Shown piece by piece: positions 1-59,668 of a DNA stretch of 59,668 nucleotides (position 1 is the first letter of the stretch; every line of letters begins with the position of its first letter). The stretch comes from Fibrobacter succinogenes (GTDB lineage: Bacteria > Fibrobacterota > Fibrobacteria > Fibrobacterales > Fibrobacteraceae): assembly GCF_902779965.1 (NCBI RefSeq), contig NZ_CACZDK010000016.1, positions 1-59,668 on the forward strand. The letters run 5' to 3'. The notes under the pieces are model-generated. The model saw only the letters and a list, made by a program, of their open reading frames with translations, searched no databases and was not told the DNA's origin. The position numbers were made by a program, and so were the translations under genes.

Positions 1-1476
1 GGCGATGAGGGCGCCGAGCGTTTCCGGAGAAACGTAGTCCATCATGATGGAGTTGGTCGGCTTGTTGCCTTCGAACACCTTGTGCGGGGCGAGGAATGCA
101 ATTTCTTCTTCGCTCTTGCCATCCTTGCGGAGTTCTTCCTGAGCCTGGGCGAGGGTCTTGCCGTTCATCAAAGCTTCCGGCTGTGCAAAGAAGTTGGAAA
201 GGAGCTTCTGGTGATGGTCGCCGACCTTGTTGTGGCTGTTTGCCGGGGCGATGAAGTCGCAAGGAATCATCTTGGTGCCCTGGTGGATCAGCTGGTAGAA
301 GGCGTGCTGGCCATTCGTACCCGGTTCGCCCCAGAGGATCGGACCCGTCTGGTAGTTCACGCGCTTGGAATCGCGGTCAACGGTCTTGCCGTTGGATTCC
401 ATGTCGGCCTGCTGGAAGTAGGCGGCGAGGCGGTGCAGGTACTGGTCGTACGGGAGCATGGCGTAGCTGGAAGCGCCGAAGAAGTTGTTGTACCACACGC
501 CGATGAGGGCGAGGATAACAGGCAAGTTCTTGTCGACCGGAGCGGTCTTGAAATGCTGATCCATTTCGTAAGCGCCCTGGTGGAGCTTCATGTAGTTGTC
601 GAAACCGATGCGGAGAGCAATGGAAAGACCGATGGCAGACCACAGGGAGTAACGGCCGCCCACCCAGTTCCAGAATTCGAACATGTTAGCAGTGTCGATA
701 CCGAAGGCAGAAACGGCTTCGGTGTTGGTGGAAAGTGCCACGAAGTGTTTGGCAATGGACTTTTCGTCGCCATTGAAAGCCTTGAGAACTGCAGCCTTAG
801 CAGTTTCGGCGTTCGTCATGGTTTCAAGAGTGGTGAAGGTCTTGGAAGCAACGATGAAGAGCGTTTCTTCGATGTTCACCTTCTTGAGGGTTTCGGCCAT
901 GTGGGTGCCGTCGATGTTAGAAACAAAGTAGACTTCCGGAGAGTATTCGCCAGCAGCCGGCTTTTCTGCATACGGCTTGAGGGCTTCAGTCACCATCACC
1001 GGACCGAGGTCGGAACCGCCGATACCGATGTTCACAACGTACTTGATGGACTTGCCGGTGTGGCCCTTCCACTTGCCGGTACGCACGAGCTTCGTGAATT
1101 CTTCCATGTGCTTGAGCACGGCGCGAACTTCGGGCATCACGTCCTTGCCATCGACGCAAATCGGATCGTTACCCTTGTAGCGGAGTGCAGTGTGGAGCAC
1201 GGCGCGCTTTTCGGTGGTGTTAATCTTTTCGCCAGCGAAGTACTTGGCGCGCATGTCTTCGAAGCCAGCAGACTTCAGGAGGTCCTGGAGCTTGGCCATG
1301 GTTTCGTCGGTGATGATATTCTTGGAGTAGTCGAGGAAGAGTCCGCAAGCTTCGACGCTGAACTTGTCAGCGCGAGTCGGGTCCTTTGCGAAGAGTTCCT
1401 TCATCTGCCAAGTCTTAGCGACTTCAGCATGGGCTTCGAGAGCCTTCCATTCCTTAGAATCAGTCAGTTTAGACAT
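1..1476 (-). CDS. pgi: Glucose-6-phosphate isomerase, C-terminus cut by window edge
   Basis: Cytosolic enzyme that interconverts glucose 6-phosphate and fructose 6-phosphate in glycolysis and gluconeogenesis. From the ATG at 1474-1476 there are 492 codons to the window edge; family members are about 550 aa, so roughly 50-60 residues are missing. Family motifs seen: GIGGSDLGP near residue 151, VASKTFTT near 209, [11 protein letters not shown] near 270, and the substrate loop around [16 protein letters not shown] near 350. The start is supported by an AAGGA ribosome site about 8 nt upstream. The second PGI signature near the C-terminus lies outside the window. The gene is alone on its strand here, next to a divergent SIMPL-protein gene. 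Identification is secure. Confidence 0.97.
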
Positions 1477-1530
1477 AGATTAATCCTTTCCGCACACGCG
1501 GGTTTTTGTTACGGCCTTTAATTTAGAAAA

Positions 1531-1558
1531 GTAGGAAGTAGGAAGTAGGAAGTAGGAA
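1531..1558. repeat. Tandem heptamer (GTAGGAA) x4 upstream of pgi
   Basis: Four perfect head-to-tail copies of GTAGGAA lie between the divergent pgi and SIMPL genes. Related GTAGGAAG words recur just upstream of znuB near 10780-10800, so this is one of several dispersed short repeats in the window. Copy number of such arrays often varies between strains. No function is evident. Confidence 0.8.
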
Positions 1559-1679
1559 GGGTAAAGATTAAAAAATGTAGGATGTTTGCGGCTATTGATT
1601 ATTGTCCAATTATCTGGAACTACTCAAGATTGTATATTAATCTTATTGCCGTGGGTGTTATGCGGCGAAGGAGTAATAA

Positions 1680-2378
1680 ATGTCTAGATTAAAAGAAGCT
1701 ATAGTGCTAGCAATTGCCATTCTCGGTCTTGGGGCGTTCCTCTATTGTGCCATGATGCATACGAAAGATCGTGAGCGAGTCGTGTCGGTCAAGGGCCTTT
1801 CTGAACGCGAGGTTAAGGCGGATTTTGTGATTTGGCCGATTGTATACAAAGAAGTTGGGAATGACCTTTCTGCGATTTATGATGCTGTGCAAGCCAAAAA
1901 TGCGACGCTTGCGAAGTTTTTGCAAGGCAATGGAATCGAAAAATCTGAAATCAGTTGGTCTTCTCCGGAAATTGAAGATGTTCAGGGTGAACGTTATGGC
2001 GATAACAGACGTCCGTTCCGCTACATTGCAACCGTGGTAACAACTGTTGCTTCGAAGAATGTAGACCGCGTCCGTGAGATTATGGGCAAGCAGGGAGACC
2101 TTCTCAAGCAAGGCATTGCATTCTCTGGCGATGATTATCGTTACCGCAAAATTTATAGCTTTAACGCTTTGAACGAAATCAAGCCTGCGATGATTGACGA
2201 GGCGAACAAGAACGCTCGTGCTGCTGGTGAAAAATTTGCTTCGGATTCCGATAGTAAACTCGGAAAAATCAAGACGGCATCGCAGGGGCAATTCTCTATT
2301 AGCGATCGTGACGAAAATACGCCGTACATCAAGAATGTTCGCGTGGTTACGAGCGTTCAGTACTTCTTGGAAGACTAG
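1680..2378 (+). CDS. SIMPL-domain (DUF541) envelope protein
   Basis: A 232-aa protein with an N-terminal membrane anchor or uncleaved signal (hydrophobic residues about 7-25) followed by a SIMPL/DUF541 domain. The domain opens with a VVSVKGLSEREVKAD segment typical of the family and ends in a predicted beta-strand (VRVVTSVQYFLED). SIMPL proteins are periplasmic or membrane-attached. The best-studied relatives are BP26/OMP28 and YggE, linked to channel-like oligomers and oxidative stress, but the biochemical role is not settled. The start is fixed by GAAGGAG at 1667-1673. The gene stops 26 bp before the EF-G-like gene on the same strand, so the two may be co-transcribed. Confidence 0.85.
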   Translation: MSRLKEAIVLAIAILGLGAFLYCAMMHTKDRERVVSVKGLSEREVKADFVIWPIVYKEVGNDLSAIYDAVQAKNATLAKFLQGNGIEKSEISWSSPEIEDVQGERYGDNRRPFRYIATVVTTVASKNVDRVREIMGKQGDLLKQGIAFSGDDYRYRKIYSFNALNEIKPAMIDEANKNARAAGEKFASDSDSKLGKIKTASQGQFSISDRDENTPYIKNVRVVTSVQYFLED

Positions 2379-2404
2379 AATCGCAAAAAATGTAATTTTG
2401 GGCT

Positions 2405-4429
2405 ATGAAGCAGCCTATTCGAAATATTGCCATTTTGGCCCACGTTGATGCGGGCAAGACGACACTTTCTGAGAGAATCCTTTTTGCGGCGGGCGAGATT
2501 CACCGCCCTGGGCGCGTGGAAGATGGCTTAGCCACGATGGACTACATGCCTGAAGAAAAGGAACGCGGTATCACGATTGAAAGTGGCGTGGCGCATTTCG
2601 AGTGGAAAAATACTTGGTTCAATTTTATCGATACGCCGGGGCATGTCGACTTTGGTGCCGAGGTCGATATGGCGCTTACGGCTGTGGAAGGCGCTGTGCT
2701 TGTGGTGAGTGCTGCAAGCGGCGTCGAAACGCAGACGGTAGCTTCTTTCCGCAAGTTGCGTGAGTCCCGCGTGCGTACGATTTTGTTTGTAAACAAACTT
2801 GACAATCCCGATTATTCGCTGGACGAAACGCTCATCAACATTGAAGAAACGCTTGGCGTGCGTCCGGTGCTCATGTCTGTGCCGCAGTTTAAAAATGGCA
2901 AGATGTGCGCGATGCTTGATGTGCTGAGCCAGAGCCGCTTGGTGCATTCGGAGTCGGGTGCAGAAGTTCTCGATGACGGCTGGGAATCGGATGCGGGTGC
3001 GGCGGAAGAGCGTGCGCTTTTGAAAAAGTATTATGACGAGGCAGTGGAATTTGCAAGCAACTTTGACGATGAAATTTTATCGCTTGCGTTAGACAATAAG
3101 CCGGTTCCGCCGAAGATGCTTTTGCGCGGGCTCAAGGCTCTTGCGGCAAGTGATGAATATGTGATTTGCTATGCGGGCTCTGCGCTCGAAGGATTTGGCA
3201 TTCGTAGCCTTGTGACGGCACTTTCGTTCTTTTTGCCGGAAGTCCCGATGTTTGACGAAAATGAATTAGGACAGGTGGTGCGCCTGAGGCATTTCCGTGG
3301 TGTGGGCGAGATTTCGCTGTTCCGCAGTCACGTGGATTTGTTGCGTCGCGATTGGCCGGCGGGTTTTGAATTTTCAAGGCTCAAGGCGAATATGCTTTTG
3401 CCTGTGGATGAAATCCGTGCAGGCGATATTTATGCGATGGTCTCGCCGTTTGAAACGGAACTCGGACAGGTGATTTATTTAGACGAGAGAGGCGAGAGTG
3501 CGGGGCGAGATGCGGCGGGAACGTCATTGCGAGCCGAAGGCGAAGCAATCTCTAACGCTGTTGGAAGTGCCGCGCCGAATGGGAATGCCGCGCCGTCGAT
3601 CAGCGAAAATTATTTGCCACTTTTGCAGACGCGTGTGGAATGCGTACGGACGGAAGATTATGCCCATGTGGAACGCAGCCTCTCGGTGCTTGCACGAATG
3701 GATCCGAGTTTCCGTGTGCAAAAGGACGATGGCGGATTTTGGTATTTGCATACCGTGGGCGAGGTGCAGCTCGATGTTTTGCTTGCCCGCCTCAAGCGTG
3801 AATTTGGTTGCGAAGTGCGTGCCGGGAGCCCCGAAGTTCGTTGGCAAGAACGCTTGTGCCGTGCTGTAGGACCTGCTGAAAATACGTTCCAGATTGGGCC
3901 GCATAAAATGTCCATCAGCATTTCGGCATCTCCGCTAGAGGGTGATGCTCACGATATTCGTTTGTCTGCGGAGTTCATGGAAAGTGCTCCGCGTGAAATT
4001 TTGGCAGGTGTGCGCTCGGCGCTTTTGGAATCGACTGAAGTTGGCGTGCTCGGCAAGGGCCCGCTTGTGGGCGTGCGTTTTGAAGTCCATCGCTTTGAAT
4101 GGACGGAAGGGGCGCTTCCGCCGATGATCAAGAAGTGCTGTGCGGATGCGGTGGCGAAGCTCGTGAAACCTGCGGACGTTCAGTTGTATGAACCTGTGAT
4201 GGAACTTTCGCTCGAATGCCCGGTGAATTTCGCAGGCCTTGTGACGGGCGATATCCAAGCACGTGAAGGCAAGGTGAAAGAAATCGAAGGCGATGGCAAA
4301 ACGCACTTCTTGAAAGCCGATGTACCTCTGCGAAAGATTTTCGGATATGCTACGGGTGTTCGCAGCATCAGCAAGGGCACCGCGCTTTATAGCATGAAAC
4401 TGCTCGGGTATAGAGCGGCAACGGTTTAG
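2405..4429 (+). CDS. EF-G-family translational GTPase (EF-G paralogue)
   Basis: A 674-aa ribosome-associated GTPase. The G-domain motifs are present in order: AHVDAGKTT (P-loop, residues 12-20), RGITI (switch I), DTPGHVDF (G3), NKLD (G4). Downstream are EF-G-like domains II-V, ending in the domain V segment FGYATGVRSISKG. Length and order fit EF-G or tetracycline-resistance ribosomal protection proteins. The effector-side sequence is nearer to EF-G paralogues, and nothing specific supports a resistance role. An extra low-complexity insert of about 40 residues sits in the domain II/III linker (residues about 360-400). It contains an in-frame copy of a genomic repeat, described separately. No strong ribosome site precedes the ATG. 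The true translocation factor is probably encoded elsewhere, so the job of this paralogue is unknown. Confidence 0.85.
   Translation: MKQPIRNIAILAHVDAGKTTLSERILFAAGEIHRPGRVEDGLATMDYMPEEKERGITIESGVAHFEWKNTWFNFIDTPGHVDFGAEVDMALTAVEGAVLVVSAASGVETQTVASFRKLRESRVRTILFVNKLDNPDYSLDETLINIEETLGVRPVLMSVPQFKNGKMCAMLDVLSQSRLVHSESGAEVLDDGWESDAGAAEERALLKKYYDEAVEFASNFDDEILSLALDNKPVPPKMLLRGLKALAASDEYVICYAGSALEGFGIRSLVTALSFFLPEVPMFDENELGQVVRLRHFRGVGEISLFRSHVDLLRRDWPAGFEFSRLKANMLLPVDEIRAGDIYAMVSPFETELGQVIYLDERGESAGRDAAGTSLRAEGEAISNAVGSAAPNGNAAPSISENYLPLLQTRVECVRTEDYAHVERSLSVLARMDPSFRVQKDDGGFWYLHTVGEVQLDVLLARLKREFGCEVRAGSPEVRWQERLCRAVGPAENTFQIGPHKMSISISASPLEGDAHDIRLSAEFMESAPREILAGVRSALLESTEVGVLGKGPLVGVRFEVHRFEWTEGALPPMIKKCCADAVAKLVKPADVQLYEPVMELSLECPVNFAGLVTGDIQAREGKVKEIEGDGKTHFLKADVPLRKIFGYATGVRSISKGTALYSMKLLGYRAATV
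3523..3551 (+). repeat. 29-bp dispersed repeat inserted in frame within the EF-G-like gene
   Basis: The 29 bases begin GTCATTGCGAGCC and end GAAGCAATCT. The reverse complement of 22722-22750 matches them at 28 of 29 positions, and that copy lies inside the McrB-like gene. Here the repeat is read as the peptide SLRAEGEAIS in the linker between domains II and III, where it would be structurally tolerated. This resembles the behaviour of Rickettsia palindromic elements that invade ORFs in frame; that parallel is inference. Confidence 0.85.
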
Positions 4430-4455
4430 TTGCCTTTCAAAGTGTTGGGGGATTG

Positions 4456-5128
4456 ATGGCGGTTGTGAAATTTTTTCTGCTCTTGATAATCAGCTTTTTT
4501 TGTGCGACGTCTTGCTTTGCACTTAGCGCACCTATTGATGTTGGCGTGCCTTTTAATGGAGCTACGAAAGATACAATCTATTTTGACGATGTGTATTTTG
4601 GCGGTCCTTATAGAGGCGAGTACATTGTTGTTGAAAAAGGGTGTGCCACTTGGTTTTATGAAGAAAAATCGGATGCTATTTCGAAGACGTCTCTGCCAAG
4701 CCAGTTGTATGCCGATGTCTTTGGCACAGAACCTTTGCCTGATAGTACGAAAACTTATGAACAATGGCAAAAGAATTGCGAACAAATTGCAGATAGCACA
4801 GAGCGAAGTTATCCCAATTTAAAAAGGGCGCTAATCTTGTTAGGAATAGGGGGGCTTGGGCGGATTCCTGACATTTTATCCTTATGAAGGGGACGTGACT
4901 AGGGGCATTGGGATGAGTTTTGGCGTAAGCTTTCTTGTGAGTGGATTGTATTTTCTAGGGAAATCTATTGTTAGTGCAATTCGTGGTGATGTACAAAAAG
5001 ATGCACGAATGCAACGCGGTTTGGCGGAAGAATATGGAAAACAAAAACGCCGTTGGGAATTGAAAATAAATCCCTTAATTGATCCGCAAAATTCAGGTGG
5101 CGGCTTGTTGATGCAACTGATGTTTTAA
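4456..5128 (+). pseudogene. Small exported membrane protein gene, frameshifted at a G6 tract
   Basis: Two overlapping reading frames join into one sensible protein if one G is removed from the run of six at 4849-4854. The first frame starts at the ATG at 4456 (preceded by GGGGG). It encodes a hydrophobic signal (FFLLLIISFFCATSCFA) and a soluble domain, then reaches a stop at 4885-4887. The second frame continues with GGFLTFYPYEGDVTRG, another membrane segment (about FGVSFLVSGLYFLGKSI) and a charged tail, ending at 5128. Corrected length is 223 aa, and the frameshift falls inside a continuous hydrophobic stretch. It could be a real null mutation, a phase-variable homopolymer or a sequencing error. 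No family is recognised. Confidence 0.7.
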
Positions 5129-5287
5129 AGTAATTATGTAGAAGTTTATTGCAAAAAAAGAGATTCCGCCCCAGAACAAGTCCGGGGTGACAAGTTTAAC
5201 TGGAGGCTTTGCCTCTCAGGATGATGGCTGGATACTTATGCTCACAACCTCAGAGGGCGAAGCCCGACCCCATACCCCAAGCCTACT
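5129..5287. repeat. Mosaic intergenic repeats between convergent genes
   Basis: This 159-bp gap contains several words of the dispersed repeat kind seen elsewhere in the window: a CCCC...GGGG hairpin near 5170-5187, a GGCTTTGCCTCTCAGGATGA word, and AGAGGGCGAAGCCC. Related words occur at 41335-41365. I see no gene. The palindromes may end transcription from either side. Confidence 0.5.
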
Positions 5288-6193
5288 TTACATTCTTGCG
5301 GCTTTCGCGCGGCGGCGGAAGTGTTCGATGAGCGGGGCGACGGTTTCCTTGAAGTCGTCGTGAGTCTCGATGCGAACAAAGTCAATCGACATGCGCTGGA
5401 AGAGTTCCTTGGTCGCTTTGCCTTGACGTTTGGCTTCGCGGGCGAATGCTTCGCGGAAGGCGGCATCTCCGGTGTCGATCAAAAGCGTCTCGCCGGTTTC
5501 GGGGTCTTCGAGTTCTACGAGGCCTGCGGACGGAAGTTCCATTTCGCGCGGATCAACGACGGACACGGCGAGAACGTCGTGGCGCTTGCGGAGAATCTTG
5601 AAAGCGTTTTCGAAACCTTCATCCAAGAAGTCACTCATCACGACGACTACGGCGCGGCGGTTCAGAATCTTGCCGGCATATTCTAGGGCAACCTGTGTGT
5701 TGGTGCCGTGGTGCTGCGGCTTGAAGTAGAGAATTTCGCGGATGAGGCGCAACACGTGCTTGCGGCCTTTCTCGGGCGGGATGAAAAGTTCGACTTGGTC
5801 GGTGTAAATGAGGAGGCCGACCTTGTCGTTGTTCTTGATGGCGGCGAATGCGAGGAGAGCCGTGAGCGTTGCCATGACTTCGCCTTTCATTTGCTTGCCA
5901 GAACCAAATTCGGAACTGCTTGAAGCGTCGACCATGAGGAGCATGGTCATTTCGCGTTCTTCGATGAACTTTTTGACGTAAGGCGTGCCGGTTCGGGCGG
6001 TCACGTTCCAGTCAATCGTACGCACGTCATCGCCGGGCATGTATTCACGGACTTCGCTGAATTCCATACCGTTGCCTTTGAAGGAGCTATGGTATGCTCC
6101 GGTCATCACGGTGTCGAGCGTGCCGCGTACGGAAAGTTCAATGCGGCTTACGGTCTTTAAAACTTCTTTATCGAGTAATTCTTTATCGGCCAT
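5288..6193 (-). CDS. DUF58 domain protein (MoxR-associated, vWA-like)
   Basis: A 301-aa protein carrying the DUF58 signature REYMPGDDVRTIDWN (about residues 50-64), followed by a von Willebrand A-like fold whose metal-site loop reads DASSSSEFG (D-x-S-x-S). DUF58 proteins normally sit beside a MoxR AAA+ ATPase and other vWA proteins and are thought to help mature or insert protein complexes. No MoxR gene is adjacent here, so the partner must be elsewhere or absent. A weak GAAGAA ribosome site precedes the ATG at 6191-6193. The upstream region holds the first TACGTA element. Confidence 0.87.
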   Translation of the reverse strand: MADKELLDKEVLKTVSRIELSVRGTLDTVMTGAYHSSFKGNGMEFSEVREYMPGDDVRTIDWNVTARTGTPYVKKFIEEREMTMLLMVDASSSSEFGSGKQMKGEVMATLTALLAFAAIKNNDKVGLLIYTDQVELFIPPEKGRKHVLRLIREILYFKPQHHGTNTQVALEYAGKILNRRAVVVVMSDFLDEGFENAFKILRKRHDVLAVSVVDPREMELPSAGLVELEDPETGETLLIDTGDAAFREAFAREAKRQGKATKELFQRMSIDFVRIETHDDFKETVAPLIEHFRRRAKAARM

Positions 6194-6318
6194 CGTAATT
6201 CTTCTTTTTTACGCTAAAGAATATACAAATATTGCGCAGAAGAGACCATGTGCGATGGATTGCTGTGCGATTCGAGGCGGTTTGTTTTGTCTTGTGAAAA
6301 ATGCTGAAATTGAAAAAA

Positions 6319-6573
6319 GAGCGATTTTTACGTAAAAAATGCTCGAAATTTGAATTTCTTACGTAAGATTTTTACTTTGTATGTACTATTTCTCTCGTTT
6401 GAGTGAATTTTTATGTTGTTTAAGTGCGGAATATGTTGAAATTGGAGACTCGATGCGCGCGAAATGGGAGGAATGGTATGCGTGTAATTGCCTTTTTTAG
6501 AAAATTTGCTTCATTTGTCTGCAAAATTACGTAAATAACAGGGCTTTATCCTGTTTTTTTACGTAAAAAATGG
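6319..6573 (-). repeat. Four-palindrome TACGTA element, copy 1
   Basis: TACGTA palindromes, most within longer A/T-rich inverted repeats, occur at 6329-6334, 6360-6365, 6528-6533 and 6560-6565 (intervals 31, 168, 32 bp). The first is the centre of a near-perfect hairpin bounded by GAGC at 6319 and GCTC at 6344. Reading the minus strand, a TACATAC word lies exactly 13 nt before the third palindrome, and copy 2 (48394-48640) has the same word at the same distance on the plus strand. The two copies are therefore inverted relative to each other. The AT-rich gap between DUF58 and the TonB receptor gene has no ORF I would support. Function unknown. Confidence 0.75.
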
Positions 6574-6595
6574 CAAAATTTTGAATTTTTCTTTT

Positions 6596-8611
6596 TTAGA
6601 ACTCCGCTTTGGCGAGGAAACTTATGTTTCTGCCTTTTTCGGGCATCACGGATTTGAGGCGTGAAAGGTGGTTGCGTACGTCGGCGTTGAACAAGTTGTC
6701 ACCGCGGAGGACGATGCTGTAGTGCGCGAGCGTGAGCGCCCAATGGAATTCGAGGGAAACGCCGAATGTGGTGTAGCCGGGCGTACGTTGTTCATAGCGG
6801 TCTACGCGGTTTTGTGCAAGGGCGAATTCCGTGTTGATGCCTGCGCGGACATGTGTCCAGAGGTAAGCGATTTCGCCATGGAATTTGAATGGCGGAATTT
6901 GTGGCATGTCACTCCAGTTTTCGTTCTGGTAAAATCCGCAGACATAGCTTGCACCTGCTTGTGCGTAGAATCCTTGTTCGGCAGGGAGTTCGATGGAGGC
7001 GCTTCCTCCTATGAGTAAAGCTTCGTCGCCGCTGACTTGATAAATTGGTAAAATTTGCGACCAGTTTGTGTCGCCGGTGGCGCGAGGGGCGAGGTGGTTC
7101 AGGAACCATGTGCTGTGAACGGCGGCTCGCCAATTGATGATTTCGCCGTAATCGCGAAATTCGAGTTCTGCGCCGTAACCGTTTTCGGCATCGAGCTTGT
7201 GGTTGCCGCGTTCGTAGGTGTATGCTGCGAGATGCGGACCTTGGTTGTAGAGTTCTTCGATGGTCGGGGCGCGTGTGGTGCGGAAAACATCAAGTGTCAG
7301 AAATTTGCCGGGGGCGACGCGTTGCGAAAATTCGACAGCGATGGCCCATAGTGCAAAGTTGCGGTCTTCGATGGCGCCTTTGTCGGCGACAATGCTTTCT
7401 TGCGGTTTGAAAAATGCGCCACCGAGTCGTGCGGACAAAGTTATTTCTAGGCCGTCTCGCCATCCGTTCAAGCTAGCGATGGAAAATAACGATGCTGCGT
7501 AGGAATTTGTTGGCGGTGTAAAAACGTAGCCGCCCATTTCGACGGAACGGATGTCGAATTCTCCACCGAAGTGGATTCCGAAAAACGGACCGCTTTGAGC
7601 GATGAATTTTTCAATGCGCATGTTTGCTTGATTAACGGCAAATTCTGCGCCGACGTATTCCTTAGTCTCGTATTCCGTGTGGTGGTACTGATTGAGTCGG
7701 AAGATGACGTTGAGTGTGTCGGGGCGTGTTGCTGGAATATACATTCCTTGCAACGTCAAGTCGCGTTTGAAAAGGTCGATGTCAACGCCGTTAGGGTGCC
7801 CACCGATGAATCCGCCGGGGATGCCGTAATTGGAATTGAAGGAGCGGAAGGAGGCTCCAAGCTTAAAGCGCTCAAAGCTGTAAGCGGCTCCGATGGCGAT
7901 GCTTCTGTTTTCAATTTCCGTGTTTTTGAGGGTGCCCTTGGATGTTTCCATGTCGCTCATGTTGCGGGCGGAAACTTCGCTTTTAAGCGATAGCCTGTGG
8001 ATGTTGACGTTGGCGCCTAAAACTGTAGCGAATCCCGGTTGCCCTGTTTCGGCATAGTCTGCGATGTAGCCGTGAATTTGTATGTTGCGGATGGAGTCGA
8101 GATGCGATGAATCGCGAACGTCTGAATTTTCAAAAGGAATGTCGTTGTGCTCGACTTGAATGACTCCACCTGCGGCAGCGAAGGAATGGCTTAAAATTTG
8201 TGGCCCGCGGACAATGCGTAATTTATGAGCCGTTAAGACTTCGGATGCAACGGCGTGATCGGGCGATGTAGCGCTCATGTCTCCGCAAAAGGAACCGTCT
8301 TCGGTGAGCGTGACGTGACTGCCGGAAAGCCCTTTGATGACGGGCCTTGCAGCGGCTGGACCCATGGAGCGGAGGGCGATATCGGGCTCGTTCTTGATGG
8401 TTTCTGCGATGGTTGTAGAAATTTTGCGATCGAGTTTTTCGGCTTGCAATTCATCGTCTTTACGCAAACCGTCTAAAATGGTTTCGGTAGATTTTTCGGC
8501 TTCGATGGTCGAGTTGCCTAAATCTTGAATAAATTCTTGGGCGAAAGAAAAATGAAGGAAGCCTCCTAAAAGGAGGCTCCCCGTAGCAGCCCTAAAAAGG
8601 CTAGTCTTCAT
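6596..8611 (-). CDS. ZnuD-like TonB-dependent outer-membrane receptor
   Basis: A 671-aa outer-membrane receptor: signal peptide (cleavage near FSFA/QEF, residue about 24), plug domain with the stretch GLSGSHVTLTEDGSFCGDMS and SPDHAVASEV, RIVRGPQ, then a beta-barrel ending in a terminal aromatic (KAEF). The plug segment with D-M-S...SPDHA is characteristic of the ZnuD group of zinc receptors. Together with the znuABC-like genes upstream in the same direction, this points to zinc uptake. It is the last gene of the island. Its ATG overlaps the end of the lipoprotein gene by 11 bp, suggesting translational coupling. Early codons contain a perfect 8-3-8 hairpin (8560-8578) with an AGGAGG in one arm. 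The substrate is inference from family and context. Confidence 0.9.
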   Translation of the reverse strand: MKTSLFRAATGSLLLGGFLHFSFAQEFIQDLGNSTIEAEKSTETILDGLRKDDELQAEKLDRKISTTIAETIKNEPDIALRSMGPAAARPVIKGLSGSHVTLTEDGSFCGDMSATSPDHAVASEVLTAHKLRIVRGPQILSHSFAAAGGVIQVEHNDIPFENSDVRDSSHLDSIRNIQIHGYIADYAETGQPGFATVLGANVNIHRLSLKSEVSARNMSDMETSKGTLKNTEIENRSIAIGAAYSFERFKLGASFRSFNSNYGIPGGFIGGHPNGVDIDLFKRDLTLQGMYIPATRPDTLNVIFRLNQYHHTEYETKEYVGAEFAVNQANMRIEKFIAQSGPFFGIHFGGEFDIRSVEMGGYVFTPPTNSYAASLFSIASLNGWRDGLEITLSARLGGAFFKPQESIVADKGAIEDRNFALWAIAVEFSQRVAPGKFLTLDVFRTTRAPTIEELYNQGPHLAAYTYERGNHKLDAENGYGAELEFRDYGEIINWRAAVHSTWFLNHLAPRATGDTNWSQILPIYQVSGDEALLIGGSASIELPAEQGFYAQAGASYVCGFYQNENWSDMPQIPPFKFHGEIAYLWTHVRAGINTEFALAQNRVDRYEQRTPGYTTFGVSLEFHWALTLAHYSIVLRGDNLFNADVRNHLSRLKSVMPEKGRNISFLAKAEF

Positions 8612-9104
8612 CTTCGTCTTCCTGGAACGGGCACTTGTCAGCGTCCAAAGCCTTGTCTACGACAACTTTGATTTCAGGAGTTTTTGCATCGGCGTGGTCG
8701 TGGTGCTTGACCTTGAGAACCAATTTCGTTTCACCTTCTTTGAGTCCCTTGAGATGGAATCCCCAACCGCCTTCAAAATGAATGTCGAGAATTTTGCTAT
8801 CGCCAACATCCCAACCGAGAGAATGTTCGTCATCGCTCGGGCCTGCGATTTCCTTGTTGTTCTCGTCGAGGAATTTCACGTGAATATGTGCGCTCATGCA
8901 GTTGGCGTTGACTTTGAGGCCCGGGAGCTTGGAATCTTCTTTGCCGCGGTAAACGCTGTAGAGCGTGTCCCATTCAGCAGAATAGAGTCTCCAGCCTTCG
9001 ACTTCGAAATGTTCGTGCTGTTCGGTGGAGGTAGAATTGCTGTCGCCGCAAGCAGCGAATATGAGTGCGAAAATGGCAAGTGCCAGGAATTGAATTTTTT
9101 TCAT
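8601..9104 (-). CDS. His-containing lipoprotein of the zinc island
   Basis: A 167-aa predicted lipoprotein: hydrophobic signal and lipobox FAAC with the acylated Cys at residue 19. A compact domain of unknown family follows, carrying HEHFEVEGW near the N-terminus, a central SAHIHVKF, and KHHDHAD near the C-terminus, then an acidic tail. The spread of His residues and its position between zinc-uptake genes suggest a periplasmic or outer-membrane metal-binding partner of the receptor; that is inference. The start at 9102-9104 is chosen because GAAGGA lies just upstream and the signal peptide begins there. A longer in-frame upstream reading has no support. Confidence 0.8.
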   Translation of the reverse strand: MKKIQFLALAIFALIFAACGDSNSTSTEQHEHFEVEGWRLYSAEWDTLYSVYRGKEDSKLPGLKVNANCMSAHIHVKFLDENNKEIAGPSDDEHSLGWDVGDSKILDIHFEGGWGFHLKGLKEGETKLVLKVKHHDHADAKTPEIKVVVDKALDADKCPFQEDEDED

Positions 9105-9164
9105 TATAAATCCTTCAATTTTAATTATTTTGTTATTAACGTTTGTGAACATTGTTTGGAATGA

Positions 9165-9193
9165 GCGTTTCGTCATTCTGAGACGTGAAACGC
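9165..9193. repeat. Hairpin-forming dispersed repeat in the zinc island
   Basis: Arms GCGTTTCGTC and GACGTGAAACGC flank a short ATTCTGA loop. The sequence resembles intergenic repeat words elsewhere in the window. It lies between the Cys-x2-Cys mini-protein and the lipoprotein gene, so it may lower read-through or stabilise mRNA ends inside the operon. No T-run follows on the transcribed strand, so it is not a clear terminator. Confidence 0.55.
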
Positions 9194-9205
9194 CGAAGAA
9201 TTCAG

Positions 9206-9481
9206 TTATTTCTGGTTGCAGGGAGGGCCGCGTGGATTATAATGAAGAGCAAATGTAAATGGATTTTGCGAGGCGTACTGCACTTGTAGAATAAATAGCA
9301 GAATCCAAAATACTGTTGCGACAGGGATGAAATCGTCTAAATTGTATCCATCGTGAATCAGTGTGCAAACGGGGCAGTCTTCGTGCTCCTCGAAATCATC
9401 ATGATGGTGTTGGGCAACCGCCAAAAGGCATGCCGCGATAAGCACGATGATGAATTTGCGCATGTGTGATAGACGAATCAT
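9206..9481 (-). CDS. Membrane mini-protein with a Cys-x2-Cys-x2-Ile-His motif
   Basis: A 91-aa protein: an N-terminal signal or membrane segment ending AVA, a short exported metal-site-like stretch HHHDDFEEHEDCPVCTLIH, then a second hydrophobic segment (VATVFWILLFILQVQYA). It resembles small DUF2946-like predicted metal-binding proteins only in general layout. The C-x2-C-x2-I-H core is shared with the first ORF of the island (12762-13040). The start at 9481 lies 3 nt after the stop of the upstream gene, so translation is probably coupled; an alternative Met is at 9463. A zinc-binding role is inferred from motif and neighbours. Confidence 0.7.
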   Translation of the reverse strand: MIRLSHMRKFIIVLIAACLLAVAQHHHDDFEEHEDCPVCTLIHDGYNLDDFIPVATVFWILLFILQVQYASQNPFTFALHYNPRGPPCNQK

Positions 9482-9484
9482 TTT

Positions 9485-9928
9485 TTATTCGATAAAAATG
9501 GCGTTTCTTATAATCGGAAATCCAATTCCGTCTTCTTCTTTTTCGTAATCAAATCTCCCTATGATTGTAATTGGAGATCCTTCTCTTGGAAAATCTTTGG
9601 GATACTTGCGTGGTTTGAATGTTTCAAAAGCTAATCCTTGTGAACAACAGGCAAGAGCGTCTTTGATGACACAACCGAAAAAGCGTCTGTCTACAGCTTC
9701 GTCGTAGTAGCTGGAAAAAGAACCTTTCATCTTGATTCGCTTTCCGATGAATTTTTTGGGCTCGGTCACCATTTGATAAACCATGGAATAGACCATAGTA
9801 GCGCTCATTCGGGAAAGATCGATGTCAACGCGGTTTGCAGAAGTGCTGTCTGTTGTGACGTTTGCGTTGATTTGTGAAAGTAAGCAAAGAATTGCAATGA
9901 TTGTAATTCTAGAAAATGTTTTATACAA
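9485..9928 (-). CDS. Exported OB-fold-like protein of the zinc island
   Basis: A 147-aa protein with a cleavable-type signal (residues about 1-23) and a globular domain containing GKRIKMKGSFSSYYDE, a Cys pair in DALACCSQGLAFE, and SPITIIGRFDYEKEEDG. This pattern, a strand-rich module with ALACC, resembles the small C-terminal domain of YcgQ/TIGR03943-type proteins that are often found by zinc transporter genes. That comparison is from memory, not a search. It ends 3 nt before the next gene and begins 2 nt after znuB, so it is part of the operon. It may be a periplasmic metallochaperone or accessory of the importer. Confidence 0.7.
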   Translation of the reverse strand: MYKTFSRITIIAILCLLSQINANVTTDSTSANRVDIDLSRMSATMVYSMVYQMVTEPKKFIGKRIKMKGSFSSYYDEAVDRRFFGCVIKDALACCSQGLAFETFKPRKYPKDFPREGSPITIIGRFDYEKEEDGIGFPIIRNAIFIE

Positions 9929-9929
9929 G

Positions 9930-10772
9930 TTAAATTCTCCTGCTACGAATAAAATTTGTGATATAACAAATCAAAAATGCAACGATATCCATAGCAACGA
10001 TTGTAGAACCGACGGGTGTTCCGGCCAAAATGGCAACGAGAATTCCAGCGAGGGAGCAAACTACCGAAATGACGGCTGCTGCAACGGTCACTGTGAAAAA
10101 ACTCTTGAAAACGCGCATGGCAGAAAGTGCCGGAAATACGACCAATGCAGAGACCAAAAGTGCGCCGACAAGATTCATGGCGAGTACGATGATGACGGCG
10201 ATGATAATGGCAATGAGCAAGTTGAATAAATTGACATTCACGCCTGTAGCGCGTGCAAAATTTTCGTCAAAGGTGATAGCAAAAATTTTATGGTAAAAAA
10301 GCACAAATGCTACAAGGACAACTATTGAAAGGCCTACGCAAAGATAAACGTCTGTCGGCTTGAGCGTAAGTATGGACATCGAGCCGAAAAGCGTTGTGCA
10401 GACATCGCCTGCGACATTTGCTGAAGCCGAAAAAATGTTCATTAGCAAGTAGCCGATGGCGAGAGCCCCTGCCGAAACCATTGCAATGGCGGCGTCCCCT
10501 TTGATTCGGGCGTCTTTTCCACCGCAAAGGAGCAGTACCGCAACCGCGATGGTTACAGGCAAAATGACGAACATATTGTTTGTGACTTTGAGAATGGACG
10601 CAATTGCTAGCGCTCCGAATGCCACATGCGAAAGACCATCGCCAATGTAAGAATAGCGCTTGAGAACAAGCGTTACTCCCAAGAGCGATGAACATAGCGA
10701 TATAAGCGTACCGACGATAATTGCGTAACGTACGAATGGAAAATCAAGATAGAAGAGAAGTTGGTCGAGCAT
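9930..10772 (-). CDS. znuB: Zinc/manganese ABC transporter permease
   Basis: A 280-aa integral membrane protein of the ZnuB/MntB/TroC family with about eight hydrophobic segments. The family's early cytoplasmic stretch LKRYSYIGDGLSHVAFGALAI is spread over residues about 38-58, and a long C-terminal hydrophobic region includes NLVGALLVSALVVFPALSA. It forms the inner-membrane channel of the importer with ZnuC as ATPase and ZnuA as the binding protein. The 69-bp gap to znuC contains short GTAGGAAG repeat words and no obvious ribosome site. The metal is called zinc from the island context; manganese cannot be excluded from the permease alone. Confidence 0.92.
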   Translation of the reverse strand: MLDQLLFYLDFPFVRYAIIVGTLISLCSSLLGVTLVLKRYSYIGDGLSHVAFGALAIASILKVTNNMFVILPVTIAVAVLLLCGGKDARIKGDAAIAMVSAGALAIGYLLMNIFSASANVAGDVCTTLFGSMSILTLKPTDVYLCVGLSIVVLVAFVLFYHKIFAITFDENFARATGVNVNLFNLLIAIIIAVIIVLAMNLVGALLVSALVVFPALSAMRVFKSFFTVTVAAAVISVVCSLAGILVAILAGTPVGSTIVAMDIVAFLICYITNFIRSRRI

Positions 10773-10841
10773 GAGTTAGTAGGAAGTGGGCGGTAGGAAG
10801 GTTGTTGTGAGCGTGATCCGCGAATGGGGAGGGCATCTTCG

Positions 10842-11492
10842 TTATTGCATTATTTCGTTGAAATTGAGTATTCTTGTGGCGTACTTTGTTGATGCTTCTA
10901 CGTCGTGCGTGACCATCACGATTGTCATTTTCTTTTGCTCGTGAAGTTCTTTGATGATGTTGTACATGTTTTGCGAAGATTCGGGATCAAGGCCGGTAAC
11001 GGGCTCGTCTAGCAGCAACATGCGTTCGGCGGCGCAGAGCGCCCTCGCCAAAAGCACGCGTTGCTTTTGGCCACCCGAAAGCTCGCGGAAACACGCTTTC
11101 CGCAAGTTTTCGGTTCGGGTGAGCGCCAGACATTCGCTGGCGCGCTCCCGGAGGGCGCGACCGTAAAATGGGAGCAGCAGACTTTTGCCCTGGAATGCCG
11201 AAAGCACGATTTCTTCGACAGAAGCTGGGAAGTCCTTTTGCGTAACCGTAATTTGCGGCAAGTAACCAATTTGTTTTCGCTGTAAATTATCGCGAAGTTC
11301 GATTTTGCCGGCTTTGGGGCGCAATACACCTGCAAGCCCGCGCAAGAATGTTGTCTTTCCGCAACCGTTTCTACCGATGATGCAAAGGTAATCGCCTGCG
11401 TTGATTTCGTAATCGAAACTGTTGACGATGTTTTTGTTCCCGTAACCGAGCGTAAGCTGGTGACATTTAATAAGAGGTTTATTGTTACTCAT
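10842..11492 (-). CDS. znuC: Zinc ABC transporter ATP-binding protein
   Basis: A 216-aa ABC ATPase. Walker A is GRNGCGKTT (about residues 38-46), the Q-loop region contains GYLPQ, the signature is LSGGQKQR, Walker B is RMLLLDEP, and the switch His is in VMVTHD. It energises metal import through ZnuB at the cytoplasmic face of the inner membrane. The ATG at 11490-11492 lacks a clear Shine-Dalgarno and is preceded by a dispersed repeat. It is shorter than E. coli ZnuC (about 250 aa) but has all catalytic motifs. Confidence 0.92.
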   Translation of the reverse strand: MSNNKPLIKCHQLTLGYGNKNIVNSFDYEINAGDYLCIIGRNGCGKTTFLRGLAGVLRPKAGKIELRDNLQRKQIGYLPQITVTQKDFPASVEEIVLSAFQGKSLLLPFYGRALRERASECLALTRTENLRKACFRELSGGQKQRVLLARALCAAERMLLLDEPVTGLDPESSQNMYNIIKELHEQKKMTIVMVTHDVEASTKYATRILNFNEIMQ

Positions 11493-11498
11493 TCAGCT

Positions 11499-11526
11499 TG
11501 TCATGCCCGATTTAGCCGGACATCTC
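11499..11526. repeat. Dispersed GTCATGCCCG repeat between znuA and znuC
   Basis: The word GTCATGCCCGatttagCCGGaCAT is a degenerate inverted repeat. It closely matches a copy at 13942-13965, where the stem is fuller (GCCCGG...CCGGGC). Placed between znuA and znuC, it may act as an intra-operon mRNA hairpin. Confidence 0.7.
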
Positions 11527-11542
11527 CATTTTACTTAAACAA

Positions 11543-12649
11543 TTACTTAATTGCTTGTTTCAGAACTTCAAGATTCGACTTCATAATTGACAAGTAGCTA
11601 AAGCCTTCGGCGATTTGCTGTTCTGTTACCGATTGCATCGAATTGATGGTAAGAACTTGCGCTGCCTTTGAGCTTTTGCTTGCGTCGAGGATGGCGCGGG
11701 CGATTTTCTGGTTCCCTTTTTCGATGGTGAAAATGGCCGGCAACGATAGAGAATCCATCTTCCCCGCAAGGAATGCAATCGTCTCAAAGCTCGCTTCGCT
11801 TTCGGCGGAACAGCCCACAAACGCGGCGTAATACTTAATGCCATAATCGTCCACCAAATAACGAAAAGGAAAACGGTCTCCGAAAAGAATTGTCTTGCGG
11901 GCTGCGCTTTCAATAGCTGCGCGGTATTCTGTATCGAGTGATTTAATCTTTGCGATGTATGCGGCGGCGTTTTGTTTGTAGGCGGATGCGTGGGTTGCGT
12001 CGATTTTGGAAAGTTCTTCGGCGATTTTCTGCACCAAGATTTCGGCGTTCTTCAGCGAAAGCCAAACATGTTCATCGTTTTCAATTTCTTCTTCGTTATC
12101 GTGATGATGGTGGTGTTCGGCGTGTTCATTATGATGTTCCAAAGTCGTTGAGCTTGTCGAAGCGTCAGCGTGCTCCTTGTGCTCGTCATGATGGTGGTGT
12201 TCCTCTTTCGTCTCTCGTCTCTCGTCTTTCGTCTCGGTATTTTGCATGCCTTCGACAACTTCTTCTGCCTTGACACGGTCACCGAGGGCTGCCATCAAAT
12301 TAATCTCGGCGCGGTCATTTTTCGGAGAAGCTTCGAGCGCATCCTTGATCCATTCGTCAGATTCGCCACCCACATAAACGACCATATTTGCACTTGCAAT
12401 CTTTGCGATGTCTTGTGCTGTGGGCTTGTAACTATGCAAATCCACGCCGTTCTTGATGAGGAGCGTGAGGTCTACGGAATCGGCGCGTGTGCCAAGAATT
12501 TCCTTAACCCATGCGTATTCCGGATAAATTGTTGTGACGATGGAAAGCTTGCTTTGTTCTGGCATTTTTTCGGAACTGTTGCAAGCAACGAGGGAACTGA
12601 GCGTTACGAAAAGAGCGAACGCCAAACCACAAAATGAAATCTTTTTCAT
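11543..12649 (-). CDS. znuA: Zinc ABC transporter substrate-binding lipoprotein with His-rich loop
   Basis: A 368-aa cluster A-I binding protein. It is lipid-anchored here (LVAC lipobox, Cys23) rather than soluble. Features seen: TIYPEYAWVKEI after the signal, the metal-ligand His in VDLHSYKPTAQD, and a His/Glu-rich loop (about residues 140-190) with clusters such as EHHHHDEHKEHAD and EHHHHHDNEEE. Then come DEHVWLSLKNAE (second ligand His), FGDRFPFRYLVDDYGI, and the C-terminal acidic ligand region. The start at 12647-12649 is chosen for the signal peptide and the AAGGA just upstream. The loop is interrupted by a heptamer microsatellite and a repeat word, described separately. It delivers Zn(II) to ZnuBC. 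Confidence 0.93.
   Translation of the reverse strand: MKKISFCGLAFALFVTLSSLVACNSSEKMPEQSKLSIVTTIYPEYAWVKEILGTRADSVDLTLLIKNGVDLHSYKPTAQDIAKIASANMVVYVGGESDEWIKDALEASPKNDRAEINLMAALGDRVKAEEVVEGMQNTETKDERRETKEEHHHHDEHKEHADASTSSTTLEHHNEHAEHHHHHDNEEEIENDEHVWLSLKNAEILVQKIAEELSKIDATHASAYKQNAAAYIAKIKSLDTEYRAAIESAARKTILFGDRFPFRYLVDDYGIKYYAAFVGCSAESEASFETIAFLAGKMDSLSLPAIFTIEKGNQKIARAILDASKSSKAAQVLTINSMQSVTEQQIAEGFSYLSIMKSNLEVLKQAIK
12144..12164 (-). repeat. Dispersed repeat word inside the znuA His-loop
   Basis: Twenty-one bases reading GTTGAGCTTGTCGAAGC at their core on the plus strand, translated on the minus strand as part of DASTSSTTLE between two His-rich clusters of ZnuA. From memory, this CTTCGACAAGCTCAAC word is a common intergenic repeat in other bacterial genomes. 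Its presence inside a coding loop fits the pattern of in-frame repeat insertion seen at 3523 and 22722. Confidence 0.5.
12204..12231. repeat. Heptamer microsatellite (TCT[T/C]TCG) x4 inside znuA
   Basis: Four consecutive 7-bp units, TCTTTCG TCTCTCG TCTCTCG TCTTTCG. On the coding strand they encode charged residues (KDERRETKE) just before the first His cluster of ZnuA. Because 7 is not a multiple of 3, gain or loss of one unit would frameshift the gene. Whether it varies is unknown. Confidence 0.85.
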
Positions 12650-12761
12650 TTTTAATCCTTTTAAAATTTTTTTTGAATGATGTACTATTGAAATTATAGA
12701 CCCTATCGCTGCGGCATCTCGCCTTGCTCCAGGGTGACATGACAATCTAGAGAAGATTGGT

Positions 12762-13040
12762 TTAATTCAATAAAAGGATTTTTTGTGAAACGAGCGTAAT
12801 CGGCCGCAGAACAACGACTGCGAAACGAACAAGTTTAAAAAGAAAACAACGGCAAACGAGCTCTATCGGGGCTTCGACGAGTTCAAAGCAAAATTCCGAA
12901 ATCAGGTCGAGACAGTGGTGTATGTGGTGACAAGTATGGCAATGCTCGCCATGGCAATGATGGTCGATACGGTGCTCCGTGTAGAGCAACGCCAAAGTGA
13001 CCATTAACTTGTCTAGCAAATGAAACACGCTATCTCTCAA
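12762..13040 (-). CDS. His/Cys-rich membrane mini-protein heading the zinc operon
   Basis: A protein of about 88-92 aa with the dense metal-site-like stretch HRIDHHCHGEHCHTCHHIHH followed by CLDLISEFCFELVEAPIELVC and a hydrophobic C-terminal half. Small proteins with an H-x-C-x-G-x-x-C-x2-C-x2-I core are, from memory, found near metal transporters in other phyla. The core matches the C-x2-C-x2-I-H of the mini-protein at 9206-9481. It is the first ORF after the Zur-type palindrome. The start is uncertain: TTG at 13040, GTG at 13028 (with GAGAGA close upstream) or ATG at 13004. Zinc binding is inference. The coding nature is supported by the motif and its position. Confidence 0.65.
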   Translation of the reverse strand: MRDSVFHLLDKLMVTLALLYTEHRIDHHCHGEHCHTCHHIHHCLDLISEFCFELVEAPIELVCRCFLFKLVRFAVVVLRPITLVSQKILLLN

Positions 13041-13047
13041 ATAAAAT

Positions 13048-13072
13048 CAAATTGAGAATAATTCTCAATTTG
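13048..13072 (-). promoter_or_regulatory. Fur/Zur-type operator: perfect 25-bp palindrome
   Basis: A 12-1-12 perfect inverted repeat centred on 13060. Its core is TGAGAAT-A-ATTCTCA, the 7-1-7 layout of Fur-family (Fur, Zur, PerR) boxes. It lies just upstream of the first zinc-island ORF and immediately downstream of a plausible -10 box on the same strand, where a bound repressor would block initiation. Zinc-loaded Zur is the likely ligand given the genes controlled. No Fur-family regulator is encoded in the window. Confidence 0.8.
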
Positions 13073-13073
13073 A

Positions 13074-13102
13074 AAGATAGTAAAAAAGATAATCTTTGGC
13101 AA
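13074..13102 (-). promoter_or_regulatory. Predicted sigma-70-type promoter of the zinc island
   Basis: On the minus strand, TTGCCA (13097-13102) and TATCTT (13074-13079) are separated by 17 bp and match -35 and -10 boxes moderately well. Transcription would start within the 25-bp palindrome and run left through all eight zinc-island genes. Assigned by eye. Confidence 0.5.
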
Positions 13103-13105
13103 TCA

Positions 13106-13139
13106 AAAAGGGCTCCCAGCAGACGTCGGGAACCCTTTT
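13106..13139 (-). terminator. Rho-independent terminator downstream of hsp20
   Basis: The stem AAAAGGGCTCCC / GGGAACCCTTTT encloses a 10-nt loop and is flanked by A- and T-runs on both sides. It lies between the end of the leftward hsp20 gene and the promoter of the zinc island, insulating the two. Confidence 0.75.
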
Positions 13140-13147
13140 GTTGTTCT

Positions 13148-13181
13148 AAGGAGGAGTTGTATGAAAAAGTTTCAATGTTAG
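13148..13181 (+). other. Strong ribosome site with a six-codon ORF
   Basis: AAGGAGG at 13148-13154 is followed at good spacing by ATG 13161, then MKKFQC and TAG at 13179-13181. MKK is a typical start of an exported protein, so this looks like the surviving head of a deleted gene. It could also be a leader peptide, but the next sequence on this strand is antisense to hsp20. Confidence 0.4.
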
Positions 13182-13200
13182 GCGTTAGCCCGATTGCCGG

Positions 13201-13578
13201 TTAGGCAATCGTGATTTTGCGGGCTGCGGCCTGAGCTTTCTTGGCAAGATCGAATTTTAAGATACCGTTTTCCAAGGAGACTTTGATGTTGTCTGTGTCG
13301 ATATCGTCTGCCAAGCGGAAGCTGCGTTCGTAAGTGAACTTTTCGTCCTTGCGGGCGCGGGTGGCCTTGACAGTCAAAATATTCTTTTCAACTTGGATGT
13401 CCATATCTTCTTTCTTGACGCCCGGCAGTTCAACTTCGAGAGCAAAGCCGCCTTCGGTTTCGTAGTAGTCAGCCTTCGGCGTGTAAGTGCATTCGCCCTG
13501 TGCGTTTGCTGCGTTCAAGCTGTCAATGAAATTCTGGATACCATAGAAAGCGTTCGGAAGAATCTGTGTGTTCATCAT
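13201..13578 (-). CDS. Small heat-shock protein, Hsp20/alpha-crystallin family
   Basis: A 125-aa cytosolic holdase chaperone. The alpha-crystallin domain starts at about residue 33 (YTPKADYYETEGGFALEVELPGVKKEDM). The conserved sequence VSLENGILKFDLAKK contains the A-x-x-x-G-V/I-L type motif as LENGILKF. Its N-terminal arm is short and it ends in an ITIA tail similar to the I-x-I oligomer contact. GAGG lies about 7 nt upstream of the paired ATG codons at 13578 and 13575; either may be used. It is monocistronic, followed by a terminator. No CIRCE element is seen upstream. Confidence 0.93.
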   Translation of the reverse strand: MMNTQILPNAFYGIQNFIDSLNAANAQGECTYTPKADYYETEGGFALEVELPGVKKEDMDIQVEKNILTVKATRARKDEKFTYERSFRLADDIDTDNIKVSLENGILKFDLAKKAQAAARKITIA

Positions 13579-14126
13579 AATTTTAACCTCTTTTTGTTGC
13601 GGGCTCGGCGTTTACCGTTGGCCCTTTTGTTTTACACCCTACCTTAAGCTAAAGCCGTGCCAACTTTTTCGTTTTTGCGGGTCTCGCGGAAAAATTTTTT
13701 TCGGATTGTCGATGAATGCGCCAAAAATGCCCCGGAAATGGCGAAATTTGATGAAAAAACGAGATTTTTGTAGGATGACGCGGCGGAAAAGTGTACGGGA
13801 GAGACTGGAAAATGCGCTAGGAACGTCGCAGGCGAGACTGGTATTTCAGAAAGTGACGGTCAGTGTTTCGCGCGTGAAACATCCGGTGGATCAATTTGAA
13901 ATGGGGGGGGAGGAATCCCCCTGCCTGCAGCCTTGCCCCTCTGTCATGCCCGGCTTGACCGGGCACCTCCCTTTAGGGCAAGTCTTCCGTCACCCCCTCT
14001 GTGGGGCCTCAGACGCCGGCCCCGCAACGCCCCGCTTTTGCCTCAGGAAATGCGAAAAATGCTGAAAGCTCAGGCTATTGCATCTTGAAATCGGTGAAAT
14101 TAAATTCCCTTACAGGGAAAAATAAC
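13579..14126. repeat. 548-bp intergenic region rich in dispersed repeats
   Basis: No credible gene. It contains AT-rich upstream sequence of hsp20 (13580-13680), a run of nine G at 13904-13912, a GTCATGCCCGG...CCGGGCACCTCC hairpin repeat at 13942-13968 matching 11499-11526, and a GGGGCC-rich stretch (14000-14040). Reading frames across it translate the repeat itself and have no protein-like character. Confidence 0.6.
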
Positions 14127-14429
14127 ATGTTCAACGCATCACTTTCATGGATTAAGAGCAAGCAAGTCTTCCTGAAAATTCAGGCGGGCACGGGAGACAA
14201 TTTGCAGCAAGAAGACATCCAAAAAGGATTTGTCGATTATTGTCTTTGGTCTACATTCAGACCGGAATGCATTGACATCGATGGTGAACTTGACATGAAA
14301 TGTTTGGATAGTGGGATGATTTTGTTCAAGGAATATGCAAATGCGAAAACGGCGTTGGAATCGTGTTACCGGCAAGCATTTGGCAAGGATTACAACGAAG
14401 GAGAGGTTATAGTGCTTTTGGAGGAATGA
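14127..14429 (+). CDS. Hypothetical 100-aa protein
   Basis: A compact acidic protein without signal peptide or membrane segment, beginning MFNASLSWIKSKQVFLKIQ and ending EGEVIVLLEE. The ATG at 14127 is preceded by CAGGGAAA about 6 nt upstream, a modest ribosome site; an in-frame extension further upstream would read through repeat sequence and is not favoured. Two Cys (YCLW, SCYR) and a single-domain length suggest a small globular protein. I do not recognise the family. It stands alone between hsp20 and the invertase gene. Confidence 0.6.
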   Translation: MFNASLSWIKSKQVFLKIQAGTGDNLQQEDIQKGFVDYCLWSTFRPECIDIDGELDMKCLDSGMILFKEYANAKTALESCYRQAFGKDYNEGEVIVLLEE

Positions 14430-14557
14430 TTATGTATATTCCTTCATGTACGCAAGCGCGTATAGGTTACTTTTTGTTGCCTGTTTTTATATGGCCAAAG
14501 GCTTTTTCCCGCTGGCTTTTTTATATATCGCTTAATATATGAAATTCTCCACAGAAA

Positions 14558-15265
14558 ATGGTTTACGGTTATATCCGTGTAAGCACCGACAGACAAACAG
14601 TTGAAAATCAGCGCTTTGAAATAAAGCGTTTTGCACAACAACAAAATTTGCAAGTGAACGGTTGGATTGAAGAAACAATCAGCGGAACAAAGAGCTACAC
14701 GAAACGCGGGCTCGGACGCCTCCTGAAAAAAGTTCGGAAAGGCGATTTAATTATTTGCGCAGAGCTTTCGCGCCTCGGACGCAGCCTATTCATGATTATG
14801 GAAATCTTGAATATCTGCATGAACAAGGAATGTCGCGTATGGACAATCAAAGATGGCTACCGCCTTGGCGATGATATTCAAAGTAAAGTTCTTGCATTTG
14901 CATTTGGACTCTCCGCTGAAATCGAACGAAACCTCATAAGCCAGCGCACCAAAGAGGCGCTGGCCCGCAAAAAGGCGGAAGGCGTAACTCTCGGGCGACC
15001 AAAAGGAAAATCACTTATACCGAATCCGCAATGCGAAAAGAAACGCGAATGGATTCGCGAAATGCTTTCTCGTGGCATGCCCAAGAGTGACATCGCCAAG
15101 AACCTGCATATCGCGCGCGGAACGCTTTACAGATTTCTTTCTAACGCAGCTACGACATCGACATCAGCTGGCAACCAGTTGACAGAATGCAGTTCCGTCA
15201 TCTTCAACCATTTAGACGCCTCATGCTCCAACAAAGTCAACTCGCCACCAATCACCGAGCAATAA
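14558..15265 (+). CDS. Mpi-type serine DNA invertase with C-terminal extension
   Basis: A 235-aa small serine recombinase. The catalytic N-terminal domain starts YGYIRVSTDRQT (nucleophile Ser9) and has the conserved AELSRLGRS; a long helix, GRPKG and a C-terminal helix-turn-helix (SKSDIAKNLHI-like, near SDIAKNLHIARGTLYRFLSN, about residues 176-197) follow. The WIEETISGTKSYTKRGLGRLLKKV segment (written here as WIEETISGTKSY and KRGLGRLLKKV) matches the Bacteroides Mpi family, which inverts promoter segments genome-wide. About 38 residues beyond the HTH are unlike any recombinase. They are read antisense through the end of the mutT-like gene, so the original stop seems to have been lost. No clear Shine-Dalgarno precedes the ATG. 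Confidence 0.88.
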   Translation: MVYGYIRVSTDRQTVENQRFEIKRFAQQQNLQVNGWIEETISGTKSYTKRGLGRLLKKVRKGDLIICAELSRLGRSLFMIMEILNICMNKECRVWTIKDGYRLGDDIQSKVLAFAFGLSAEIERNLISQRTKEALARKKAEGVTLGRPKGKSLIPNPQCEKKREWIREMLSRGMPKSDIAKNLHIARGTLYRFLSNAATTSTSAGNQLTECSSVIFNHLDASCSNKVNSPPITEQ

Positions 15266-15513
15266 AAACAGTGCATTGTTAAATGAAAAGAGGGATAGTC
15301 GTAATCCACGGTGCAGAGAAAGTCGCTGACGTTTACATCGATAGCGAGTTCTTCTTTCAATTCACGGGCGAGCGCTTGCTGCGGAGTTTCGCCGGGTTCC
15401 ATTTTGCCTCCCGGAAATTCCCAGCCGTCCTTGAATTCGCCATACCCGCGCTGGGTTGCGAATATTTTATCACCATCTTTGATAATGCCTGCTACTACTT
15501 CGATGTGTTTCAT
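15127..15513 (-). CDS. NUDIX hydrolase, MutT-like (deoxy)nucleoside triphosphate pyrophosphohydrolase
   Basis: A 128-aa NUDIX enzyme with a full catalytic box starting GGKMEPGETPQQALARELKEEL (written as GGKMEPGET and REL-KEEL, residues about 35-56). Metal-binding glutamates are in place. Members hydrolyse nucleoside triphosphates such as 8-oxo-dGTP. Its ATG overlaps the last codons of the helicase gene by 4 bp, so it is translationally coupled to a PLD/helicase/DUF3427 protein. That makes a defence or nucleotide-signal role worth considering alongside plain sanitising. Its 3' end overlaps the invertase tail in antisense by 139 bp. Confidence 0.9.
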   Translation of the reverse strand: MKHIEVVAGIIKDGDKIFATQRGYGEFKDGWEFPGGKMEPGETPQQALARELKEELAIDVNVSDFLCTVDYDYPSFHLTMHCFYCSVIGGELTLLEHEASKWLKMTELHSVNWLPADVDVVAALERNL

Positions 15514-18449
15514 GACTTAAAATCCTTTTCTGCCTTTACAACTGTTGTGAAATCGAGATAAATATTATCGGGAACACGATTATAAAGGCCAAATATCATC
15601 ATAATGGGTTTGTTATTTTTTATTGTATCTTTAAGTGGATAAACTTCTCCAAGATAGACAAACGGTTGTGTAACGTCTTCAACTTCTTCAAATTTACGAA
15701 CAAATAAATGAAGATGATTGTTTTTTTCTAGACTTTCGATGATGTTTAGTCCTAAAGGAGATGTTTGTGATGTGTCATTGGGGGATTCCCATTGGAATAG
15801 TTCTGGAGAAATAAACTTATCTTTGTAATTGATTGCTTCTTTTATGTTTGCGCCTTTATGCAGATTTACAAAAATATAATAATTAGGGGCATCACTGGAT
15901 ATCACTCCATTGCCTCTGAATGATGAATGCATTTTTTTATAGCCGCATAATAATGCGATGTCTCTCATGGAATACTCATGATAAAGTTTTAAGAAGGGTA
16001 ATTCTGAGTCAAATGATGAAAACTCTCGCTGATATCGCAGAAGGCTGTATTGAACTAGGTCGATTATCCATGAAAGCGATTGCTCGTCTGCTTTTAGATA
16101 TGTTTTAAGTGCATCATTAAAGCTGATTGTATTGTTGTTAAATGTTAGTAATGAATTGCCATATTTTTTTATTTCAGCGCTATCAAAATATTTCCCAGAC
16201 AACACTTCTGCAGAATGAAGAAATCTGTCACGATGAATTGTGGCTAAATATTTAGGAGCGGCTGCAATGGTGTCATCAAAAGAAGCCTCAAAATCTGGAT
16301 GATCTAAAATTGTTTTCAGGATAATCCATTCTTCGGCTCTTTTAGCAGGACAATAGAAACTAAAAAGCCGCATTGCTGAACTAAAAACAATATTATCTAG
16401 AGCAAGAGACAACTCCGGATGAGAGTCTTTTTCTACATGAGCGACAAATTCCATGTATGTTTTATACTTTGAATTGAACTGGGTAAAACGTACAGGATCA
16501 ACAGCCCCATCTTGTTTGAGATAGTCTACCAGCATGGGAATTTTACCGCTGCAATTCAAATTCTTGAATGCATCGTAAGATTCCTTCATGTATTTCATGG
16601 ACATGAAACGTTCCACTTCGAGTTGCGATAATATTTGTTCCTTCGTTATTCTGTCAAGATGAATATAGGTCCCATTAGGTAATTCGCCAAAATCATTTTC
16701 AACTTGAACTTTTAACGTGTCGCGATCAATATTGGGGCTTCCATATAGAGCGATTGCCATTAAGAAGGAGTTCTTGTAGTTTCCAATGAAGTCTAGGACG
16801 GTGACGAATTCTTTTTCAGGGAGTTTTCTCAAACCACGTCCTAATTGCTGTAGGAAAATAATGCTTGAATCTGTAGGTCTGAGCATTAAGACCGTATTAA
16901 CAGATGGAATATCGATACCTTCGTTGAATATGTCAACGGTGAATATGTATTGAAGAACATCATTTTCGTCTTCTAAACGTTTTGCATAATTCTCACGAGT
17001 CGGAATGCTGTCGTTTCCAGAAAGGGCTACGGCAATGTCTACTTCGTTAGCAGAAAGCCGCTTGTTGAATTCTCTTGCCATATATTGCGCATGTTCGACG
17101 GAAGCGCAGAAACCGAGAACTTTAGCCTTTCGTCCATCGTGTCCGTAAAGTTTGAGTTTGGAGATGATATGGTCAACGCGCCTTTCTATCATCAACATGT
17201 TTGAAATCTGTTGAATATATTCTTTTGTTCCGGGCGCAGCTGTTATTTGAGAATAGTCAATGCCGTCAGCATCTTTTAGGCCGAAATAGTGGAATGGGCA
17301 TATAAGGTCATATTGTAGAGCTTGCCTAAGTCTTATTTCGATGGCAATATTGTTATCGAATATCGAATAGATGTCTTGACCATCAGTTCTTTCGGGAGTT
17401 GCCGTTAAGCCCAATAAAAATTTGGGCTTGAAATACTTTAAAATATTTTCGTATTGAGGACTAGCAGCGTGATGAGCTTCATCGAGAACGATGTAGTCGA
17501 ATTCATCCGGGTTGAATTCCGTATAATGTCGAGAGAGCTTATCTCTTGTTGCAAAAACGAATTTGCACTCTCGTTCATCGAAATTTCCTGTGAAGGAACC
17601 GAATGTAATTGAACTATCGATTGACGAATATATCTTTTTAAATGAATCCTTTGCCTTATTTAGAATATCTTCTCGATGTACGATAAAAAGCAAACGGTTG
17701 GGCTTGAACTGAACCGAATCGAAAACGGACATGTATGTCTTTCCGCTTCCGGTTGCTGCGATTGCAAGTGCCTTTTGTGCTCCAGTGTCTCGAAGTTGCG
17801 CAAGCTTTACTATAGCTTCGTTCTGCATTTCGTTGGGCGTTATTACAACATCGTCATATGAAAAGATGTTTTCAATATGTTTTGCACTGATGGTGTTTTT
17901 TATCTGTTCAAGGTAATCTCTGTAGGCATTTAAAAAGTCATATGAATAATCTTTGGCGTAGGGACTATTCCATAAGTTGTTGAATTCCCTCAGTACATTT
18001 TCTGTGAAATCGCTCTTTTTATCAGCTTGTGAATCCGTGTGAAGAACATTCCATTCAACATTAGTCTTCATTGCCCTTCCGGTAATATTGGTAGAGCCGA
18101 TGATAATCGACCAGTTTTCGTTGTCTGTAGGATTCTTAAATAAATAACCTTTGGCGTGAAAACCTTCGTCTTTTGTGGGTGGAACGAAAATTTTTAGTTG
18201 AATATTGTCAAAACTCGCCAGACGTTCCATGACTTCGGGAGTAGTCATTTCTTTGTAGGTCGTTGTTAGTATTTGTCCGGGAATATTTTTGCTTTTTAAA
18301 AGTTCGAGTGTGTCGATTAAAACTTGCAAGCCACCGTAGGTAATAAATGCGACGCAGATTTTGAACTCGGAACAGTTCTCAAGATTATTGACAATATAGT
18401 TGAATAGATTTTTAGTGCTTCCGTTTTGGACGAATTTATTAACAGGCAT
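15510..18449 (-). CDS. PLD-nuclease / superfamily 2 helicase / DUF3427 protein
   Basis: A 979-aa multidomain protein. The N-terminal phospholipase-D-like nuclease domain has HAKGYLF (98-104) and GSTNIT (about 118-123). A superfamily 2 helicase core follows with Walker A ATGSGKT (about 227), DEAH (about 323), the SAT-like LTATPER and arginine-finger motif QQLGRGLRK. The long C-terminal part matches the DUF3427 arrangement known from such fusions. It is likely a DNA-acting, ATP-driven nuclease in phage or plasmid defence; the family is poorly characterised. The start MPVNK at 18449 has no close ribosome site. It forms an operon with the NUDIX gene (4-bp overlap). Confidence 0.85.
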   Translation of the reverse strand: MPVNKFVQNGSTKNLFNYIVNNLENCSEFKICVAFITYGGLQVLIDTLELLKSKNIPGQILTTTYKEMTTPEVMERLASFDNIQLKIFVPPTKDEGFHAKGYLFKNPTDNENWSIIIGSTNITGRAMKTNVEWNVLHTDSQADKKSDFTENVLREFNNLWNSPYAKDYSYDFLNAYRDYLEQIKNTISAKHIENIFSYDDVVITPNEMQNEAIVKLAQLRDTGAQKALAIAATGSGKTYMSVFDSVQFKPNRLLFIVHREDILNKAKDSFKKIYSSIDSSITFGSFTGNFDERECKFVFATRDKLSRHYTEFNPDEFDYIVLDEAHHAASPQYENILKYFKPKFLLGLTATPERTDGQDIYSIFDNNIAIEIRLRQALQYDLICPFHYFGLKDADGIDYSQITAAPGTKEYIQQISNMLMIERRVDHIISKLKLYGHDGRKAKVLGFCASVEHAQYMAREFNKRLSANEVDIAVALSGNDSIPTRENYAKRLEDENDVLQYIFTVDIFNEGIDIPSVNTVLMLRPTDSSIIFLQQLGRGLRKLPEKEFVTVLDFIGNYKNSFLMAIALYGSPNIDRDTLKVQVENDFGELPNGTYIHLDRITKEQILSQLEVERFMSMKYMKESYDAFKNLNCSGKIPMLVDYLKQDGAVDPVRFTQFNSKYKTYMEFVAHVEKDSHPELSLALDNIVFSSAMRLFSFYCPAKRAEEWIILKTILDHPDFEASFDDTIAAAPKYLATIHRDRFLHSAEVLSGKYFDSAEIKKYGNSLLTFNNNTISFNDALKTYLKADEQSLSWIIDLVQYSLLRYQREFSSFDSELPFLKLYHEYSMRDIALLCGYKKMHSSFRGNGVISSDAPNYYIFVNLHKGANIKEAINYKDKFISPELFQWESPNDTSQTSPLGLNIIESLEKNNHLHLFVRKFEEVEDVTQPFVYLGEVYPLKDTIKNNKPIMMIFGLYNRVPDNIYLDFTTVVKAEKDFKS

Positions 18450-18464
18450 AAAAATGTATAGGGA

Positions 18465-18488
18465 AAACGTTCCTTTTCTTTGAACACA
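18465..18488. repeat. Left half of an imperfect 24-bp inverted repeat
   Basis: Reads AAACGTTC-c-TTT...GAACACA. It matches the reverse complement of 19637-19660 at 18 of 24 positions, with the outer AAACGTTC and the inner GAACACA blocks exact. The two flank an approximately 1.15-kb segment holding the Rpn-type gene and the start regions of the helicase and methyltransferase operons. Could be an invertase site; could be chance. Confidence 0.4.
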
Positions 18489-18503
18489 AAAATAAATAAA
18501 AAT

Positions 18504-18523
18504 ATTGTCATTCTTGTGACAAT
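18504..18523. promoter_or_regulatory. Inverted repeat ATTGTCA-N6-TGACAAT upstream of the helicase gene
   Basis: A 7-6-7 inverted repeat about 55-75 bp upstream of the helicase start. On the minus strand it overlaps a possible TTGTCA -35 box, so it is a candidate operator for the helicase-NUDIX operon. Confidence 0.4.
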
Positions 18524-18540
18524 CTTTTCATCGGAAAAAG

Positions 18541-18568
18541 AAAAACCGGTCACATAGAACCGGTTTTT
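18541..18568 (-). terminator. Terminator of the Rpn-type gene
   Basis: Perfect stem AAAAACCGGT / ACCGGTTTTT with an 8-nt loop, 30 bp beyond the stop of the leftward Rpn-type gene, ending in a T-run on that strand. It is symmetric, so it could act in both directions. Confidence 0.8.
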
Positions 18569-18598
18569 ATGAAAAATTAATTGAGAATTGGTGAGCTT

Positions 18599-19498
18599 TT
18601 ATCCCTTTATTTCTAAAATCTCCAATTCAGATAGACCTGTAAACTCAACGATTTCTTCAATTGGTTTGTTTTTGGCAAGCATCTTTCTTGCCATTTCGCG
18701 AGCCTTGGCGTCCATTCCATCCAAAAAAGAGCTTTCCTTTTCGTATTTGACGTCGGTCATCTCGTCTACCTCCCTAAGAAGCAGTTCGTCTTCAATCTTT
18801 TCTAAAGATACATCTTTTATGAACTTAGCGTATAGATCGTTTTGCAAATACTGTGGATCTTCCATAAGTTCATTAAAAAAGCGGAGCATATCGGCCCGTT
18901 CGCTCTGTTCACGATTTAGCAAGGGCAGACGAGCATCTATCTTGCAGAACTTGTCCACTTCGACAAGGAATCCGTCAAATTTGTCATAGAAAGGACGACC
19001 GTTTTTCGAAAGGTTGACGTGGTGAAAATAAGTATTCGGTTCATTATCGAATAAGTCTTCTGTCAAAATGGACAGTACATACACATGGGGGAGCCTATAG
19101 CGGCTGCCTTCAGGAACCAGCGTAGAGATGGCTCGGGATACATAATAGAAAAGTCGATCGATAAAAAGCTGACTTGCATTCTGTTGGACCTCAACCAAAA
19201 CCGGTTCTCCAGCTTGATTTGTTCCAACTATGTCGAATATGGGTTTCTTTTGTGATGGTAACGCAGGCATTTCCTGTATGCGGAAAGAGAATTCCTTTAT
19301 GCGCCGGTTTCCTTCCAGTCCCATCATAGCGTTCAAAAAAACTATAAAACGTTCTGGTTTAACTTGATTTATCATCAAGCGTTTAAAGACCTTGTCTCCG
19401 AACGGATAGGCGTATTTGAAGATTTTTCGGTATTTGGCGAGATTGGCCCTGTTCTCTTTAACGTCTTGCGCCATCAGACGATATTGCGTCTTATTCAT
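18599..19498 (-). CDS. Rpn-family PD-(D/E)XK nuclease / putative transposase
   Basis: A 299-aa protein of the Rpn / PD-(D/E)XK family transposase group. The N-terminal FKYAYPFGDKVFKRLM, the catalytic-like core PIFDIVGTN...PVLVEVQ (D and E-x-Q) and LFIDRLFYYVSRAI are typical. The C-terminus has the frequent tail with AREMARKMLAKNKPIEEI and a TGLS-x-x-EI helix repeat. E. coli Rpn proteins promote RecA-independent recombination; chromosomal copies like this are multi-copy in gut bacteria. Start 19498 is fixed by GGAAGGAG 7 nt upstream. Its leader holds a CCTCGC/GCGAGG hairpin (19511-19538). It lies divergent to the methyltransferase. Confidence 0.85.
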   Translation of the reverse strand: MNKTQYRLMAQDVKENRANLAKYRKIFKYAYPFGDKVFKRLMINQVKPERFIVFLNAMMGLEGNRRIKEFSFRIQEMPALPSQKKPIFDIVGTNQAGEPVLVEVQQNASQLFIDRLFYYVSRAISTLVPEGSRYRLPHVYVLSILTEDLFDNEPNTYFHHVNLSKNGRPFYDKFDGFLVEVDKFCKIDARLPLLNREQSERADMLRFFNELMEDPQYLQNDLYAKFIKDVSLEKIEDELLLREVDEMTDVKYEKESSFLDGMDAKAREMARKMLAKNKPIEEIVEFTGLSELEILEIKG

Positions 19499-19555
19499 CT
19501 TTATCTCCTTCCTCGCGGACAAGCAAAAAACTGCGAGGCGTTAAGTTTAAATACA

Positions 19556-19573
19556 AATGCACATGCGTGCATT
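19556..19573. promoter_or_regulatory. Palindrome AATGCAC-ATGC-GTGCATT in a divergent promoter region
   Basis: A 7-4-7 inverted repeat between the Rpn-type gene and the methyltransferase gene, next to a TATTTAATATAAA stretch that could be a -10 region. Candidate operator for one or both genes. Confidence 0.4.
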
Positions 19574-19636
19574 ATTTAATATAAACAAACTGATTTCTCT
19601 TGTCAACAAGCCTTATCTTTTTTTGCAAAAAAAAGA

Positions 19637-19660
19637 TGTGTTCCGTTTAAACGAACGTTT
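19637..19660. repeat. Right half of the imperfect inverted repeat, with an ACGAACGTTT core
   Basis: Partner of 18465-18488. Its end, ACGAACGTTT (19651-19660), fits the reverse complement of ARACGTWCGT, the core I recall for Mpi-invertible promoters in Bacteroides fragilis. It touches the methyltransferase start codon and also contains two direct CGTTTAAA words (19644 and 19656) that could be a repressor site instead. Confidence 0.4.
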
Positions 19661-19662
19661 AA

Positions 19663-20790
19663 ATGGGACACGAAAAGCCCGCATTTACATTTATCGATTT
19701 ATTTGCAGGAATTGGTGGATTTCACACAGCGATGCATTCTGTTGGCGGAAAATGCGTCTTTGCTAGCGAATGGGATAAAAATGCTCGCATAACATACGAA
19801 GAAAATTACAAGGTTATTGAACCGGATCTTTTTGAAAAAGATGAAGATGGAAAATACAAGTTTTTTAATGCAGATATAAATGATGTTGAGTTGGAAAAAG
19901 TTCCTGATTTTGACGTTTTGTGTGGAGGTTTTCCTTGTCAAGCCTTTTCAATTGCGGGAAAGCGTAAAGGTTTTGAAGATACTCGTGGAACACTTTTTTT
20001 TAATATCGCGGCTATTGTTGACCATAAAATAAAAATCGGAAAAAAGCCGAAAGTACTTTTTCTCGAAAATGTAAAAGGCTTAAAGAACCATGATCACGGG
20101 AAAACTCTTGAAACGTTATTGCGAGTCTTGCAAGAAGACCTAAAATATGAAGTTCGTACAATGGTTTTGAATGCCAAATATTTTGGTGTTCCGCAAAATA
20201 GAGAAAGATTGTTTTTTGTTTGTTGGGATAAAAATCAATGTTCTTCTGACGATTTTAAGTTCCCTCTTGGCTTAGATAAGAATTTAAAATCAATCTTTGA
20301 AAAAGACTTTCTTCAAAACGCGATTTCAACGAAGATATCCGATATTCTTGAACCGGATTCGTCTATTCCGGAAAAGATGACTATCAGCGACAAAATGTGG
20401 ATTGGTCATCAACTTCGAAAAGAGCGAAATCGTGCAAACGGAAAGGGATTTGGCTATTCTCTGTTCAAAGAAGACGCAACCTATTGTAGCACCATATCGG
20501 CCCGTTATTGGAAAGATGGTAGTGAAATTTTAATTGATCAATCACAAAAAGGCAAAAATCCCCGAAAACTAACACCTGTTGAAGCGGGTCGTTTGCAAGG
20601 GTATAAGATTGTCGGCAATGGTTGGAAGGACCCGCAAGCGGCAAATAACCAAAACAATAAGAATAAATTGCCTACCATGAGAATAGTGGTCTCAAATAAA
20701 GAGGCTTATCATCAGTTTGGCAATAGTGTCGCGGTTCCTGTGATTAGGACCTTGGCGAAAGAAATTAAAAGACAATTGTTGGAGGAATAA
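19663..20790 (+). CDS. DNA (cytosine-5) methyltransferase of an LlaJI-like restriction system
   Basis: A 375-aa m5C methyltransferase. Motifs: I, TFIDLFAGIGGFHTA; IV, GGFPCQAFS with the catalytic Cys near residue 91; VI, ENVKG; VIII, QNRERLFFV; then the variable target-recognition region (about 200-320); IX, LTPVEAGRLQGY; X, YHQFGNSVAVPV. It should protect host DNA against the two genes that follow 1 bp and then -17 bp downstream. The ATG has no ribosome site in front and sits directly after a CGTTTAAA direct repeat, so expression may be tightly controlled. Systems such as LlaJI recognise an asymmetric site and carry two methyltransferases; only one is seen here. Confidence 0.93.
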   Translation: MGHEKPAFTFIDLFAGIGGFHTAMHSVGGKCVFASEWDKNARITYEENYKVIEPDLFEKDEDGKYKFFNADINDVELEKVPDFDVLCGGFPCQAFSIAGKRKGFEDTRGTLFFNIAAIVDHKIKIGKKPKVLFLENVKGLKNHDHGKTLETLLRVLQEDLKYEVRTMVLNAKYFGVPQNRERLFFVCWDKNQCSSDDFKFPLGLDKNLKSIFEKDFLQNAISTKISDILEPDSSIPEKMTISDKMWIGHQLRKERNRANGKGFGYSLFKEDATYCSTISARYWKDGSEILIDQSQKGKNPRKLTPVEAGRLQGYKIVGNGWKDPQAANNQNNKNKLPTMRIVVSNKEAYHQFGNSVAVPVIRTLAKEIKRQLLEE

Positions 20791-20791
20791 A

Positions 20792-22804
20792 ATGGAACAA
20801 TTAGAAGTTTTCTTGCATCGACTTAATAGTAGTTATCCTCTCAATATTGTTTCTCCAGCTTTGTGTATAAGCCTTGCTAATAGTGGTCGACGAGGCAATG
20901 CAAAAGAGTTCCACATTACGTTGGAAAGTTTTATTTCGTCTCTTGAAAATATTAGAGATAACTTAGATGCATTCCCTGCTTCGTATGACGAAAGTGCATG
21001 GAGAATGGGGTCTGATCGTTTTTTTACGGACAATCATGCGAAATCTTTGTGTGGTGTACAGACTAGGCCTTATTTCGAAACGGTTAATAAATTTGTCTCT
21101 TGGGCAAATGAGCTAGGGTATACGGAAGGCTATTTCCCGTTAACTAAAGAGTCGATTGAAAAAACGATTCGTGAAATAAACATTCAGTGTTTAAAAAATG
21201 TTTTGCATTATCCTCTTTTTAATGAACATTCATTTGCTGGTTTAAATGAGGAACAAATTGTTGATAATCTAGCCTCTAAATTGATAGAGGAACGACAAAA
21301 TTCTCGGGGGGCTCAGTATTTTGGATTTAAGTATGCTCAATATTTAGATGCTCACACGAATATTATAACTAGTATTCTGAGAAAAGCTGGTATTGATGCA
21401 TCTGTTGTGGCAGAAATTAGTAAAGGACGGAGTGTTTTTAATAGGGCTCTTGAAGATGGTTCTGTTGTAAAATGGTATTGTTCGAATAATTTTAATCAGC
21501 CTGTTGAAAATCGAGAAACAATAGAATTTGTTGAAGGTGATTTAGATGTGGCTCAAAATTCGGCATCATTCCATTTCATGCCCACTCAAATCATCTACTA
21601 TGGTGTTCCTGGTAGTGGAAAAAGTTATGAAATAAAGAAGAAACTGAAAACCGTTCCTGATTACAATAAAATACGAACTGTATTTCATCCAGAATACAGC
21701 AACGCTGATTTTGTGGGTCAAATTTTACCTGAAGTCAGTGTAAATGCGGATGGTCGCTCAATGGTTGAATACAAGTTTAAACCGGGGCCGTTTACAGAAA
21801 TAATTCGACGTGCTTACCTTAATCCAGATGAAGAATTTCATTTGGTTATCGAAGAAATAAATCGCGGTAATTCGGCTGCCATATTTGGTGACATGTTCCA
21901 ATTATTGGACAGACTTGATGTAGATGAGAATCCTGACGAAGTATCTTCAGAAAACATTTATGGAAAAGGATGGAGTTCTTATGGGGTTGATAATCAGGAT
22001 GTTAACGCGTATATTCGGAATCAGGTTGTAATTTCTCAAGAAAAACCTGACCACTGTTCAAAAACGGTAGGTTGCGCAGGAGATTCAAACCCAAAACTTT
22101 ATAAAACAGTAGATATTATATCAGAAAAAGAATGTGTCACATGGAGAAAAAGGCAAGAAAATGGCTTTACAACAGAAAACAAGCATCTCCATTTTTCTGC
22201 CAATACTGCAATCCGTCTTCCACCTAACCTCTCCATCTACGCAACAATGAACACAAGCGACCAGAATGTATTTACGCTCGATAATGCGTTCCAGCGCCGT
22301 TGGGAAATGAAGCAGATATCTAACGATTTGGCTCATGACGATCCTGCTGCAGACACGACAAAACAGTATGATGAGATCATCGGAAATACAAATGTCAAAT
22401 GGGGTGTATTCCGTGATGAGATAAACAAAATTATCATGCAGTCTGCTGAAGAGAATGGTTTGTCTAGCATGGAGGATAAGCGTCTCGGCGGATGGTTCAT
22501 TACCCCTAAAAAAGAACTCAATGCGTCTGAAGGCGAAACGCCCAAAATTACCAACGAAGCCTTTGCAGAAAAAGTGCTCAAGTACCTTTGGGATGATGCT
22601 TTTAAATTTGATCGCTCAAAACATTTTGGCGATATAAAGACTCTAGAAGATTTAACAAAAAAATTCAAAACAGACGGTTTTAAAATTTTTGAAGACGATT
22701 CTATTAAGAAGTTGCAGCAAGAGATTGCTTCACCTTCGGCTCGCAATGACGAATCTGTAGACACTTCGGTAAATAATCCCACTCAAAATGGCGGCAACGG
22801 ATAA
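20792..22804 (+). CDS. McrB-like AAA+ restriction subunit (LlaJI R1-like)
   Basis: A 670-aa motor and recognition subunit. The N-terminal half (1-260) has no recognised motif and probably contains the DNA-binding domain. The AAA+ core has Walker A GVPGSGKS (about 271-278), FHPEYSNADFVGQILPEV, Walker B-like VIEEINRGNSAAIFGDMFQLLDR (written VIEEINRGNSAAIFGD), and the McrB-type sensor region NTSDQNVFTLDNAFQRRW. It likely uses GTP, as McrB does, to translocate DNA and drive the nuclease encoded next. The last 30 residues are a poorly structured tail that includes an in-frame dispersed repeat (22722-22750). It starts 1 bp after the methyltransferase stop. Confidence 0.88.
   Translation: MEQLEVFLHRLNSSYPLNIVSPALCISLANSGRRGNAKEFHITLESFISSLENIRDNLDAFPASYDESAWRMGSDRFFTDNHAKSLCGVQTRPYFETVNKFVSWANELGYTEGYFPLTKESIEKTIREINIQCLKNVLHYPLFNEHSFAGLNEEQIVDNLASKLIEERQNSRGAQYFGFKYAQYLDAHTNIITSILRKAGIDASVVAEISKGRSVFNRALEDGSVVKWYCSNNFNQPVENRETIEFVEGDLDVAQNSASFHFMPTQIIYYGVPGSGKSYEIKKKLKTVPDYNKIRTVFHPEYSNADFVGQILPEVSVNADGRSMVEYKFKPGPFTEIIRRAYLNPDEEFHLVIEEINRGNSAAIFGDMFQLLDRLDVDENPDEVSSENIYGKGWSSYGVDNQDVNAYIRNQVVISQEKPDHCSKTVGCAGDSNPKLYKTVDIISEKECVTWRKRQENGFTTENKHLHFSANTAIRLPPNLSIYATMNTSDQNVFTLDNAFQRRWEMKQISNDLAHDDPAADTTKQYDEIIGNTNVKWGVFRDEINKIIMQSAEENGLSSMEDKRLGGWFITPKKELNASEGETPKITNEAFAEKVLKYLWDDAFKFDRSKHFGDIKTLEDLTKKFKTDGFKIFEDDSIKKLQQEIASPSARNDESVDTSVNNPTQNGGNG
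22722..22750 (-). repeat. 29-bp dispersed repeat inserted in frame in the McrB-like gene
   Basis: Reverse-complement copy of the repeat at 3523-3551 (28 of 29 identical). It is read here in the opposite direction as EIASPSARND in the C-terminal tail. The same repeat is thus tolerated in both orientations inside coding sequences. Confidence 0.85.
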
Positions 22805-24080
22805 ATACATTCCCAAACAGGAACGCCCGAAACTTAGCGAAGTTTGTGTCTACGGAGGCAAACAAAGCGATGAGTTCGTCGGAATCCGTTATGACAACGG
22901 ATCGTTAAAGGTGTATTTCCCCTATGGCTATTCTAAGCCGACAGATGACGAAAAAGAATACCGCAAAGATATTTTAAATCTCATTTCGGTTCTTGCGGCC
23001 TATTCCAAAGAAAGTAAAAGCGTTGACCAGAATCGTCAATTAAACGAAGACGAAGTCCAGTTTCCAATTCATGCCTACATTCACGTTTTCAATTATTTCC
23101 TAAACTTCGGTTACTACATTGAAAACGAAACGACATACAAAAGAGCTTCTAGCGGTAAAATAAACTGGCAACGAACAATAAAGCAGCTTCGACCCCAAAT
23201 TGCTGGCGAATATCCAAACGAATCGGTTGTTTATCTTGATTTCATAACGAAGAAATCGAACAATAATGAAAATGAAATCATAACGCAAATTCACAAATAT
23301 TGCGTTTATGAAAGCTACGAAAAAATTGGGTGCTTGTTCGGATATTTCCGACCAGAAAAGCCAACAATTCCTTTTAACGCAAAGATGTTCACAGCCATCT
23401 TGAAAAATAAGATTTCAAGAACATTCAATGAAAAACACATCCTGCTTTTCAGAAATATGCTTGACATCGTTTGCTACATGGGCAAACGGAATGATAATCG
23501 TAAAGCAAGTTTCGGAACTAATGATTTCGAATATGTTTGGGAAGGCCTGATTGACCAAGTTTTCGGTATTGAAAAAAGAGAAAAATATTATCCGCATTGT
23601 GCTTGGCATATCGGTAATAAAGAAAATGAAGCTGAATGGGATGAAACAAAAAGAACTGCGTTACGCCCCGATACGATAATGTTATCCGCAAATGATGATG
23701 CGAAAATTTTCGTTCTTGACGCGAAATACTATCAGTATGGGGAAAATCGCGAGTCCAAGAGATTGCCCGGAACAGGTTCAATCATTAAGCAAATTGCTTA
23801 CGCTGAATTTATAGAAGCAATGCGTCAACAAAAACCGGAGATTCCCAAAGGCAACATCTACAACGCATTCATTTTGCCATATGCAACAACATTCGATGGA
23901 TCAAAATATCCAATAGAAAATTTTGGATATGCAGATTGCAATTGGAAAAATACAGAAGCAAAAACATACCATAAAATCTATGGTATTTTGCTAGACGTTC
24001 GCTCCATTATGCATCGTCATCCTAGTCATTCCGATAAAGACATCGCAGAGCTCGCTGCAAAAATTGAAGGTAGAAATTAG
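22788..24080 (+). CDS. LlaJI-family restriction nuclease subunit (McrC-like)
   Basis: A 430-aa nuclease partner of the McrB-like protein. The C-terminal half has a PD-(D/E)XK pattern: RPDTIMLS (about residue 292) followed by FVLDAKYYQYG (about 308), then a helix with KQIAYAEFI. The N-terminal part (YGGKQSDEFVGIRYDNGSLKVYFPYGY, opening YGGKQSDEFVGIRY) fits the LlaJI family. It overlaps the end of the AAA+ gene by 17 bp, implying coupled synthesis at a fixed ratio. Together with the methyltransferase it forms a modification-dependent protection and GTP-driven restriction system. The recognition sequence cannot be read from sequence. Confidence 0.85.
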   Translation: MAATDKYIPKQERPKLSEVCVYGGKQSDEFVGIRYDNGSLKVYFPYGYSKPTDDEKEYRKDILNLISVLAAYSKESKSVDQNRQLNEDEVQFPIHAYIHVFNYFLNFGYYIENETTYKRASSGKINWQRTIKQLRPQIAGEYPNESVVYLDFITKKSNNNENEIITQIHKYCVYESYEKIGCLFGYFRPEKPTIPFNAKMFTAILKNKISRTFNEKHILLFRNMLDIVCYMGKRNDNRKASFGTNDFEYVWEGLIDQVFGIEKREKYYPHCAWHIGNKENEAEWDETKRTALRPDTIMLSANDDAKIFVLDAKYYQYGENRESKRLPGTGSIIKQIAYAEFIEAMRQQKPEIPKGNIYNAFILPYATTFDGSKYPIENFGYADCNWKNTEAKTYHKIYGILLDVRSIMHRHPSHSDKDIAELAAKIEGRN

Positions 24081-24200
24081 TTTGGCAAATCGCTTGCCTA
24101 TTAGTATTTACTTTATAGAATTTAACACACCCTTTCCATTATGTAAAATTTTCTTACTCCCCTAGCCAACATTTTTGATTTTAGGTACATTAATGCAGCA

Positions 24201-24236
24201 CGTGATTCTCTGTCAAATGGAGAATCGCGTTTTTTT
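24201..24236 (+). terminator. Terminator after the LlaJI-like operon
   Basis: Stem CG-t-GATTCTC / GAGAATC-g-CG with a 9-nt loop followed by seven T. It is 120 bp past the nuclease stop and before the YhcG pair. Confidence 0.85.
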
Positions 24237-24278
24237 ATTCCTTAATTTGGGGATAAGGGGACGCCTCTAACATCAACC

Positions 24279-24295
24279 GGTCACAAATTGTGACC
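24279..24295 (+). promoter_or_regulatory. Perfect palindrome GGTCACAA-A-TTGTGACC before the YhcG pair
   Basis: An 8-1-8 perfect inverted repeat ending 14 bp before the first YhcG start codon and next to its CATGGAGGC ribosome site. Candidate operator, or an mRNA hairpin that regulates translation. Confidence 0.55.
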
Positions 24296-24308
24296 ACATG
24301 GAGGCAAA

Positions 24309-25325
24309 ATGAAGTCTAAAGAAGTTATCTCGGCTAAGCTGGTTCAAGATGCCAGGCAAATTATCGAGGCTGCGCAGAAAAACGCCGTTCGGAGCGTAAA
24401 TTTCTGCCGTGTTCAGATGTACTGGAATCTTGGCAAGCGGATTTTCGAAGAAGAGCAGCACGGCAAGAAACGAGCCGATTACGGGGCGTATATCGTGAAA
24501 TCGCTTGCAGAAAAGCTAGAATTTGAATACGGAAGTGGATTTTCTAGACGCCAATTGGAATTTTGCCGCCAATTTTACAACATTTACCCAATTGCGAACG
24601 CACTGCGTTCGCAATTGAACTGGTCGCAGTACCGCATGTTGATTCAGATTTCCGATTCCGACAAACGCGAATATTACGAACTTGAGGCGGTGAACAATTC
24701 TTGGAACGGTCGTGAACTTGAACGTCAAATTAACAGTCAATTGTACGAACGCCTTTTGCTCAGTAATGACAAGGAATCCGTGCTGGCGGTTGCTCGTAAA
24801 GAACGCATCCCAGAAACACCTCAAGAAGTCATCAAGGATCCCATGGTCCTAGAATTTCTTGGATTGGAAAAGAACCCAAGCTTTTATGAAAGCGATTTAG
24901 AGGGTGCGATTATTTCGCACATTACTGAATTTTTGCTTGAACTAGGCAAGGGCTTTTCTTTTGTAGCAAGGCAGAAACGGATTATGCTTGAAGACGATGA
25001 ATTTTTCGTTGACCTCGTTCTTTACAACAGATTGCTTCGCTGTTTTGTGGTTATTGAAATCAAGACGGGCAAAATCACGCATCAGGATCTCGGTCAGCTC
25101 CAAATGTACGTGAATTTCCATGACCGCATAGAAAAGCTTCCCGACGAAAATCCGACTATCGGCATTCTTCTATGCGCAGGCAAGAATGACTCTGCGGTAA
25201 AAATGACCTTGCCCGAAAACAACAAGACTATCCTCGCCAGTGAATACAAGTTGTATTTGCCCACCACAGAGCAGTTAGTCAGCGAGATTAACGAGGCTAA
25301 GAAACTTGCCCAAAAACAAGATTAA
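24309..25325 (+). CDS. YhcG-type PDDEXK nuclease (DUF1016), copy 1
   Basis: A 338-aa protein with an N-terminal DUF1016 helical domain (about 1-170: RSVNFCRVQMYWNLGKRIFEEE, opening at VNFCRVQMYWNLGKRI, and FSRRQLEFCRQFY) and a C-terminal PD-(D/E)XK nuclease. The catalytic pattern is FFVDLVLYN...FVVIEIKTGK (D...E-x-K), ending in LASEYKLYLPT. Members are found with type I restriction and other defence loci. The exact activity is not established. GGAGG in CATGGAGGC supports the ATG at 24309. Its tandem paralogue follows after a 21-bp gap with the same CATGGAGGC leader. Confidence 0.9.
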   Translation: MKSKEVISAKLVQDARQIIEAAQKNAVRSVNFCRVQMYWNLGKRIFEEEQHGKKRADYGAYIVKSLAEKLEFEYGSGFSRRQLEFCRQFYNIYPIANALRSQLNWSQYRMLIQISDSDKREYYELEAVNNSWNGRELERQINSQLYERLLLSNDKESVLAVARKERIPETPQEVIKDPMVLEFLGLEKNPSFYESDLEGAIISHITEFLLELGKGFSFVARQKRIMLEDDEFFVDLVLYNRLLRCFVVIEIKTGKITHQDLGQLQMYVNFHDRIEKLPDENPTIGILLCAGKNDSAVKMTLPENNKTILASEYKLYLPTTEQLVSEINEAKKLAQKQD

Positions 25326-25346
25326 TCAAGCCACATGGAGGCTAAC

Positions 25347-26414
25347 ATGGCTAATAATAAAGAGAACTTCCCTACAAAAGCAGTGGAATCGTTGTTCAAT
25401 AAAATATCCCCTCTTATTACGCAATCTCGTAAAATGATTGCAACGACCATCAATACTGCTGAAGTCTGCACCAAATTCAAGATAGGTCAATATATAGTCG
25501 AAGATGAACAAAAAGGCAAAAGCCGAGCGGCATATGGGAAACAAGTACTCATTCATCTATCTGCCAGACTGATAGAAAAACATGGAGAAGGTTGGTCCGT
25601 TGAAACATTAACTCTCTGTAGAAAATTTTTCAATGTATATTCGAATTTCGTAAACGGTGTTTACGAAATTGAGGGCAAATATAAATTCACACTTTCTTGG
25701 TCGCATTACCTGGTACTCATGCGCATCAAGAATGATGATGAACGCCGTTTTTACGAGATAGAGGCTACTTTCGGGAATTGGTCGGTTCGCGAGTTGCAGC
25801 GGCAGTATGGCTCAAGTCTGTATGAACGTCTTGCGCTGAGCCGGGACAAGGAACAGGTTGCCCGTTTGTCGCGCGTTGGCAATGTGATTGAAAAACCGGA
25901 GGATATCATCAAGAATCCGGTGACGCTTGAGTTTGTTGGTTTGAAACCGGATGCATCGTATTCAGAATCGAACTTGGAATCCGCTATCATTAGCAAGTTG
26001 CAAGAGTTCCTGCTTGAACTAGGGAAAGGATTCCTGTTCGAAGCACGCCAAAAACGATTCTCATTTGACGAGGACGACTACTATGTGGATTTGGTTCTGT
26101 ACAATCGTCTGCTACAGTGCTATGTGCTTGTTGATTTGAAGGTGGATAAGTTAACCCATCAAGATCTCGGCCAGATGCAGATGTACGTAAACTACTATGA
26201 CCGTTATGTAAAGCAAGATTTCGAAAAACCGACTATCGGTATTTTGCTTTGCAAAGAGAAGAAGGATACCCTTGTGAGGTTGACTTTGCCTGAAAACGTA
26301 AATATTTATGCATCTGCTTATGAGTTGTATCTGCCGGACAAGAAACTTTTGCAGGCGAAGGTCAAAGAATGGGTAAATGAATTTGAAATGCAAGATAATA
26401 GGGAGGTCACGTAA
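25347..26414 (+). CDS. YhcG-type PDDEXK nuclease (DUF1016), copy 2
   Basis: A 355-aa paralogue of the preceding gene with the same two-domain layout: SWSHYLVLMRIKNDDERRFYEIEA in the N-terminal domain (core SWSHYLVLMRIKNDDERRFY) and nuclease motif YYVDLVLYN...YVLVDLKVDK. The second acidic residue is Asp instead of the Glu in copy 1; this still fits a (D/E)-x-K site. The Met at 25347 is chosen over one 12 nt earlier because GGAGG then lies at normal distance. Sequence divergence between the two copies suggests old duplication or separate acquisition. The stop overlaps the start of the small broken ORF that follows. Confidence 0.9.
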   Translation: MANNKENFPTKAVESLFNKISPLITQSRKMIATTINTAEVCTKFKIGQYIVEDEQKGKSRAAYGKQVLIHLSARLIEKHGEGWSVETLTLCRKFFNVYSNFVNGVYEIEGKYKFTLSWSHYLVLMRIKNDDERRFYEIEATFGNWSVRELQRQYGSSLYERLALSRDKEQVARLSRVGNVIEKPEDIIKNPVTLEFVGLKPDASYSESNLESAIISKLQEFLLELGKGFLFEARQKRFSFDEDDYYVDLVLYNRLLQCYVLVDLKVDKLTHQDLGQMQMYVNYYDRYVKQDFEKPTIGILLCKEKKDTLVRLTLPENVNIYASAYELYLPDKKLLQAKVKEWVNEFEMQDNREVT

Positions 26415-26577
26415 TGGATCTTGTAAAATTCAAGAACGTCATTAAACGCTGAACGAAAACTATTCGTTTGACATGGAGATAGCTAATGAGATAGGTGGTC
26501 AGAATGGTGGTCATTGGGAGGTGAATAACGAAATCAACTCCGACATTGTCGCAACCAAAAGCTGGGGAAAAAATTAG
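26414..26577 (+). pseudogene. Small ORF broken by a one-base deletion in an A-tract
   Basis: It starts TAATGG, overlapping the second YhcG stop, with GGGAGG 7 nt upstream, so translation should begin. It reads MDLVKFKNVIKR and stops. Adding one A to the AAA at 26444-26446 restores a 54-codon frame that continues KTLNENYSFDMEIANEIGGQ and ends at 26577 in SWGKN. The strong start and clean continuation indicate a recently broken gene, or a sequencing error. No family recognised. Small size and coupling to a nuclease raise the idea of an antidote or accessory peptide, which is speculation. Confidence 0.55.
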
Positions 26578-26592
26578 CCCGCTTTCGCGGGC
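26577..26592. terminator. Hairpin GCCCGC-TTTC-GCGGGC
   Basis: A strong GC stem immediately after the broken ORF and before the convergent gene at 26608. It lacks a long T-run but probably ends transcription of the YhcG operon. Confidence 0.55.
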
Positions 26593-26607
26593 CATCGTTC
26601 TAATGTT

Positions 26608-27312
26608 TTACTTCTTCTTTGCGGTGCTCTTTTTCGGGGCGGTGAAATAGTTCTTCATGAATTCATCGAATTCTTCGTCTTCGATTTTGTGCATCACGGA
26701 GAGTTTGTCGAAAATCCAGCAGAGTTGTTCGTCGGTCTGGATGGCGATATAGCCGTCTTTGCGGAATACCTTGAGCTTCAGGAGGCCGCTATCCCAGCGG
26801 TTCGAAAGCTTGAAGTCTTCGAGCAGGCGGGCGTGTTCCTTGCAAATTGCAAGTTTGTCTGCAAAAGAATAGATTGCCGGGTAGATGTTCGGGTTGCAGA
26901 GGTGCAAAAGGCCGTTGCGTGCGTTTGCCGGGTTCTTGGCGAACTTCTTGGAGGCGAAGTCTTCGAGCTGTTCCTTGATTTCGGAGACTGTCTTGCCGCG
27001 GGTTGCTGCCGGGAGTGTCGAGAACTGGTTCAGGATGCCCTGCAAAAAGCTGAGGTCCCAATTCTTGGAGGATGTGCCGGTGCCGGCTTTCCAGAGGCCT
27101 GCGTTGCCTTTGGATGTGTTTGCGATTCCGTAGAGTGCAATGGCTTGCGGTGCGAATTCGGAGCCGTTAGTCGGGGCGGCGGGGATTGCTTCGACGGTTT
27201 CACCGAGGAAGTTTTCTGCGAGGAACTGGTCGAATGCGTCGTAGATTGCTTCTTTGCCCGGGACTTTAAAACGGGGGGCGCCATTTGCTTTGAGTTCTTT
27301 AATTGTTGCCAT
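26608..27312 (-). CDS. Hypothetical 234-aa protein
   Basis: A soluble protein with no signal peptide. It begins MATIKELKANGAPRFKVPGK, has a central run of helices (NARNGLLHLCNPNIYPAIYS, DSGLLKLKVFRKDGYIAIQT) and ends in a basic tail KKSTAKKK. AAGGAC lies 6 nt before the ATG. Codon choice is that of a well-expressed host gene, unlike the AT-rich island to its left, so this may mark the island boundary. The LLHLCNPNIYPAIYSFADK part loosely recalls N-terminal segments of McrB-associated proteins, which is too weak for a call. Function unknown. Confidence 0.7.
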   Translation of the reverse strand: MATIKELKANGAPRFKVPGKEAIYDAFDQFLAENFLGETVEAIPAAPTNGSEFAPQAIALYGIANTSKGNAGLWKAGTGTSSKNWDLSFLQGILNQFSTLPAATRGKTVSEIKEQLEDFASKKFAKNPANARNGLLHLCNPNIYPAIYSFADKLAICKEHARLLEDFKLSNRWDSGLLKLKVFRKDGYIAIQTDEQLCWIFDKLSVMHKIEDEEFDEFMKNYFTAPKKSTAKKK

Positions 27313-27387
27313 TTTTCGTCCTTTGTTTATTTATTTACTATTTAAATATACACAGAAAAGAGGGCGTAGGTACAAAAGAATTCAAAA

Positions 27388-29538
27388 CTATAGCGAAATT
27401 CCCGTATTGCGCTCGCTGACGGTGGTAACTGCGGCTTTGAATGTGTCGTCGTTTGCGATGATGGTGACGCTTTCCTTGGCGCGGGTGATTCCTGTATACA
27501 GAATTTGGTTTGTCAGTAGCGGGTGCCCGATTTTTGTCGGGAGGAACATGGTGACGTGTTTGTATTCGGAGCCTTGCGATTTATGGATGGTGATGGCGAA
27601 TGCGGTTGTGAGCGAATCTTCGGGGAGAATCGAGAGCGGATAAAAGACAAAGTCATCGCGCGTTTTTCCGGTGAGTTCGCTGTTTTGCAGGGGCGCCTTT
27701 TTGAGCATGAGGCAGGGGGTGTTATCGTCGAATACGACTATGCCTGTGTCCCCATTGTAGAGTTTGAACATTTCTTGGTTCTTGGTGATGATGAGCAGTT
27801 GTCCGGGGAAGTAGCCGGAGTCATCCCATTGGATTGTTTCACCTTGCTTTTTCTTTTGTGCGCGCCAAAGGCTCTTGATTTTACTACAAACTTTTTTATT
27901 GATGTTTTCGATGCCGCGGAGTCCTCGGCGTTCGGCGCAGAGGATGCGCTTTGTCAGCGAGAGCTGCCAGATTTCGTTACGGCGGGCGGTTTCGCTGTGG
28001 TCGGTGTCGCTTGCTTCGGTGCCGGTGCGCTCAGGGTGGATGTTTTCTGCAAGTGCGGGGAGTTGTGCAAAGTCGCGGGACCATTCGGCGATGAAGTTTT
28101 CAATGCGTTTGTCTTCTTCTTTTTTCGAAAGCGGTGTGGAGTCGGTTTCGAGTTGCTTGTAGAAAACCTTGTCCTTGAATTGCGTGGTTGCTGCGTTGTC
28201 GCTTGCAGTGTCGGGGTTGCGCGTGGAATCGTTGGAAACTGCGCCGGAGGTTGTGAATTTGTGCGGAACAAACTTTGTGTTGTCTTTTGTTTCTGCAACG
28301 GTTTTGATTTCGGCAGCGAGTTTTCCGATGTTGGAACGGTCGTCGAATCGGTTGGATTCGTTGAGCTTGACAGAAAAGTTGCTACCACTTTCGTTCACTT
28401 TGAGGATTTCGCCGAGGACGGCTCCTGAGTCAACTGAGGGGAGCTGGAACGGGTCGCCGAGAATGAATATTCGTGCGCCTTCGGGAATGGCTTCGAGGAG
28501 GGCGGCGAACATTTCGATGTCGATCATGCTTGCTTCGTCAATGACGAAAATTGAATTTTTGGGGAATTGTTCTTCGCGGTTGAACGAAAAGCCGCCTTTG
28601 CTTTTGGAGAATCGGAGTAGGCGGTGGATAGTGCTGCTTTCGAGTTCGTTCAGCTTGCGGAATATGGGTTCGTTTGTACCGGTTTTCTTTTCGTCGCGGA
28701 TTCTAGCGAGACCATCGATGAGGCTTTCTCGCATGCGGTCGGCAGCTTTGCCGCTTGGTGCTGCAAGGTAAATGTTCCAATCGAGCATGTCGCTATGGCT
28801 TTCGAGTAGATTCCACAAGATGTAAAGGACGACCGTTGTCTTGCCTGTGCCTGGGCCGCCTGTGATGACGAGGTTTTCGGTTTGCCCGCGGATGATGGCT
28901 TCGGCTTGGCGTTTTTTGATGAGGAATTGTTTGCCGTTGCCGAATGGCTTACACATGCTCGCGATTTTTTGCGTGCAGTTTTCGATTTCTTTGTCGGCGG
29001 GGGTGTGGCCGTTTTTGAATAAGATTTTTGCGGATTGTTCGATGACGCATTTCGCATCGAAGTGCTTGGTAAAGTAAAGGTGAGCGCTGCTCTCGCGTTT
29101 GGCGAGAATGAACGGGCAACTTAAAGCGTCTTCGACGGAAGTGGTGTCGGTTTCGCGGCTTTCCATGATGGCAGAAAAGTCGTTTGTCAGAATGTCTTGG
29201 ATGCCTTCGGTGATGATGTTTGCAAAATCGTCTGCGCTTGCAAAATTGCTTTCGTCAATGTCTTCTTCGGCGGTGCTGATGCGGAGCGTAACGAGGCCGT
29301 TCCATTTGCGTGCCCACATGTCGGAAAATTGCTGGGCGTTCAGTGGTACGCGCGTGTTGCCATCGTCAAGGAGCGATAGGCAGAGCGTTAAGAATTTTTG
29401 CGTTTGCAGAGGAACGTCTTTTTTGATTTCGAAAAGTAAATGGAGTAGATGTTTGTCAAGCGCAACGAGGCCGCGCATTTCTGTGAGCGCGTCGATGAAT
29501 TCGTCAAGCGATTCGGTGGCAAGTAATTTATTATCCAT
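27388..29538 (-). CDS. recD: Exodeoxyribonuclease V alpha subunit
   Basis: A 716-aa superfamily 1B 5'-3' helicase of the RecBCD complex. Walker A GGPGTGKTTV (about 227-236), VIDEASMID, GDPFQLPSVDSGA, and the C-terminal UvrD-like TIHKSQGSEYKHV and YTGITRAKE motifs are present. It is about 100 aa longer than E. coli RecD. The extra material is a charged, low-complexity insert at about residues 400-520 (with SNDSTRNPDTASDN and TGTEASDTDHSET) between helicase motifs. It starts 1 bp after the recB stop. The complex degrades linear DNA and loads RecA at double-strand breaks. Confidence 0.95.
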   Translation of the reverse strand: MDNKLLATESLDEFIDALTEMRGLVALDKHLLHLLFEIKKDVPLQTQKFLTLCLSLLDDGNTRVPLNAQQFSDMWARKWNGLVTLRISTAEEDIDESNFASADDFANIITEGIQDILTNDFSAIMESRETDTTSVEDALSCPFILAKRESSAHLYFTKHFDAKCVIEQSAKILFKNGHTPADKEIENCTQKIASMCKPFGNGKQFLIKKRQAEAIIRGQTENLVITGGPGTGKTTVVLYILWNLLESHSDMLDWNIYLAAPSGKAADRMRESLIDGLARIRDEKKTGTNEPIFRKLNELESSTIHRLLRFSKSKGGFSFNREEQFPKNSIFVIDEASMIDIEMFAALLEAIPEGARIFILGDPFQLPSVDSGAVLGEILKVNESGSNFSVKLNESNRFDDRSNIGKLAAEIKTVAETKDNTKFVPHKFTTSGAVSNDSTRNPDTASDNAATTQFKDKVFYKQLETDSTPLSKKEEDKRIENFIAEWSRDFAQLPALAENIHPERTGTEASDTDHSETARRNEIWQLSLTKRILCAERRGLRGIENINKKVCSKIKSLWRAQKKKQGETIQWDDSGYFPGQLLIITKNQEMFKLYNGDTGIVVFDDNTPCLMLKKAPLQNSELTGKTRDDFVFYPLSILPEDSLTTAFAITIHKSQGSEYKHVTMFLPTKIGHPLLTNQILYTGITRAKESVTIIANDDTFKAAVTTVSERNTGISL

Positions 29539-29539
29539 T

Positions 29540-32500
29540 TTAATTTTCCTCCTTGATGTGGGAGGGCTTTACCATAAGGTCTTTAATTTTCTGGTAGGCG
29601 CGTTCGAGGTCTGCAAAGCTGTTCCATGTTTGCGCGTAAATGCCTTTGGGCGTGTTGCCTTCGGTGCCGCGGATGAAGGCATAATAGATGCCGCCGAAAT
29701 GTTGTTCGAAAATTTCGGAATCGCTCAAGTTTTCGGCAGTGCCTTCGCCATAGAATTGCTTGAGCCATTGGATAAGGCAATAGCTGTAAAGAACTCGTTG
29801 GATGGAGTAATCGTTGTCGACTTTTTCTTTGAGTGCTTCGGGCGTGTAGGTGTTGTTTTCGAGCAGGTCTGATTTCCAGTCGAGAATGGAATAGCGTTTT
29901 TGACCGTTGACCGTGCGGACAAACAGCAAGTCGATAAAGCCCTTGCAGAAACGCTTGAGAATGTCGGTGTCGGCACGGTTTTCGCGGCTCTTGTCAAGTG
30001 CGCGAATCCTGTCATCATTGCTTTCATTGGATGCGCGCGTCTCGCTTTCATTGCTCTCGTTGAGTGCGCGCGTTTCGTCGCTTGCGTTTTGGTTGAATTG
30101 TACTTCGGGCTTGTGGTCGCTTTCAGGAATATCTATAAGCGCGAATGTATCAGTTGTTTTAGAACTGCCTGCGATTTCCGGTAACCTTGCGTTTAGTGTA
30201 TTCCATGTATAGCGTGTGGCAATGTCGATCCATGCATCGCGATGATTCCAGATGGAGAGCGATTCGCGCTTGAATTCTTCTTCGATGATGTTCTTTGTTT
30301 GGGAATCGGCGAGAGTATCGTCGAGCGTTTTGAGGGCTTGACCGAATTGATGGAACTTTATGCGTTCGAAAATGCGGTGGAGCGCGTTACCGGCGTGCGA
30401 ACCGCGCGGGAATCTTTGTGCGGTTTCGTTGAGGTGCGTTTGGTAGTCGAGCGATTCGTCGAATGCAATGGTGCAATCGTGCGCTTCGGTGTCGATATCG
30501 TGAATTTGTACAATCGGTGTACGCGTTGTTGCAATTTCGGTACCTTCCGGATTTAAGCGGTCGCCTTCGTCTGTATCGACTATGGAATCGGCTTTGCCAG
30601 AAAGCGAACTGTACGAATACTGCATGATGCTTGCATCGGCGAGCTTTTGCTGCAAGCGGACCATTTCGCTTTTTTGATTTACAATGTTGTTCTTAATTTC
30701 GTCTGCGGTCAGGGCATTCCCGATTCCTGAAATCGCGTTGAACGGCTTGAGAATGTGTTCCTTGACGGTCTCGCTCAGCTGCTGCGGATTCCAAGTCTCG
30801 ATTTTCGGTAATGCGGTTGTCAATTGCGGCGCTGTTTCGAGTAGCCCTCTGATGGAGCTTTCGAGGAATCTGTATTCTTCCTTGACGCCTTTGGTGTTTT
30901 TCCATTTCTCGTAGCGCGGCAACAGCAATATGGAAGAGGCTCGCGTGAAGTCAACGTAGAAAAGACGTTTCCATTCTTCGAGTTCTTCGCGCTCGCGGGT
31001 TTTCTTGGCGCGTTCGCTAAATCCAAGGCGGATTTCGTCGTTGTCGTGATAAAGGAACGGGCCTGTTCCCGGTCTTTTGCCTTTGAAACCTGCAACAGAA
31101 ATGACAACCGGAAATTCGAGGCCTTTGGACGCGTGAATAGTCATGACTTGCACGGCGTCGTAGTCGCTGCTTTTTTCGACGAGGTTTCCGTCTTCATCAT
31201 CGGCGTTGTCGCTGTAGTTGGCGAGCGCTTCTAAATGGCGGACTAGGTCTTCGATAGAGCAATTGTGATTGTAAAGGTATTCGATGGCATAATTTCCGAT
31301 TTGGCGGAGCCTTGCCAAATTTTGCAATCGAGAAATTTCCGTGAGGCGTTCTTCGACTTGCGTGTCGCTGTAAATGCGTTCGAGCATTTCGGCGTAGCGG
31401 CGTCTTTGTGCAAGTTCGCGCCAGGCGTTCAATTGCTGGCGTACGGGATTATTCGGGTCGTCAAAGGCGCTGCTTTCGGCGTAGTGAATGTCTTGCTTTG
31501 CTATTCTGAAAAAGTCCGTGATGAGCGCTTCGCTTAAAAGTCGCCTATTCCATGCGGAAAAATCGGGAGCATCGATGGCTTTGAAAATGGCAATCCATTC
31601 GGCACATTCGCGGCAACTGAAAAGGTCGCTGTCTTTGTAACGGCTGAAGGGTACGCCTGCAGAGCGCATGGCATCTTCGATGGCTTCCATTTCGGCGCGG
31701 CTGCGTGCGAGTACTGCAAAATCTTTGAATGTGACGTTCCTGTATTTTGTGCAGTCTTTTTTGTCGAATACTTGCAAGGCTGTTTTTTTGTCATCGACAA
31801 ACGTACACCAGTCTACGATTTTTTTGACGGCGGTGCGTGCAAAATCGACTTCGTTGATGTCTTCTTCGCTGATCCAAATCGGGGCAATTTCTTCGCCTTT
31901 GATTTTTGGCGGAGCCTTGACTTGCGAACTGTTTTGCGGTGGCAGCGACGACTCGAAATCTACGAGTTTTGTAGCGCCTTCGTTGGGCGTGAAAAAGTCG
32001 CCTTTAAAAAGTTCGTTGCAGCCGTTGATGATTCCTGTTGTGGATCTGAAGTTTGTTTGCAACGACATGCCGTTGTTGATTTCGTGAATCGCTTTTTGAT
32101 AGACGTTCACGTCGGCGCTTTGGAAACTGTAAATAGATTGCTTGGGGTCGCCAACGACAAAAATCTTGTCGAAAACAGCGCTGAAAATATCCCATTGCAA
32201 TTGGTTGGTGTCTTGGAATTCGTCGATAATGGCGTAAGCGTATTGCGCGCGGAGCCTTGTTTTTAAAAGGGATTCGCCTTTGCTTGTGTCGAGTGCGGCG
32301 TGATGAACCGATAGAATCATATCGTTGAACGACTGGTATTTCATTTCGGTTTTATACGCTTGCCACTCATCAAAAACGCTCGCGGCTTGCGATATCAAGA
32401 ATTGGTTCAGCAAAATGCTATTGATAGAACCGAGTAAATCCTTGAGGTTCTTAAACGCGATAAAGGCTTCATATGCATTTGCCGGCCAAGTTGTTTGGAT

Positions 32501-33343
32501 AAATTCACTATCCTTGAACGAAACGGCCGAAAAAAGCGCACTCCCTTTTTGCCATTGCTTGATAATGTTCAGAAAATCGCTGATGCAATTTTTAGAAGTC
32601 TTGCCGAACTTTTCGGACGGATGCTTTTCGAGTGTTGCGTATGCTTCGCGGAAAGCGGGAATGTCAAGGACATCGTCAAATGTGCTGACGGCTGCGATTG
32701 CTTGCAAGTCTTCAGTGCTTAAAACGGTATCGCCAATTTTAGTATCTTCGGATTTGTCGAGCGGAATGATTTCGCGGTCGCCTTCGCTCCCTTTGTAAAT
32801 GTTCGTAATGCTCTTGAGACCGTCAATAATTTTTCTTGTAATCGCTTGTGCGGAATCGTGCTTGATCAAGAACTGAAAATCGGAATTATCGCTCCAGCGG
32901 TCTCGAATAAATTGCTCAATGAGATTTTCGACTTCGGCATCGTCAATCATCGACATGTCAAAGGGCCTGCCCGCATCGTAGGCGTATTCTTTTAGCGCTT
33001 TTTGGCAGAAAGAATGAATCGTGAAAATGGCGGCGTTATCGACGTCTTGATATGCCTTGGAAAAAAGTGCAAGTGTCGCGTTGTCGAGTTCTTTTTCGCT
33101 CTCGTTTGTTTTGTCCAGCTTTTTGCTGAGGAGAACTTCGTCGATTTTTTTGCGGATGCGGTCTTTTAATTCGCCCGCCGCTTTTTCGGTGTAGGTGACG
33201 ATGAGAATTTTTTTGAGCGGTGTCCCGAGGCTAATGAGTTTTGCCACCATCAATTGGATGGTGTATGTTTTGCCTGTTCCTGCAGAAGCTTCGATAAAAA
33301 GGCTTTTGGAAGGATCGAATTTTTGGAGACTGAAATTTTCCAT
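29540..33343 (-). CDS. recB: Exodeoxyribonuclease V beta subunit
   Basis: A 1267-aa superfamily 1A 3'-5' helicase and nuclease. Walker A is ASAGTGKT (19-26); further helicase motifs are IDEFQDTNQLQW, GDPKQSIYSFQSAD, TIHASKGLEFP and VDFTRAS. The C-terminal nuclease domain has the RecB motif GFIDLLF...YSILDWKSDLL with the catalytic D-x-K. The linker just before the nuclease domain carries three 11-residue tandem repeats (described separately). It overlaps neither neighbour but is only 2 bp from recC. As in E. coli it should act in recombination repair and destruction of unprotected linear DNA. Confidence 0.96.
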   Translation of the reverse strand: MENFSLQKFDPSKSLFIEASAGTGKTYTIQLMVAKLISLGTPLKKILIVTYTEKAAGELKDRIRKKIDEVLLSKKLDKTNESEKELDNATLALFSKAYQDVDNAAIFTIHSFCQKALKEYAYDAGRPFDMSMIDDAEVENLIEQFIRDRWSDNSDFQFLIKHDSAQAITRKIIDGLKSITNIYKGSEGDREIIPLDKSEDTKIGDTVLSTEDLQAIAAVSTFDDVLDIPAFREAYATLEKHPSEKFGKTSKNCISDFLNIIKQWQKGSALFSAVSFKDSEFIQTTWPANAYEAFIAFKNLKDLLGSINSILLNQFLISQAASVFDEWQAYKTEMKYQSFNDMILSVHHAALDTSKGESLLKTRLRAQYAYAIIDEFQDTNQLQWDIFSAVFDKIFVVGDPKQSIYSFQSADVNVYQKAIHEINNGMSLQTNFRSTTGIINGCNELFKGDFFTPNEGATKLVDFESSLPPQNSSQVKAPPKIKGEEIAPIWISEEDINEVDFARTAVKKIVDWCTFVDDKKTALQVFDKKDCTKYRNVTFKDFAVLARSRAEMEAIEDAMRSAGVPFSRYKDSDLFSCRECAEWIAIFKAIDAPDFSAWNRRLLSEALITDFFRIAKQDIHYAESSAFDDPNNPVRQQLNAWRELAQRRRYAEMLERIYSDTQVEERLTEISRLQNLARLRQIGNYAIEYLYNHNCSIEDLVRHLEALANYSDNADDEDGNLVEKSSDYDAVQVMTIHASKGLEFPVVISVAGFKGKRPGTGPFLYHDNDEIRLGFSERAKKTREREELEEWKRLFYVDFTRASSILLLPRYEKWKNTKGVKEEYRFLESSIRGLLETAPQLTTALPKIETWNPQQLSETVKEHILKPFNAISGIGNALTADEIKNNIVNQKSEMVRLQQKLADASIMQYSYSSLSGKADSIVDTDEGDRLNPEGTEIATTRTPIVQIHDIDTEAHDCTIAFDESLDYQTHLNETAQRFPRGSHAGNALHRIFERIKFHQFGQALKTLDDTLADSQTKNIIEEEFKRESLSIWNHRDAWIDIATRYTWNTLNARLPEIAGSSKTTDTFALIDIPESDHKPEVQFNQNASDETRALNESNESETRASNESNDDRIRALDKSRENRADTDILKRFCKGFIDLLFVRTVNGQKRYSILDWKSDLLENNTYTPEALKEKVDNDYSIQRVLYSYCLIQWLKQFYGEGTAENLSDSEIFEQHFGGIYYAFIRGTEGNTPKGIYAQTWNSFADLERAYQKIKDLMVKPSHIKEEN
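29978..30076 (-). repeat. 33-bp x3 minisatellite inside recB
   Basis: Three 33-bp units encode ETRALNESNES, ETRASNESNDD and RIRALDKSREN in the linker before the RecB nuclease domain. The unit is a multiple of 3, so copy-number change would lengthen or shorten the linker without a frameshift. Confidence 0.8.
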
Positions 33344-33345
33344 GA

Positions 33346-36300
33346 TTAAGCCTTCCTTTTCTTAGCGGTTTTTCCCGATTCGCTTTCGTCTATCGTAAAT
33401 TGCATAAGGCCGCGCATTTTTTGTGTGGCTTCTTTCCACTGATCTGTAAAGTTAATTGCGTCAAAGCCCACATCTGTGATGGGGTCGAATAGCGTTTTTT
33501 TGTCGAAGTATTTCCAGGATTCGCTGAGCAGTTTTTCTTTAAAGGCGCGAATGTTGATAATTCCCGATGCGTCAAGCATGTTTGCGGGAACTGCCTTGGA
33601 ATATGGGAGTTGCGATTCATCGCCAAATGCAGCCGTGTAAATATCTTGCAAGATTTCGGTTGCTTTGTGCGGTGTTATGGCAACGGTGGCACTTGTTGCG
33701 TCTTTTGAAATATCGCCGTTGTAGATTGTGATTTTAATAGTTTGTTCTTTTTTTGCAATGCTTGTGTTGCAAGCTCTTTGTGCAATGATGGCAAGGGCCT
33801 TGATGTAAGAGGGCAAGAACTTGGATAAGTTTGGATTTTTATCGGACGAAGAGACCGAAATCATTTTTGTGACTTTGTCGAGATCGTTGTTGTCGCACCA
33901 ATCTAGCGTACCCGAAAGTGTCCACTTGCCGGTGGCGTTTTTGCGATTGAGCTGGATGTCCTGAATTTTAGCTTTGTAACTCCAGGAATCCTTGATTTCG
34001 TTGATGAGCGAGTCGCCCATTTGCTTTAGAATTTGCGACTTGTACGATTCTATTTCGGCAAGCAATTTTGTTCCGAAAATGCCGTCTGGCATGTTGCCTT
34101 GGAGCGCCGATTCCTGTTTGAATTTTTCGAGTTCATCGGACTTGTGCGAAAGTTCTGCAGCGACCATCATTTTGAGGAGTTCGCTTTTTTGCAATGCATC
34201 GAAAAGGATGGGTTCGAACATTTCCTTTTCGAGATCATCAGAATTGGAAGCGGCTAGCATTTGGCTGATGCGGAACTCGAACGGATCTTTCAAGAATTCG
34301 CTGAGCATGTATAGCGGAACGCGTTCGGGGCATTTGAAGTTGACGTTCTCTGTCGCGGTTTGCATGGCACCCGTTTTCGGATTCACATGTGCAAAGCCGT
34401 CTTGCATCATGTTGAGGAATGCACGTTTGTTGCGAAGGCTTTTTTGCGTGAAAAGTTCATCGAAATTGCGGGTTTCGTCAAGCGAAATTTTGTTTTCGGG
34501 CCATGCTTCTGACGGGCTGATTTTCGCGGCTGTCCCATTTTGGCGCTTCTCGGAATCGGCGATTTCATTTGTTGCACTTCCGGCGGCATCTCCCACGGCG
34601 TTTGTCAAAAACTTCCGTATATCGTTTACAACCGAAGTCGGGTAAAGTTCGGCATCCTTGCGGATGTCTTGATTCACGTAGCTCACGTGGAAACTTTCGC
34701 TTGTGCTCATGAGCTGGCAAAGGAATGCGTAACGGCGCTTTGCGATGGGCGAGTCATCGCCCGGCCACGGGCGGCAAGATTTGCGCAGGTCAAGTGTGTT
34801 GTGCTGTTTTGCTCCTGGGAAGTTCATGGAATCTCCGCCGATAAAGAATAAATGCTTTACGGGGATGATTCTGTTTGGGATAAAGTTCATGAACGTAATG
34901 CCGTTTACGAACAATGTACCGCAACTGTAAGCTGATGATTGCGCCGCCGTGAGAAGCGTTTGCTTGATGACTTTCCACGAGATGCTTTCGAGACCCGCGT
35001 CTATTTGGTTGCGGAGTCCTTCGATGGCTTGCATGACATTGCTTACGATGATCGTTTCGCTTGCAAATCCTTCCGGTGCGCCTGACATCGAAATCCATTC
35101 GTTGAGGAAATCGGTGAGCTTGTCGAGGTCCGTGACTTGTCCGACTGCTCCGAAATCCATCCACTTTTTGAGCGTGTCAATACAATCGACAAATTTGCAA
35201 AGAGAGCGATTATCGCTTGTTGCCATGTCGGAATACGGCATGAGAATGTCGCCCGATGTCATGACGGGATTCTTCGTCATTTTTGCAAGGAGCAATCGGC
35301 GTACGCCGCCGAGCCAATCTTCTTTTTTGTGCTCTCGGTCGCGATAGACGTTTGTGCCTTCAATCCAACTTTCCCATTTGCCTACGTCATCTTCACTGAT
35401 GTGGCGTGTTTGCTGTACGACCGGATTGCGCAGCAATGCAAAGAATGTCGGGCGTGTGATTGTTCCTTGTTCGAGGATTGTAAACAAGTTATCTAGAACG
35501 TTCTCGGTTTGCGAACTTCTGGCGGGCGAATCGACAATGGCAAACGGAATGTGCAAAAAACTGTCTTTATCGTTCTCGCTGGCGTATTTCTTGCGTTCTG
35601 GAGTCTGGTCAAAAATTGTTTTGATGGCGGTGCGGTAACTATCTAAATCGGGCGATACCACGAGAATGTCGTTTACGCGCGCGCCTTGCTGCATGAGCTT
35701 GCAGATAGAAGTGTGCAATGCTTCGACTTCGCGAATTTTGGTTGGCGCAGCTGTTACGTCTAAAGAAGTATCTGTGCGCTTGCAATCGTCAGCGCTAAAG
35801 TCGGGCAATGTGTTGATGCGGTTTGCAATGGCGTATTGCACTTTGTGCAAAAGCGTGTCGTGCGGTAGCTCGCTTGCATCGCTAATTTCGTCGCTAGCAC
35901 GAAAGTCAAAATCGTAATTGGCGGCTTGGCACCAGAGCTTGATGTTGTCGCGCCCTGAACGGCCCCAATTGCAAAGCAACGTATTTTCGGACTGCGCTTC
36001 ATCGTGGGTGTATTCGGGAATGTCATCGACATCGTTGCTGTCGCCTGCTTCAGAAATATCAACGGACATCCTTTCGCGAACTTTGTTTATAGTCCCGGTG
36101 TTGTCGCTCCATTGCCCGTCTCGTGAAACCCAATTCCTGTGGATAGTCGCGCTTTGATTGTGGACCGTTGAAGTGTCTTCCCAGAATTCCATGCAGGGGT
36201 TTTGAATGTAAGCGTAAACGTCGTGCGTCTCGGCATATTTCTGCAAGATGACGCGGTAGAATTGCCCCATGCCGCCCAAACCGAAAATGAATAGCGGTGT

Positions 36301-37050
36301 GTTGCCGATGTGCTCCGTGTGGAAGTTTACGTTGCCTGCGTTGTCGTGGCATGCAATGTACAGATACGGAATCGTCATGTATTCCGTGCTTTCGCCATTT
36401 TTGCGCTTGGCCTCGTTCTCGAAAACTTCAGATAAAAGCGAAGGCTTGCCATCGTGCGCGTGGAATATCGCGGAGTACAAATCGCGCTGCCATTTTTCAC
36501 GCTGTGAAATTTCGCGGTTCGTGAGTCCGAAAAATGAATCGAGTTTCCCTTGTTTCCATTTATCGAGAATGCCCGGTGCCGAAGTGCTGTCTATGCGGCG
36601 GATGAAATTGCTCGGCCTGCTTGTCTCGTATTCCAAAAATAGCGAAGCCATCTTACTTGCAAAATCAAAAAGATGTGTCTCGTCAAGTTTGCCGTCAATC
36701 ACCAAGTAACGCTTGACTTCTTCGTCCATTTGCAGATAGTTCGGGATACCGTTAGTCTCCTTGACAAGATGCGCAAGGATAACGTTCCTCAACATGTCGG
36801 AGTTTAATTTTTTCTTGTGCGTGTCATCGCCAATAAGGATTTCCATGAGAAAACGGTCGATCATCATGGAATTGAAACCGACAAGAGACTTCTTTTTTTG
36901 CACCCATTTTAACCTGAACCATTGCTCCAGTTTTGGGTCCGGAAAAAGAACTGCCGGTGCTTCAAACGGGTTTGTCCAAGCCTTGGAAACGGCTTCGATC
37001 ATTTCGTCGGCAAGGTTTTCGAGGTTCAGTGCAAATTTCAGGTACAGCAT
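33346..37050 (-). CDS. recC: Exodeoxyribonuclease V gamma subunit
   Basis: A 1234-aa RecC, the subunit that splits the duplex and scans for Chi in E. coli. The N-terminus (LNLENLADEMIEAVSKAW, NPFEAPAVLFPDPKLEQWFRL) and the RIIPVKHLFFIGGDSMNFPG and HNTLDLRKSCRPWPGDDSP segments match the family, including its degenerate helicase-like fold. It is the first gene of a recC-recB-recD operon with 2-bp and 1-bp gaps. No clear ribosome site precedes the ATG at 37048-37050. The local Chi sequence, if any, is unknown. Confidence 0.94.
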   Translation of the reverse strand: MLYLKFALNLENLADEMIEAVSKAWTNPFEAPAVLFPDPKLEQWFRLKWVQKKKSLVGFNSMMIDRFLMEILIGDDTHKKKLNSDMLRNVILAHLVKETNGIPNYLQMDEEVKRYLVIDGKLDETHLFDFASKMASLFLEYETSRPSNFIRRIDSTSAPGILDKWKQGKLDSFFGLTNREISQREKWQRDLYSAIFHAHDGKPSLLSEVFENEAKRKNGESTEYMTIPYLYIACHDNAGNVNFHTEHIGNTPLFIFGLGGMGQFYRVILQKYAETHDVYAYIQNPCMEFWEDTSTVHNQSATIHRNWVSRDGQWSDNTGTINKVRERMSVDISEAGDSNDVDDIPEYTHDEAQSENTLLCNWGRSGRDNIKLWCQAANYDFDFRASDEISDASELPHDTLLHKVQYAIANRINTLPDFSADDCKRTDTSLDVTAAPTKIREVEALHTSICKLMQQGARVNDILVVSPDLDSYRTAIKTIFDQTPERKKYASENDKDSFLHIPFAIVDSPARSSQTENVLDNLFTILEQGTITRPTFFALLRNPVVQQTRHISEDDVGKWESWIEGTNVYRDREHKKEDWLGGVRRLLLAKMTKNPVMTSGDILMPYSDMATSDNRSLCKFVDCIDTLKKWMDFGAVGQVTDLDKLTDFLNEWISMSGAPEGFASETIIVSNVMQAIEGLRNQIDAGLESISWKVIKQTLLTAAQSSAYSCGTLFVNGITFMNFIPNRIIPVKHLFFIGGDSMNFPGAKQHNTLDLRKSCRPWPGDDSPIAKRRYAFLCQLMSTSESFHVSYVNQDIRKDAELYPTSVVNDIRKFLTNAVGDAAGSATNEIADSEKRQNGTAAKISPSEAWPENKISLDETRNFDELFTQKSLRNKRAFLNMMQDGFAHVNPKTGAMQTATENVNFKCPERVPLYMLSEFLKDPFEFRISQMLAASNSDDLEKEMFEPILFDALQKSELLKMMVAAELSHKSDELEKFKQESALQGNMPDGIFGTKLLAEIESYKSQILKQMGDSLINEIKDSWSYKAKIQDIQLNRKNATGKWTLSGTLDWCDNNDLDKVTKMISVSSSDKNPNLSKFLPSYIKALAIIAQRACNTSIAKKEQTIKITIYNGDISKDATSATVAITPHKATEILQDIYTAAFGDESQLPYSKAVPANMLDASGIINIRAFKEKLLSESWKYFDKKTLFDPITDVGFDAINFTDQWKEATQKMRGLMQFTIDESESGKTAKKRKA

Positions 37051-37081
37051 GAGTACAATATATCTTTTTGCAAAAAACAGA

Positions 37082-37109
37082 AAGCCTTCGGCTGGTCGAC
37101 CGAAGGCTT
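37082..37109 (-). terminator. Terminator of the sigma / anti-sigma / Spy-like operon
   Basis: A 10-bp perfect stem AAGCCTTCGG / CCGAAGGCTT with an 8-nt loop. On the minus strand it is followed by a TTTCTGTTTTTT run. It lies between the operon end at 37158 and the recC start. Confidence 0.85.
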
Positions 37110-37157
37110 GTTAATCAAGGAATCATGAAAATCAAATGTGTTGCGTTTTAGATAATC

Positions 37158-37895
37158 TTAGTCTTGTGGCTGCTCGTGGTGTTCCGGGCCGTGTTCGCCT
37201 TTGCCATGCTTGGCGTGCTTCATGTGTTCGAACTGCATGGACTTGAACTTTTCCAACTGTTCTTTGGTGAGAATCTTGTTGAAGTCCTTTACGCCCTTGA
37301 TTCTGTGGTTGAGCAAACCTTCTTGAGCCTTGAGGATATTAGCCTTGGCTGCGGCGATTTTCTTGTCGTCATTGCTGTCGAGGGCTTCGCGGAGAGTCTT
37401 TTCGGCTTCCTTCTTTTGTTTGCGAAGTTCCTTGAATGTAGAATCCATCACGCGACGTTGCTGTTCCAAAGCGGCCTTTTGTTCTGGAGTTACTTGCAGT
37501 ACTGAGTCCATGAAGGCTTCGCCTTTCTTAAAGTCGAATTTCTTATCGAACTTCTTGTCGAAATGCTTGCCTTTGAAGTTCGGATCGCGAGGTGGTTCGC
37601 CGCGGAAGTGGTCGCCTTTGTGGTGCGGGCCTTCGCCGAATTCTTCACCATGGCGCATGCAACGTGGGCATTTGCAGTCCGGGCCGCAAGGGGCTTTCTT
37701 TTTGCAACAGTCTGCTTTTTTCTTGCAGCAGTCCATGTTCTTCTTGCAGCAATCACCAGGCTGGAATTCGCAAATTCCGTTTTTGGAACATGTCGAGAAG
37801 CCGGCGTTGTTGAATGCGAATGCTCCAATGAAGAAGCCGAGAGAGCAAGCGAAAATAATCAAGCTTGCGATGAAGGTTTTTGTTGAAGCGTTCAT
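37158..37895 (-). CDS. Periplasmic Spy/ZraP-like protein with metallothionein-like Cys repeats
   Basis: A 245-aa exported or membrane-anchored protein. N-terminal hydrophobic anchor (residues about 8-28), then a Cys-rich stretch with the repeat DCCKKKA three times and CGPDCKCPRC, a His/Lys/Phe-rich linker, then a helical domain with two LTxxQ-type motifs (VTPEQKAALEQQ and LTKEQLEKF) as in Spy, CpxP, ZraP and CnrX, and a His-rich tail (HMKHAKHGKGEHGPEHHEQ). Such proteins sense or sequester metals or misfolded proteins in the periplasm. It is the last gene of an ECF sigma operon; its ATG overlaps the anti-sigma stop (TAATG), and AGGAG lies upstream. Confidence 0.8.
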   Translation of the reverse strand: MNASTKTFIASLIIFACSLGFFIGAFAFNNAGFSTCSKNGICEFQPGDCCKKNMDCCKKKADCCKKKAPCGPDCKCPRCMRHGEEFGEGPHHKGDHFRGEPPRDPNFKGKHFDKKFDKKFDFKKGEAFMDSVLQVTPEQKAALEQQRRVMDSTFKELRKQKKEAEKTLREALDSNDDKKIAAAKANILKAQEGLLNHRIKGVKDFNKILTKEQLEKFKSMQFEHMKHAKHGKGEHGPEHHEQPQD

Positions 37896-38236
37896 TATTT
37901 TGTCTCCTGTAATAAATAGCTGATGGATTGATAGGTATCCAAATTTTCCAGTTCGTCGTCGCTTGTTTCGCCAAGGTCGTTGTACCACGAGACAAGTTCA
38001 TCGGAAGCGATATTCTCGATGAGGAGTGCTTCGGTGTCCATCTGGTTAAAGATGGTAAAGACGGCGACGAATGCGACGACTATAAGACTTGCGGCGAGTG
38101 CATAAATAGATCTCGTCTGGACAAGTTTCAAAAATTTCGTTTTCTTCGAAGAATCGAGTCTTGCGCAGACCTTTTCCCAAGAATCTTCCCTGGGTTTGAT
38201 TCTATCGAGTTTTGAAAAATCGATTTGATCACGCAT
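37895..38236 (-). CDS. Probable membrane-bound anti-sigma factor
   Basis: A 113-aa single-pass membrane protein. The N-terminal cytosolic part (about 1-45, MRDQIDFSKLDRIKPREDSWEKV) would bind the sigma factor, one transmembrane segment follows (SIYALAASLIVVAFVAVFTIF), and the periplasmic tail is acidic. It lacks the classical zinc anti-sigma HxxxCxxC motif. The call rests on topology and on its place between an ECF sigma gene (8-bp overlap) and the Cys-rich Spy-like gene (overlapping TAATG). The arrangement is reminiscent of the CnrYXH metal-sensing system. Confidence 0.75.
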   Translation of the reverse strand: MRDQIDFSKLDRIKPREDSWEKVCARLDSSKKTKFLKLVQTRSIYALAASLIVVAFVAVFTIFNQMDTEALLIENIASDELVSWYNDLGETSDDELENLDTYQSISYLLQETK

Positions 38237-38774
38237 AGTTCGTGTTCTCCTGTAAATAGTTCTTGACTGCGGTTCTTGCTCGGCTGAGCCTTGCCTTGAT
38301 GGTTCCTTCGGGCATGTTGTAAATCTCCGATAGATCCTTGACGCTTAGGTCTTCGGCATCTTTGAGCCAAAGCATGCTTCGCGTTTCGGCGGAGAGTTTT
38401 GACAGCCCAAGTTCCAAGAGTTCCGGGTCGTAATCCAGTTGTTCCTCGTGCTTGCTTCCGATGGCGGAAACCGTCACGAGCTCGATATGTTCCTCTTCGA
38501 GTTCGGCGTGGCGTTTTTTGGAACGCAGCCTCATGAGGCATTCGTTTACGGTAAGACGGTACAACCAGGTGTTAAGAGCGCTTTCACCGCGGAAGTTCTG
38601 GATCTTGCCGGGAACGGATACAAAAATGTCCATCAGAATATCTTCAGCCTCGTCGCGATTCTTGAGCATTCTGAATGCGAGGTTCAGCACGTTTGTACTG
38701 TGGGCCTTCCACAGCATGCCAAGCGCTTCGCGGCTGCCTTCTTTGATTTTCTTTATGATGACCTTTTCGTCCAT
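38229..38774 (-). CDS. ECF-type RNA polymerase sigma factor
   Basis: A 181-aa group 4 sigma factor. Region 2: FRMLKNRDEAEDILMDIFVSV and FRGESALNTWLYRLTVNECL (cores RDEAEDILMDIF and ALNTWLYRLTVN). Region 4: LSVKDLSEIYNMPEGTIKARLSRAR (core IYNMPEGTIKARLSRAR) with the helix-turn-helix that binds -35 elements. A linker of about 40 residues joins them. The start at 38774 (MDEKVIIKKI) is chosen because it matches the usual family N-terminus; an in-frame extension to 38852 has no support. It likely activates its own operon in response to signals relayed by the anti-sigma and Spy-like proteins. Confidence 0.9.
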   Translation of the reverse strand: MDEKVIIKKIKEGSREALGMLWKAHSTNVLNLAFRMLKNRDEAEDILMDIFVSVPGKIQNFRGESALNTWLYRLTVNECLMRLRSKKRHAELEEEHIELVTVSAIGSKHEEQLDYDPELLELGLSKLSAETRSMLWLKDAEDLSVKDLSEIYNMPEGTIKARLSRARTAVKNYLQENTNYA

Positions 38775-38868
38775 TTCGCTATTTTTGATGCGTGGGATGG
38801 ATGGTAGGTTGCATGGTTGCAAAAATTTTTTTTGAGCGTTTCCAATAACCAATGACTAATATCTAGTA

Positions 38869-38910
38869 ACTAGTAACTATGAACTAGTAACTATGAACTA
38901 GTAACTCAGA
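38869..38910. repeat. 14-bp tandem repeat (ACTAGTAACTATGA) x3
   Basis: Three consecutive 14-bp units, the last imperfect, preceded by further CTAGTAAC words. They lie between the divergent sigma factor and DUF1538 genes, immediately upstream of the latter's AT-rich promoter region. Copy-number variation could change spacing in either promoter. Confidence 0.8.
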
Positions 38911-38934
38911 ACCATTTAATTATATTATATAGCG

Positions 38935-40467
38935 ATGCAAAAAATCCTTTTTGAAAAATTAAAAGAGGCTTTTGCCTCCGTTTTGCCCATCACGCTTATT
39001 GTGTTGCTGGTTTCGCATACTCCGCTTGTCTCTTTTTCGGTGAAGGAGCAAGTTGTTTTTTCGATAAGCGCTATTTTTTTGATTGTGGGAATTGGTCTGT
39101 TTAACTTGGGAGCGGACCTTGCCATGACGCCGATGGGGGCGTATGTGGGTTCTGGCCTTACCAAGTCGCGTAGGCTTTTGTTGCTTGTTTCGGTGTGCTT
39201 TGTGATGGGCGTTCTCATTACGGTGGCGGAGCCGGACTTGTCCGTGCTGGCAGAACAGGTGAAAAATGCCGTGCGGCCGATTTTGCTGATTTCGACAATT
39301 GGTGTGGGTGTCGGGATTTTTTTGCTCCTTGCGATTTTGAAGATTGTATTCAAGAAAGACCTTTCGCTGATTATCATTTTCTTTTATATGGTGCTGTTCA
39401 TGCTCGGCATGCTCATGGTGTCTGTCGGGCGGAATGCCTTTGTGCCGCTTGCGTTTGATTCCGGTGGCGTGACGACGGGACCGATTACAGTGCCGTTTAT
39501 CATGGCGCTTGGCGTGGGTGTAGCAGGTGCGATTGGCGGTAAGAACGCATCGGAAAATAGCTTCGGCTTGATTGCTCTTTGCTCGGTAGGGCCAATTTTA
39601 GCGTTGATGGGCTTGGTCGTTTTTTCGAAGGGCGATTTGACTTATGAACTTTCGACTGCGGCGTATTCTATTGAAGCTAGCCTTGGCGAACACTTTTTGC
39701 CGGTGGTGCTGACGGTTGCAAAAGAAGTTTTTATTGCGCTTGCGCTGATTGTTGCTTTCTTTGGAGCTTTGCAATGGACAGTGCTTAAACTCCCGATGGT
39801 AAAACTTGTACAGGTGGGTGTCGGGATTTGCTATACGTTTATTGGGCTTGTCATTTTCTTGACCGCTGTAACGGTCGGATTTATGCCGATTGGTTTTGAA
39901 ATCGGGTGTGAGCTGGCGAAACGGCCGCATGCGCTTGTGACGGCGGGCTTTATCATTGGCATGGTGGTGGTGCTTGCAGAACCGGCGGTGCATGTGCTCA
40001 ACAAGCAGGTCGAAGAAGTGACGGGCGGCCTTGTGACAAAGTGCTCCATGCTTATTGCGCTTTCAGTGGGCGTCGGCATTTCGATTGGGCTTTCGATGCT
40101 CCGCATTATTATCGGGTTCCCGATTATTTATTACCTGTTGCCCGGTTACTTTATTTCACTTGGCCTTTCGTTCTTTGTGCCAAAACTTTATACCGCGATT
40201 GCTTTTGACTCTGGTGGTGTGGCAAGTGGTCCCTTGACTTCGAGTTTTATTTTGCCTTTGGCGATTGGCGCCTGCTCCGTGATTCACGACGGCGGCGATT
40301 CGATTTTGAATTACGCGTTCGGGATTGTGGCGATGGTCGCGATGACTCCGCTCATTACGATCCAGGTGCTTGGCTTCAAGGCGATTGTGGCAAGACTTTG
40401 GCGCAACAGAATGATGATGCGTCGCTTGCAAGATGCTGATGACGAACAAATTATTGACTTTGTGTAG
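38935..40467 (+). CDS. DUF1538 integral membrane protein
   Basis: A 510-aa polytopic membrane protein built of two homologous halves. Each half carries a conserved loop, AFDSGGVTTGPITVPFI (about residue 176) and AFDSGGVASGPLTSSFI (about 422), between hydrophobic helices. This duplicated DUF1538 architecture suggests a transporter or channel; the substrate is unknown. Two P-II proteins follow within 8 and 2 bp, so it is likely gated or regulated by nitrogen/energy-type effectors, as AmtB is by GlnK. No ribosome site is seen before the ATG at 38935. Confidence 0.88.
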   Translation: MQKILFEKLKEAFASVLPITLIVLLVSHTPLVSFSVKEQVVFSISAIFLIVGIGLFNLGADLAMTPMGAYVGSGLTKSRRLLLLVSVCFVMGVLITVAEPDLSVLAEQVKNAVRPILLISTIGVGVGIFLLLAILKIVFKKDLSLIIIFFYMVLFMLGMLMVSVGRNAFVPLAFDSGGVTTGPITVPFIMALGVGVAGAIGGKNASENSFGLIALCSVGPILALMGLVVFSKGDLTYELSTAAYSIEASLGEHFLPVVLTVAKEVFIALALIVAFFGALQWTVLKLPMVKLVQVGVGICYTFIGLVIFLTAVTVGFMPIGFEIGCELAKRPHALVTAGFIIGMVVVLAEPAVHVLNKQVEEVTGGLVTKCSMLIALSVGVGISIGLSMLRIIIGFPIIYYLLPGYFISLGLSFFVPKLYTAIAFDSGGVASGPLTSSFILPLAIGACSVIHDGGDSILNYAFGIVAMVAMTPLITIQVLGFKAIVARLWRNRMMMRRLQDADDEQIIDFV

Positions 40468-40475
40468 AGGCGATT

Positions 40476-40889
40476 ATGGTTGAAACTGTGAAAAAAGTTT
40501 TGAAAAGAAGTACGCCTCAGAAGGTCCATTCTAAGGTCTCGATGAATCGTCTCAAGATTCTTGTGACTACGGTGATGCGCTCGAAGGCCGACTTTTATAT
40601 GGACTACATCCAGTCTTTTGGGGCGAATGTGCAGTTTGTTCTTTATGGGCATGGCACGGCTCCGCGCGAAATCTTGACAGCGCTAGGACTTGCGGACCCT
40701 GAACGTGCCGTAATTGTGAGCATTATTGGCGAAGACCATGTGCCTGCTGTTTTGGAATGCCTTGAAGAAAAATTCAGGACCATTGTAAATGGAAAAGGAA
40801 TTGCTTACACGATACCGATGTCGAGTGTGATTGGCAAGTCCGTATTTAACTTTTTGAGCGACAACCGTTCCCAGGTGGGGAGAGGATAA
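40476..40889 (+). CDS. P-II family signalling protein, copy 1
   Basis: A 137-aa P-II-like protein with an N-terminal extension of about 25 basic residues before the ferredoxin-like core (LKILVTTVMRSKADFYMDYI, ILTALGLADPERAVIVSII, KGIAYTIPMSSVIG). It lacks the uridylylation T-loop Tyr context of GlnB, as is common in the divergent P-II group linked to transporters. It probably forms trimers that bind a small effector and the DUF1538 protein. Starts 8 bp after the DUF1538 stop. Confidence 0.85.
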   Translation: MVETVKKVLKRSTPQKVHSKVSMNRLKILVTTVMRSKADFYMDYIQSFGANVQFVLYGHGTAPREILTALGLADPERAVIVSIIGEDHVPAVLECLEEKFRTIVNGKGIAYTIPMSSVIGKSVFNFLSDNRSQVGRG

Positions 40890-40891
40890 TC

Positions 40892-41242
40892 ATGAAAGCG
40901 AATACACATGAATTAATTATTTGCATTGTGAATAACGGATTCTCCGATACCGTGATGGAAGCTGCAAAGGACGCTGGCGCTCGCGGCGGTACGGTCTTGA
41001 ACGCTCGCGGAACGGCAAACAAAGAAGCGGAATCGTTCTTCCATATTGCAATCCAGCCAGAAAAGGAAGTGGTGATGATTCTTGTGCCGTTGAACGTGAA
41101 AGATGCTGTGTTGCATGCTTTGTACGAAAAAGCAGGCCTTGATACGATGGGGCAGGGAATTGCGTTCGCGCTCCCGGTCGATAACGTGGTTGGGCTCACG
41201 CCGTGGAAGGTGGAGCACAAAGCACCAGAAGAAAAGAAGTAG
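40892..41242 (+). CDS. P-II family signalling protein, copy 2
   Basis: A 116-aa P-II core protein: ELIICIVNNGFSDTVMEAAKDAGARGGTVLNARGT contains the canonical GARGGTVLNARG nucleotide/T-loop region of P-II. It ends GIAFALPVDNVVGL followed by a charged tail. It is closer to classical P-II than copy 1, so the pair may form heterotrimers or answer to different ligands. Two bp separate it from copy 1. It ends the operon, with an inverted repeat at 41294. Confidence 0.88.
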   Translation: MKANTHELIICIVNNGFSDTVMEAAKDAGARGGTVLNARGTANKEAESFFHIAIQPEKEVVMILVPLNVKDAVLHALYEKAGLDTMGQGIAFALPVDNVVGLTPWKVEHKAPEEKK

Positions 41243-41293
41243 AGAGTACAGTCACTGGGTTGGGCTAAAGCCCCAACTCTTTGGCTCGGTTAT

Positions 41294-41315
41294 AAAAATG
41301 AGTAAACTCATTTTT
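41294..41315. terminator. Inverted repeat AAAAATGAGT-AA-ACTCATTTTT
   Basis: A perfect 10-2-10 palindrome between the P-II operon and the convergent metH gene. It is flanked by dispersed repeat words (TGAGTTGTCTTCAGG, CCTTTCAGGATGACG). It can serve as a bidirectional terminator, although the loop is very small. Confidence 0.5.
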
Positions 41316-41372
41316 GCAACGCTCGCCTTCTGAGTTGTCTTCAGGCTACGCCTTTCAGGATGACGTTTGGCG

Positions 41373-44300
41373 TTACACCTTTACATTGAAGTATTCGATT
41401 TCGGGGTGGCTGATGTAGAGACCGCTCACAGAGGCTTGCGGGTACATGGCTCCATTTTCGGTGAGGCTGATGCCTACGCTGCCAAAATCGATGAGCTTTG
41501 CAATGTTGAAAATTTCCTTGATGTTCGGGAGCACGGGGTAACCAACGGCCGGGCGGATGCCCTTCCAACCGTTGTTGCGTTCGAGTTCCCGGCTCAAGTA
41601 TTCTGCGCCTGCTTCGGCGAGGCGGTCGGCAACGGTCTGCATGAGGAGAACGTCGTAATCGCTGCCGCCCTGTTCGGCTTTCAGCTTTTCTAAGCGCTTG
41701 ACGAAGGTATCGCTCATGGTCACGGCGAATGCGCCCACGATGTCGCGGAAAACGTCCTTGCCTGCAGGGGAGGCGAAAACGCTTGCGGTGTTTGCGTTTG
41801 CGGGGGCGATGTAGTCGCAGAGTGCAAGGCAAGTGCCTTCGGGGTTCTGCTGGCGTGCGGTTGAAACTTCGACGAGGTCTGCATCGGTGCCTGTGCGGCC
41901 CGTGTTGAAGATGACGGAGTTTTCAGTACCGGCAGCAGGGTAGAATGCTTGAACAGCGCGGAGGGAGTATTCGGGCTTTGTGAGCGACTTGATGAGCGCT
42001 TCGGCATCGGCCTTGAGCTTTTTCGCTTCTTCTTCTTCGGGCTTGATTTTCCAAGTGAAGAAGAAGTATTCCCAGCTGATGAGCGGGATAATTTTTTCGA
42101 TAGGAATCGGCGGGAGCTTGCTTTCGCCCATGAACGGCGGTTCCACTGGCTGGTACTTGCTCCAGTCGCATTTGTAGCGGCGTTCTTCCGGCGTGGAGGT
42201 TGCTGCGGCCATGGCGTTAGCAGCTTCGGTCTTGATGCCGTTTTGCTTGTCGCGGATGCGTTGCTGCTCTTCGCGGTTTTCTTGAATCGTTTGTTCTCGT
42301 GTGGCGGGGTCCAGCAATTTCTGGGCAAGGCCCGGATTGCTAGCGGCGTCGCGCACATGGAAAACAGGACCGTCATAGCACGGAGCGATTTTCACGGCGG
42401 TATGCGTAGGCGAGGTGGTGGCGCCACCGACGATAATTGGAATGCGCTGACCGGCGGCCTGCATGGCCTTTGCAACCGTGCACATTTCTTCGAGAGACGG
42501 CGTGATAAGACCGGAAAGGCTCAAGATATCTGCTTTGTTTTCAATTGCGGCCTTGACAATCACATCTTCAGGAACCATCACACCGAGGTCTACCATGTCA
42601 TAGCCGTTGCAAGCCATAATCACGGAAACGATGTTCTTGCCGATGTCATGCACGTCGCCCTTGACGGTTGCGATGACGATTTTGCCGCGACTTGCGGCGT
42701 TTGCGTCTTTGCCGGCTTCGATGTAAGGCTGCAAGATTTCCACGGCCTTCTTCATGGTTCGTGCGGTTTTCACCACCTGGGGCAAGAACATCTTGCCTTC
42801 TCCGAAGAGACGGCCCACTTCGTTCATGCCGTCCATCAGCGGGCCGGAAATGATTCCGACGGGGCTGTCGCCACGGTTGATGAGTTCCATCAAGTCGGGT
42901 TGAAGCGTTGTAGAAGTTCCCTTGAGGAGAGCTTCTTGCAAGCGTTCTTCGGGCGTGGTGGGCTTTGCTTCGGCGGCTTTTTCGTTTGCGTCGCTCGTTG
43001 CGGAACCTGCGCCGGTGCTCATCGCGAAAATGGCCTTTGGATCGTACTTGGCGCCGGTTTCTTTGGCTTTGGCCTGGGCGGCTGTCATGCGGCTTGCAAT
43101 TTCAATCAAGGCTTCGCTAGCATCCGGTTCCGTATTGAAAATCACTTCGGTAATTGCCATGCGGAGTTCGAGCGGAATCGTCTTGTATTCGATAATGGCG
43201 CTCGGATTCATGATCGCCATGCCCATGCCGTTCGGGATGGCGTAATGCAAGAATGTGGTGTGCATGGCTTCGCGCAAGTAGTTGTTGCCGCGGAATGCAA
43301 AAGAGAGGTTCGAAAGACCGCCCGAAATGCGCACACCGGGCAGGTTGTCCATAATCCAGCGGACGGCACGGATAAAGTCTATGGCGTAGGCGTTGTGTTC
43401 CGCCATGCCGGTAGCGACCGTCAAAACGTTCGGGTCGTAAATGATATCGGATGGATCAAAGTGAAGTTGCTTCACCATGATATCATAAGCGCGGGACGCA
43501 ATTTGTACGCGGCGCTCGTAGTTGGTGGCCTGGCCTTCTTCGTCGAAGAGCATCACGATCACGGCGGCGCCGAGGCGCTTCACGGTGAGCGCGTGTTCGA
43601 TAAAAGCCTTTTCGCCCATCTTAAGCGAAATGGAGTTCACGATGCTCTTGCCCTGGATACACTTGAGGCCTTCTTCGATGACTTCGAAGCGGGAGCTGTC
43701 GACCATAATAGGCACGCGGCTTACAGCCGGGTCGGAGGCGATCAAGTTCAGGAACGTGCGCATTTCGGCGGTCGCATCGAGGAGGCCGTCGTCCATGTTG
43801 ACGTCAATGACGTCGGCGCCGTCATCGACCTGCTTACGGGCGATGTCGAGCGCTTCTTCGTAATTCTTCTCGTTGATGAGACGCAGGAACTTCTTGGAGC
43901 CCGCGACGTTGCAACGTTCGCCGACCTTGGCGAAGTCCTCGGCGTTGCAGCTGTCGGCGCCGTTGCTCGGACGCACTTGGTCTTTGAACAACGGTTCCAG
44001 ACCGGCGAGGCGGAGACGCGGACAAGTGACATACTTGGGCGCGGGTTCGCGGCGCTTGTAGTCAGCCGGGAGTTCGTCGAGCATCTTGCGCATGGCGGCG
44101 ATATGTTCCGGAGTCGTACCGCAGCAACCGCCAATCATGTTCACGAGCTTGTCATCCAGATAAACTCGCATCAGGCGGACCATGTCTTCGGGCGTATCGT
44201 CGTAACCGCCGAACTGGTTCGGAAGGCCTGCGTTCGGGTGGCAGCTGAGGTAGCACGGGGCTACAACGCCCATGCGGCGGAGGTACGGCACCATACCGTC

Positions 44301-45026
44301 TGCACCGAGACCGCAGTTGAGGCCGATGGAAAGCGGATGCATGTGCATCACGCTCACGGCAAATGCTTCGACCGTCTGGCCAGAAAGCGTACGGCCGGAG
44401 GCGTCGCTTACGGTCATCGAAAGCATCACTTCGATCGGCTTGATTTCAGCTTCGGGAGTGCCTGCTGTTTTGGCGGCGGCGATTCGTGCTTCGTTCGCCT
44501 TGCTGTAGGCGCTGAGGGCGGCCTTGGCGTTCAGCGTGTCAAAAATCGTTTCGATGAGGATGGCGTCGACGCCTTCTTCCATTAAGACTGTGATTTGTTC
44601 TAAATACGCATCTTCAAGTTCGTCAAAAGTGATGGCGCGGCTTGCCGGGTCGTTCACGTCGTCGCTCATGGAAAGCATCTTGCTTGTGGGGCCGACGTCA
44701 CCCAGAATGTAGACCTTGCGGCCGTACTTCTTGAAGCCTTCTTCGGCGGCCTGCTTCGCTATCTTCACGGAAGCACGGTTCATTTCCGCGATGCGGTGTT
44801 CCTGATGGTATTCGTGTTGGCTCACGCGCTGGCTTGAGAACGTATTCGTGGTGAGGCAATCTACGCCTGCATCCACGTAACGACGCTGGATGTCGAGAAT
44901 GATGTCGGGCTTTTCGATGGAGAGCATATCGTTGTTGGCGCCCTTGATCCCGTAAGTCTGGATAACAGAGCCCATGCCGCCATCGAGCAGCATCATCTTT
45001 GATTCGAACGCTTCGCGAAGAGTCAT
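41373..45026 (-). CDS. metH: Cobalamin-dependent methionine synthase
   Basis: A 1217-aa cytosolic enzyme that transfers a methyl group from methyltetrahydrofolate to homocysteine via B12. All four modules are present. The homocysteine domain begins LLDGGMGSVIQTYGI with zinc ligands in LNCGLGADG and GGCCGTTPEH. The folate domain has VGERCNVAGSKKF and DVNMDDGLLD. The cobalamin domain has the lower-ligand motif DVHDIGKNIV and GGATTSPTHT. The C-terminal activation domain has RPAVGYPVLPN and ends EIEYFNVKV. Length is normal. The 205-bp upstream region shows no cobalamin riboswitch, but has a TTTATGCATAAA palindrome near 45070 and a TGCTAG/CTAGCA inverted repeat at 45091-45113. Confidence 0.97.
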   Translation of the reverse strand: MTLREAFESKMMLLDGGMGSVIQTYGIKGANNDMLSIEKPDIILDIQRRYVDAGVDCLTTNTFSSQRVSQHEYHQEHRIAEMNRASVKIAKQAAEEGFKKYGRKVYILGDVGPTSKMLSMSDDVNDPASRAITFDELEDAYLEQITVLMEEGVDAILIETIFDTLNAKAALSAYSKANEARIAAAKTAGTPEAEIKPIEVMLSMTVSDASGRTLSGQTVEAFAVSVMHMHPLSIGLNCGLGADGMVPYLRRMGVVAPCYLSCHPNAGLPNQFGGYDDTPEDMVRLMRVYLDDKLVNMIGGCCGTTPEHIAAMRKMLDELPADYKRREPAPKYVTCPRLRLAGLEPLFKDQVRPSNGADSCNAEDFAKVGERCNVAGSKKFLRLINEKNYEEALDIARKQVDDGADVIDVNMDDGLLDATAEMRTFLNLIASDPAVSRVPIMVDSSRFEVIEEGLKCIQGKSIVNSISLKMGEKAFIEHALTVKRLGAAVIVMLFDEEGQATNYERRVQIASRAYDIMVKQLHFDPSDIIYDPNVLTVATGMAEHNAYAIDFIRAVRWIMDNLPGVRISGGLSNLSFAFRGNNYLREAMHTTFLHYAIPNGMGMAIMNPSAIIEYKTIPLELRMAITEVIFNTEPDASEALIEIASRMTAAQAKAKETGAKYDPKAIFAMSTGAGSATSDANEKAAEAKPTTPEERLQEALLKGTSTTLQPDLMELINRGDSPVGIISGPLMDGMNEVGRLFGEGKMFLPQVVKTARTMKKAVEILQPYIEAGKDANAASRGKIVIATVKGDVHDIGKNIVSVIMACNGYDMVDLGVMVPEDVIVKAAIENKADILSLSGLITPSLEEMCTVAKAMQAAGQRIPIIVGGATTSPTHTAVKIAPCYDGPVFHVRDAASNPGLAQKLLDPATREQTIQENREEQQRIRDKQNGIKTEAANAMAAATSTPEERRYKCDWSKYQPVEPPFMGESKLPPIPIEKIIPLISWEYFFFTWKIKPEEEEAKKLKADAEALIKSLTKPEYSLRAVQAFYPAAGTENSVIFNTGRTGTDADLVEVSTARQQNPEGTCLALCDYIAPANANTASVFASPAGKDVFRDIVGAFAVTMSDTFVKRLEKLKAEQGGSDYDVLLMQTVADRLAEAGAEYLSRELERNNGWKGIRPAVGYPVLPNIKEIFNIAKLIDFGSVGISLTENGAMYPQASVSGLYISHPEIEYFNVKV

Positions 45027-45090
45027 TTTATTTCCGTGTTTAAAATTCGAATTTATGCGTATATTTGTTTTTATGCATAAAAATAGAAAA

Positions 45091-45113
45091 TGCTAGGACG
45101 GTTGTCACTAGCA
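45091..45113. other. Small inverted repeat in the metH/synthase divergent promoter region
   Basis: TGCTAG and CTAGCA arms separated by 11 nt lie about 65 bp upstream of metH and 120 bp upstream of the divergent gene. It may be an operator or a 5' leader hairpin. No known riboswitch core is recognised in 45027-45231. Confidence 0.3.
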
Positions 45114-45231
45114 ATGAACCCATAATACCCTAAATTACATATTCCTAGTGAATGGGAAGGTCTTTAAAAAGTTACAATGAAAAAGCGATGCGGGTGACTT
45201 ATAACTACTTAATTAGTATAGATTTGCACTC

Positions 45232-48200
45232 ATGAATATCGTCATTTATGCGCTTTTTGCTCTTTCTGGTTTTGCGGGTCTCATTTACGAGGGGTCGTGG
45301 GCTAGGTACCTTAAACTTTTCCTCGGACATTCGAGTTACGGTCAGGTGCTCACGCTCTGCATTTACATGGGCGGGCTTGCGATTGGCAGTTTTGTCGCGG
45401 GCAAGCTTGTGGAGCGTGTGAAGCGTCCGCTGCTCGGGTATGCGGCGGTGGAGCTTGCTATTGGTATTGGTGGGTTGATTTACCACCCGATGTACATTTG
45501 GATCACGGATTATTTTTACGATTCGAATTTTGTGGCGGGGTTGAGTTCGCGCGGAGCGGAAATTTTGAAGGTGGTGCTGGCGACGGGTTCGACGCTACCG
45601 ATTGCGATTGCAGTGGGCATGACGTTCCCGTTTATTGCGGCAGGTCTCATGCGCAAGAGCGGTGCCGAAGTTTCGCTCCCGATGCTTTACTTTACGAACA
45701 GCCTCGGCAGTGCAATTGGTATTTTGTTCACAAGCTATACGCTGATTCCTGTGCTGGGTAACCATGCAACTTTGTGCGTAGCGGCTTCGATTAACTTTTT
45801 GCTGGCGGCGATTTTCTGCTATATCGGCTATACGGCACCTTCGACGCACGAAGAAGAACTTGAAGAAGAAGGGGTTGGAGCGCTGGCGACTGCTGGCGGG
45901 GATGCCGTTGAATCTCGTGAAAATGCAAATCGTACGGAACCTCTTAATGAAGACTACGTGGCGGAACACAAGCTTGCGATGCCGCCGAAGAATATGTGGT
46001 TCTGGATTGCGGGGATTACGGGACTCACTTCGTTTGTCTATGAAATCGTGTGGATTCGTTTGCTCTCGCTGTTGATGGGCTCTTCGAGCCATAGCTTTGA
46101 CCAGATGCTTTCGGCGTTCATTTTAGGGCTTGCAATTGGCAGTGCCGTGAGCGGAAAGTTGTTGAAGAAGGACTCGCTCGTGGTGCTTTCGCTCGCGCAG
46201 ATTTTCATGGGATTCTTTGCGCTTTGCACGCTGTATTTCTACAAGCCGTTTTGGGAAGGCATGAATGTCGCGAACCAGATTTTCAATACAACGAATGACG
46301 GTTATGTTTGCTGGAGCATCTTCAAGTATGCGCTTTCGATTTTGTGGATGGTACCGACGAGTTTCTTTGCGGGCATGACGCTTCCGCTGATTACGCTGAT
46401 TTTGACGCGTGCGTTCAAGAGCGAAGCCCCGATTGGCAAGGTGTATGGCTGGAATACGGTGGGTTCGATTCTCGGTTCGGCTGGCGGTGGACTTTTGCTG
46501 TTGCCGCTTATGCAGCTCAAGGGCTCGCTTGTGCTTGCGGCTGTGCTTGACTTTATGATTGGCTTTATTTTGCTCGTCATTTATCGCAAAAAATTCCGCT
46601 ATAGCGTGCTCTTTTATGTGATGACGGCGGTGATGATTTTGCCTTCGTTCTTTGTGAATTTTGACCCGCACATGATTACGTCGGGCGCTTTCCGCGCTTA
46701 CAAGAATTTGCACCCAGACGAGAAGATTGTGGTGCGTGATGGTAAGACGGCGACAATCAGTTTCCATGAATCCGATGTGCATTACTATGTGAAGACGAAC
46801 GGCAAGGCCGATGCGAGCATGAGCAAGAATCGTGAACGCCCGATTGAAGGCGATGAGCTTACGCAGGCGGCGACCGCGTTTATGCCGATGGCGATGAAGG
46901 ATAAACCGTACGATGCCGCAATGGTCGGATTTGGCAGTGGCATGGGCGCGCATTATTTGCTCGCAGACCCGCTGGTGCGCGATTTTGACTGCGTGGAAAT
47001 CGAAGAAGAAATGATGAATCTCGCTCGCGGATTTTATCCGTGGAACGCTCGCGGCTACGATGACCCGCGCATCCATATTTTCATTGATGACGCACAGACG
47101 TTCTTCCTCACGAATCGTCGCAAGTACGACTTGATGATTAGCGTGCCGAGTAACCCGTGGGTGAGCGGTGTTGCAAGCTTGTTCAGCCATGAATTTTACA
47201 CCAAGATGCGCCGCTACATGAAACCGGGCGGACTTTGGGTGCAGTGGATCCAGACGTACGAATTCAACGACTTGCTGTTCCTCAACATCTTGAAGGCGCT
47301 CGACGTGACGTTCCCGTACGTGAGTTTGTACAAGGCTCCTGAAGAACCGGACATCATCATTGTCGCCAGTGACGAGCCGGTGATGCAGCGTGCAATTGGA
47401 CGTTTCAGCACGGATTCAACGCTTGTGAAGGAATTCAAGCGCATCCATCGTGATCCGGATTTCTTTGGCGAACAGAATTTCTTGTTTACATCCAAGATGG
47501 TGAAATCGCTTTTGGATGGCGTGGAACCGAACAGCACGTTCATCCCGATGGTCGATAACAAGGCCGAGGAGGCTCGCTTCGTGCATTCGAACGCGCGCAT
47601 TGTGCAGGTGTTCGACAGCTGCGAAATTTGCTGGCCGGAATATTTAGACTCGGCGGATTATGCGTTGCGTCGCCCGATGAAGGTGCAGTCCATGCTTAAG
47701 GCAGGAACGGACAAGTATCGCGAACGCGCGCTGTTGGCGTATCTTAAAGAAGTGAAAAAACGCAAAAAGGCGTTCGATGGCATTTCGGCGATGCTTGCGG
47801 TGAATGGCGACGATTCTGCGACAGCTTCAGAAAATGATGCTGATTCCGCGGCAGTCTCTTCCGCGGTAGCTTCGGTGACGGTTACGGTAGCTGGTGAAGA
47901 AAAAGCAGCAGATTCAGCAACGGCGGCGAATAGCCTCGTGCGTCCGAAATTCAAAGTGGATGAAACTTCTCCGGATTGGAAAAAGTTCCGCGAAGAATAT
48001 GTGGAATGGATGCGTGGCATTCCGATGGAAGCTCGCGATACGAACAAGGTTTACGTTAAGGTGCGCAAGCTTGTGAATGCGGGTGCGCTGCCGGAATCGT
48101 TCGTGGATGAGTTCAACATTATGGAAACGGCTCGCACCAAGAATTACAGGCTCGCTGCGGAATATGTTGCGAATTTCTACGAAAAGTACGAAGTTGCTGC

Positions 48201-48366
48201 GATGGATGAATTCTTCTTGCGCAATGCAATTCTCGTTGCTTTCCTTGCGCACAATCCGACGCTTGCTGACGTGCTCTACAAGGAAGCGATCAAGCCGCAC
48301 GAAGAATTTGCCCCAATCGAGAAACTCCTCATCCAGAAGGAAATCCCGAGAATCCGCAGAAAGTAG
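45232..48366 (+). CDS. Fused MFS-like membrane / spermidine-synthase-like protein
   Basis: A 1044-aa protein. The first half (about 1-470) is polytopic, with two related membrane modules each starting with a Y-E-x-x-W pattern: FALSGFAGLIYEGSWARYL and ITGLTSFVYEIVWIRLL. The second half has an aminopropyltransferase/methyltransferase fold: VGFGSGMGAHYLL, DCVEIEEEMMNLARGF, FIDDAQTFF, SVPSNPWVSGVASLFSHEFY. This is the fused MFS/spermidine-synthase arrangement; whether it makes polyamines or modifies another substrate is unknown. Low-complexity insertions (EEELEEEGVGA near 205, and an Ala/Ser/Val-rich stretch near 860-900) interrupt it, and a helical C-terminal domain follows. Monocistronic. Confidence 0.82.
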   Translation: MNIVIYALFALSGFAGLIYEGSWARYLKLFLGHSSYGQVLTLCIYMGGLAIGSFVAGKLVERVKRPLLGYAAVELAIGIGGLIYHPMYIWITDYFYDSNFVAGLSSRGAEILKVVLATGSTLPIAIAVGMTFPFIAAGLMRKSGAEVSLPMLYFTNSLGSAIGILFTSYTLIPVLGNHATLCVAASINFLLAAIFCYIGYTAPSTHEEELEEEGVGALATAGGDAVESRENANRTEPLNEDYVAEHKLAMPPKNMWFWIAGITGLTSFVYEIVWIRLLSLLMGSSSHSFDQMLSAFILGLAIGSAVSGKLLKKDSLVVLSLAQIFMGFFALCTLYFYKPFWEGMNVANQIFNTTNDGYVCWSIFKYALSILWMVPTSFFAGMTLPLITLILTRAFKSEAPIGKVYGWNTVGSILGSAGGGLLLLPLMQLKGSLVLAAVLDFMIGFILLVIYRKKFRYSVLFYVMTAVMILPSFFVNFDPHMITSGAFRAYKNLHPDEKIVVRDGKTATISFHESDVHYYVKTNGKADASMSKNRERPIEGDELTQAATAFMPMAMKDKPYDAAMVGFGSGMGAHYLLADPLVRDFDCVEIEEEMMNLARGFYPWNARGYDDPRIHIFIDDAQTFFLTNRRKYDLMISVPSNPWVSGVASLFSHEFYTKMRRYMKPGGLWVQWIQTYEFNDLLFLNILKALDVTFPYVSLYKAPEEPDIIIVASDEPVMQRAIGRFSTDSTLVKEFKRIHRDPDFFGEQNFLFTSKMVKSLLDGVEPNSTFIPMVDNKAEEARFVHSNARIVQVFDSCEICWPEYLDSADYALRRPMKVQSMLKAGTDKYRERALLAYLKEVKKRKKAFDGISAMLAVNGDDSATASENDADSAAVSSAVASVTVTVAGEEKAADSATAANSLVRPKFKVDETSPDWKKFREEYVEWMRGIPMEARDTNKVYVKVRKLVNAGALPESFVDEFNIMETARTKNYRLAAEYVANFYEKYEVAAMDEFFLRNAILVAFLAHNPTLADVLYKEAIKPHEEFAPIEKLLIQKEIPRIRRK

Positions 48367-48393
48367 GTGGGTTGTCGCGAAAATTGAAAAAAC

Positions 48394-48640
48394 ATCGTTT
48401 TTTACGTAAAAAACGATTAAAATCAATCGATTTTTACGTAAAATTCTGTATAAATTAATCAAAAATCGTGAAAAGTCCTCGCAATCGAGGATTTTTTTCA
48501 TTTCATGTGCTGCAAAAATTGAATTTTGGGAGGTTTTGTAGTGTGTTTGATGGCAAAAAATGCTTGATTGCTGGAAAATATTACATACAACGTTGAAAAA
48601 TTACGTAAAAAACTATGAAAAAGGAAAATTTCTTACGTAA
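48394..48640 (+). repeat. Four-palindrome TACGTA element, copy 2
   Basis: TACGTA at 48403-48408, 48435-48440, 48602-48607 and 48634-48639 (intervals 32, 167, 32 bp). The first is the centre of a perfect 24-bp palindrome (48394-48417). Between the pairs lie a hairpin TCCTCG-CAAT-CGAGGA followed by a T-run (48477-48499), and a TACATAC word at 48582-48588, 13 nt before the third palindrome. Copy 1 at 6319-6573 has the same spacing in the opposite orientation. It sits downstream of the synthase-like gene, and no ORF is supported here. Function unknown. Confidence 0.75.
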
Positions 48641-48906
48641 AATCAGTCCTTTTTCGAAAAATTCTTTTTTTTCAAAACAAAAATCGCAGCAGTTCATGTC
48701 GCGTTTGTGGCGCGTCTTGTAATCCTGAGCAAAAGGTGCGCATCTTGTCATTCATGAAACTTAACTGGATGTTTCACCCTGCGGGTTCAACATGACGAAA
48801 GAGCTGGTACTCAACATGATGAGGGTGCAGACCTTTGGCTTTCAACATAATATGACGTGAGTGTGGACCTTTGTCTTTCATCTGAGCATGACGAGTGCAT
48901 AAAAAC
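48641..48906. repeat. Intergenic region with degenerate direct repeats
   Basis: No gene supported. Imperfect repeats of a 35-40 bp phrase are seen: GACCTTTGGCTTTCAACATaatatGACG near 48831 and GACCTTTGTCTTTCATctgagcATGACG near 48868, with earlier relatives (TTCAACATGACGAAAG near 48787). The spacing and divergence are unlike a CRISPR array. Confidence 0.45.
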
Positions 48907-48934
48907 AAAAGGAAGCGACCGGCGCTTCCTTTTT
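48907..48934 (-). terminator. Terminator between convergent genes
   Basis: Stem AAAAGGAAGCG / CGCTTCCTTTT with a short loop and T/A runs on both sides, 28 bp after the stop of the leftward outer-membrane gene. Probably bidirectional. Confidence 0.85.
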
Positions 48935-48961
48935 GCAATTAATAACTGTTGACTAAATCAA

Positions 48962-49810
48962 TTAGAACAGGAACGAAATGCCTACGTTGGTGTAGAATGT
49001 AAGGAGTGTCGATTTCATGAAAGATTCTTCGACGGTCAAACCCTGATTCAAAAGGTTTGTGAAACTCTGGAACACTCGAATGCTCATGTGGAAATTTCGT
49101 GTGAACATGTAGCCGCCTTCGATGGCGAGACCCAATTCCATATTTGCCGGACGGAAGGTATTTGTGCTCTTGTCGGTGTTTCCGCTTACAACTCCACCTT
49201 TGGCTTCGGAACTGAATTCAGCATCGCCGGTAAGTACAAGCCCTAGGCTTGGTCCTGCAGCGACAAAGAAGTCGTATTGGTCGAACGTATATCGGAGCAT
49301 AAGGGGTATTTCAAATAACATAACGTTCATGTGAGCTTTGTTTGTGTAAATTTCCATGTCCTTTTCGTAACCGTAGTGACGATAATTGAACGTAAGCTCG
49401 GGAACAAGGCTAAAGTTCTTGGTGAACATCGAAATCTTGATGATGAGGCCTGCGCCTACGTTCCAGCCCGCACCCCATCCGTCGGAATTTGAGCCGAGGA
49501 ATGTGTTGAAGCCGCCTTGCAAACGTGCTCCAAGGAACACAGACTGCGAAAATCCTTCACTACGCTGCTTGCTAATTTCGGAACGCGATGTAGTCTGCGT
49601 CTTGTATCTAGCGTATGCGCTTGCGTATTCTTCGTCGTTTGCAAATTCGCTGTCGTTTGTTCCGTCGTAAGAGCTGGAGTTGTTTTCGCTGGTAGCGGGT
49701 CTGGGAGAATCGACAGAAACCCATTCGTCATCATCGGAACTTTGAGCGAATGCACTTGTGGTAAGTGCTAAAACCATGGACGCGAGTAAGCAAGATTTTC
49801 TTAAAAGCAT
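48962..49810 (-). CDS. Outer-membrane beta-barrel protein (PorT/OmpA-like barrel)
   Basis: A 282-aa exported protein with a cleavable signal peptide (LALTTSAFA/QSSD, about residue 22) and an acidic, Ser/Asn/Tyr-rich linker (about 23-85). A barrel of about eight strands follows, beginning FLGARLQGGFNTFLG and ending in a strand with terminal Phe (YTNVGISFLF), the signal for BAM-mediated insertion. Alternating aromatic strands such as PLMLRYTFDQYDFFVAAGPS and LGLAIEGGYMFTRNF support this. No enzymatic motif. It is alone on its strand, followed by a terminator. Specific role unknown. Confidence 0.82.
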   Translation of the reverse strand: MLLRKSCLLASMVLALTTSAFAQSSDDDEWVSVDSPRPATSENNSSSYDGTNDSEFANDEEYASAYARYKTQTTSRSEISKQRSEGFSQSVFLGARLQGGFNTFLGSNSDGWGAGWNVGAGLIIKISMFTKNFSLVPELTFNYRHYGYEKDMEIYTNKAHMNVMLFEIPLMLRYTFDQYDFFVAAGPSLGLVLTGDAEFSSEAKGGVVSGNTDKSTNTFRPANMELGLAIEGGYMFTRNFHMSIRVFQSFTNLLNQGLTVEESFMKSTLLTFYTNVGISFLF

Positions 49811-50288
49811 GGCGAAATTATAACAAAACGTGGAGGTTCAACGACTTAAAAATATTTTAATACGAGTGAAATAACGAGAAAAAAAAGTTTACAGAGAGAG
49901 AATCGCGTATAGATGACCGCAACAGCGTGGATATTGGGAATAATTGTCTCTATTCCGTCCCGCGGATCTCGTTTTTATCGACTGTAAACTTTGGTTTACG
50001 TTTAAGAACGGTGCTTTGGGGGGATTATGGGGTAATTGTGGAATGATGGTCATTAAGCCCGGGATTGCAAGTTGCCTTCCCGTTTTTTGGTAAGTCCAAA
50101 TTTCTCAAGACTGTATCTTCATGATACGGTTATGGCGGAGGTATGGTTGATGATACGCGTGAACAAATATAGTCGTTTTACCGCTTAAATTTTTTTTCCT
50201 TAAAATGTTTTTTCAAAAAAATTTATTGTAAATTAATGATAAAAGTTGTTTGAAATTTCAAAGAATAATCACAATTCAGGAAGGACTC
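49811..50288. other. 478-bp intergenic region, possible small RNA
   Basis: No convincing protein gene. GTTTACAG (49889) and CTGTAAACTTTGGTTTACG (49981) form potential long-range pairing. GGGATTGCAAGTTGCCTTCCC at 50061-50081 followed by six T is terminator-like on the plus strand. A transcript of about 150-200 nt ending near 50088 is conceivable. The last 100 bp is an AT-rich promoter region for the lipoprotein gene at 50289. Confidence 0.3.
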
Positions 50289-51314
50289 ATGAAAATGCTC
50301 GGTAAAACTTCATTTTCTGCAATTGCAGCGATGGCTGCATTCTCGATGGTGTCACTCACGGCTTGCAGTGACGATGCAGGAAGTAACCCCAATCCGTCGG
50401 CTGCGGAAATACAAGAAAAGTGCCGAAGGGAAGGACGTAATGAGCTTTGCCTTGTCGTTTCTGATAAGGGAAAAATAGAGTATTTTCAGAGCTATATGGA
50501 CATAACCGATGCATTAGAAGAAAGAATGTCTAATGATTTTGCAGGGACCGATATTTCTGTTTATACGAGTGTAGATAGCGCTGGTAATGCTTGGGTTGAA
50601 AAACAATGCAATGCCGAAAATGAAGGTTCCGTTCTGGAATTCCGTTATTATCCCTATAAGTTTTCGTACGGATTATATTTCAAATGTTCTGCTAATAAAT
50701 GGAAAAATGTGTCAGATGAAGATGCTCATTGTCCTGCGACTGCTGAAATAGGCGATATCTGCGATGGCGAGACTTTTGTCCATGGCTTTGGAGGTTCGAT
50801 AACGCCTATCTATATTTATACATCGTCGGGCTGGACATGGTTTAACTCTTCTTCGATGGGTAATTTTTGCAGAGCCGTTGTTGTTCCGTTAAATCAATAT
50901 GGTGATTCAAGAACTCCTTTTGCGACATTGATTCTTGATTCCGATACGGATCATCCTAAATACCAATTCGCCCGTTTTGATACTGATAGTCTTGAAAAGT
51001 ACATGTCTGGCTACTGTGATGTTAAATGGGACTGGTCTGGCTGTGATATCGAAAATGGAGAAGTCTGTGTAGAACGTTCCCGCATTTACATAAAGTCTAA
51101 TGGTGAATGTGACGAAGATAAAACTATTATGACAGAAAGTAGTGTTTCTACAAAGTTAGCTAACATGTATATCACGGAAACATGCGATGCTGCCAATAAT
51201 GGCAAGCTCGCGACTGTCGTAGATTCGATTGTTTTCCCGAACGGTCAGGTGCTCAAGCAAGAATTGCAGTACCAATGCGATTCTGACCTTGAACGCTGGA
51301 ATTTGATGGATTAA
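50289..51314 (+). CDS. Cys-rich lipoprotein A of the duplicated cluster
   Basis: A 341-aa lipoprotein: signal peptide with lipobox SLTAC (Cys near residue 26), then Cys-rich modules containing the C-NAENEG...Y-x-C-x4-W pattern (QCNAENEGSVLEF...GLYFKCSANKW). It includes TLILDSDTDHPKYQFARF and ends QYQCDSDLERWNLMD. It is a close paralogue of lipoprotein E (56964-58358), sharing for example FAGTDISVYTSVDSAGNAW. Start 50289 follows GGAAGGACTC. The TAA at 51312-51314 seems to be a recent nonsense mutation, since the frame stays open for 13 more codons to a second TAA. Cell-surface role unknown. Confidence 0.8.
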   Translation: MKMLGKTSFSAIAAMAAFSMVSLTACSDDAGSNPNPSAAEIQEKCRREGRNELCLVVSDKGKIEYFQSYMDITDALEERMSNDFAGTDISVYTSVDSAGNAWVEKQCNAENEGSVLEFRYYPYKFSYGLYFKCSANKWKNVSDEDAHCPATAEIGDICDGETFVHGFGGSITPIYIYTSSGWTWFNSSSMGNFCRAVVVPLNQYGDSRTPFATLILDSDTDHPKYQFARFDTDSLEKYMSGYCDVKWDWSGCDIENGEVCVERSRIYIKSNGECDEDKTIMTESSVSTKLANMYITETCDAANNGKLATVVDSIVFPNGQVLKQELQYQCDSDLERWNLMD

Positions 51315-51356
51315 AATGCTGAAACGTCTGCTGATTCGGCTGCGGCGGCGGACTAA
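51315..51356 (+). pseudogene. Detached former C-terminus of lipoprotein A
   Basis: In the same frame as lipoprotein A, immediately after its TAA: NAETSADSAAAAD then TAA at 51354-51356. The sequence around this second stop (GACTAACGCGCTTTTTTT) aligns with that around the stop of lipoprotein F (GAATAACGTGCTTTTTT at 59096-59112), indicating that this was the ancestral end. Confidence 0.55.
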
Positions 51357-51382
51357 CGCGCTTTTTTTAAGAACTTTAAGCT

Positions 51383-51407
51383 CCGGGATGGCTGAACGCC
51401 TTCCGGG
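51383..51407 (+). terminator. Terminator after lipoprotein A
   Basis: Imperfect stem CCGGGATGGC / GCCTTCCGG with loop TGAAC, followed by ATTTTTGTTT. It is homologous to the cleaner terminator after lipoprotein F at 59130. Confidence 0.7.
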
Positions 51408-51476
51408 GCATTTTTGTTTAAAAAAAAACGTATTTTTGTTTATAATTTTTATTTTTTTTTAAATATTTTTTTTAAA

Positions 51477-51552
51477 TTGCTGAAATTTGCTTAAAAAAGC
51501 CATTTTTGTTTTTAAAACAATGTTGCGATGCTTGGCGCGTTTTTTTATTTTT
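51477..51552 (+). promoter_or_regulatory. Upstream region of the TIGR02147 gene, duplicated at 56769
   Basis: This 76-bp AT-rich leader (with GCCATTTTTGTTTTTAAAA and AATGTTGCG) recurs nearly unchanged at 56769-56844, but only here is it followed by a TIGR02147 gene. It presumably holds the promoter or a regulatory site for that gene. Confidence 0.6.
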
Positions 51553-51558
51553 ATGATC

Positions 51559-52410
51559 ATGAAGCCTGTTACCGAATACAAAGATTATCGCGAATATTTG
51601 TTGGATTACTATCACGAACGAAAGCGCTGTTCCGCGTTTACGTGGCGCGAATTTGCAAAATTGGCGGGGTTTGCTTCGGGGGCGCATTTGAAACTTGTTT
51701 GCGATGGCAAGATGCGGCTTCGCGAAGAAGGGGCGAGAAGAACGGCTCGGGCAATGAACTTACCCGAGTTTGAGCGGGATTATTTTGTCTTGATGGTGCG
51801 TTATGAACGGGCGAAAACTGATCTCGAAAAGAAGAAATGTTTTGAAGAAATGCAAGCGCTCTGTGAAGCCAACCGTGTGAAAATTCTCGGAAGCGAACTT
51901 TACACCTACTACGAAACGTGGAAACATTCTGTTGTCCGTGAACTTGCTGTAGCGATGCCGGGGGCGAAACCGAACGAAATTGCTAAAGTGTGCAAACCCC
52001 CGATTTCTGCAGCGGATGTCAGTGAAAGTTTAAGCTTTTTGATGAAAGCAGGGTTTTTGACGCGTGATATTAAGGGGCATTACCACCAGACGAATCAATC
52101 GCTTTCAACGGGACGTTTGAATGTCGTTGCGGTGGCCGTTCATTCGTTGTTGCGCCAGATGGGTGAATTTGCGCTTAATGCTTTGGACAAATTGCCTATT
52201 TCGGAACGAAATTTTAGCGGCATTACCATGGGCGTGTCTGCGGAAGGCTTTGCGAAAGTTGCTGAAGAACTTGCCCAGTGTCGCAAACGCATTGTGTCGA
52301 TTGTCTCTGAGGACAAGAATGTGGAAAAAGTTTGCCGTTTGAACATGCAACTTTTCCCGCTGACGGAAAATATTTGCAATGGCGCTTCTGTAAGAGTTAA
52401 TCAAAAATAA
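51559..52410 (+). CDS. TIGR02147-family regulator-like protein
   Basis: A 283-aa protein starting MKPVTEYKDYREYLLDYYHERK with the WREFAKLAGFASGAHLKLVCDGK segment (core FAKLAGFASGAHLKLV) that resembles a helix-turn-helix. The C-terminal DUF4423-like domain contains ISERNFSGITMGVS and RIVSIVSED. This family is expanded in Fibrobacter and related bacteria, often beside lipoproteins or other surface genes. A transcription-regulatory role is presumed, not shown. ATG 51559 is preferred to earlier in-frame starts because the family begins near here; the ribosome site is weak. It probably controls the lipoprotein genes around it. Confidence 0.82.
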   Translation: MKPVTEYKDYREYLLDYYHERKRCSAFTWREFAKLAGFASGAHLKLVCDGKMRLREEGARRTARAMNLPEFERDYFVLMVRYERAKTDLEKKKCFEEMQALCEANRVKILGSELYTYYETWKHSVVRELAVAMPGAKPNEIAKVCKPPISAADVSESLSFLMKAGFLTRDIKGHYHQTNQSLSTGRLNVVAVAVHSLLRQMGEFALNALDKLPISERNFSGITMGVSAEGFAKVAEELAQCRKRIVSIVSEDKNVEKVCRLNMQLFPLTENICNGASVRVNQK

Positions 52411-52437
52411 ATTGAGTTTAAACGAGCGAGAGAAAAT

Positions 52438-53496
52438 ATGAAATTTCTGTTTTTATTTTCAATTATAGCTTTATTTTTTGCCTGCTCCGAAAACAATATG
52501 GCAGGTGGCACAAGCGAAGAAGCCGAAGGCATTGTCGCGATTAAGGATCGCGAAATTGCAGGTGTAACGCAGAAGGGGCCTTTCTTGGTGGGGTCCTCGG
52601 TGACGATTCAGGAACTCGATGGAAAAACTTTAGTTCAAACAGGTAGAAGTTTCAAGACAAGCGTAAAAAGTAATTTGGGAGATTTTTCTGTCAAGAATGT
52701 GAATCTTGCTTCTCAGTACGCTTTGCTTGAGGTGAACGGCTATTTTCGTAACGAAGTTACTGGAGAAAATTCTGAGGGGATGATTTCTTTAAACGCCCTT
52801 ACGGATTTGACGAATCGTAACAATGTCAATGTAAATGTTCTTACGCATCTAGAGACGGATCGTGTTCTTAATCTTGTTCAGAAACAGGGCATGTCTTTTG
52901 CAGATGCTAAAAATCAGGCTGAGTCAGAAATTTTTTCGTCGTTCGGTTTCACAAAAGATTGGCAATCTCCGGAAGATATGAATGTTTTTTCTGGAGAAGA
53001 AGATGGTTCTGATGCGTTGTTTGCTTTGAGTGTGCTGATGCTGGGGAATGGCTCTGTTGCGGACTTTTCTGAACGCCTCGCTTTGGCTGCTCGTTCTTTT
53101 GCAGAACGTGGTGAATGGCACGGCCCAGAAAAGGGCGAAGTTGCGGATTGGGCTTATCAACTTGAAAGTGAAGAATATAAGAAAGATGTAGAGCATACAA
53201 TATTGTCAAAAATCTATGATAATGTGAATTCGTGGAATTTACGTGATGAACCGCCATACTTGTACGCTCCTTATATAAATGGTCTTCTTTATGTATTTTG
53301 GACAAAGGAATACAATCTTGGGCTGTGTGATAGAAATCATTCTGGAGATATGAAAAAAGTTACCAATATTCATAGCAAATACTATAATAAAGAGTTTGTG
53401 TGCTACTACAACAATGAATCCAGATGTACTGATGATGGTATTGGATGCCGGTGGTATTTGGCTGAAGATCCGTTTTTAATAGAATTGAATAACTAA
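52438..53496 (+). CDS. Lipoprotein B of the duplicated cluster
   Basis: A 352-aa lipoprotein: short signal with lipobox FFAC (Cys about 16), linker, then a domain starting AGVTQKGPFLVGSSVTIQEL and going on with DFSVKNVNLASQYALLEVNGYF and NVNVLTHLETDRVLNLV. The N-terminal two-thirds is homologous to lipoprotein C. The GPF-x-x-GSSVT opening suggests a beta-sandwich, possibly a surface-attached carbohydrate-binding or adhesion module; not established. A short Cys-rich C-terminus (CYYNNESRCTDDGIGCRWY) ends it. It lies 27 bp after the regulator gene and 13 bp before lipoprotein C, implying one operon. Confidence 0.8.
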   Translation: MKFLFLFSIIALFFACSENNMAGGTSEEAEGIVAIKDREIAGVTQKGPFLVGSSVTIQELDGKTLVQTGRSFKTSVKSNLGDFSVKNVNLASQYALLEVNGYFRNEVTGENSEGMISLNALTDLTNRNNVNVNVLTHLETDRVLNLVQKQGMSFADAKNQAESEIFSSFGFTKDWQSPEDMNVFSGEEDGSDALFALSVLMLGNGSVADFSERLALAARSFAERGEWHGPEKGEVADWAYQLESEEYKKDVEHTILSKIYDNVNSWNLRDEPPYLYAPYINGLLYVFWTKEYNLGLCDRNHSGDMKKVTNIHSKYYNKEFVCYYNNESRCTDDGIGCRWYLAEDPFLIELNN

Positions 53497-53509
53497 TAGG
53501 AGCTTGTTT

Positions 53510-55600
53510 ATGAAATTTACAGTGTTTTCAACTTTATTTACGCTCGGAATACTCCTTTGGGCGTGCTCGTCAGAAAATGTTTCTGGTGGCAATGAAGCCC
53601 ATGATGGAATGATTAACGGTGTCTCTCAGAAGGGGCCTTTCTTGGAAGGTTCTTCGGTTACGATGCAAGAACTTGACGAAAACTCGCTTGCGCAAACAGG
53701 CAAAAGCTTTAAAGGAAAAGTGGTAAATGACAGGGGCGATTTTTCTATCGAAAATGTGGCCTTGGATCATCCGTATGCTTTGCTTGAAGTGAACGGGTAT
53801 TACCGTAATGAGGTTACCGGGAAAAAGTCAAATGGTTCAATATTCATGAAGGCTCTCGCTGATGTCAGTAAACAGCCGAAAGTGAATATAAACTTGCTTA
53901 CGCATCTTGAATATGAACGAGTCCAGACTCTGATGGAACAAAATAATATGTCCATTGAAGAGGCAAAACAACAAGCGGATCGTGAAATTTTTGCAGCTTT
54001 TTATGCCGATGTCGATTATGACAAGGTTGAATATCTGAACATATTTGGAAATAGCGAAGGCGATGCTGCACTTTTGGCGATCAACGTTCTTTTACTTGGT
54101 GAAGAATCGGATGCTGGTTTCATGGAACGTTTTGCCTTGATTGGCCAAGATTTTGCTGCAGATGGCGTTTGGAATGATTCGTTACTCAAAATGAAAATTG
54201 CAGATTTTGCTTGCAACGCGAATCGTTCGGGAAAACTTGCGGAGATTCGTAAAAATATCGAATCGTGGAAAATTGCTGATGTCCCAGAATTTGAGCTTTA
54301 TGTGAATCGTTTTTGGGAAAATCAGTATGGTCTTGGTAAATGCGATGCTTCGAATCTTGGAATGAGGAAATTATTTGTTGATGGTACAGAAAGCTCAGTT
54401 TTTCATGATTCTGCGTTTAAATGTAGTGAAAACGGATGGGCTCCTTATTCAAATAGTGAAGTCTATTCTAAATCAGTTACGGAGAAATGTACTGCAGAAA
54501 ATGAAGGTGATGTCAAAGTTGTGTGGGAAGGAAACGACAAATACGGATACCAGACTTACAATAGGTGTGAACGCGGCTTATGGGTTCGTGGCGACATAAG
54601 CCTTACTTGCGATACCGCTGGCGTGCAGGTGGGGGACCTTTGCCGAAAAACTGGAAAGACAAACTTGTTCTTTGCAGCTGGAGGACTTTCTCCATCAGAA
54701 AGAGTATTCGCTTATGCAGGCGATGGTGTTTGGGAAGAATGTGACGGCTTGACCAAAATAACCAAGGAATGTACTACAGAAAATGAAGGAGACAAGGAAA
54801 GAATCGTTTATGGTCGTGATGATGACACGTTTTCGATGTATTACCAGTGTTCTAGCGACGGGTGGACTGAAATAGATGAGGCTACTTTTTACAACTGCGC
54901 GGATTCTGTCTCAGTTAGTGGAACTTGCTCGATTGAAATAGATGGAAAAATGGTTTACTATAAATACGATGATGGACCAATCGTGGTCAATGGCGTGTGG
55001 ATGAATGGCGGTTGGGTGAAGTCCGGCTATGATCCTGAATTAGGTTTTTGTCCGGTGATTTATAAAACTTATGTTGTCTCTTGTGGGGAAGGTTCAGAAT
55101 TTAGTTGTAAAGTTGACGAATATAATCAGCCCAAATTACGTGAATCAGGTTGGGTGAATTACTATTGCAGAGCTGGGCAATGGAAACAGTCGAATGTTGT
55201 GCCTCGGCAATATACGGATTCCCGAAAGGAAGGCTTGACGGATATGCAATACGATATCCTGGATTTGCCCAAAGAAGCAAAAGTTGGGGACCGTGTAGGT
55301 GGATTGCTGGAAACTTGCTGGTATGATGTAGAGCTTTATACGATAGCTGGTTGGGGTGTGTATGATTATTGCTTGTCTCGAAATTATTACCGCTATCGTG
55401 AAAATGGTTCTTGGACCTTGGAAACGCAGAGTGAATTTGAGGACTATTTATCTTCTGACCACTTAGGCTGTAATGCAGAAACAGAAGGCGAAAAGAGGTA
55501 TTCGCTGCCGCGTAATGATAAACCCGGTGCGGTTTACCAATGCGTTTCTGGTTATGCCGAACCTGTCGAATATATCTTTAATCATTACGAAAAGAAATGA
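53510..55600 (+). CDS. Large lipoprotein C of the duplicated cluster
   Basis: A 696-aa lipoprotein: signal with lipobox LLWAC (Cys about 19), the same GVSQKGPFLEGSSVTMQEL beta-domain as lipoprotein B (about 30-270), then a long string of Cys-rich modules. Typical modules are KCTAENEGD...YGYQTYNRCERGLW, GDISLTCDTAGVQVGDLC and ECTTENEGDKE...YYQCSSDGW. The GDISLTCDTAGV segment recurs nearly unchanged in lipoprotein D, a sign of recombination between copies. TAGGAG supports the ATG at 53510. Probably an outer-membrane or surface protein; ligand unknown. Confidence 0.8.
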   Translation: MKFTVFSTLFTLGILLWACSSENVSGGNEAHDGMINGVSQKGPFLEGSSVTMQELDENSLAQTGKSFKGKVVNDRGDFSIENVALDHPYALLEVNGYYRNEVTGKKSNGSIFMKALADVSKQPKVNINLLTHLEYERVQTLMEQNNMSIEEAKQQADREIFAAFYADVDYDKVEYLNIFGNSEGDAALLAINVLLLGEESDAGFMERFALIGQDFAADGVWNDSLLKMKIADFACNANRSGKLAEIRKNIESWKIADVPEFELYVNRFWENQYGLGKCDASNLGMRKLFVDGTESSVFHDSAFKCSENGWAPYSNSEVYSKSVTEKCTAENEGDVKVVWEGNDKYGYQTYNRCERGLWVRGDISLTCDTAGVQVGDLCRKTGKTNLFFAAGGLSPSERVFAYAGDGVWEECDGLTKITKECTTENEGDKERIVYGRDDDTFSMYYQCSSDGWTEIDEATFYNCADSVSVSGTCSIEIDGKMVYYKYDDGPIVVNGVWMNGGWVKSGYDPELGFCPVIYKTYVVSCGEGSEFSCKVDEYNQPKLRESGWVNYYCRAGQWKQSNVVPRQYTDSRKEGLTDMQYDILDLPKEAKVGDRVGGLLETCWYDVELYTIAGWGVYDYCLSRNYYRYRENGSWTLETQSEFEDYLSSDHLGCNAETEGEKRYSLPRNDKPGAVYQCVSGYAEPVEYIFNHYEKK

Positions 55601-55678
55601 GTGCAATGTGTAAGAGTTTTTTTATTACATATAAAAAACGAATGTTTTTTACGCACTTGATTAAGTATTTTGTTGCAA

Positions 55679-55717
55679 ATTAATTTTTGACATTACACTG
55701 GAGATGTGTTTATGTTT
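55679..55717 (+). repeat. Duplicated leader before lipoproteins D and E, copy 1
   Basis: TTTTTGACATTACACTGGAG-ATGTGTTTATGTTT runs through the ribosome site and start of lipoprotein D. The same sequence precedes lipoprotein E at 56931-56969. Identity over the leader and the first codons shows recent tandem duplication. Confidence 0.85.
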
Positions 55718-56656
55718 AATGGGAATCATGTTTGTGCGATTGCAGCGATGGCTGCAATTTCGATGTTGTCGCTCATTGCTTGCAGTGACGAAAATTCAGA
55801 TATCACCGGTGTTTCGGGAGGATCGGCTCTTTCAAGTAGCTCTACACCTTTGATCGAACAGCCGTCGTCATCAAGTGAACAGGAGTTGTCTAGTAGCTCT
55901 GCGCCTTTTGTTGAGACGGAGTCGTCATCGGACGGATTCATTAATCTATGCGAACCTTTGATCGAGGGCGCGATTACTCGGTTTTGGGTGAAAGATGAAG
56001 GCGATAGATTGAAGGATGCTTGCAGCGAACCATTGACTGTTATTGGCGATGACATTTATGCAGAAGATTGCAATGCAAAGAATGATGGTCGTGTTTTGTC
56101 GCTGTGGAGCGGAAATCCCAAGTATGGTTACATGACTTATTACAAGTGTCAAAAAGACTCTTGGGTTAAAGGCGATATTAGCCTCACTTGTGATACTGCC
56201 GGCGTGGCTGTTGGAGACACTTGTGTTAAGCAATATTCGATAAACATCTTTCAGGCAGGGATGAACCCTACGGGTACGGTAGTGTCTTTTGTGTATAAGG
56301 GTGACGGCGTCTGGACTAAGGTCGAAACGGAAGATGTTCCTAATATAGGTGATATTAGCTCACGTGTGTATCGTTTGGAAGATGCGCATGGACTTCCTCT
56401 GGGTTATTCTATATGGACGTGTTTTATCAATACCGAAGAAGGCTGGGATAATATTGCTTATTTTGCAAATGTTCCGAATGAAATAACCAACGTCTGTGAA
56501 GATTATGCGATTATTTATAAAGCGTGTAATGTAGTGCGTCCTGCCTTGGGGGATACTTGCTCTTTTGAATCCGATGGAGAGATGCGCTACTATGTGTCCG
56601 TGAAAGCGAAAGAGGGTGAGGTGAATCAATGGCAAGAATTGCTAAGTGAAAACTAA
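55712..56656 (+). CDS. Ser-rich lipoprotein D of the duplicated cluster
   Basis: A 314-aa lipoprotein: signal MFNGNHVCAIAAMAAISM with lipobox SLIAC, a Ser-rich linker (SSSSTPLIEQPSSSSEQELS, SSSSAPFVETESSSD) typical of Fibrobacter surface proteins, then Cys-rich modules (DCNAKNDGRVLSLW, YGYMTYYKCQKDSW, GDISLTCDTAGVAVGDTC). Modules are shared with lipoprotein C. The start follows CTGGAG in the duplicated leader. Function unknown; surface display is inferred. Confidence 0.8.
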   Translation: MFNGNHVCAIAAMAAISMLSLIACSDENSDITGVSGGSALSSSSTPLIEQPSSSSEQELSSSSAPFVETESSSDGFINLCEPLIEGAITRFWVKDEGDRLKDACSEPLTVIGDDIYAEDCNAKNDGRVLSLWSGNPKYGYMTYYKCQKDSWVKGDISLTCDTAGVAVGDTCVKQYSINIFQAGMNPTGTVVSFVYKGDGVWTKVETEDVPNIGDISSRVYRLEDAHGLPLGYSIWTCFINTEEGWDNIAYFANVPNEITNVCEDYAIIYKACNVVRPALGDTCSFESDGEMRYYVSVKAKEGEVNQWQELLSEN

Positions 56657-56677
56657 CCGCGCAGAATTGTAATTTTA

Positions 56678-56702
56678 GCTCTGGATGAAACCCTTCCAGG
56701 GC
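56678..56702 (+). terminator. Terminator after lipoprotein D
   Basis: Stem GCTCTGGA / TCCAGGGC (one G-U pair) followed by TTCTTTGTTTT, 22 bp after the stop codon. Confidence 0.65.
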
Positions 56703-56768
56703 TTCTTTGTTTTATAGAAACTTGTTTTTGTTTTATTTTTTTGAAATTTTTTTTATTGAATTTTGTAA

Positions 56769-56844
56769 TTGCCGAAATTTGATCAAAAACGCCATTTTTG
56801 TTTTTAAAATAATGTTGCGTTGTTTGGGGCGTGTTTTTATTTTA
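56769..56844 (+). repeat. Orphan copy of the TIGR02147 upstream region
   Basis: Near-identical to 51477-51552, including GCCATTTTTGTTTTTAAAA, AATGTTGCG and TTTGGGGCGTGTTTTTAT. No TIGR02147 gene follows; the next gene is lipoprotein E 120 bp later. It looks like the scar of a duplicated lipoprotein-regulator unit whose regulator was deleted. Confidence 0.7.
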
Positions 56845-56963
56845 TAAGAAGTTGCGGTATGTAAGAACTTTTTGCTTACAAAAAAAGTTCGAATGTGCTT
56901 TTGCGTTTTTAATTGGTTATTTTTATTATAAATTATTTTTGACATTACACTGGAGATGTGTTT

Positions 56964-58358
56964 ATGTTCAATAGGAATCATGTTTGTGCAATAGCAGCAA
57001 TGGCTGCGTTCTCTATGATGTCGTTTATTGCATGCGGTGACGATGTCGTAAATACTCCCAACCCTTCGACCGAGCCGGTTGCAGATGAACCTTCTGCGGA
57101 TTCGGTTTCGACAAAAGGACCGTCAGCTGAGGAAATACAGAAAAATTGCCAAAGGGAAGGGCTAAATGAGCTTTGCCTTGTTGTTTCAAGTCCGGGAAAA
57201 GTAGAGTATTTTCAGAACGGTATGGACATAAACGATGCCTTGAAAGAAAAAATGTCAAATCATTTTGCTGGGACCGATATTTCTATTTATGTGAGTGTAG
57301 ATAGTGCTGGTAATAGTTGGACCGAAAAACAATGCAATGCCCAGAATGAGTACAAGTTCTCGAGGCTTGGTTATTACTACCGCAATGAACGTTTCCTTAA
57401 ACATTTGTCCTTCCAGTGTTTTAATGAGGGACGGTGGGAAAATGTAAAAGATGTTTCTGATAGATGTTCGGAAAATCCCGAATTAGGTGATATATGTGAT
57501 TTAGGAACATTTTGTATTCAAAATGCACATTCCTGTACGCCCCTTGATGATAGGAATGTTTATACATCATTGGGTTGGATTTCTTTACCCACTTATTATG
57601 GACCCTTCCCAACGAAAGGCTTGTTAAATCCCGTAACTCATTTTTTAACATTAGTTCTTGATTCCGATACGGACCATCCCAAATACAAGTATGCCCGTTA
57701 TGTTTATGAAGGAGCTTGTGCAGACAGGAAGGGTGGAGTTTGTGTAGAAGAATGGGGCTGGGATGGTTGTGATGTAGATCGTGGACAAAATTGTGTAGAA
57801 ATTTTCCGCATTTACATAAAATCTAATGGTGAGTTCGATGAAGAACGTTCGTTCTTTTCGACAGCGCAAAAGGTTAATAAATTAAAGGAAAAACCTATAA
57901 CGGAGACGTGCGATGCGGCTAGTGGTGGTAAACTTGCGACTGTCGTGGATTCGCTTGTTTTCCCGAACGGTCAAGTGTTCAAACAGGAATTACAGTACCA
58001 ATGTGATTCAGAGAGTGAAAAATGGTGTGGGGTAAAACAAGATGTGAGTGCATGCGAAAAGCCGGATGCGAAGGTTGGCGATGTTTGTCCAATTACATAT
58101 AGCGGACATGTCTCTTTGGGTGGCCCCTATCGCTTGATTTGCTATGTCTATACAGGAAATGGTTGGGTGGAAAAGGGCTCTGACGATTGGTATGCTCTTG
58201 GACAAAAAAGTTCTTGTGAAGAAATTATGAATGCTCCCAAGATTGAAACAGAATGCTCTTGGCATGATATGCAGAAAAAAACGGTAGATGGTGTGACTTA
58301 TAGTTACATCTGCGAAAATCGTGAGTGGCTAGTATGGGATGTTCAGCGAATTGAATAA
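56964..58358 (+). CDS. Cys-rich lipoprotein E of the duplicated cluster
   Basis: A 464-aa lipoprotein with the same signal as D (FNRNHVCAIAAMAAFSM; lipobox SFIAC), a linker with PSTEPVADEPSADSVSTKGP, then a body paralogous to lipoprotein A (EEIQKNCQREGLNELCLVVS, FAGTDISIYVSVDSAGNSW, LVLDSDTDHPKYKYARY). An extra C-terminal module (CEKPDAKVGDVCPITYSGH, GGPYRLICYVYTGNGW) is shared with lipoprotein F. It is therefore an A-like body fused to an F-like tail, as expected from unequal crossing-over. Function unknown. Confidence 0.8.
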   Translation: MFNRNHVCAIAAMAAFSMMSFIACGDDVVNTPNPSTEPVADEPSADSVSTKGPSAEEIQKNCQREGLNELCLVVSSPGKVEYFQNGMDINDALKEKMSNHFAGTDISIYVSVDSAGNSWTEKQCNAQNEYKFSRLGYYYRNERFLKHLSFQCFNEGRWENVKDVSDRCSENPELGDICDLGTFCIQNAHSCTPLDDRNVYTSLGWISLPTYYGPFPTKGLLNPVTHFLTLVLDSDTDHPKYKYARYVYEGACADRKGGVCVEEWGWDGCDVDRGQNCVEIFRIYIKSNGEFDEERSFFSTAQKVNKLKEKPITETCDAASGGKLATVVDSLVFPNGQVFKQELQYQCDSESEKWCGVKQDVSACEKPDAKVGDVCPITYSGHVSLGGPYRLICYVYTGNGWVEKGSDDWYALGQKSSCEEIMNAPKIETECSWHDMQKKTVDGVTYSYICENREWLVWDVQRIE

Positions 58359-58435
58359 GCGTACCCTGATGGAAGGCCTGTCGATTCGCTGGTAACTACA
58401 GAATAGTTTGTTTGAAAAATAAAGGAGGAATTCCT

Positions 58436-59102
58436 ATGTTTGAAAGGAAAGGTATCAGACTTCATTTTCCCACGGTAGCGGCATTGGCTGCTTTCTCGAT
58501 GGTGTCTCACGGCTTGCATTGGTGAAGATGTTGCTTCGCCTTCGGGCGAATCAGTGGTTTCATCTGGAACATCTAGTGATTCCGTGCAAGTTAATATTGA
58601 TGGAGGCGTTTATTCCTTCCCGGCTTGTAATGCGGAGCGCGAAGGATCTGTCGAAAAAATCTTTGTTGGAAATCCAAAGTATGGCTCTGAACGAAGCTTC
58701 ATATGTGAACAGGGTTCCTGGAACGCAAAAAGTGCAAACGATATTGAGTGTAATCAAACCGATGCGAAAGTTGGCGATATATGCTCAATACATTATGCCG
58801 GATATCTCCCATTGGGAGGCCCGATTCGTTTGAGCTGCTATGTCTATACCGAAAAGGGGTGGACGTATAAGGGCTATGACGACTGGTATGATCCTGCATA
58901 TGCTGGTACTTGTGAAGAACTCCTGAATGCGCCTAAGATTGAAACGGAATGTACTGATGGGGAAAGTGCTGAAAGAACGGTTGATGATAAGGTATATCAT
59001 TATGCTTGTTCTTCGGGCGAATGGCAAATACATGATATTGAACGCCCTGTATTTGCAGACCCTGCCGAAATGCCGACAGATTCCGATGCGACGGCTGAAT
59101 AA
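58436..59102 (+). pseudogene. Lipoprotein F, frameshifted in its signal peptide
   Basis: It has a good ribosome site (AAAGGAGG) and start at 58436, and a signal peptide reading AALAAFSMVS. The frame then breaks: it gives HGLHW and TGA. Comparison with lipoprotein A (GTGTCACTCACGGCTTGC at about 50350) shows two bases missing near 58505-58507 (GTGTCTCACGGCTTGC). Restoring them gives ACIGEDVASPSGESVV at the lipobox and opens a clean frame to 59102 with Cys-rich modules (ACNAEREGSVEKIFVGNPKYG, NQTDAKVGDICSIHYAGYL). The corrected length is 222 aa. As sequenced, it cannot make the lipoprotein. Confidence 0.75.
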
Positions 59103-59129
59103 CGTGCTTTTTTAAGTGCTTAGAACTTT

Positions 59130-59150
59130 GGGATGGCTAACTGCCATCCC
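59130..59150 (+). terminator. Terminator after lipoprotein F
   Basis: Perfect 8-bp stem GGGATGGC / GCCATCCC with loop TAACT, followed by TTTTCTTT. It separates the lipoprotein cluster from leuS. Confidence 0.9.
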
Positions 59151-59212
59151 TTTTCTTTCGCCTTACGCAAAATTTCTATCTTTTTGCCCGAAAAAAATAA
59201 AGGACAATTACT

Positions 59213-59668
59213 ATGGCTAAGTATAATCCGCAAGAGATCGAAACCAAGTGGCAAGCCTACTGGGAAGAACATCAAACTTTCAAGACGGGCGAAGATAAGT
59301 CCAAGCCGAAGTATTACTGCTTGGATATGTTCCCGTACCCGAGTGGCGCAGGCCTCCATGTGGGTCACCCCGAAGGTTACACTGCAACGGATATCATTTG
59401 CCGCTACAAGCGTAGCCGCGGTTTCAATGTGCTCCACCCGATGGGTTGGGATGCTTTCGGCCTCCCTGCCGAACAGTACGCTATTCAGACCGGTACGCAC
59501 CCGGCCATTACCACCAAGAAGAACTGCGACAATTTCCGCCGCCAGATCAAGCGCCTCGGCCTCTCTTATGACTGGAACAAGGAAGTCAACACCACCGACC
59601 CGAAGTATTACAAGTGGACGCAGTGGATTTTCAAGCGCCTTTACGGCACCTGGTTCGATGAAGACCAG
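59213..59668 (+). CDS. leuS: Leucyl-tRNA synthetase, N-terminus (cut by window edge)
   Basis: 152 codons to the window end. The class I synthetase signature HVGH (residues 49-52, a HIGH variant) lies within [20 protein letters not shown]. It is preceded by the family start [14 protein letters not shown] and followed by [20 protein letters not shown], specific for LeuRS. It charges tRNA-Leu in the cytosol. AAAGGA lies 8 nt before the ATG. The remaining roughly 700 residues (editing domain, KMSKS loop, anticodon domain) are outside the window. Confidence 0.97.

Follow-up and report, generated by a model that had tools for sequence, protein, structure and literature searches.

Two arrays of short inverted sites lie in the window, by which we mean the whole 59,668-nucleotide stretch of Fibrobacter succinogenes DNA that was analysed (contig NZ_CACZDK010000016.1). 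TACGTA occurs at 6329, 6360, 6528 and 6560, and again at 48403, 48435, 48602 and 48634, with intervals of 31/168/32 and 32/167/32 bp, as a sequence-only reading of this DNA had reported. The features are as follows.

6328..6566, + strand: array 1, type I core: two inverted pairs made up of four TTACGTAA half-sites, with the GTATGTA side on the left
6328..6366, no strand: first inverted pair of array 1, sites 6328-6335 and 6359-6366, 31 bp apart
6371..6385, + strand: inner directional motif of array 1, TTTACTTTGTATGTA, which includes the complement of TACATAC
6527..6566, no strand: second inverted pair of array 1, sites 6527-6534 and 6559-6566, 32 bp apart
48402..48640, - strand: array 2, type I core, in the orientation opposite to array 1
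48402..48441, no strand: first inverted pair of array 2, sites 48402-48409 and 48434-48441, 32 bp apart
48506..48545, no strand: central pair of array 2, type III and apparently decayed; the orthologous array of genome G001 has an intact GCTAC..GTAGC
48582..48594, - strand: inner directional motif of array 2, TACATACAACGTT (AACGTTGTATGTA on the - strand)
48601..48640, no strand: second inverted pair of array 2, sites 48601-48608 and 48633-48640, 32 bp apart

The array edges reach about 50-60 bp past the outer sites. In each copy a TACATAC word had been reported at a distance of 13 nt from a palindrome, and this is what the sequence contains: GTATGTA at 6379-6385 follows the site ending at 6365, and TACATAC at 48582-48588 precedes the site at 48602. 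Because these motifs are on opposite strands, the two arrays are inverted relative to one another, also as proposed. One extra TACGTA, at 26184, is unrelated to either array. The window total of nine, against 4.7 ± 2.5 expected, is no clear enrichment by itself; it is the arrangement of the sites, rather than their count, that exceeds chance. Neither a known RNA family (Rfam) nor a tRNA was found in the window.

The genome that contains the window (G000) is a Fibrobacter assembly of 76 contigs and 4.09 Mb. The genomes compared are mostly drafts of varied completeness, with genes called as mechanical open reading frames. A genome-wide preference for these intervals had been set beforehand as a refutation test of the element, and the preference is present: TACGTA-N20-32-TACGTA pairs number 30 in G000 against 2 for a reversed control pattern, and pairs with a third site number 14 against 0. 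We collected about 17 elements in G000 and 16 in G001. Such elements contain over half of the 102 TTACGTAA of G000. Aligned in one orientation, the G000 elements have four TTACGTAA sites in common and a variable middle; the inner motifs differ between the two sides (GTTGTATGTAA and ACAAAnTAA), and the outer flanks, rich in A/T, have GC-containing cores. The copies are also similar beyond AT-richness, the second of the refutation tests set beforehand. A scan of named records found the element in the Fibrobacter succinogenes MAGs RUG10790, RUG12208 and RUG14562 and in one uncultured Fibrobacter. The unit is an inverted pair of directional half-sites about three turns apart, not the TACGTA palindrome; in sister species the pairs are TTACGTGA..TCACGTAA and the sites are no longer palindromic.

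With a relaxed type I site, the element is found in 14 of 80 Fibrobacter genomes, with 0 control matches. A motif-agnostic scan recovered the same architecture with other half-sites, TTACATACT..AGTATGTAA (type II), in 18 of the 80 genomes (control matches 0), the arrays usually being 63-136-63 or 84-84-84 bp. Type III half-sites, RTGCTACW..WGTAGCAY, came from a scan of 200 kb of G085 and occur in 10 of the 80 genomes as three pairs at 84 and 95 bp. About 12 further half-site words lie beside genes of the protein family described below, among them GGGGCGTAT, CGTACCTAT, GGGGCATAT, TTACGTACT and TGYTACCA. Types can also share a locus. On G000:C36 and G006:C15 a type I and a type II array occupy one intergenic region upstream of orthologous genes, and a type III pair sits between the type I pairs, in the corresponding place, in the G001 ortholog of array 2 and in a G086 array. 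Two specificities within one array are seen at 48506-48545 in the window, where the pair looks decayed, at L164:2082-2119 and at L334:2252-2289. The array 2 locus excepted, a search for a general central third pair in type I arrays gave nothing convincing beyond shuffles. A directional motif of approximately TTAnTTTRT lies just inside the outer pairs and is constant in types I and III despite their differing half-sites, and an outward GCA-containing A/T-rich motif lies outside the outer pairs in both; these common motifs may reflect a second, shared factor. A short hairpin-like repeat, GGAGATGCCCGGTCAGTGCCGGGCATGACA (L180:864-898), is a separate feature with many dispersed copies in Fibrobacter genomes.

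Spacing within and between pairs is regular. In 63 type I elements with four sites located, pair spacing is 31, 32 or 33 bp in 14, 108 and 4 cases, and the middle intervals are 146-148, 154-159 or 166-169 bp with none at 149-153 or 160-165 bp, in a search range that left out shorter and longer values (136 and 177-179 bp were found separately). Length differences between orthologous arrays amount to whole turns (136/146, 157/168). Across all site types the best period of the pair-to-pair distances is 10.46 bp (R=0.82; 131 distances, 83 sequence clusters), and the nominal probability of this phasing is not to be read literally because the set retains a few non-specific TTACGTAA repeats from other taxa and perhaps counts highly diverged orthologs twice. 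Distances quantised at the B-DNA repeat speak for double-stranded sites that share one face of the helix. That all sites face the same side had been proposed from the two window arrays, and the proposal is now strongly supported by the period over 83 non-redundant arrays and by the whole-turn differences between orthologs.

Close orthologs are identical at 382 of 384 site bases (99.5%), compared with 89.8% elsewhere in the array. This retention of sites while spacers drift, together with the phasing, gives strong support to the earlier suggestion of a protein-organised loop. At orthologous loci G000 and G096 carry TTACGTAA at each of the four sites, and G001 and G067 mostly TTACGTGA..TCACGTAA. 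That the four sites of an array have changed together between species points to a reader that acts in trans.

When the neighbours of all array types were compared, one protein family, that of P0005, recurred in more ortholog groups than any other. The G000 gene of this family is not in the window; it is found at G000:C4:145164-145994, flanked by two arrays of the window's type. The proteins have about 275 residues. Their N-terminal half is helical and varies by type, and their C-terminal half is conserved and contains the invariant motifs VRSKSE, DFT and WEH; E168, D204 and E219-H220 are invariant in 16 aligned proteins. Identity between types is 21% over residues 10-75 versus 50% over 151-276, and type-diagnostic residues, among them 51, 57, 75 and 76, are concentrated at 51-96. 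Residues 156-274 of P0005 match the C-terminus of the PADLOC entry PDC-S68 (E 3.5e-23). The predicted structure has an alpha-beta core (pLDDT about 80-90 in part) whose matches to PD-(D/E)XK proteins (Cas4, MunI, DrdV) are weak, with a best E of 0.14. We read the C-terminal half as PD-(D/E)XK-like, with a putative nuclease activity. The family protein matches no Pfam or NCBIfam model; a transposase match was found neither in Pfam even at E 10 nor in NCBIfam at E 0.01, and Pfam gave no Nop domain. Coiled-coil structural matches, including TasH, are within the noise for helical models and were not considered meaningful. Family searches match in 50 of the 80 Fibrobacter genomes, a count that includes larger proteins with the C-terminal domain only. 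Large proteins on IMG/VR viral contigs (L384-L392) also end in this nuclease-like domain, and no arrays were found beside those checked. Four family matches fall in two pieces within one open frame, with about 120 bp extra between profile positions 197 and 198 (G006:C161:51503-52426, G096:C9:95141-96064, G067:C21:128364-129281 and G062:C9:54832-55755), and perhaps form a distinct subfamily.

A phased array lies directly upstream of 48 of the 50 family genes examined, as determined by a motif-agnostic scan with three type III cases located separately. The same scan found arrays in 0 of 422 other gene upstreams and in 2 of 997 windows of bulk sequence. Among the first 30 standalone genes it found the array in most, the remaining type I and III arrays being hidden by an over-extended reading frame or lying on the other flank; 18 of the next 20 have an upstream array, and none was found for L403 and L404. 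Arrays on both sides of the gene occur for type I (L019, L084, L180), for the TTACGTACT type (L394, L397, L400) and in the Clostridiales locus L058, and for most family genes a downstream array was undetected. Site type follows protein phylogeny: placed on the protein tree, it requires 19 changes versus 38.2 for shuffled labels (17 labels; near-identical sequences contribute to this difference). Genomes with a typed gene usually hold several matching arrays, and arrays without a matching gene mostly number 1-3 per genome with the exceptions of G001, G019, G075, G101 and G062 (type III), a comparison made on drafts of varied completeness and partly circular because genes were typed by the adjacent array. 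In G001, G101, G019 and G075 there are several arrays of one type for which a matching gene was not found.

The arrays are intergenic, and most have no adjacent family gene and no fixed strand relation to genes. Those of types II and III lie between divergent or convergent genes in 26 of 39 cases. We rejected the idea that they form one regulon, the flanking genes being unrelated in function, and also a fixed distance from stop codons, since some arrays lie about 30 bp downstream and many do not. Arrays occupy orthologous loci across species and are intact there, and sets of arrays are gained and lost between close species. The array 1 locus is upstream of a DUF58 gene, which G014, G019, G006 and G027 have without the array. 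An array-gene-array unit is present in G067, G000, G096 and G063. In its place G001 has a solo recombinant array, with the crossover within the shared stretch of site plus inner motif. The unit is absent from G014, G085, G086 and G019. No target-site duplication was seen at the G014 junction in the comparison with G067, the one empty-site junction read closely among the few examined, and 12 bp of other sequence fill that junction.

Outside Fibrobacter, five loci of Clostridiales UBA1779 (L058, L064, L066, L072, L086), retrieved independently by a TTACGTAA scan, contain TTACGTAA in long tandem arrays whose spacing alternates between 33 and 29 bp. At L058 a family member with 28-38% identity is located between two TTACGTAA arrays. 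The gene and array system is present in Fibrobacter and in at least one Clostridiales genome. Loci in two gut Firmicutes MAGs (Lachnospiraceae/Clostridium; L067:3368-3565 and L088:6210-6406) have four TTACGTAA at 30/126/34 bp around an apparent promoter; no family gene was found there, and we set them aside as operators around a promoter, perhaps those of a looping repressor. Pattern matches in Sulfuricurvum, Psittacicella, Calothrix, Synergistales and viruses have other spacings and were taken as chance or coding repeats.

We consider it probable that the arrays are double-stranded binding sites of the cognate protein of about 275 residues, held in loops, with one array autoregulatory and the others dispersed. 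The variable N-terminal half would read the half-sites. Proteins bound 3 turns apart within an inverted pair, or 6-20 turns apart in neighbouring pairs, would share one helix face and could assemble a looped or wrapped complex. Autoregulation is the probable role of the array just upstream of the gene, as its position suggests. The other 10-20 arrays per genome would be dispersed intergenic copies whose upkeep depends on the protein. Their dispersal may resemble that of REP-RAYT systems, with a gene and non-autonomous cognate repeats, the PD-(D/E)XK-like C-terminal domain possibly acting in it alongside host recombination. The loops may additionally act as boundary or regulatory complexes. Several observations weigh against this reading: old arrays that are kept intact at orthologous loci suit a local function better than pure dispersal, four genomes have several arrays of a type for which no matching gene was found, the closely read empty-site junction shows no target-site duplication, and L403 and L404 had no upstream array.

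In REP/BIME and RAYT (TnpA-REP) systems a gene is flanked by cognate repeats that also have dispersed intergenic copies, the repeats being 20-40 bp hairpins with a GTAG head, in hundreds per genome (PMC2817692, PMC3116915). The system described here is alike in having a gene beside cognate repeats and dispersed intergenic copies, in that species-specific repeat types follow the protein type, and in that some genomes hold repeats without the gene. It differs in the protein, which by all searches made is unrelated to the IS200/IS605-like tyrosine RAYT family, and in the repeats, which are arrays 200-300 bp long, built of short inverted half-sites in phase with the helical repeat, 10-20 per genome and not hundreds. 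Looping repressors of the lambda CI, GalR and LacI type use paired operators at whole-turn spacing, and NrdR boxes are also about 31-32 bp apart. Paired sites with whole-turn spacing that favours a one-face loop are common to these repressors and the arrays, but the arrays do not belong to a single promoter or regulon, and a nuclease-like domain is part of the linked protein. No published description of such a system was found in a search of the open-access literature, and the combination of gene and sites is apparently undescribed. The earlier statement that the element fits no known repeat class is strongly supported and stands beside those on the same helix face and the loop. The suggested nucleoid or segregation role gained no such support. 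The partner gene with its matching arrays, out of reach of the sequence-only reading, speaks for a REP-RAYT-like system of gene plus dispersed sites no less than for a nucleoid site.

Several of these observations could be read otherwise. It is possible, if not what we expect, that the protein bridges DNA as a regulator, its nuclease-like domain being inactive or structural, and that the arrays are immobile anchor, insulator or looping operator sites. Whole-turn spacing, the intergenic position, intact arrays at orthologous loci across species and the preference of types II and III for divergent or convergent gene boundaries (26/39) are all consistent with this; however, the flanking genes have no common function, array sets are gained and lost among close species, and all 16 aligned proteins retain the putative catalytic residues. 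A defence role, in which arrays mark self DNA or restrain a nuclease that acts on invading DNA, seems unlikely. It would account for the C-terminal domain in common with the PADLOC candidate PDC-S68 and with large proteins of viral contigs, for the coexistence of several specificities per genome and for the patchy distribution. Yet the likeness is limited to one domain (PDC-S68 and the large helicase-nuclease proteins have about 1200 residues, and the viral relatives checked have no arrays), no neighbouring defence genes were identified, and scattered intergenic arrays are no known defence feature.

We think it still less likely that a TIGR02147 (DUF4423) protein reads the arrays and that the nuclease-like gene is just one target, although the family is expanded in Fibrobacter to 20-45 paralogs per genome and several of the genes have an array directly upstream. 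TIGR02147 genes below arrays are found at L026:5048-5881, L124:1876-2793, L158:977-1846, L133:1976-2809, L263:2438-3259 and L255:4112-4945, and the adjacency is somewhat above expectation, yet not general. One ortholog has an upstream array in G014 but none in G000, G006, G019, G082, G061, G005 and G074, most other sampled paralogs have no array, and linkage to the nuclease-like family is far stronger and is joined by the agreement of types. Very improbable, in our judgement, is an origin as structured RNA or guide-RNA arrays (hairpins, or CRISPR- or TIGR-like). Inverted paired sites could form stems and the arrays adjoin a nuclease-like gene, but the distances are quantised at the B-DNA repeat, the window has no Rfam match, and most arrays have neither an adjacent gene nor a fixed strand relation. 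TIGR arrays encode guide RNAs and have 36-nt units, in which repeats of 8-12 nt alternate with spacers of 9 nt; their Tas proteins have a Nop domain (PMC12045711). Like these, the present arrays are made of short repeats that adjoin a nuclease-containing gene and covary with its protein; in contrast, they have inverted half-sites 31-33 bp apart with 63-211 bp between pairs, a spacing and layout unlike the 36-nt unit (PMC12045711), and the protein gave no Nop match. Wrapped arrays of Lrp/AsnC were rejected: PF01037 is absent in 17 of 17 Fibrobacter genomes searched and present in 11 of 14 control genomes.

Slightly less firmly than the reading of the arrays as looped sites of the cognate protein, we regard it as likely that they belong to a genetic system of a new class, found in at least two phyla, in which a nuclease-domain protein has its own evolvable code of helically phased double-stranded sites and builds looped complexes at its own gene and at dispersed arrays, protein and site having co-diversified into more than a dozen specificities. 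Here an uncharacterised protein family comes together with its likely DNA targets in many natural specificities, which makes it an unusually direct data set for the protein-DNA recognition code and for the upkeep of helical phase in arrays during evolution. If the analogy with REP-RAYT is true, the system would be a convergent second solution built from unrelated parts. If the arrays are instead architectural, sites of chromosome loops would be readable from sequence.
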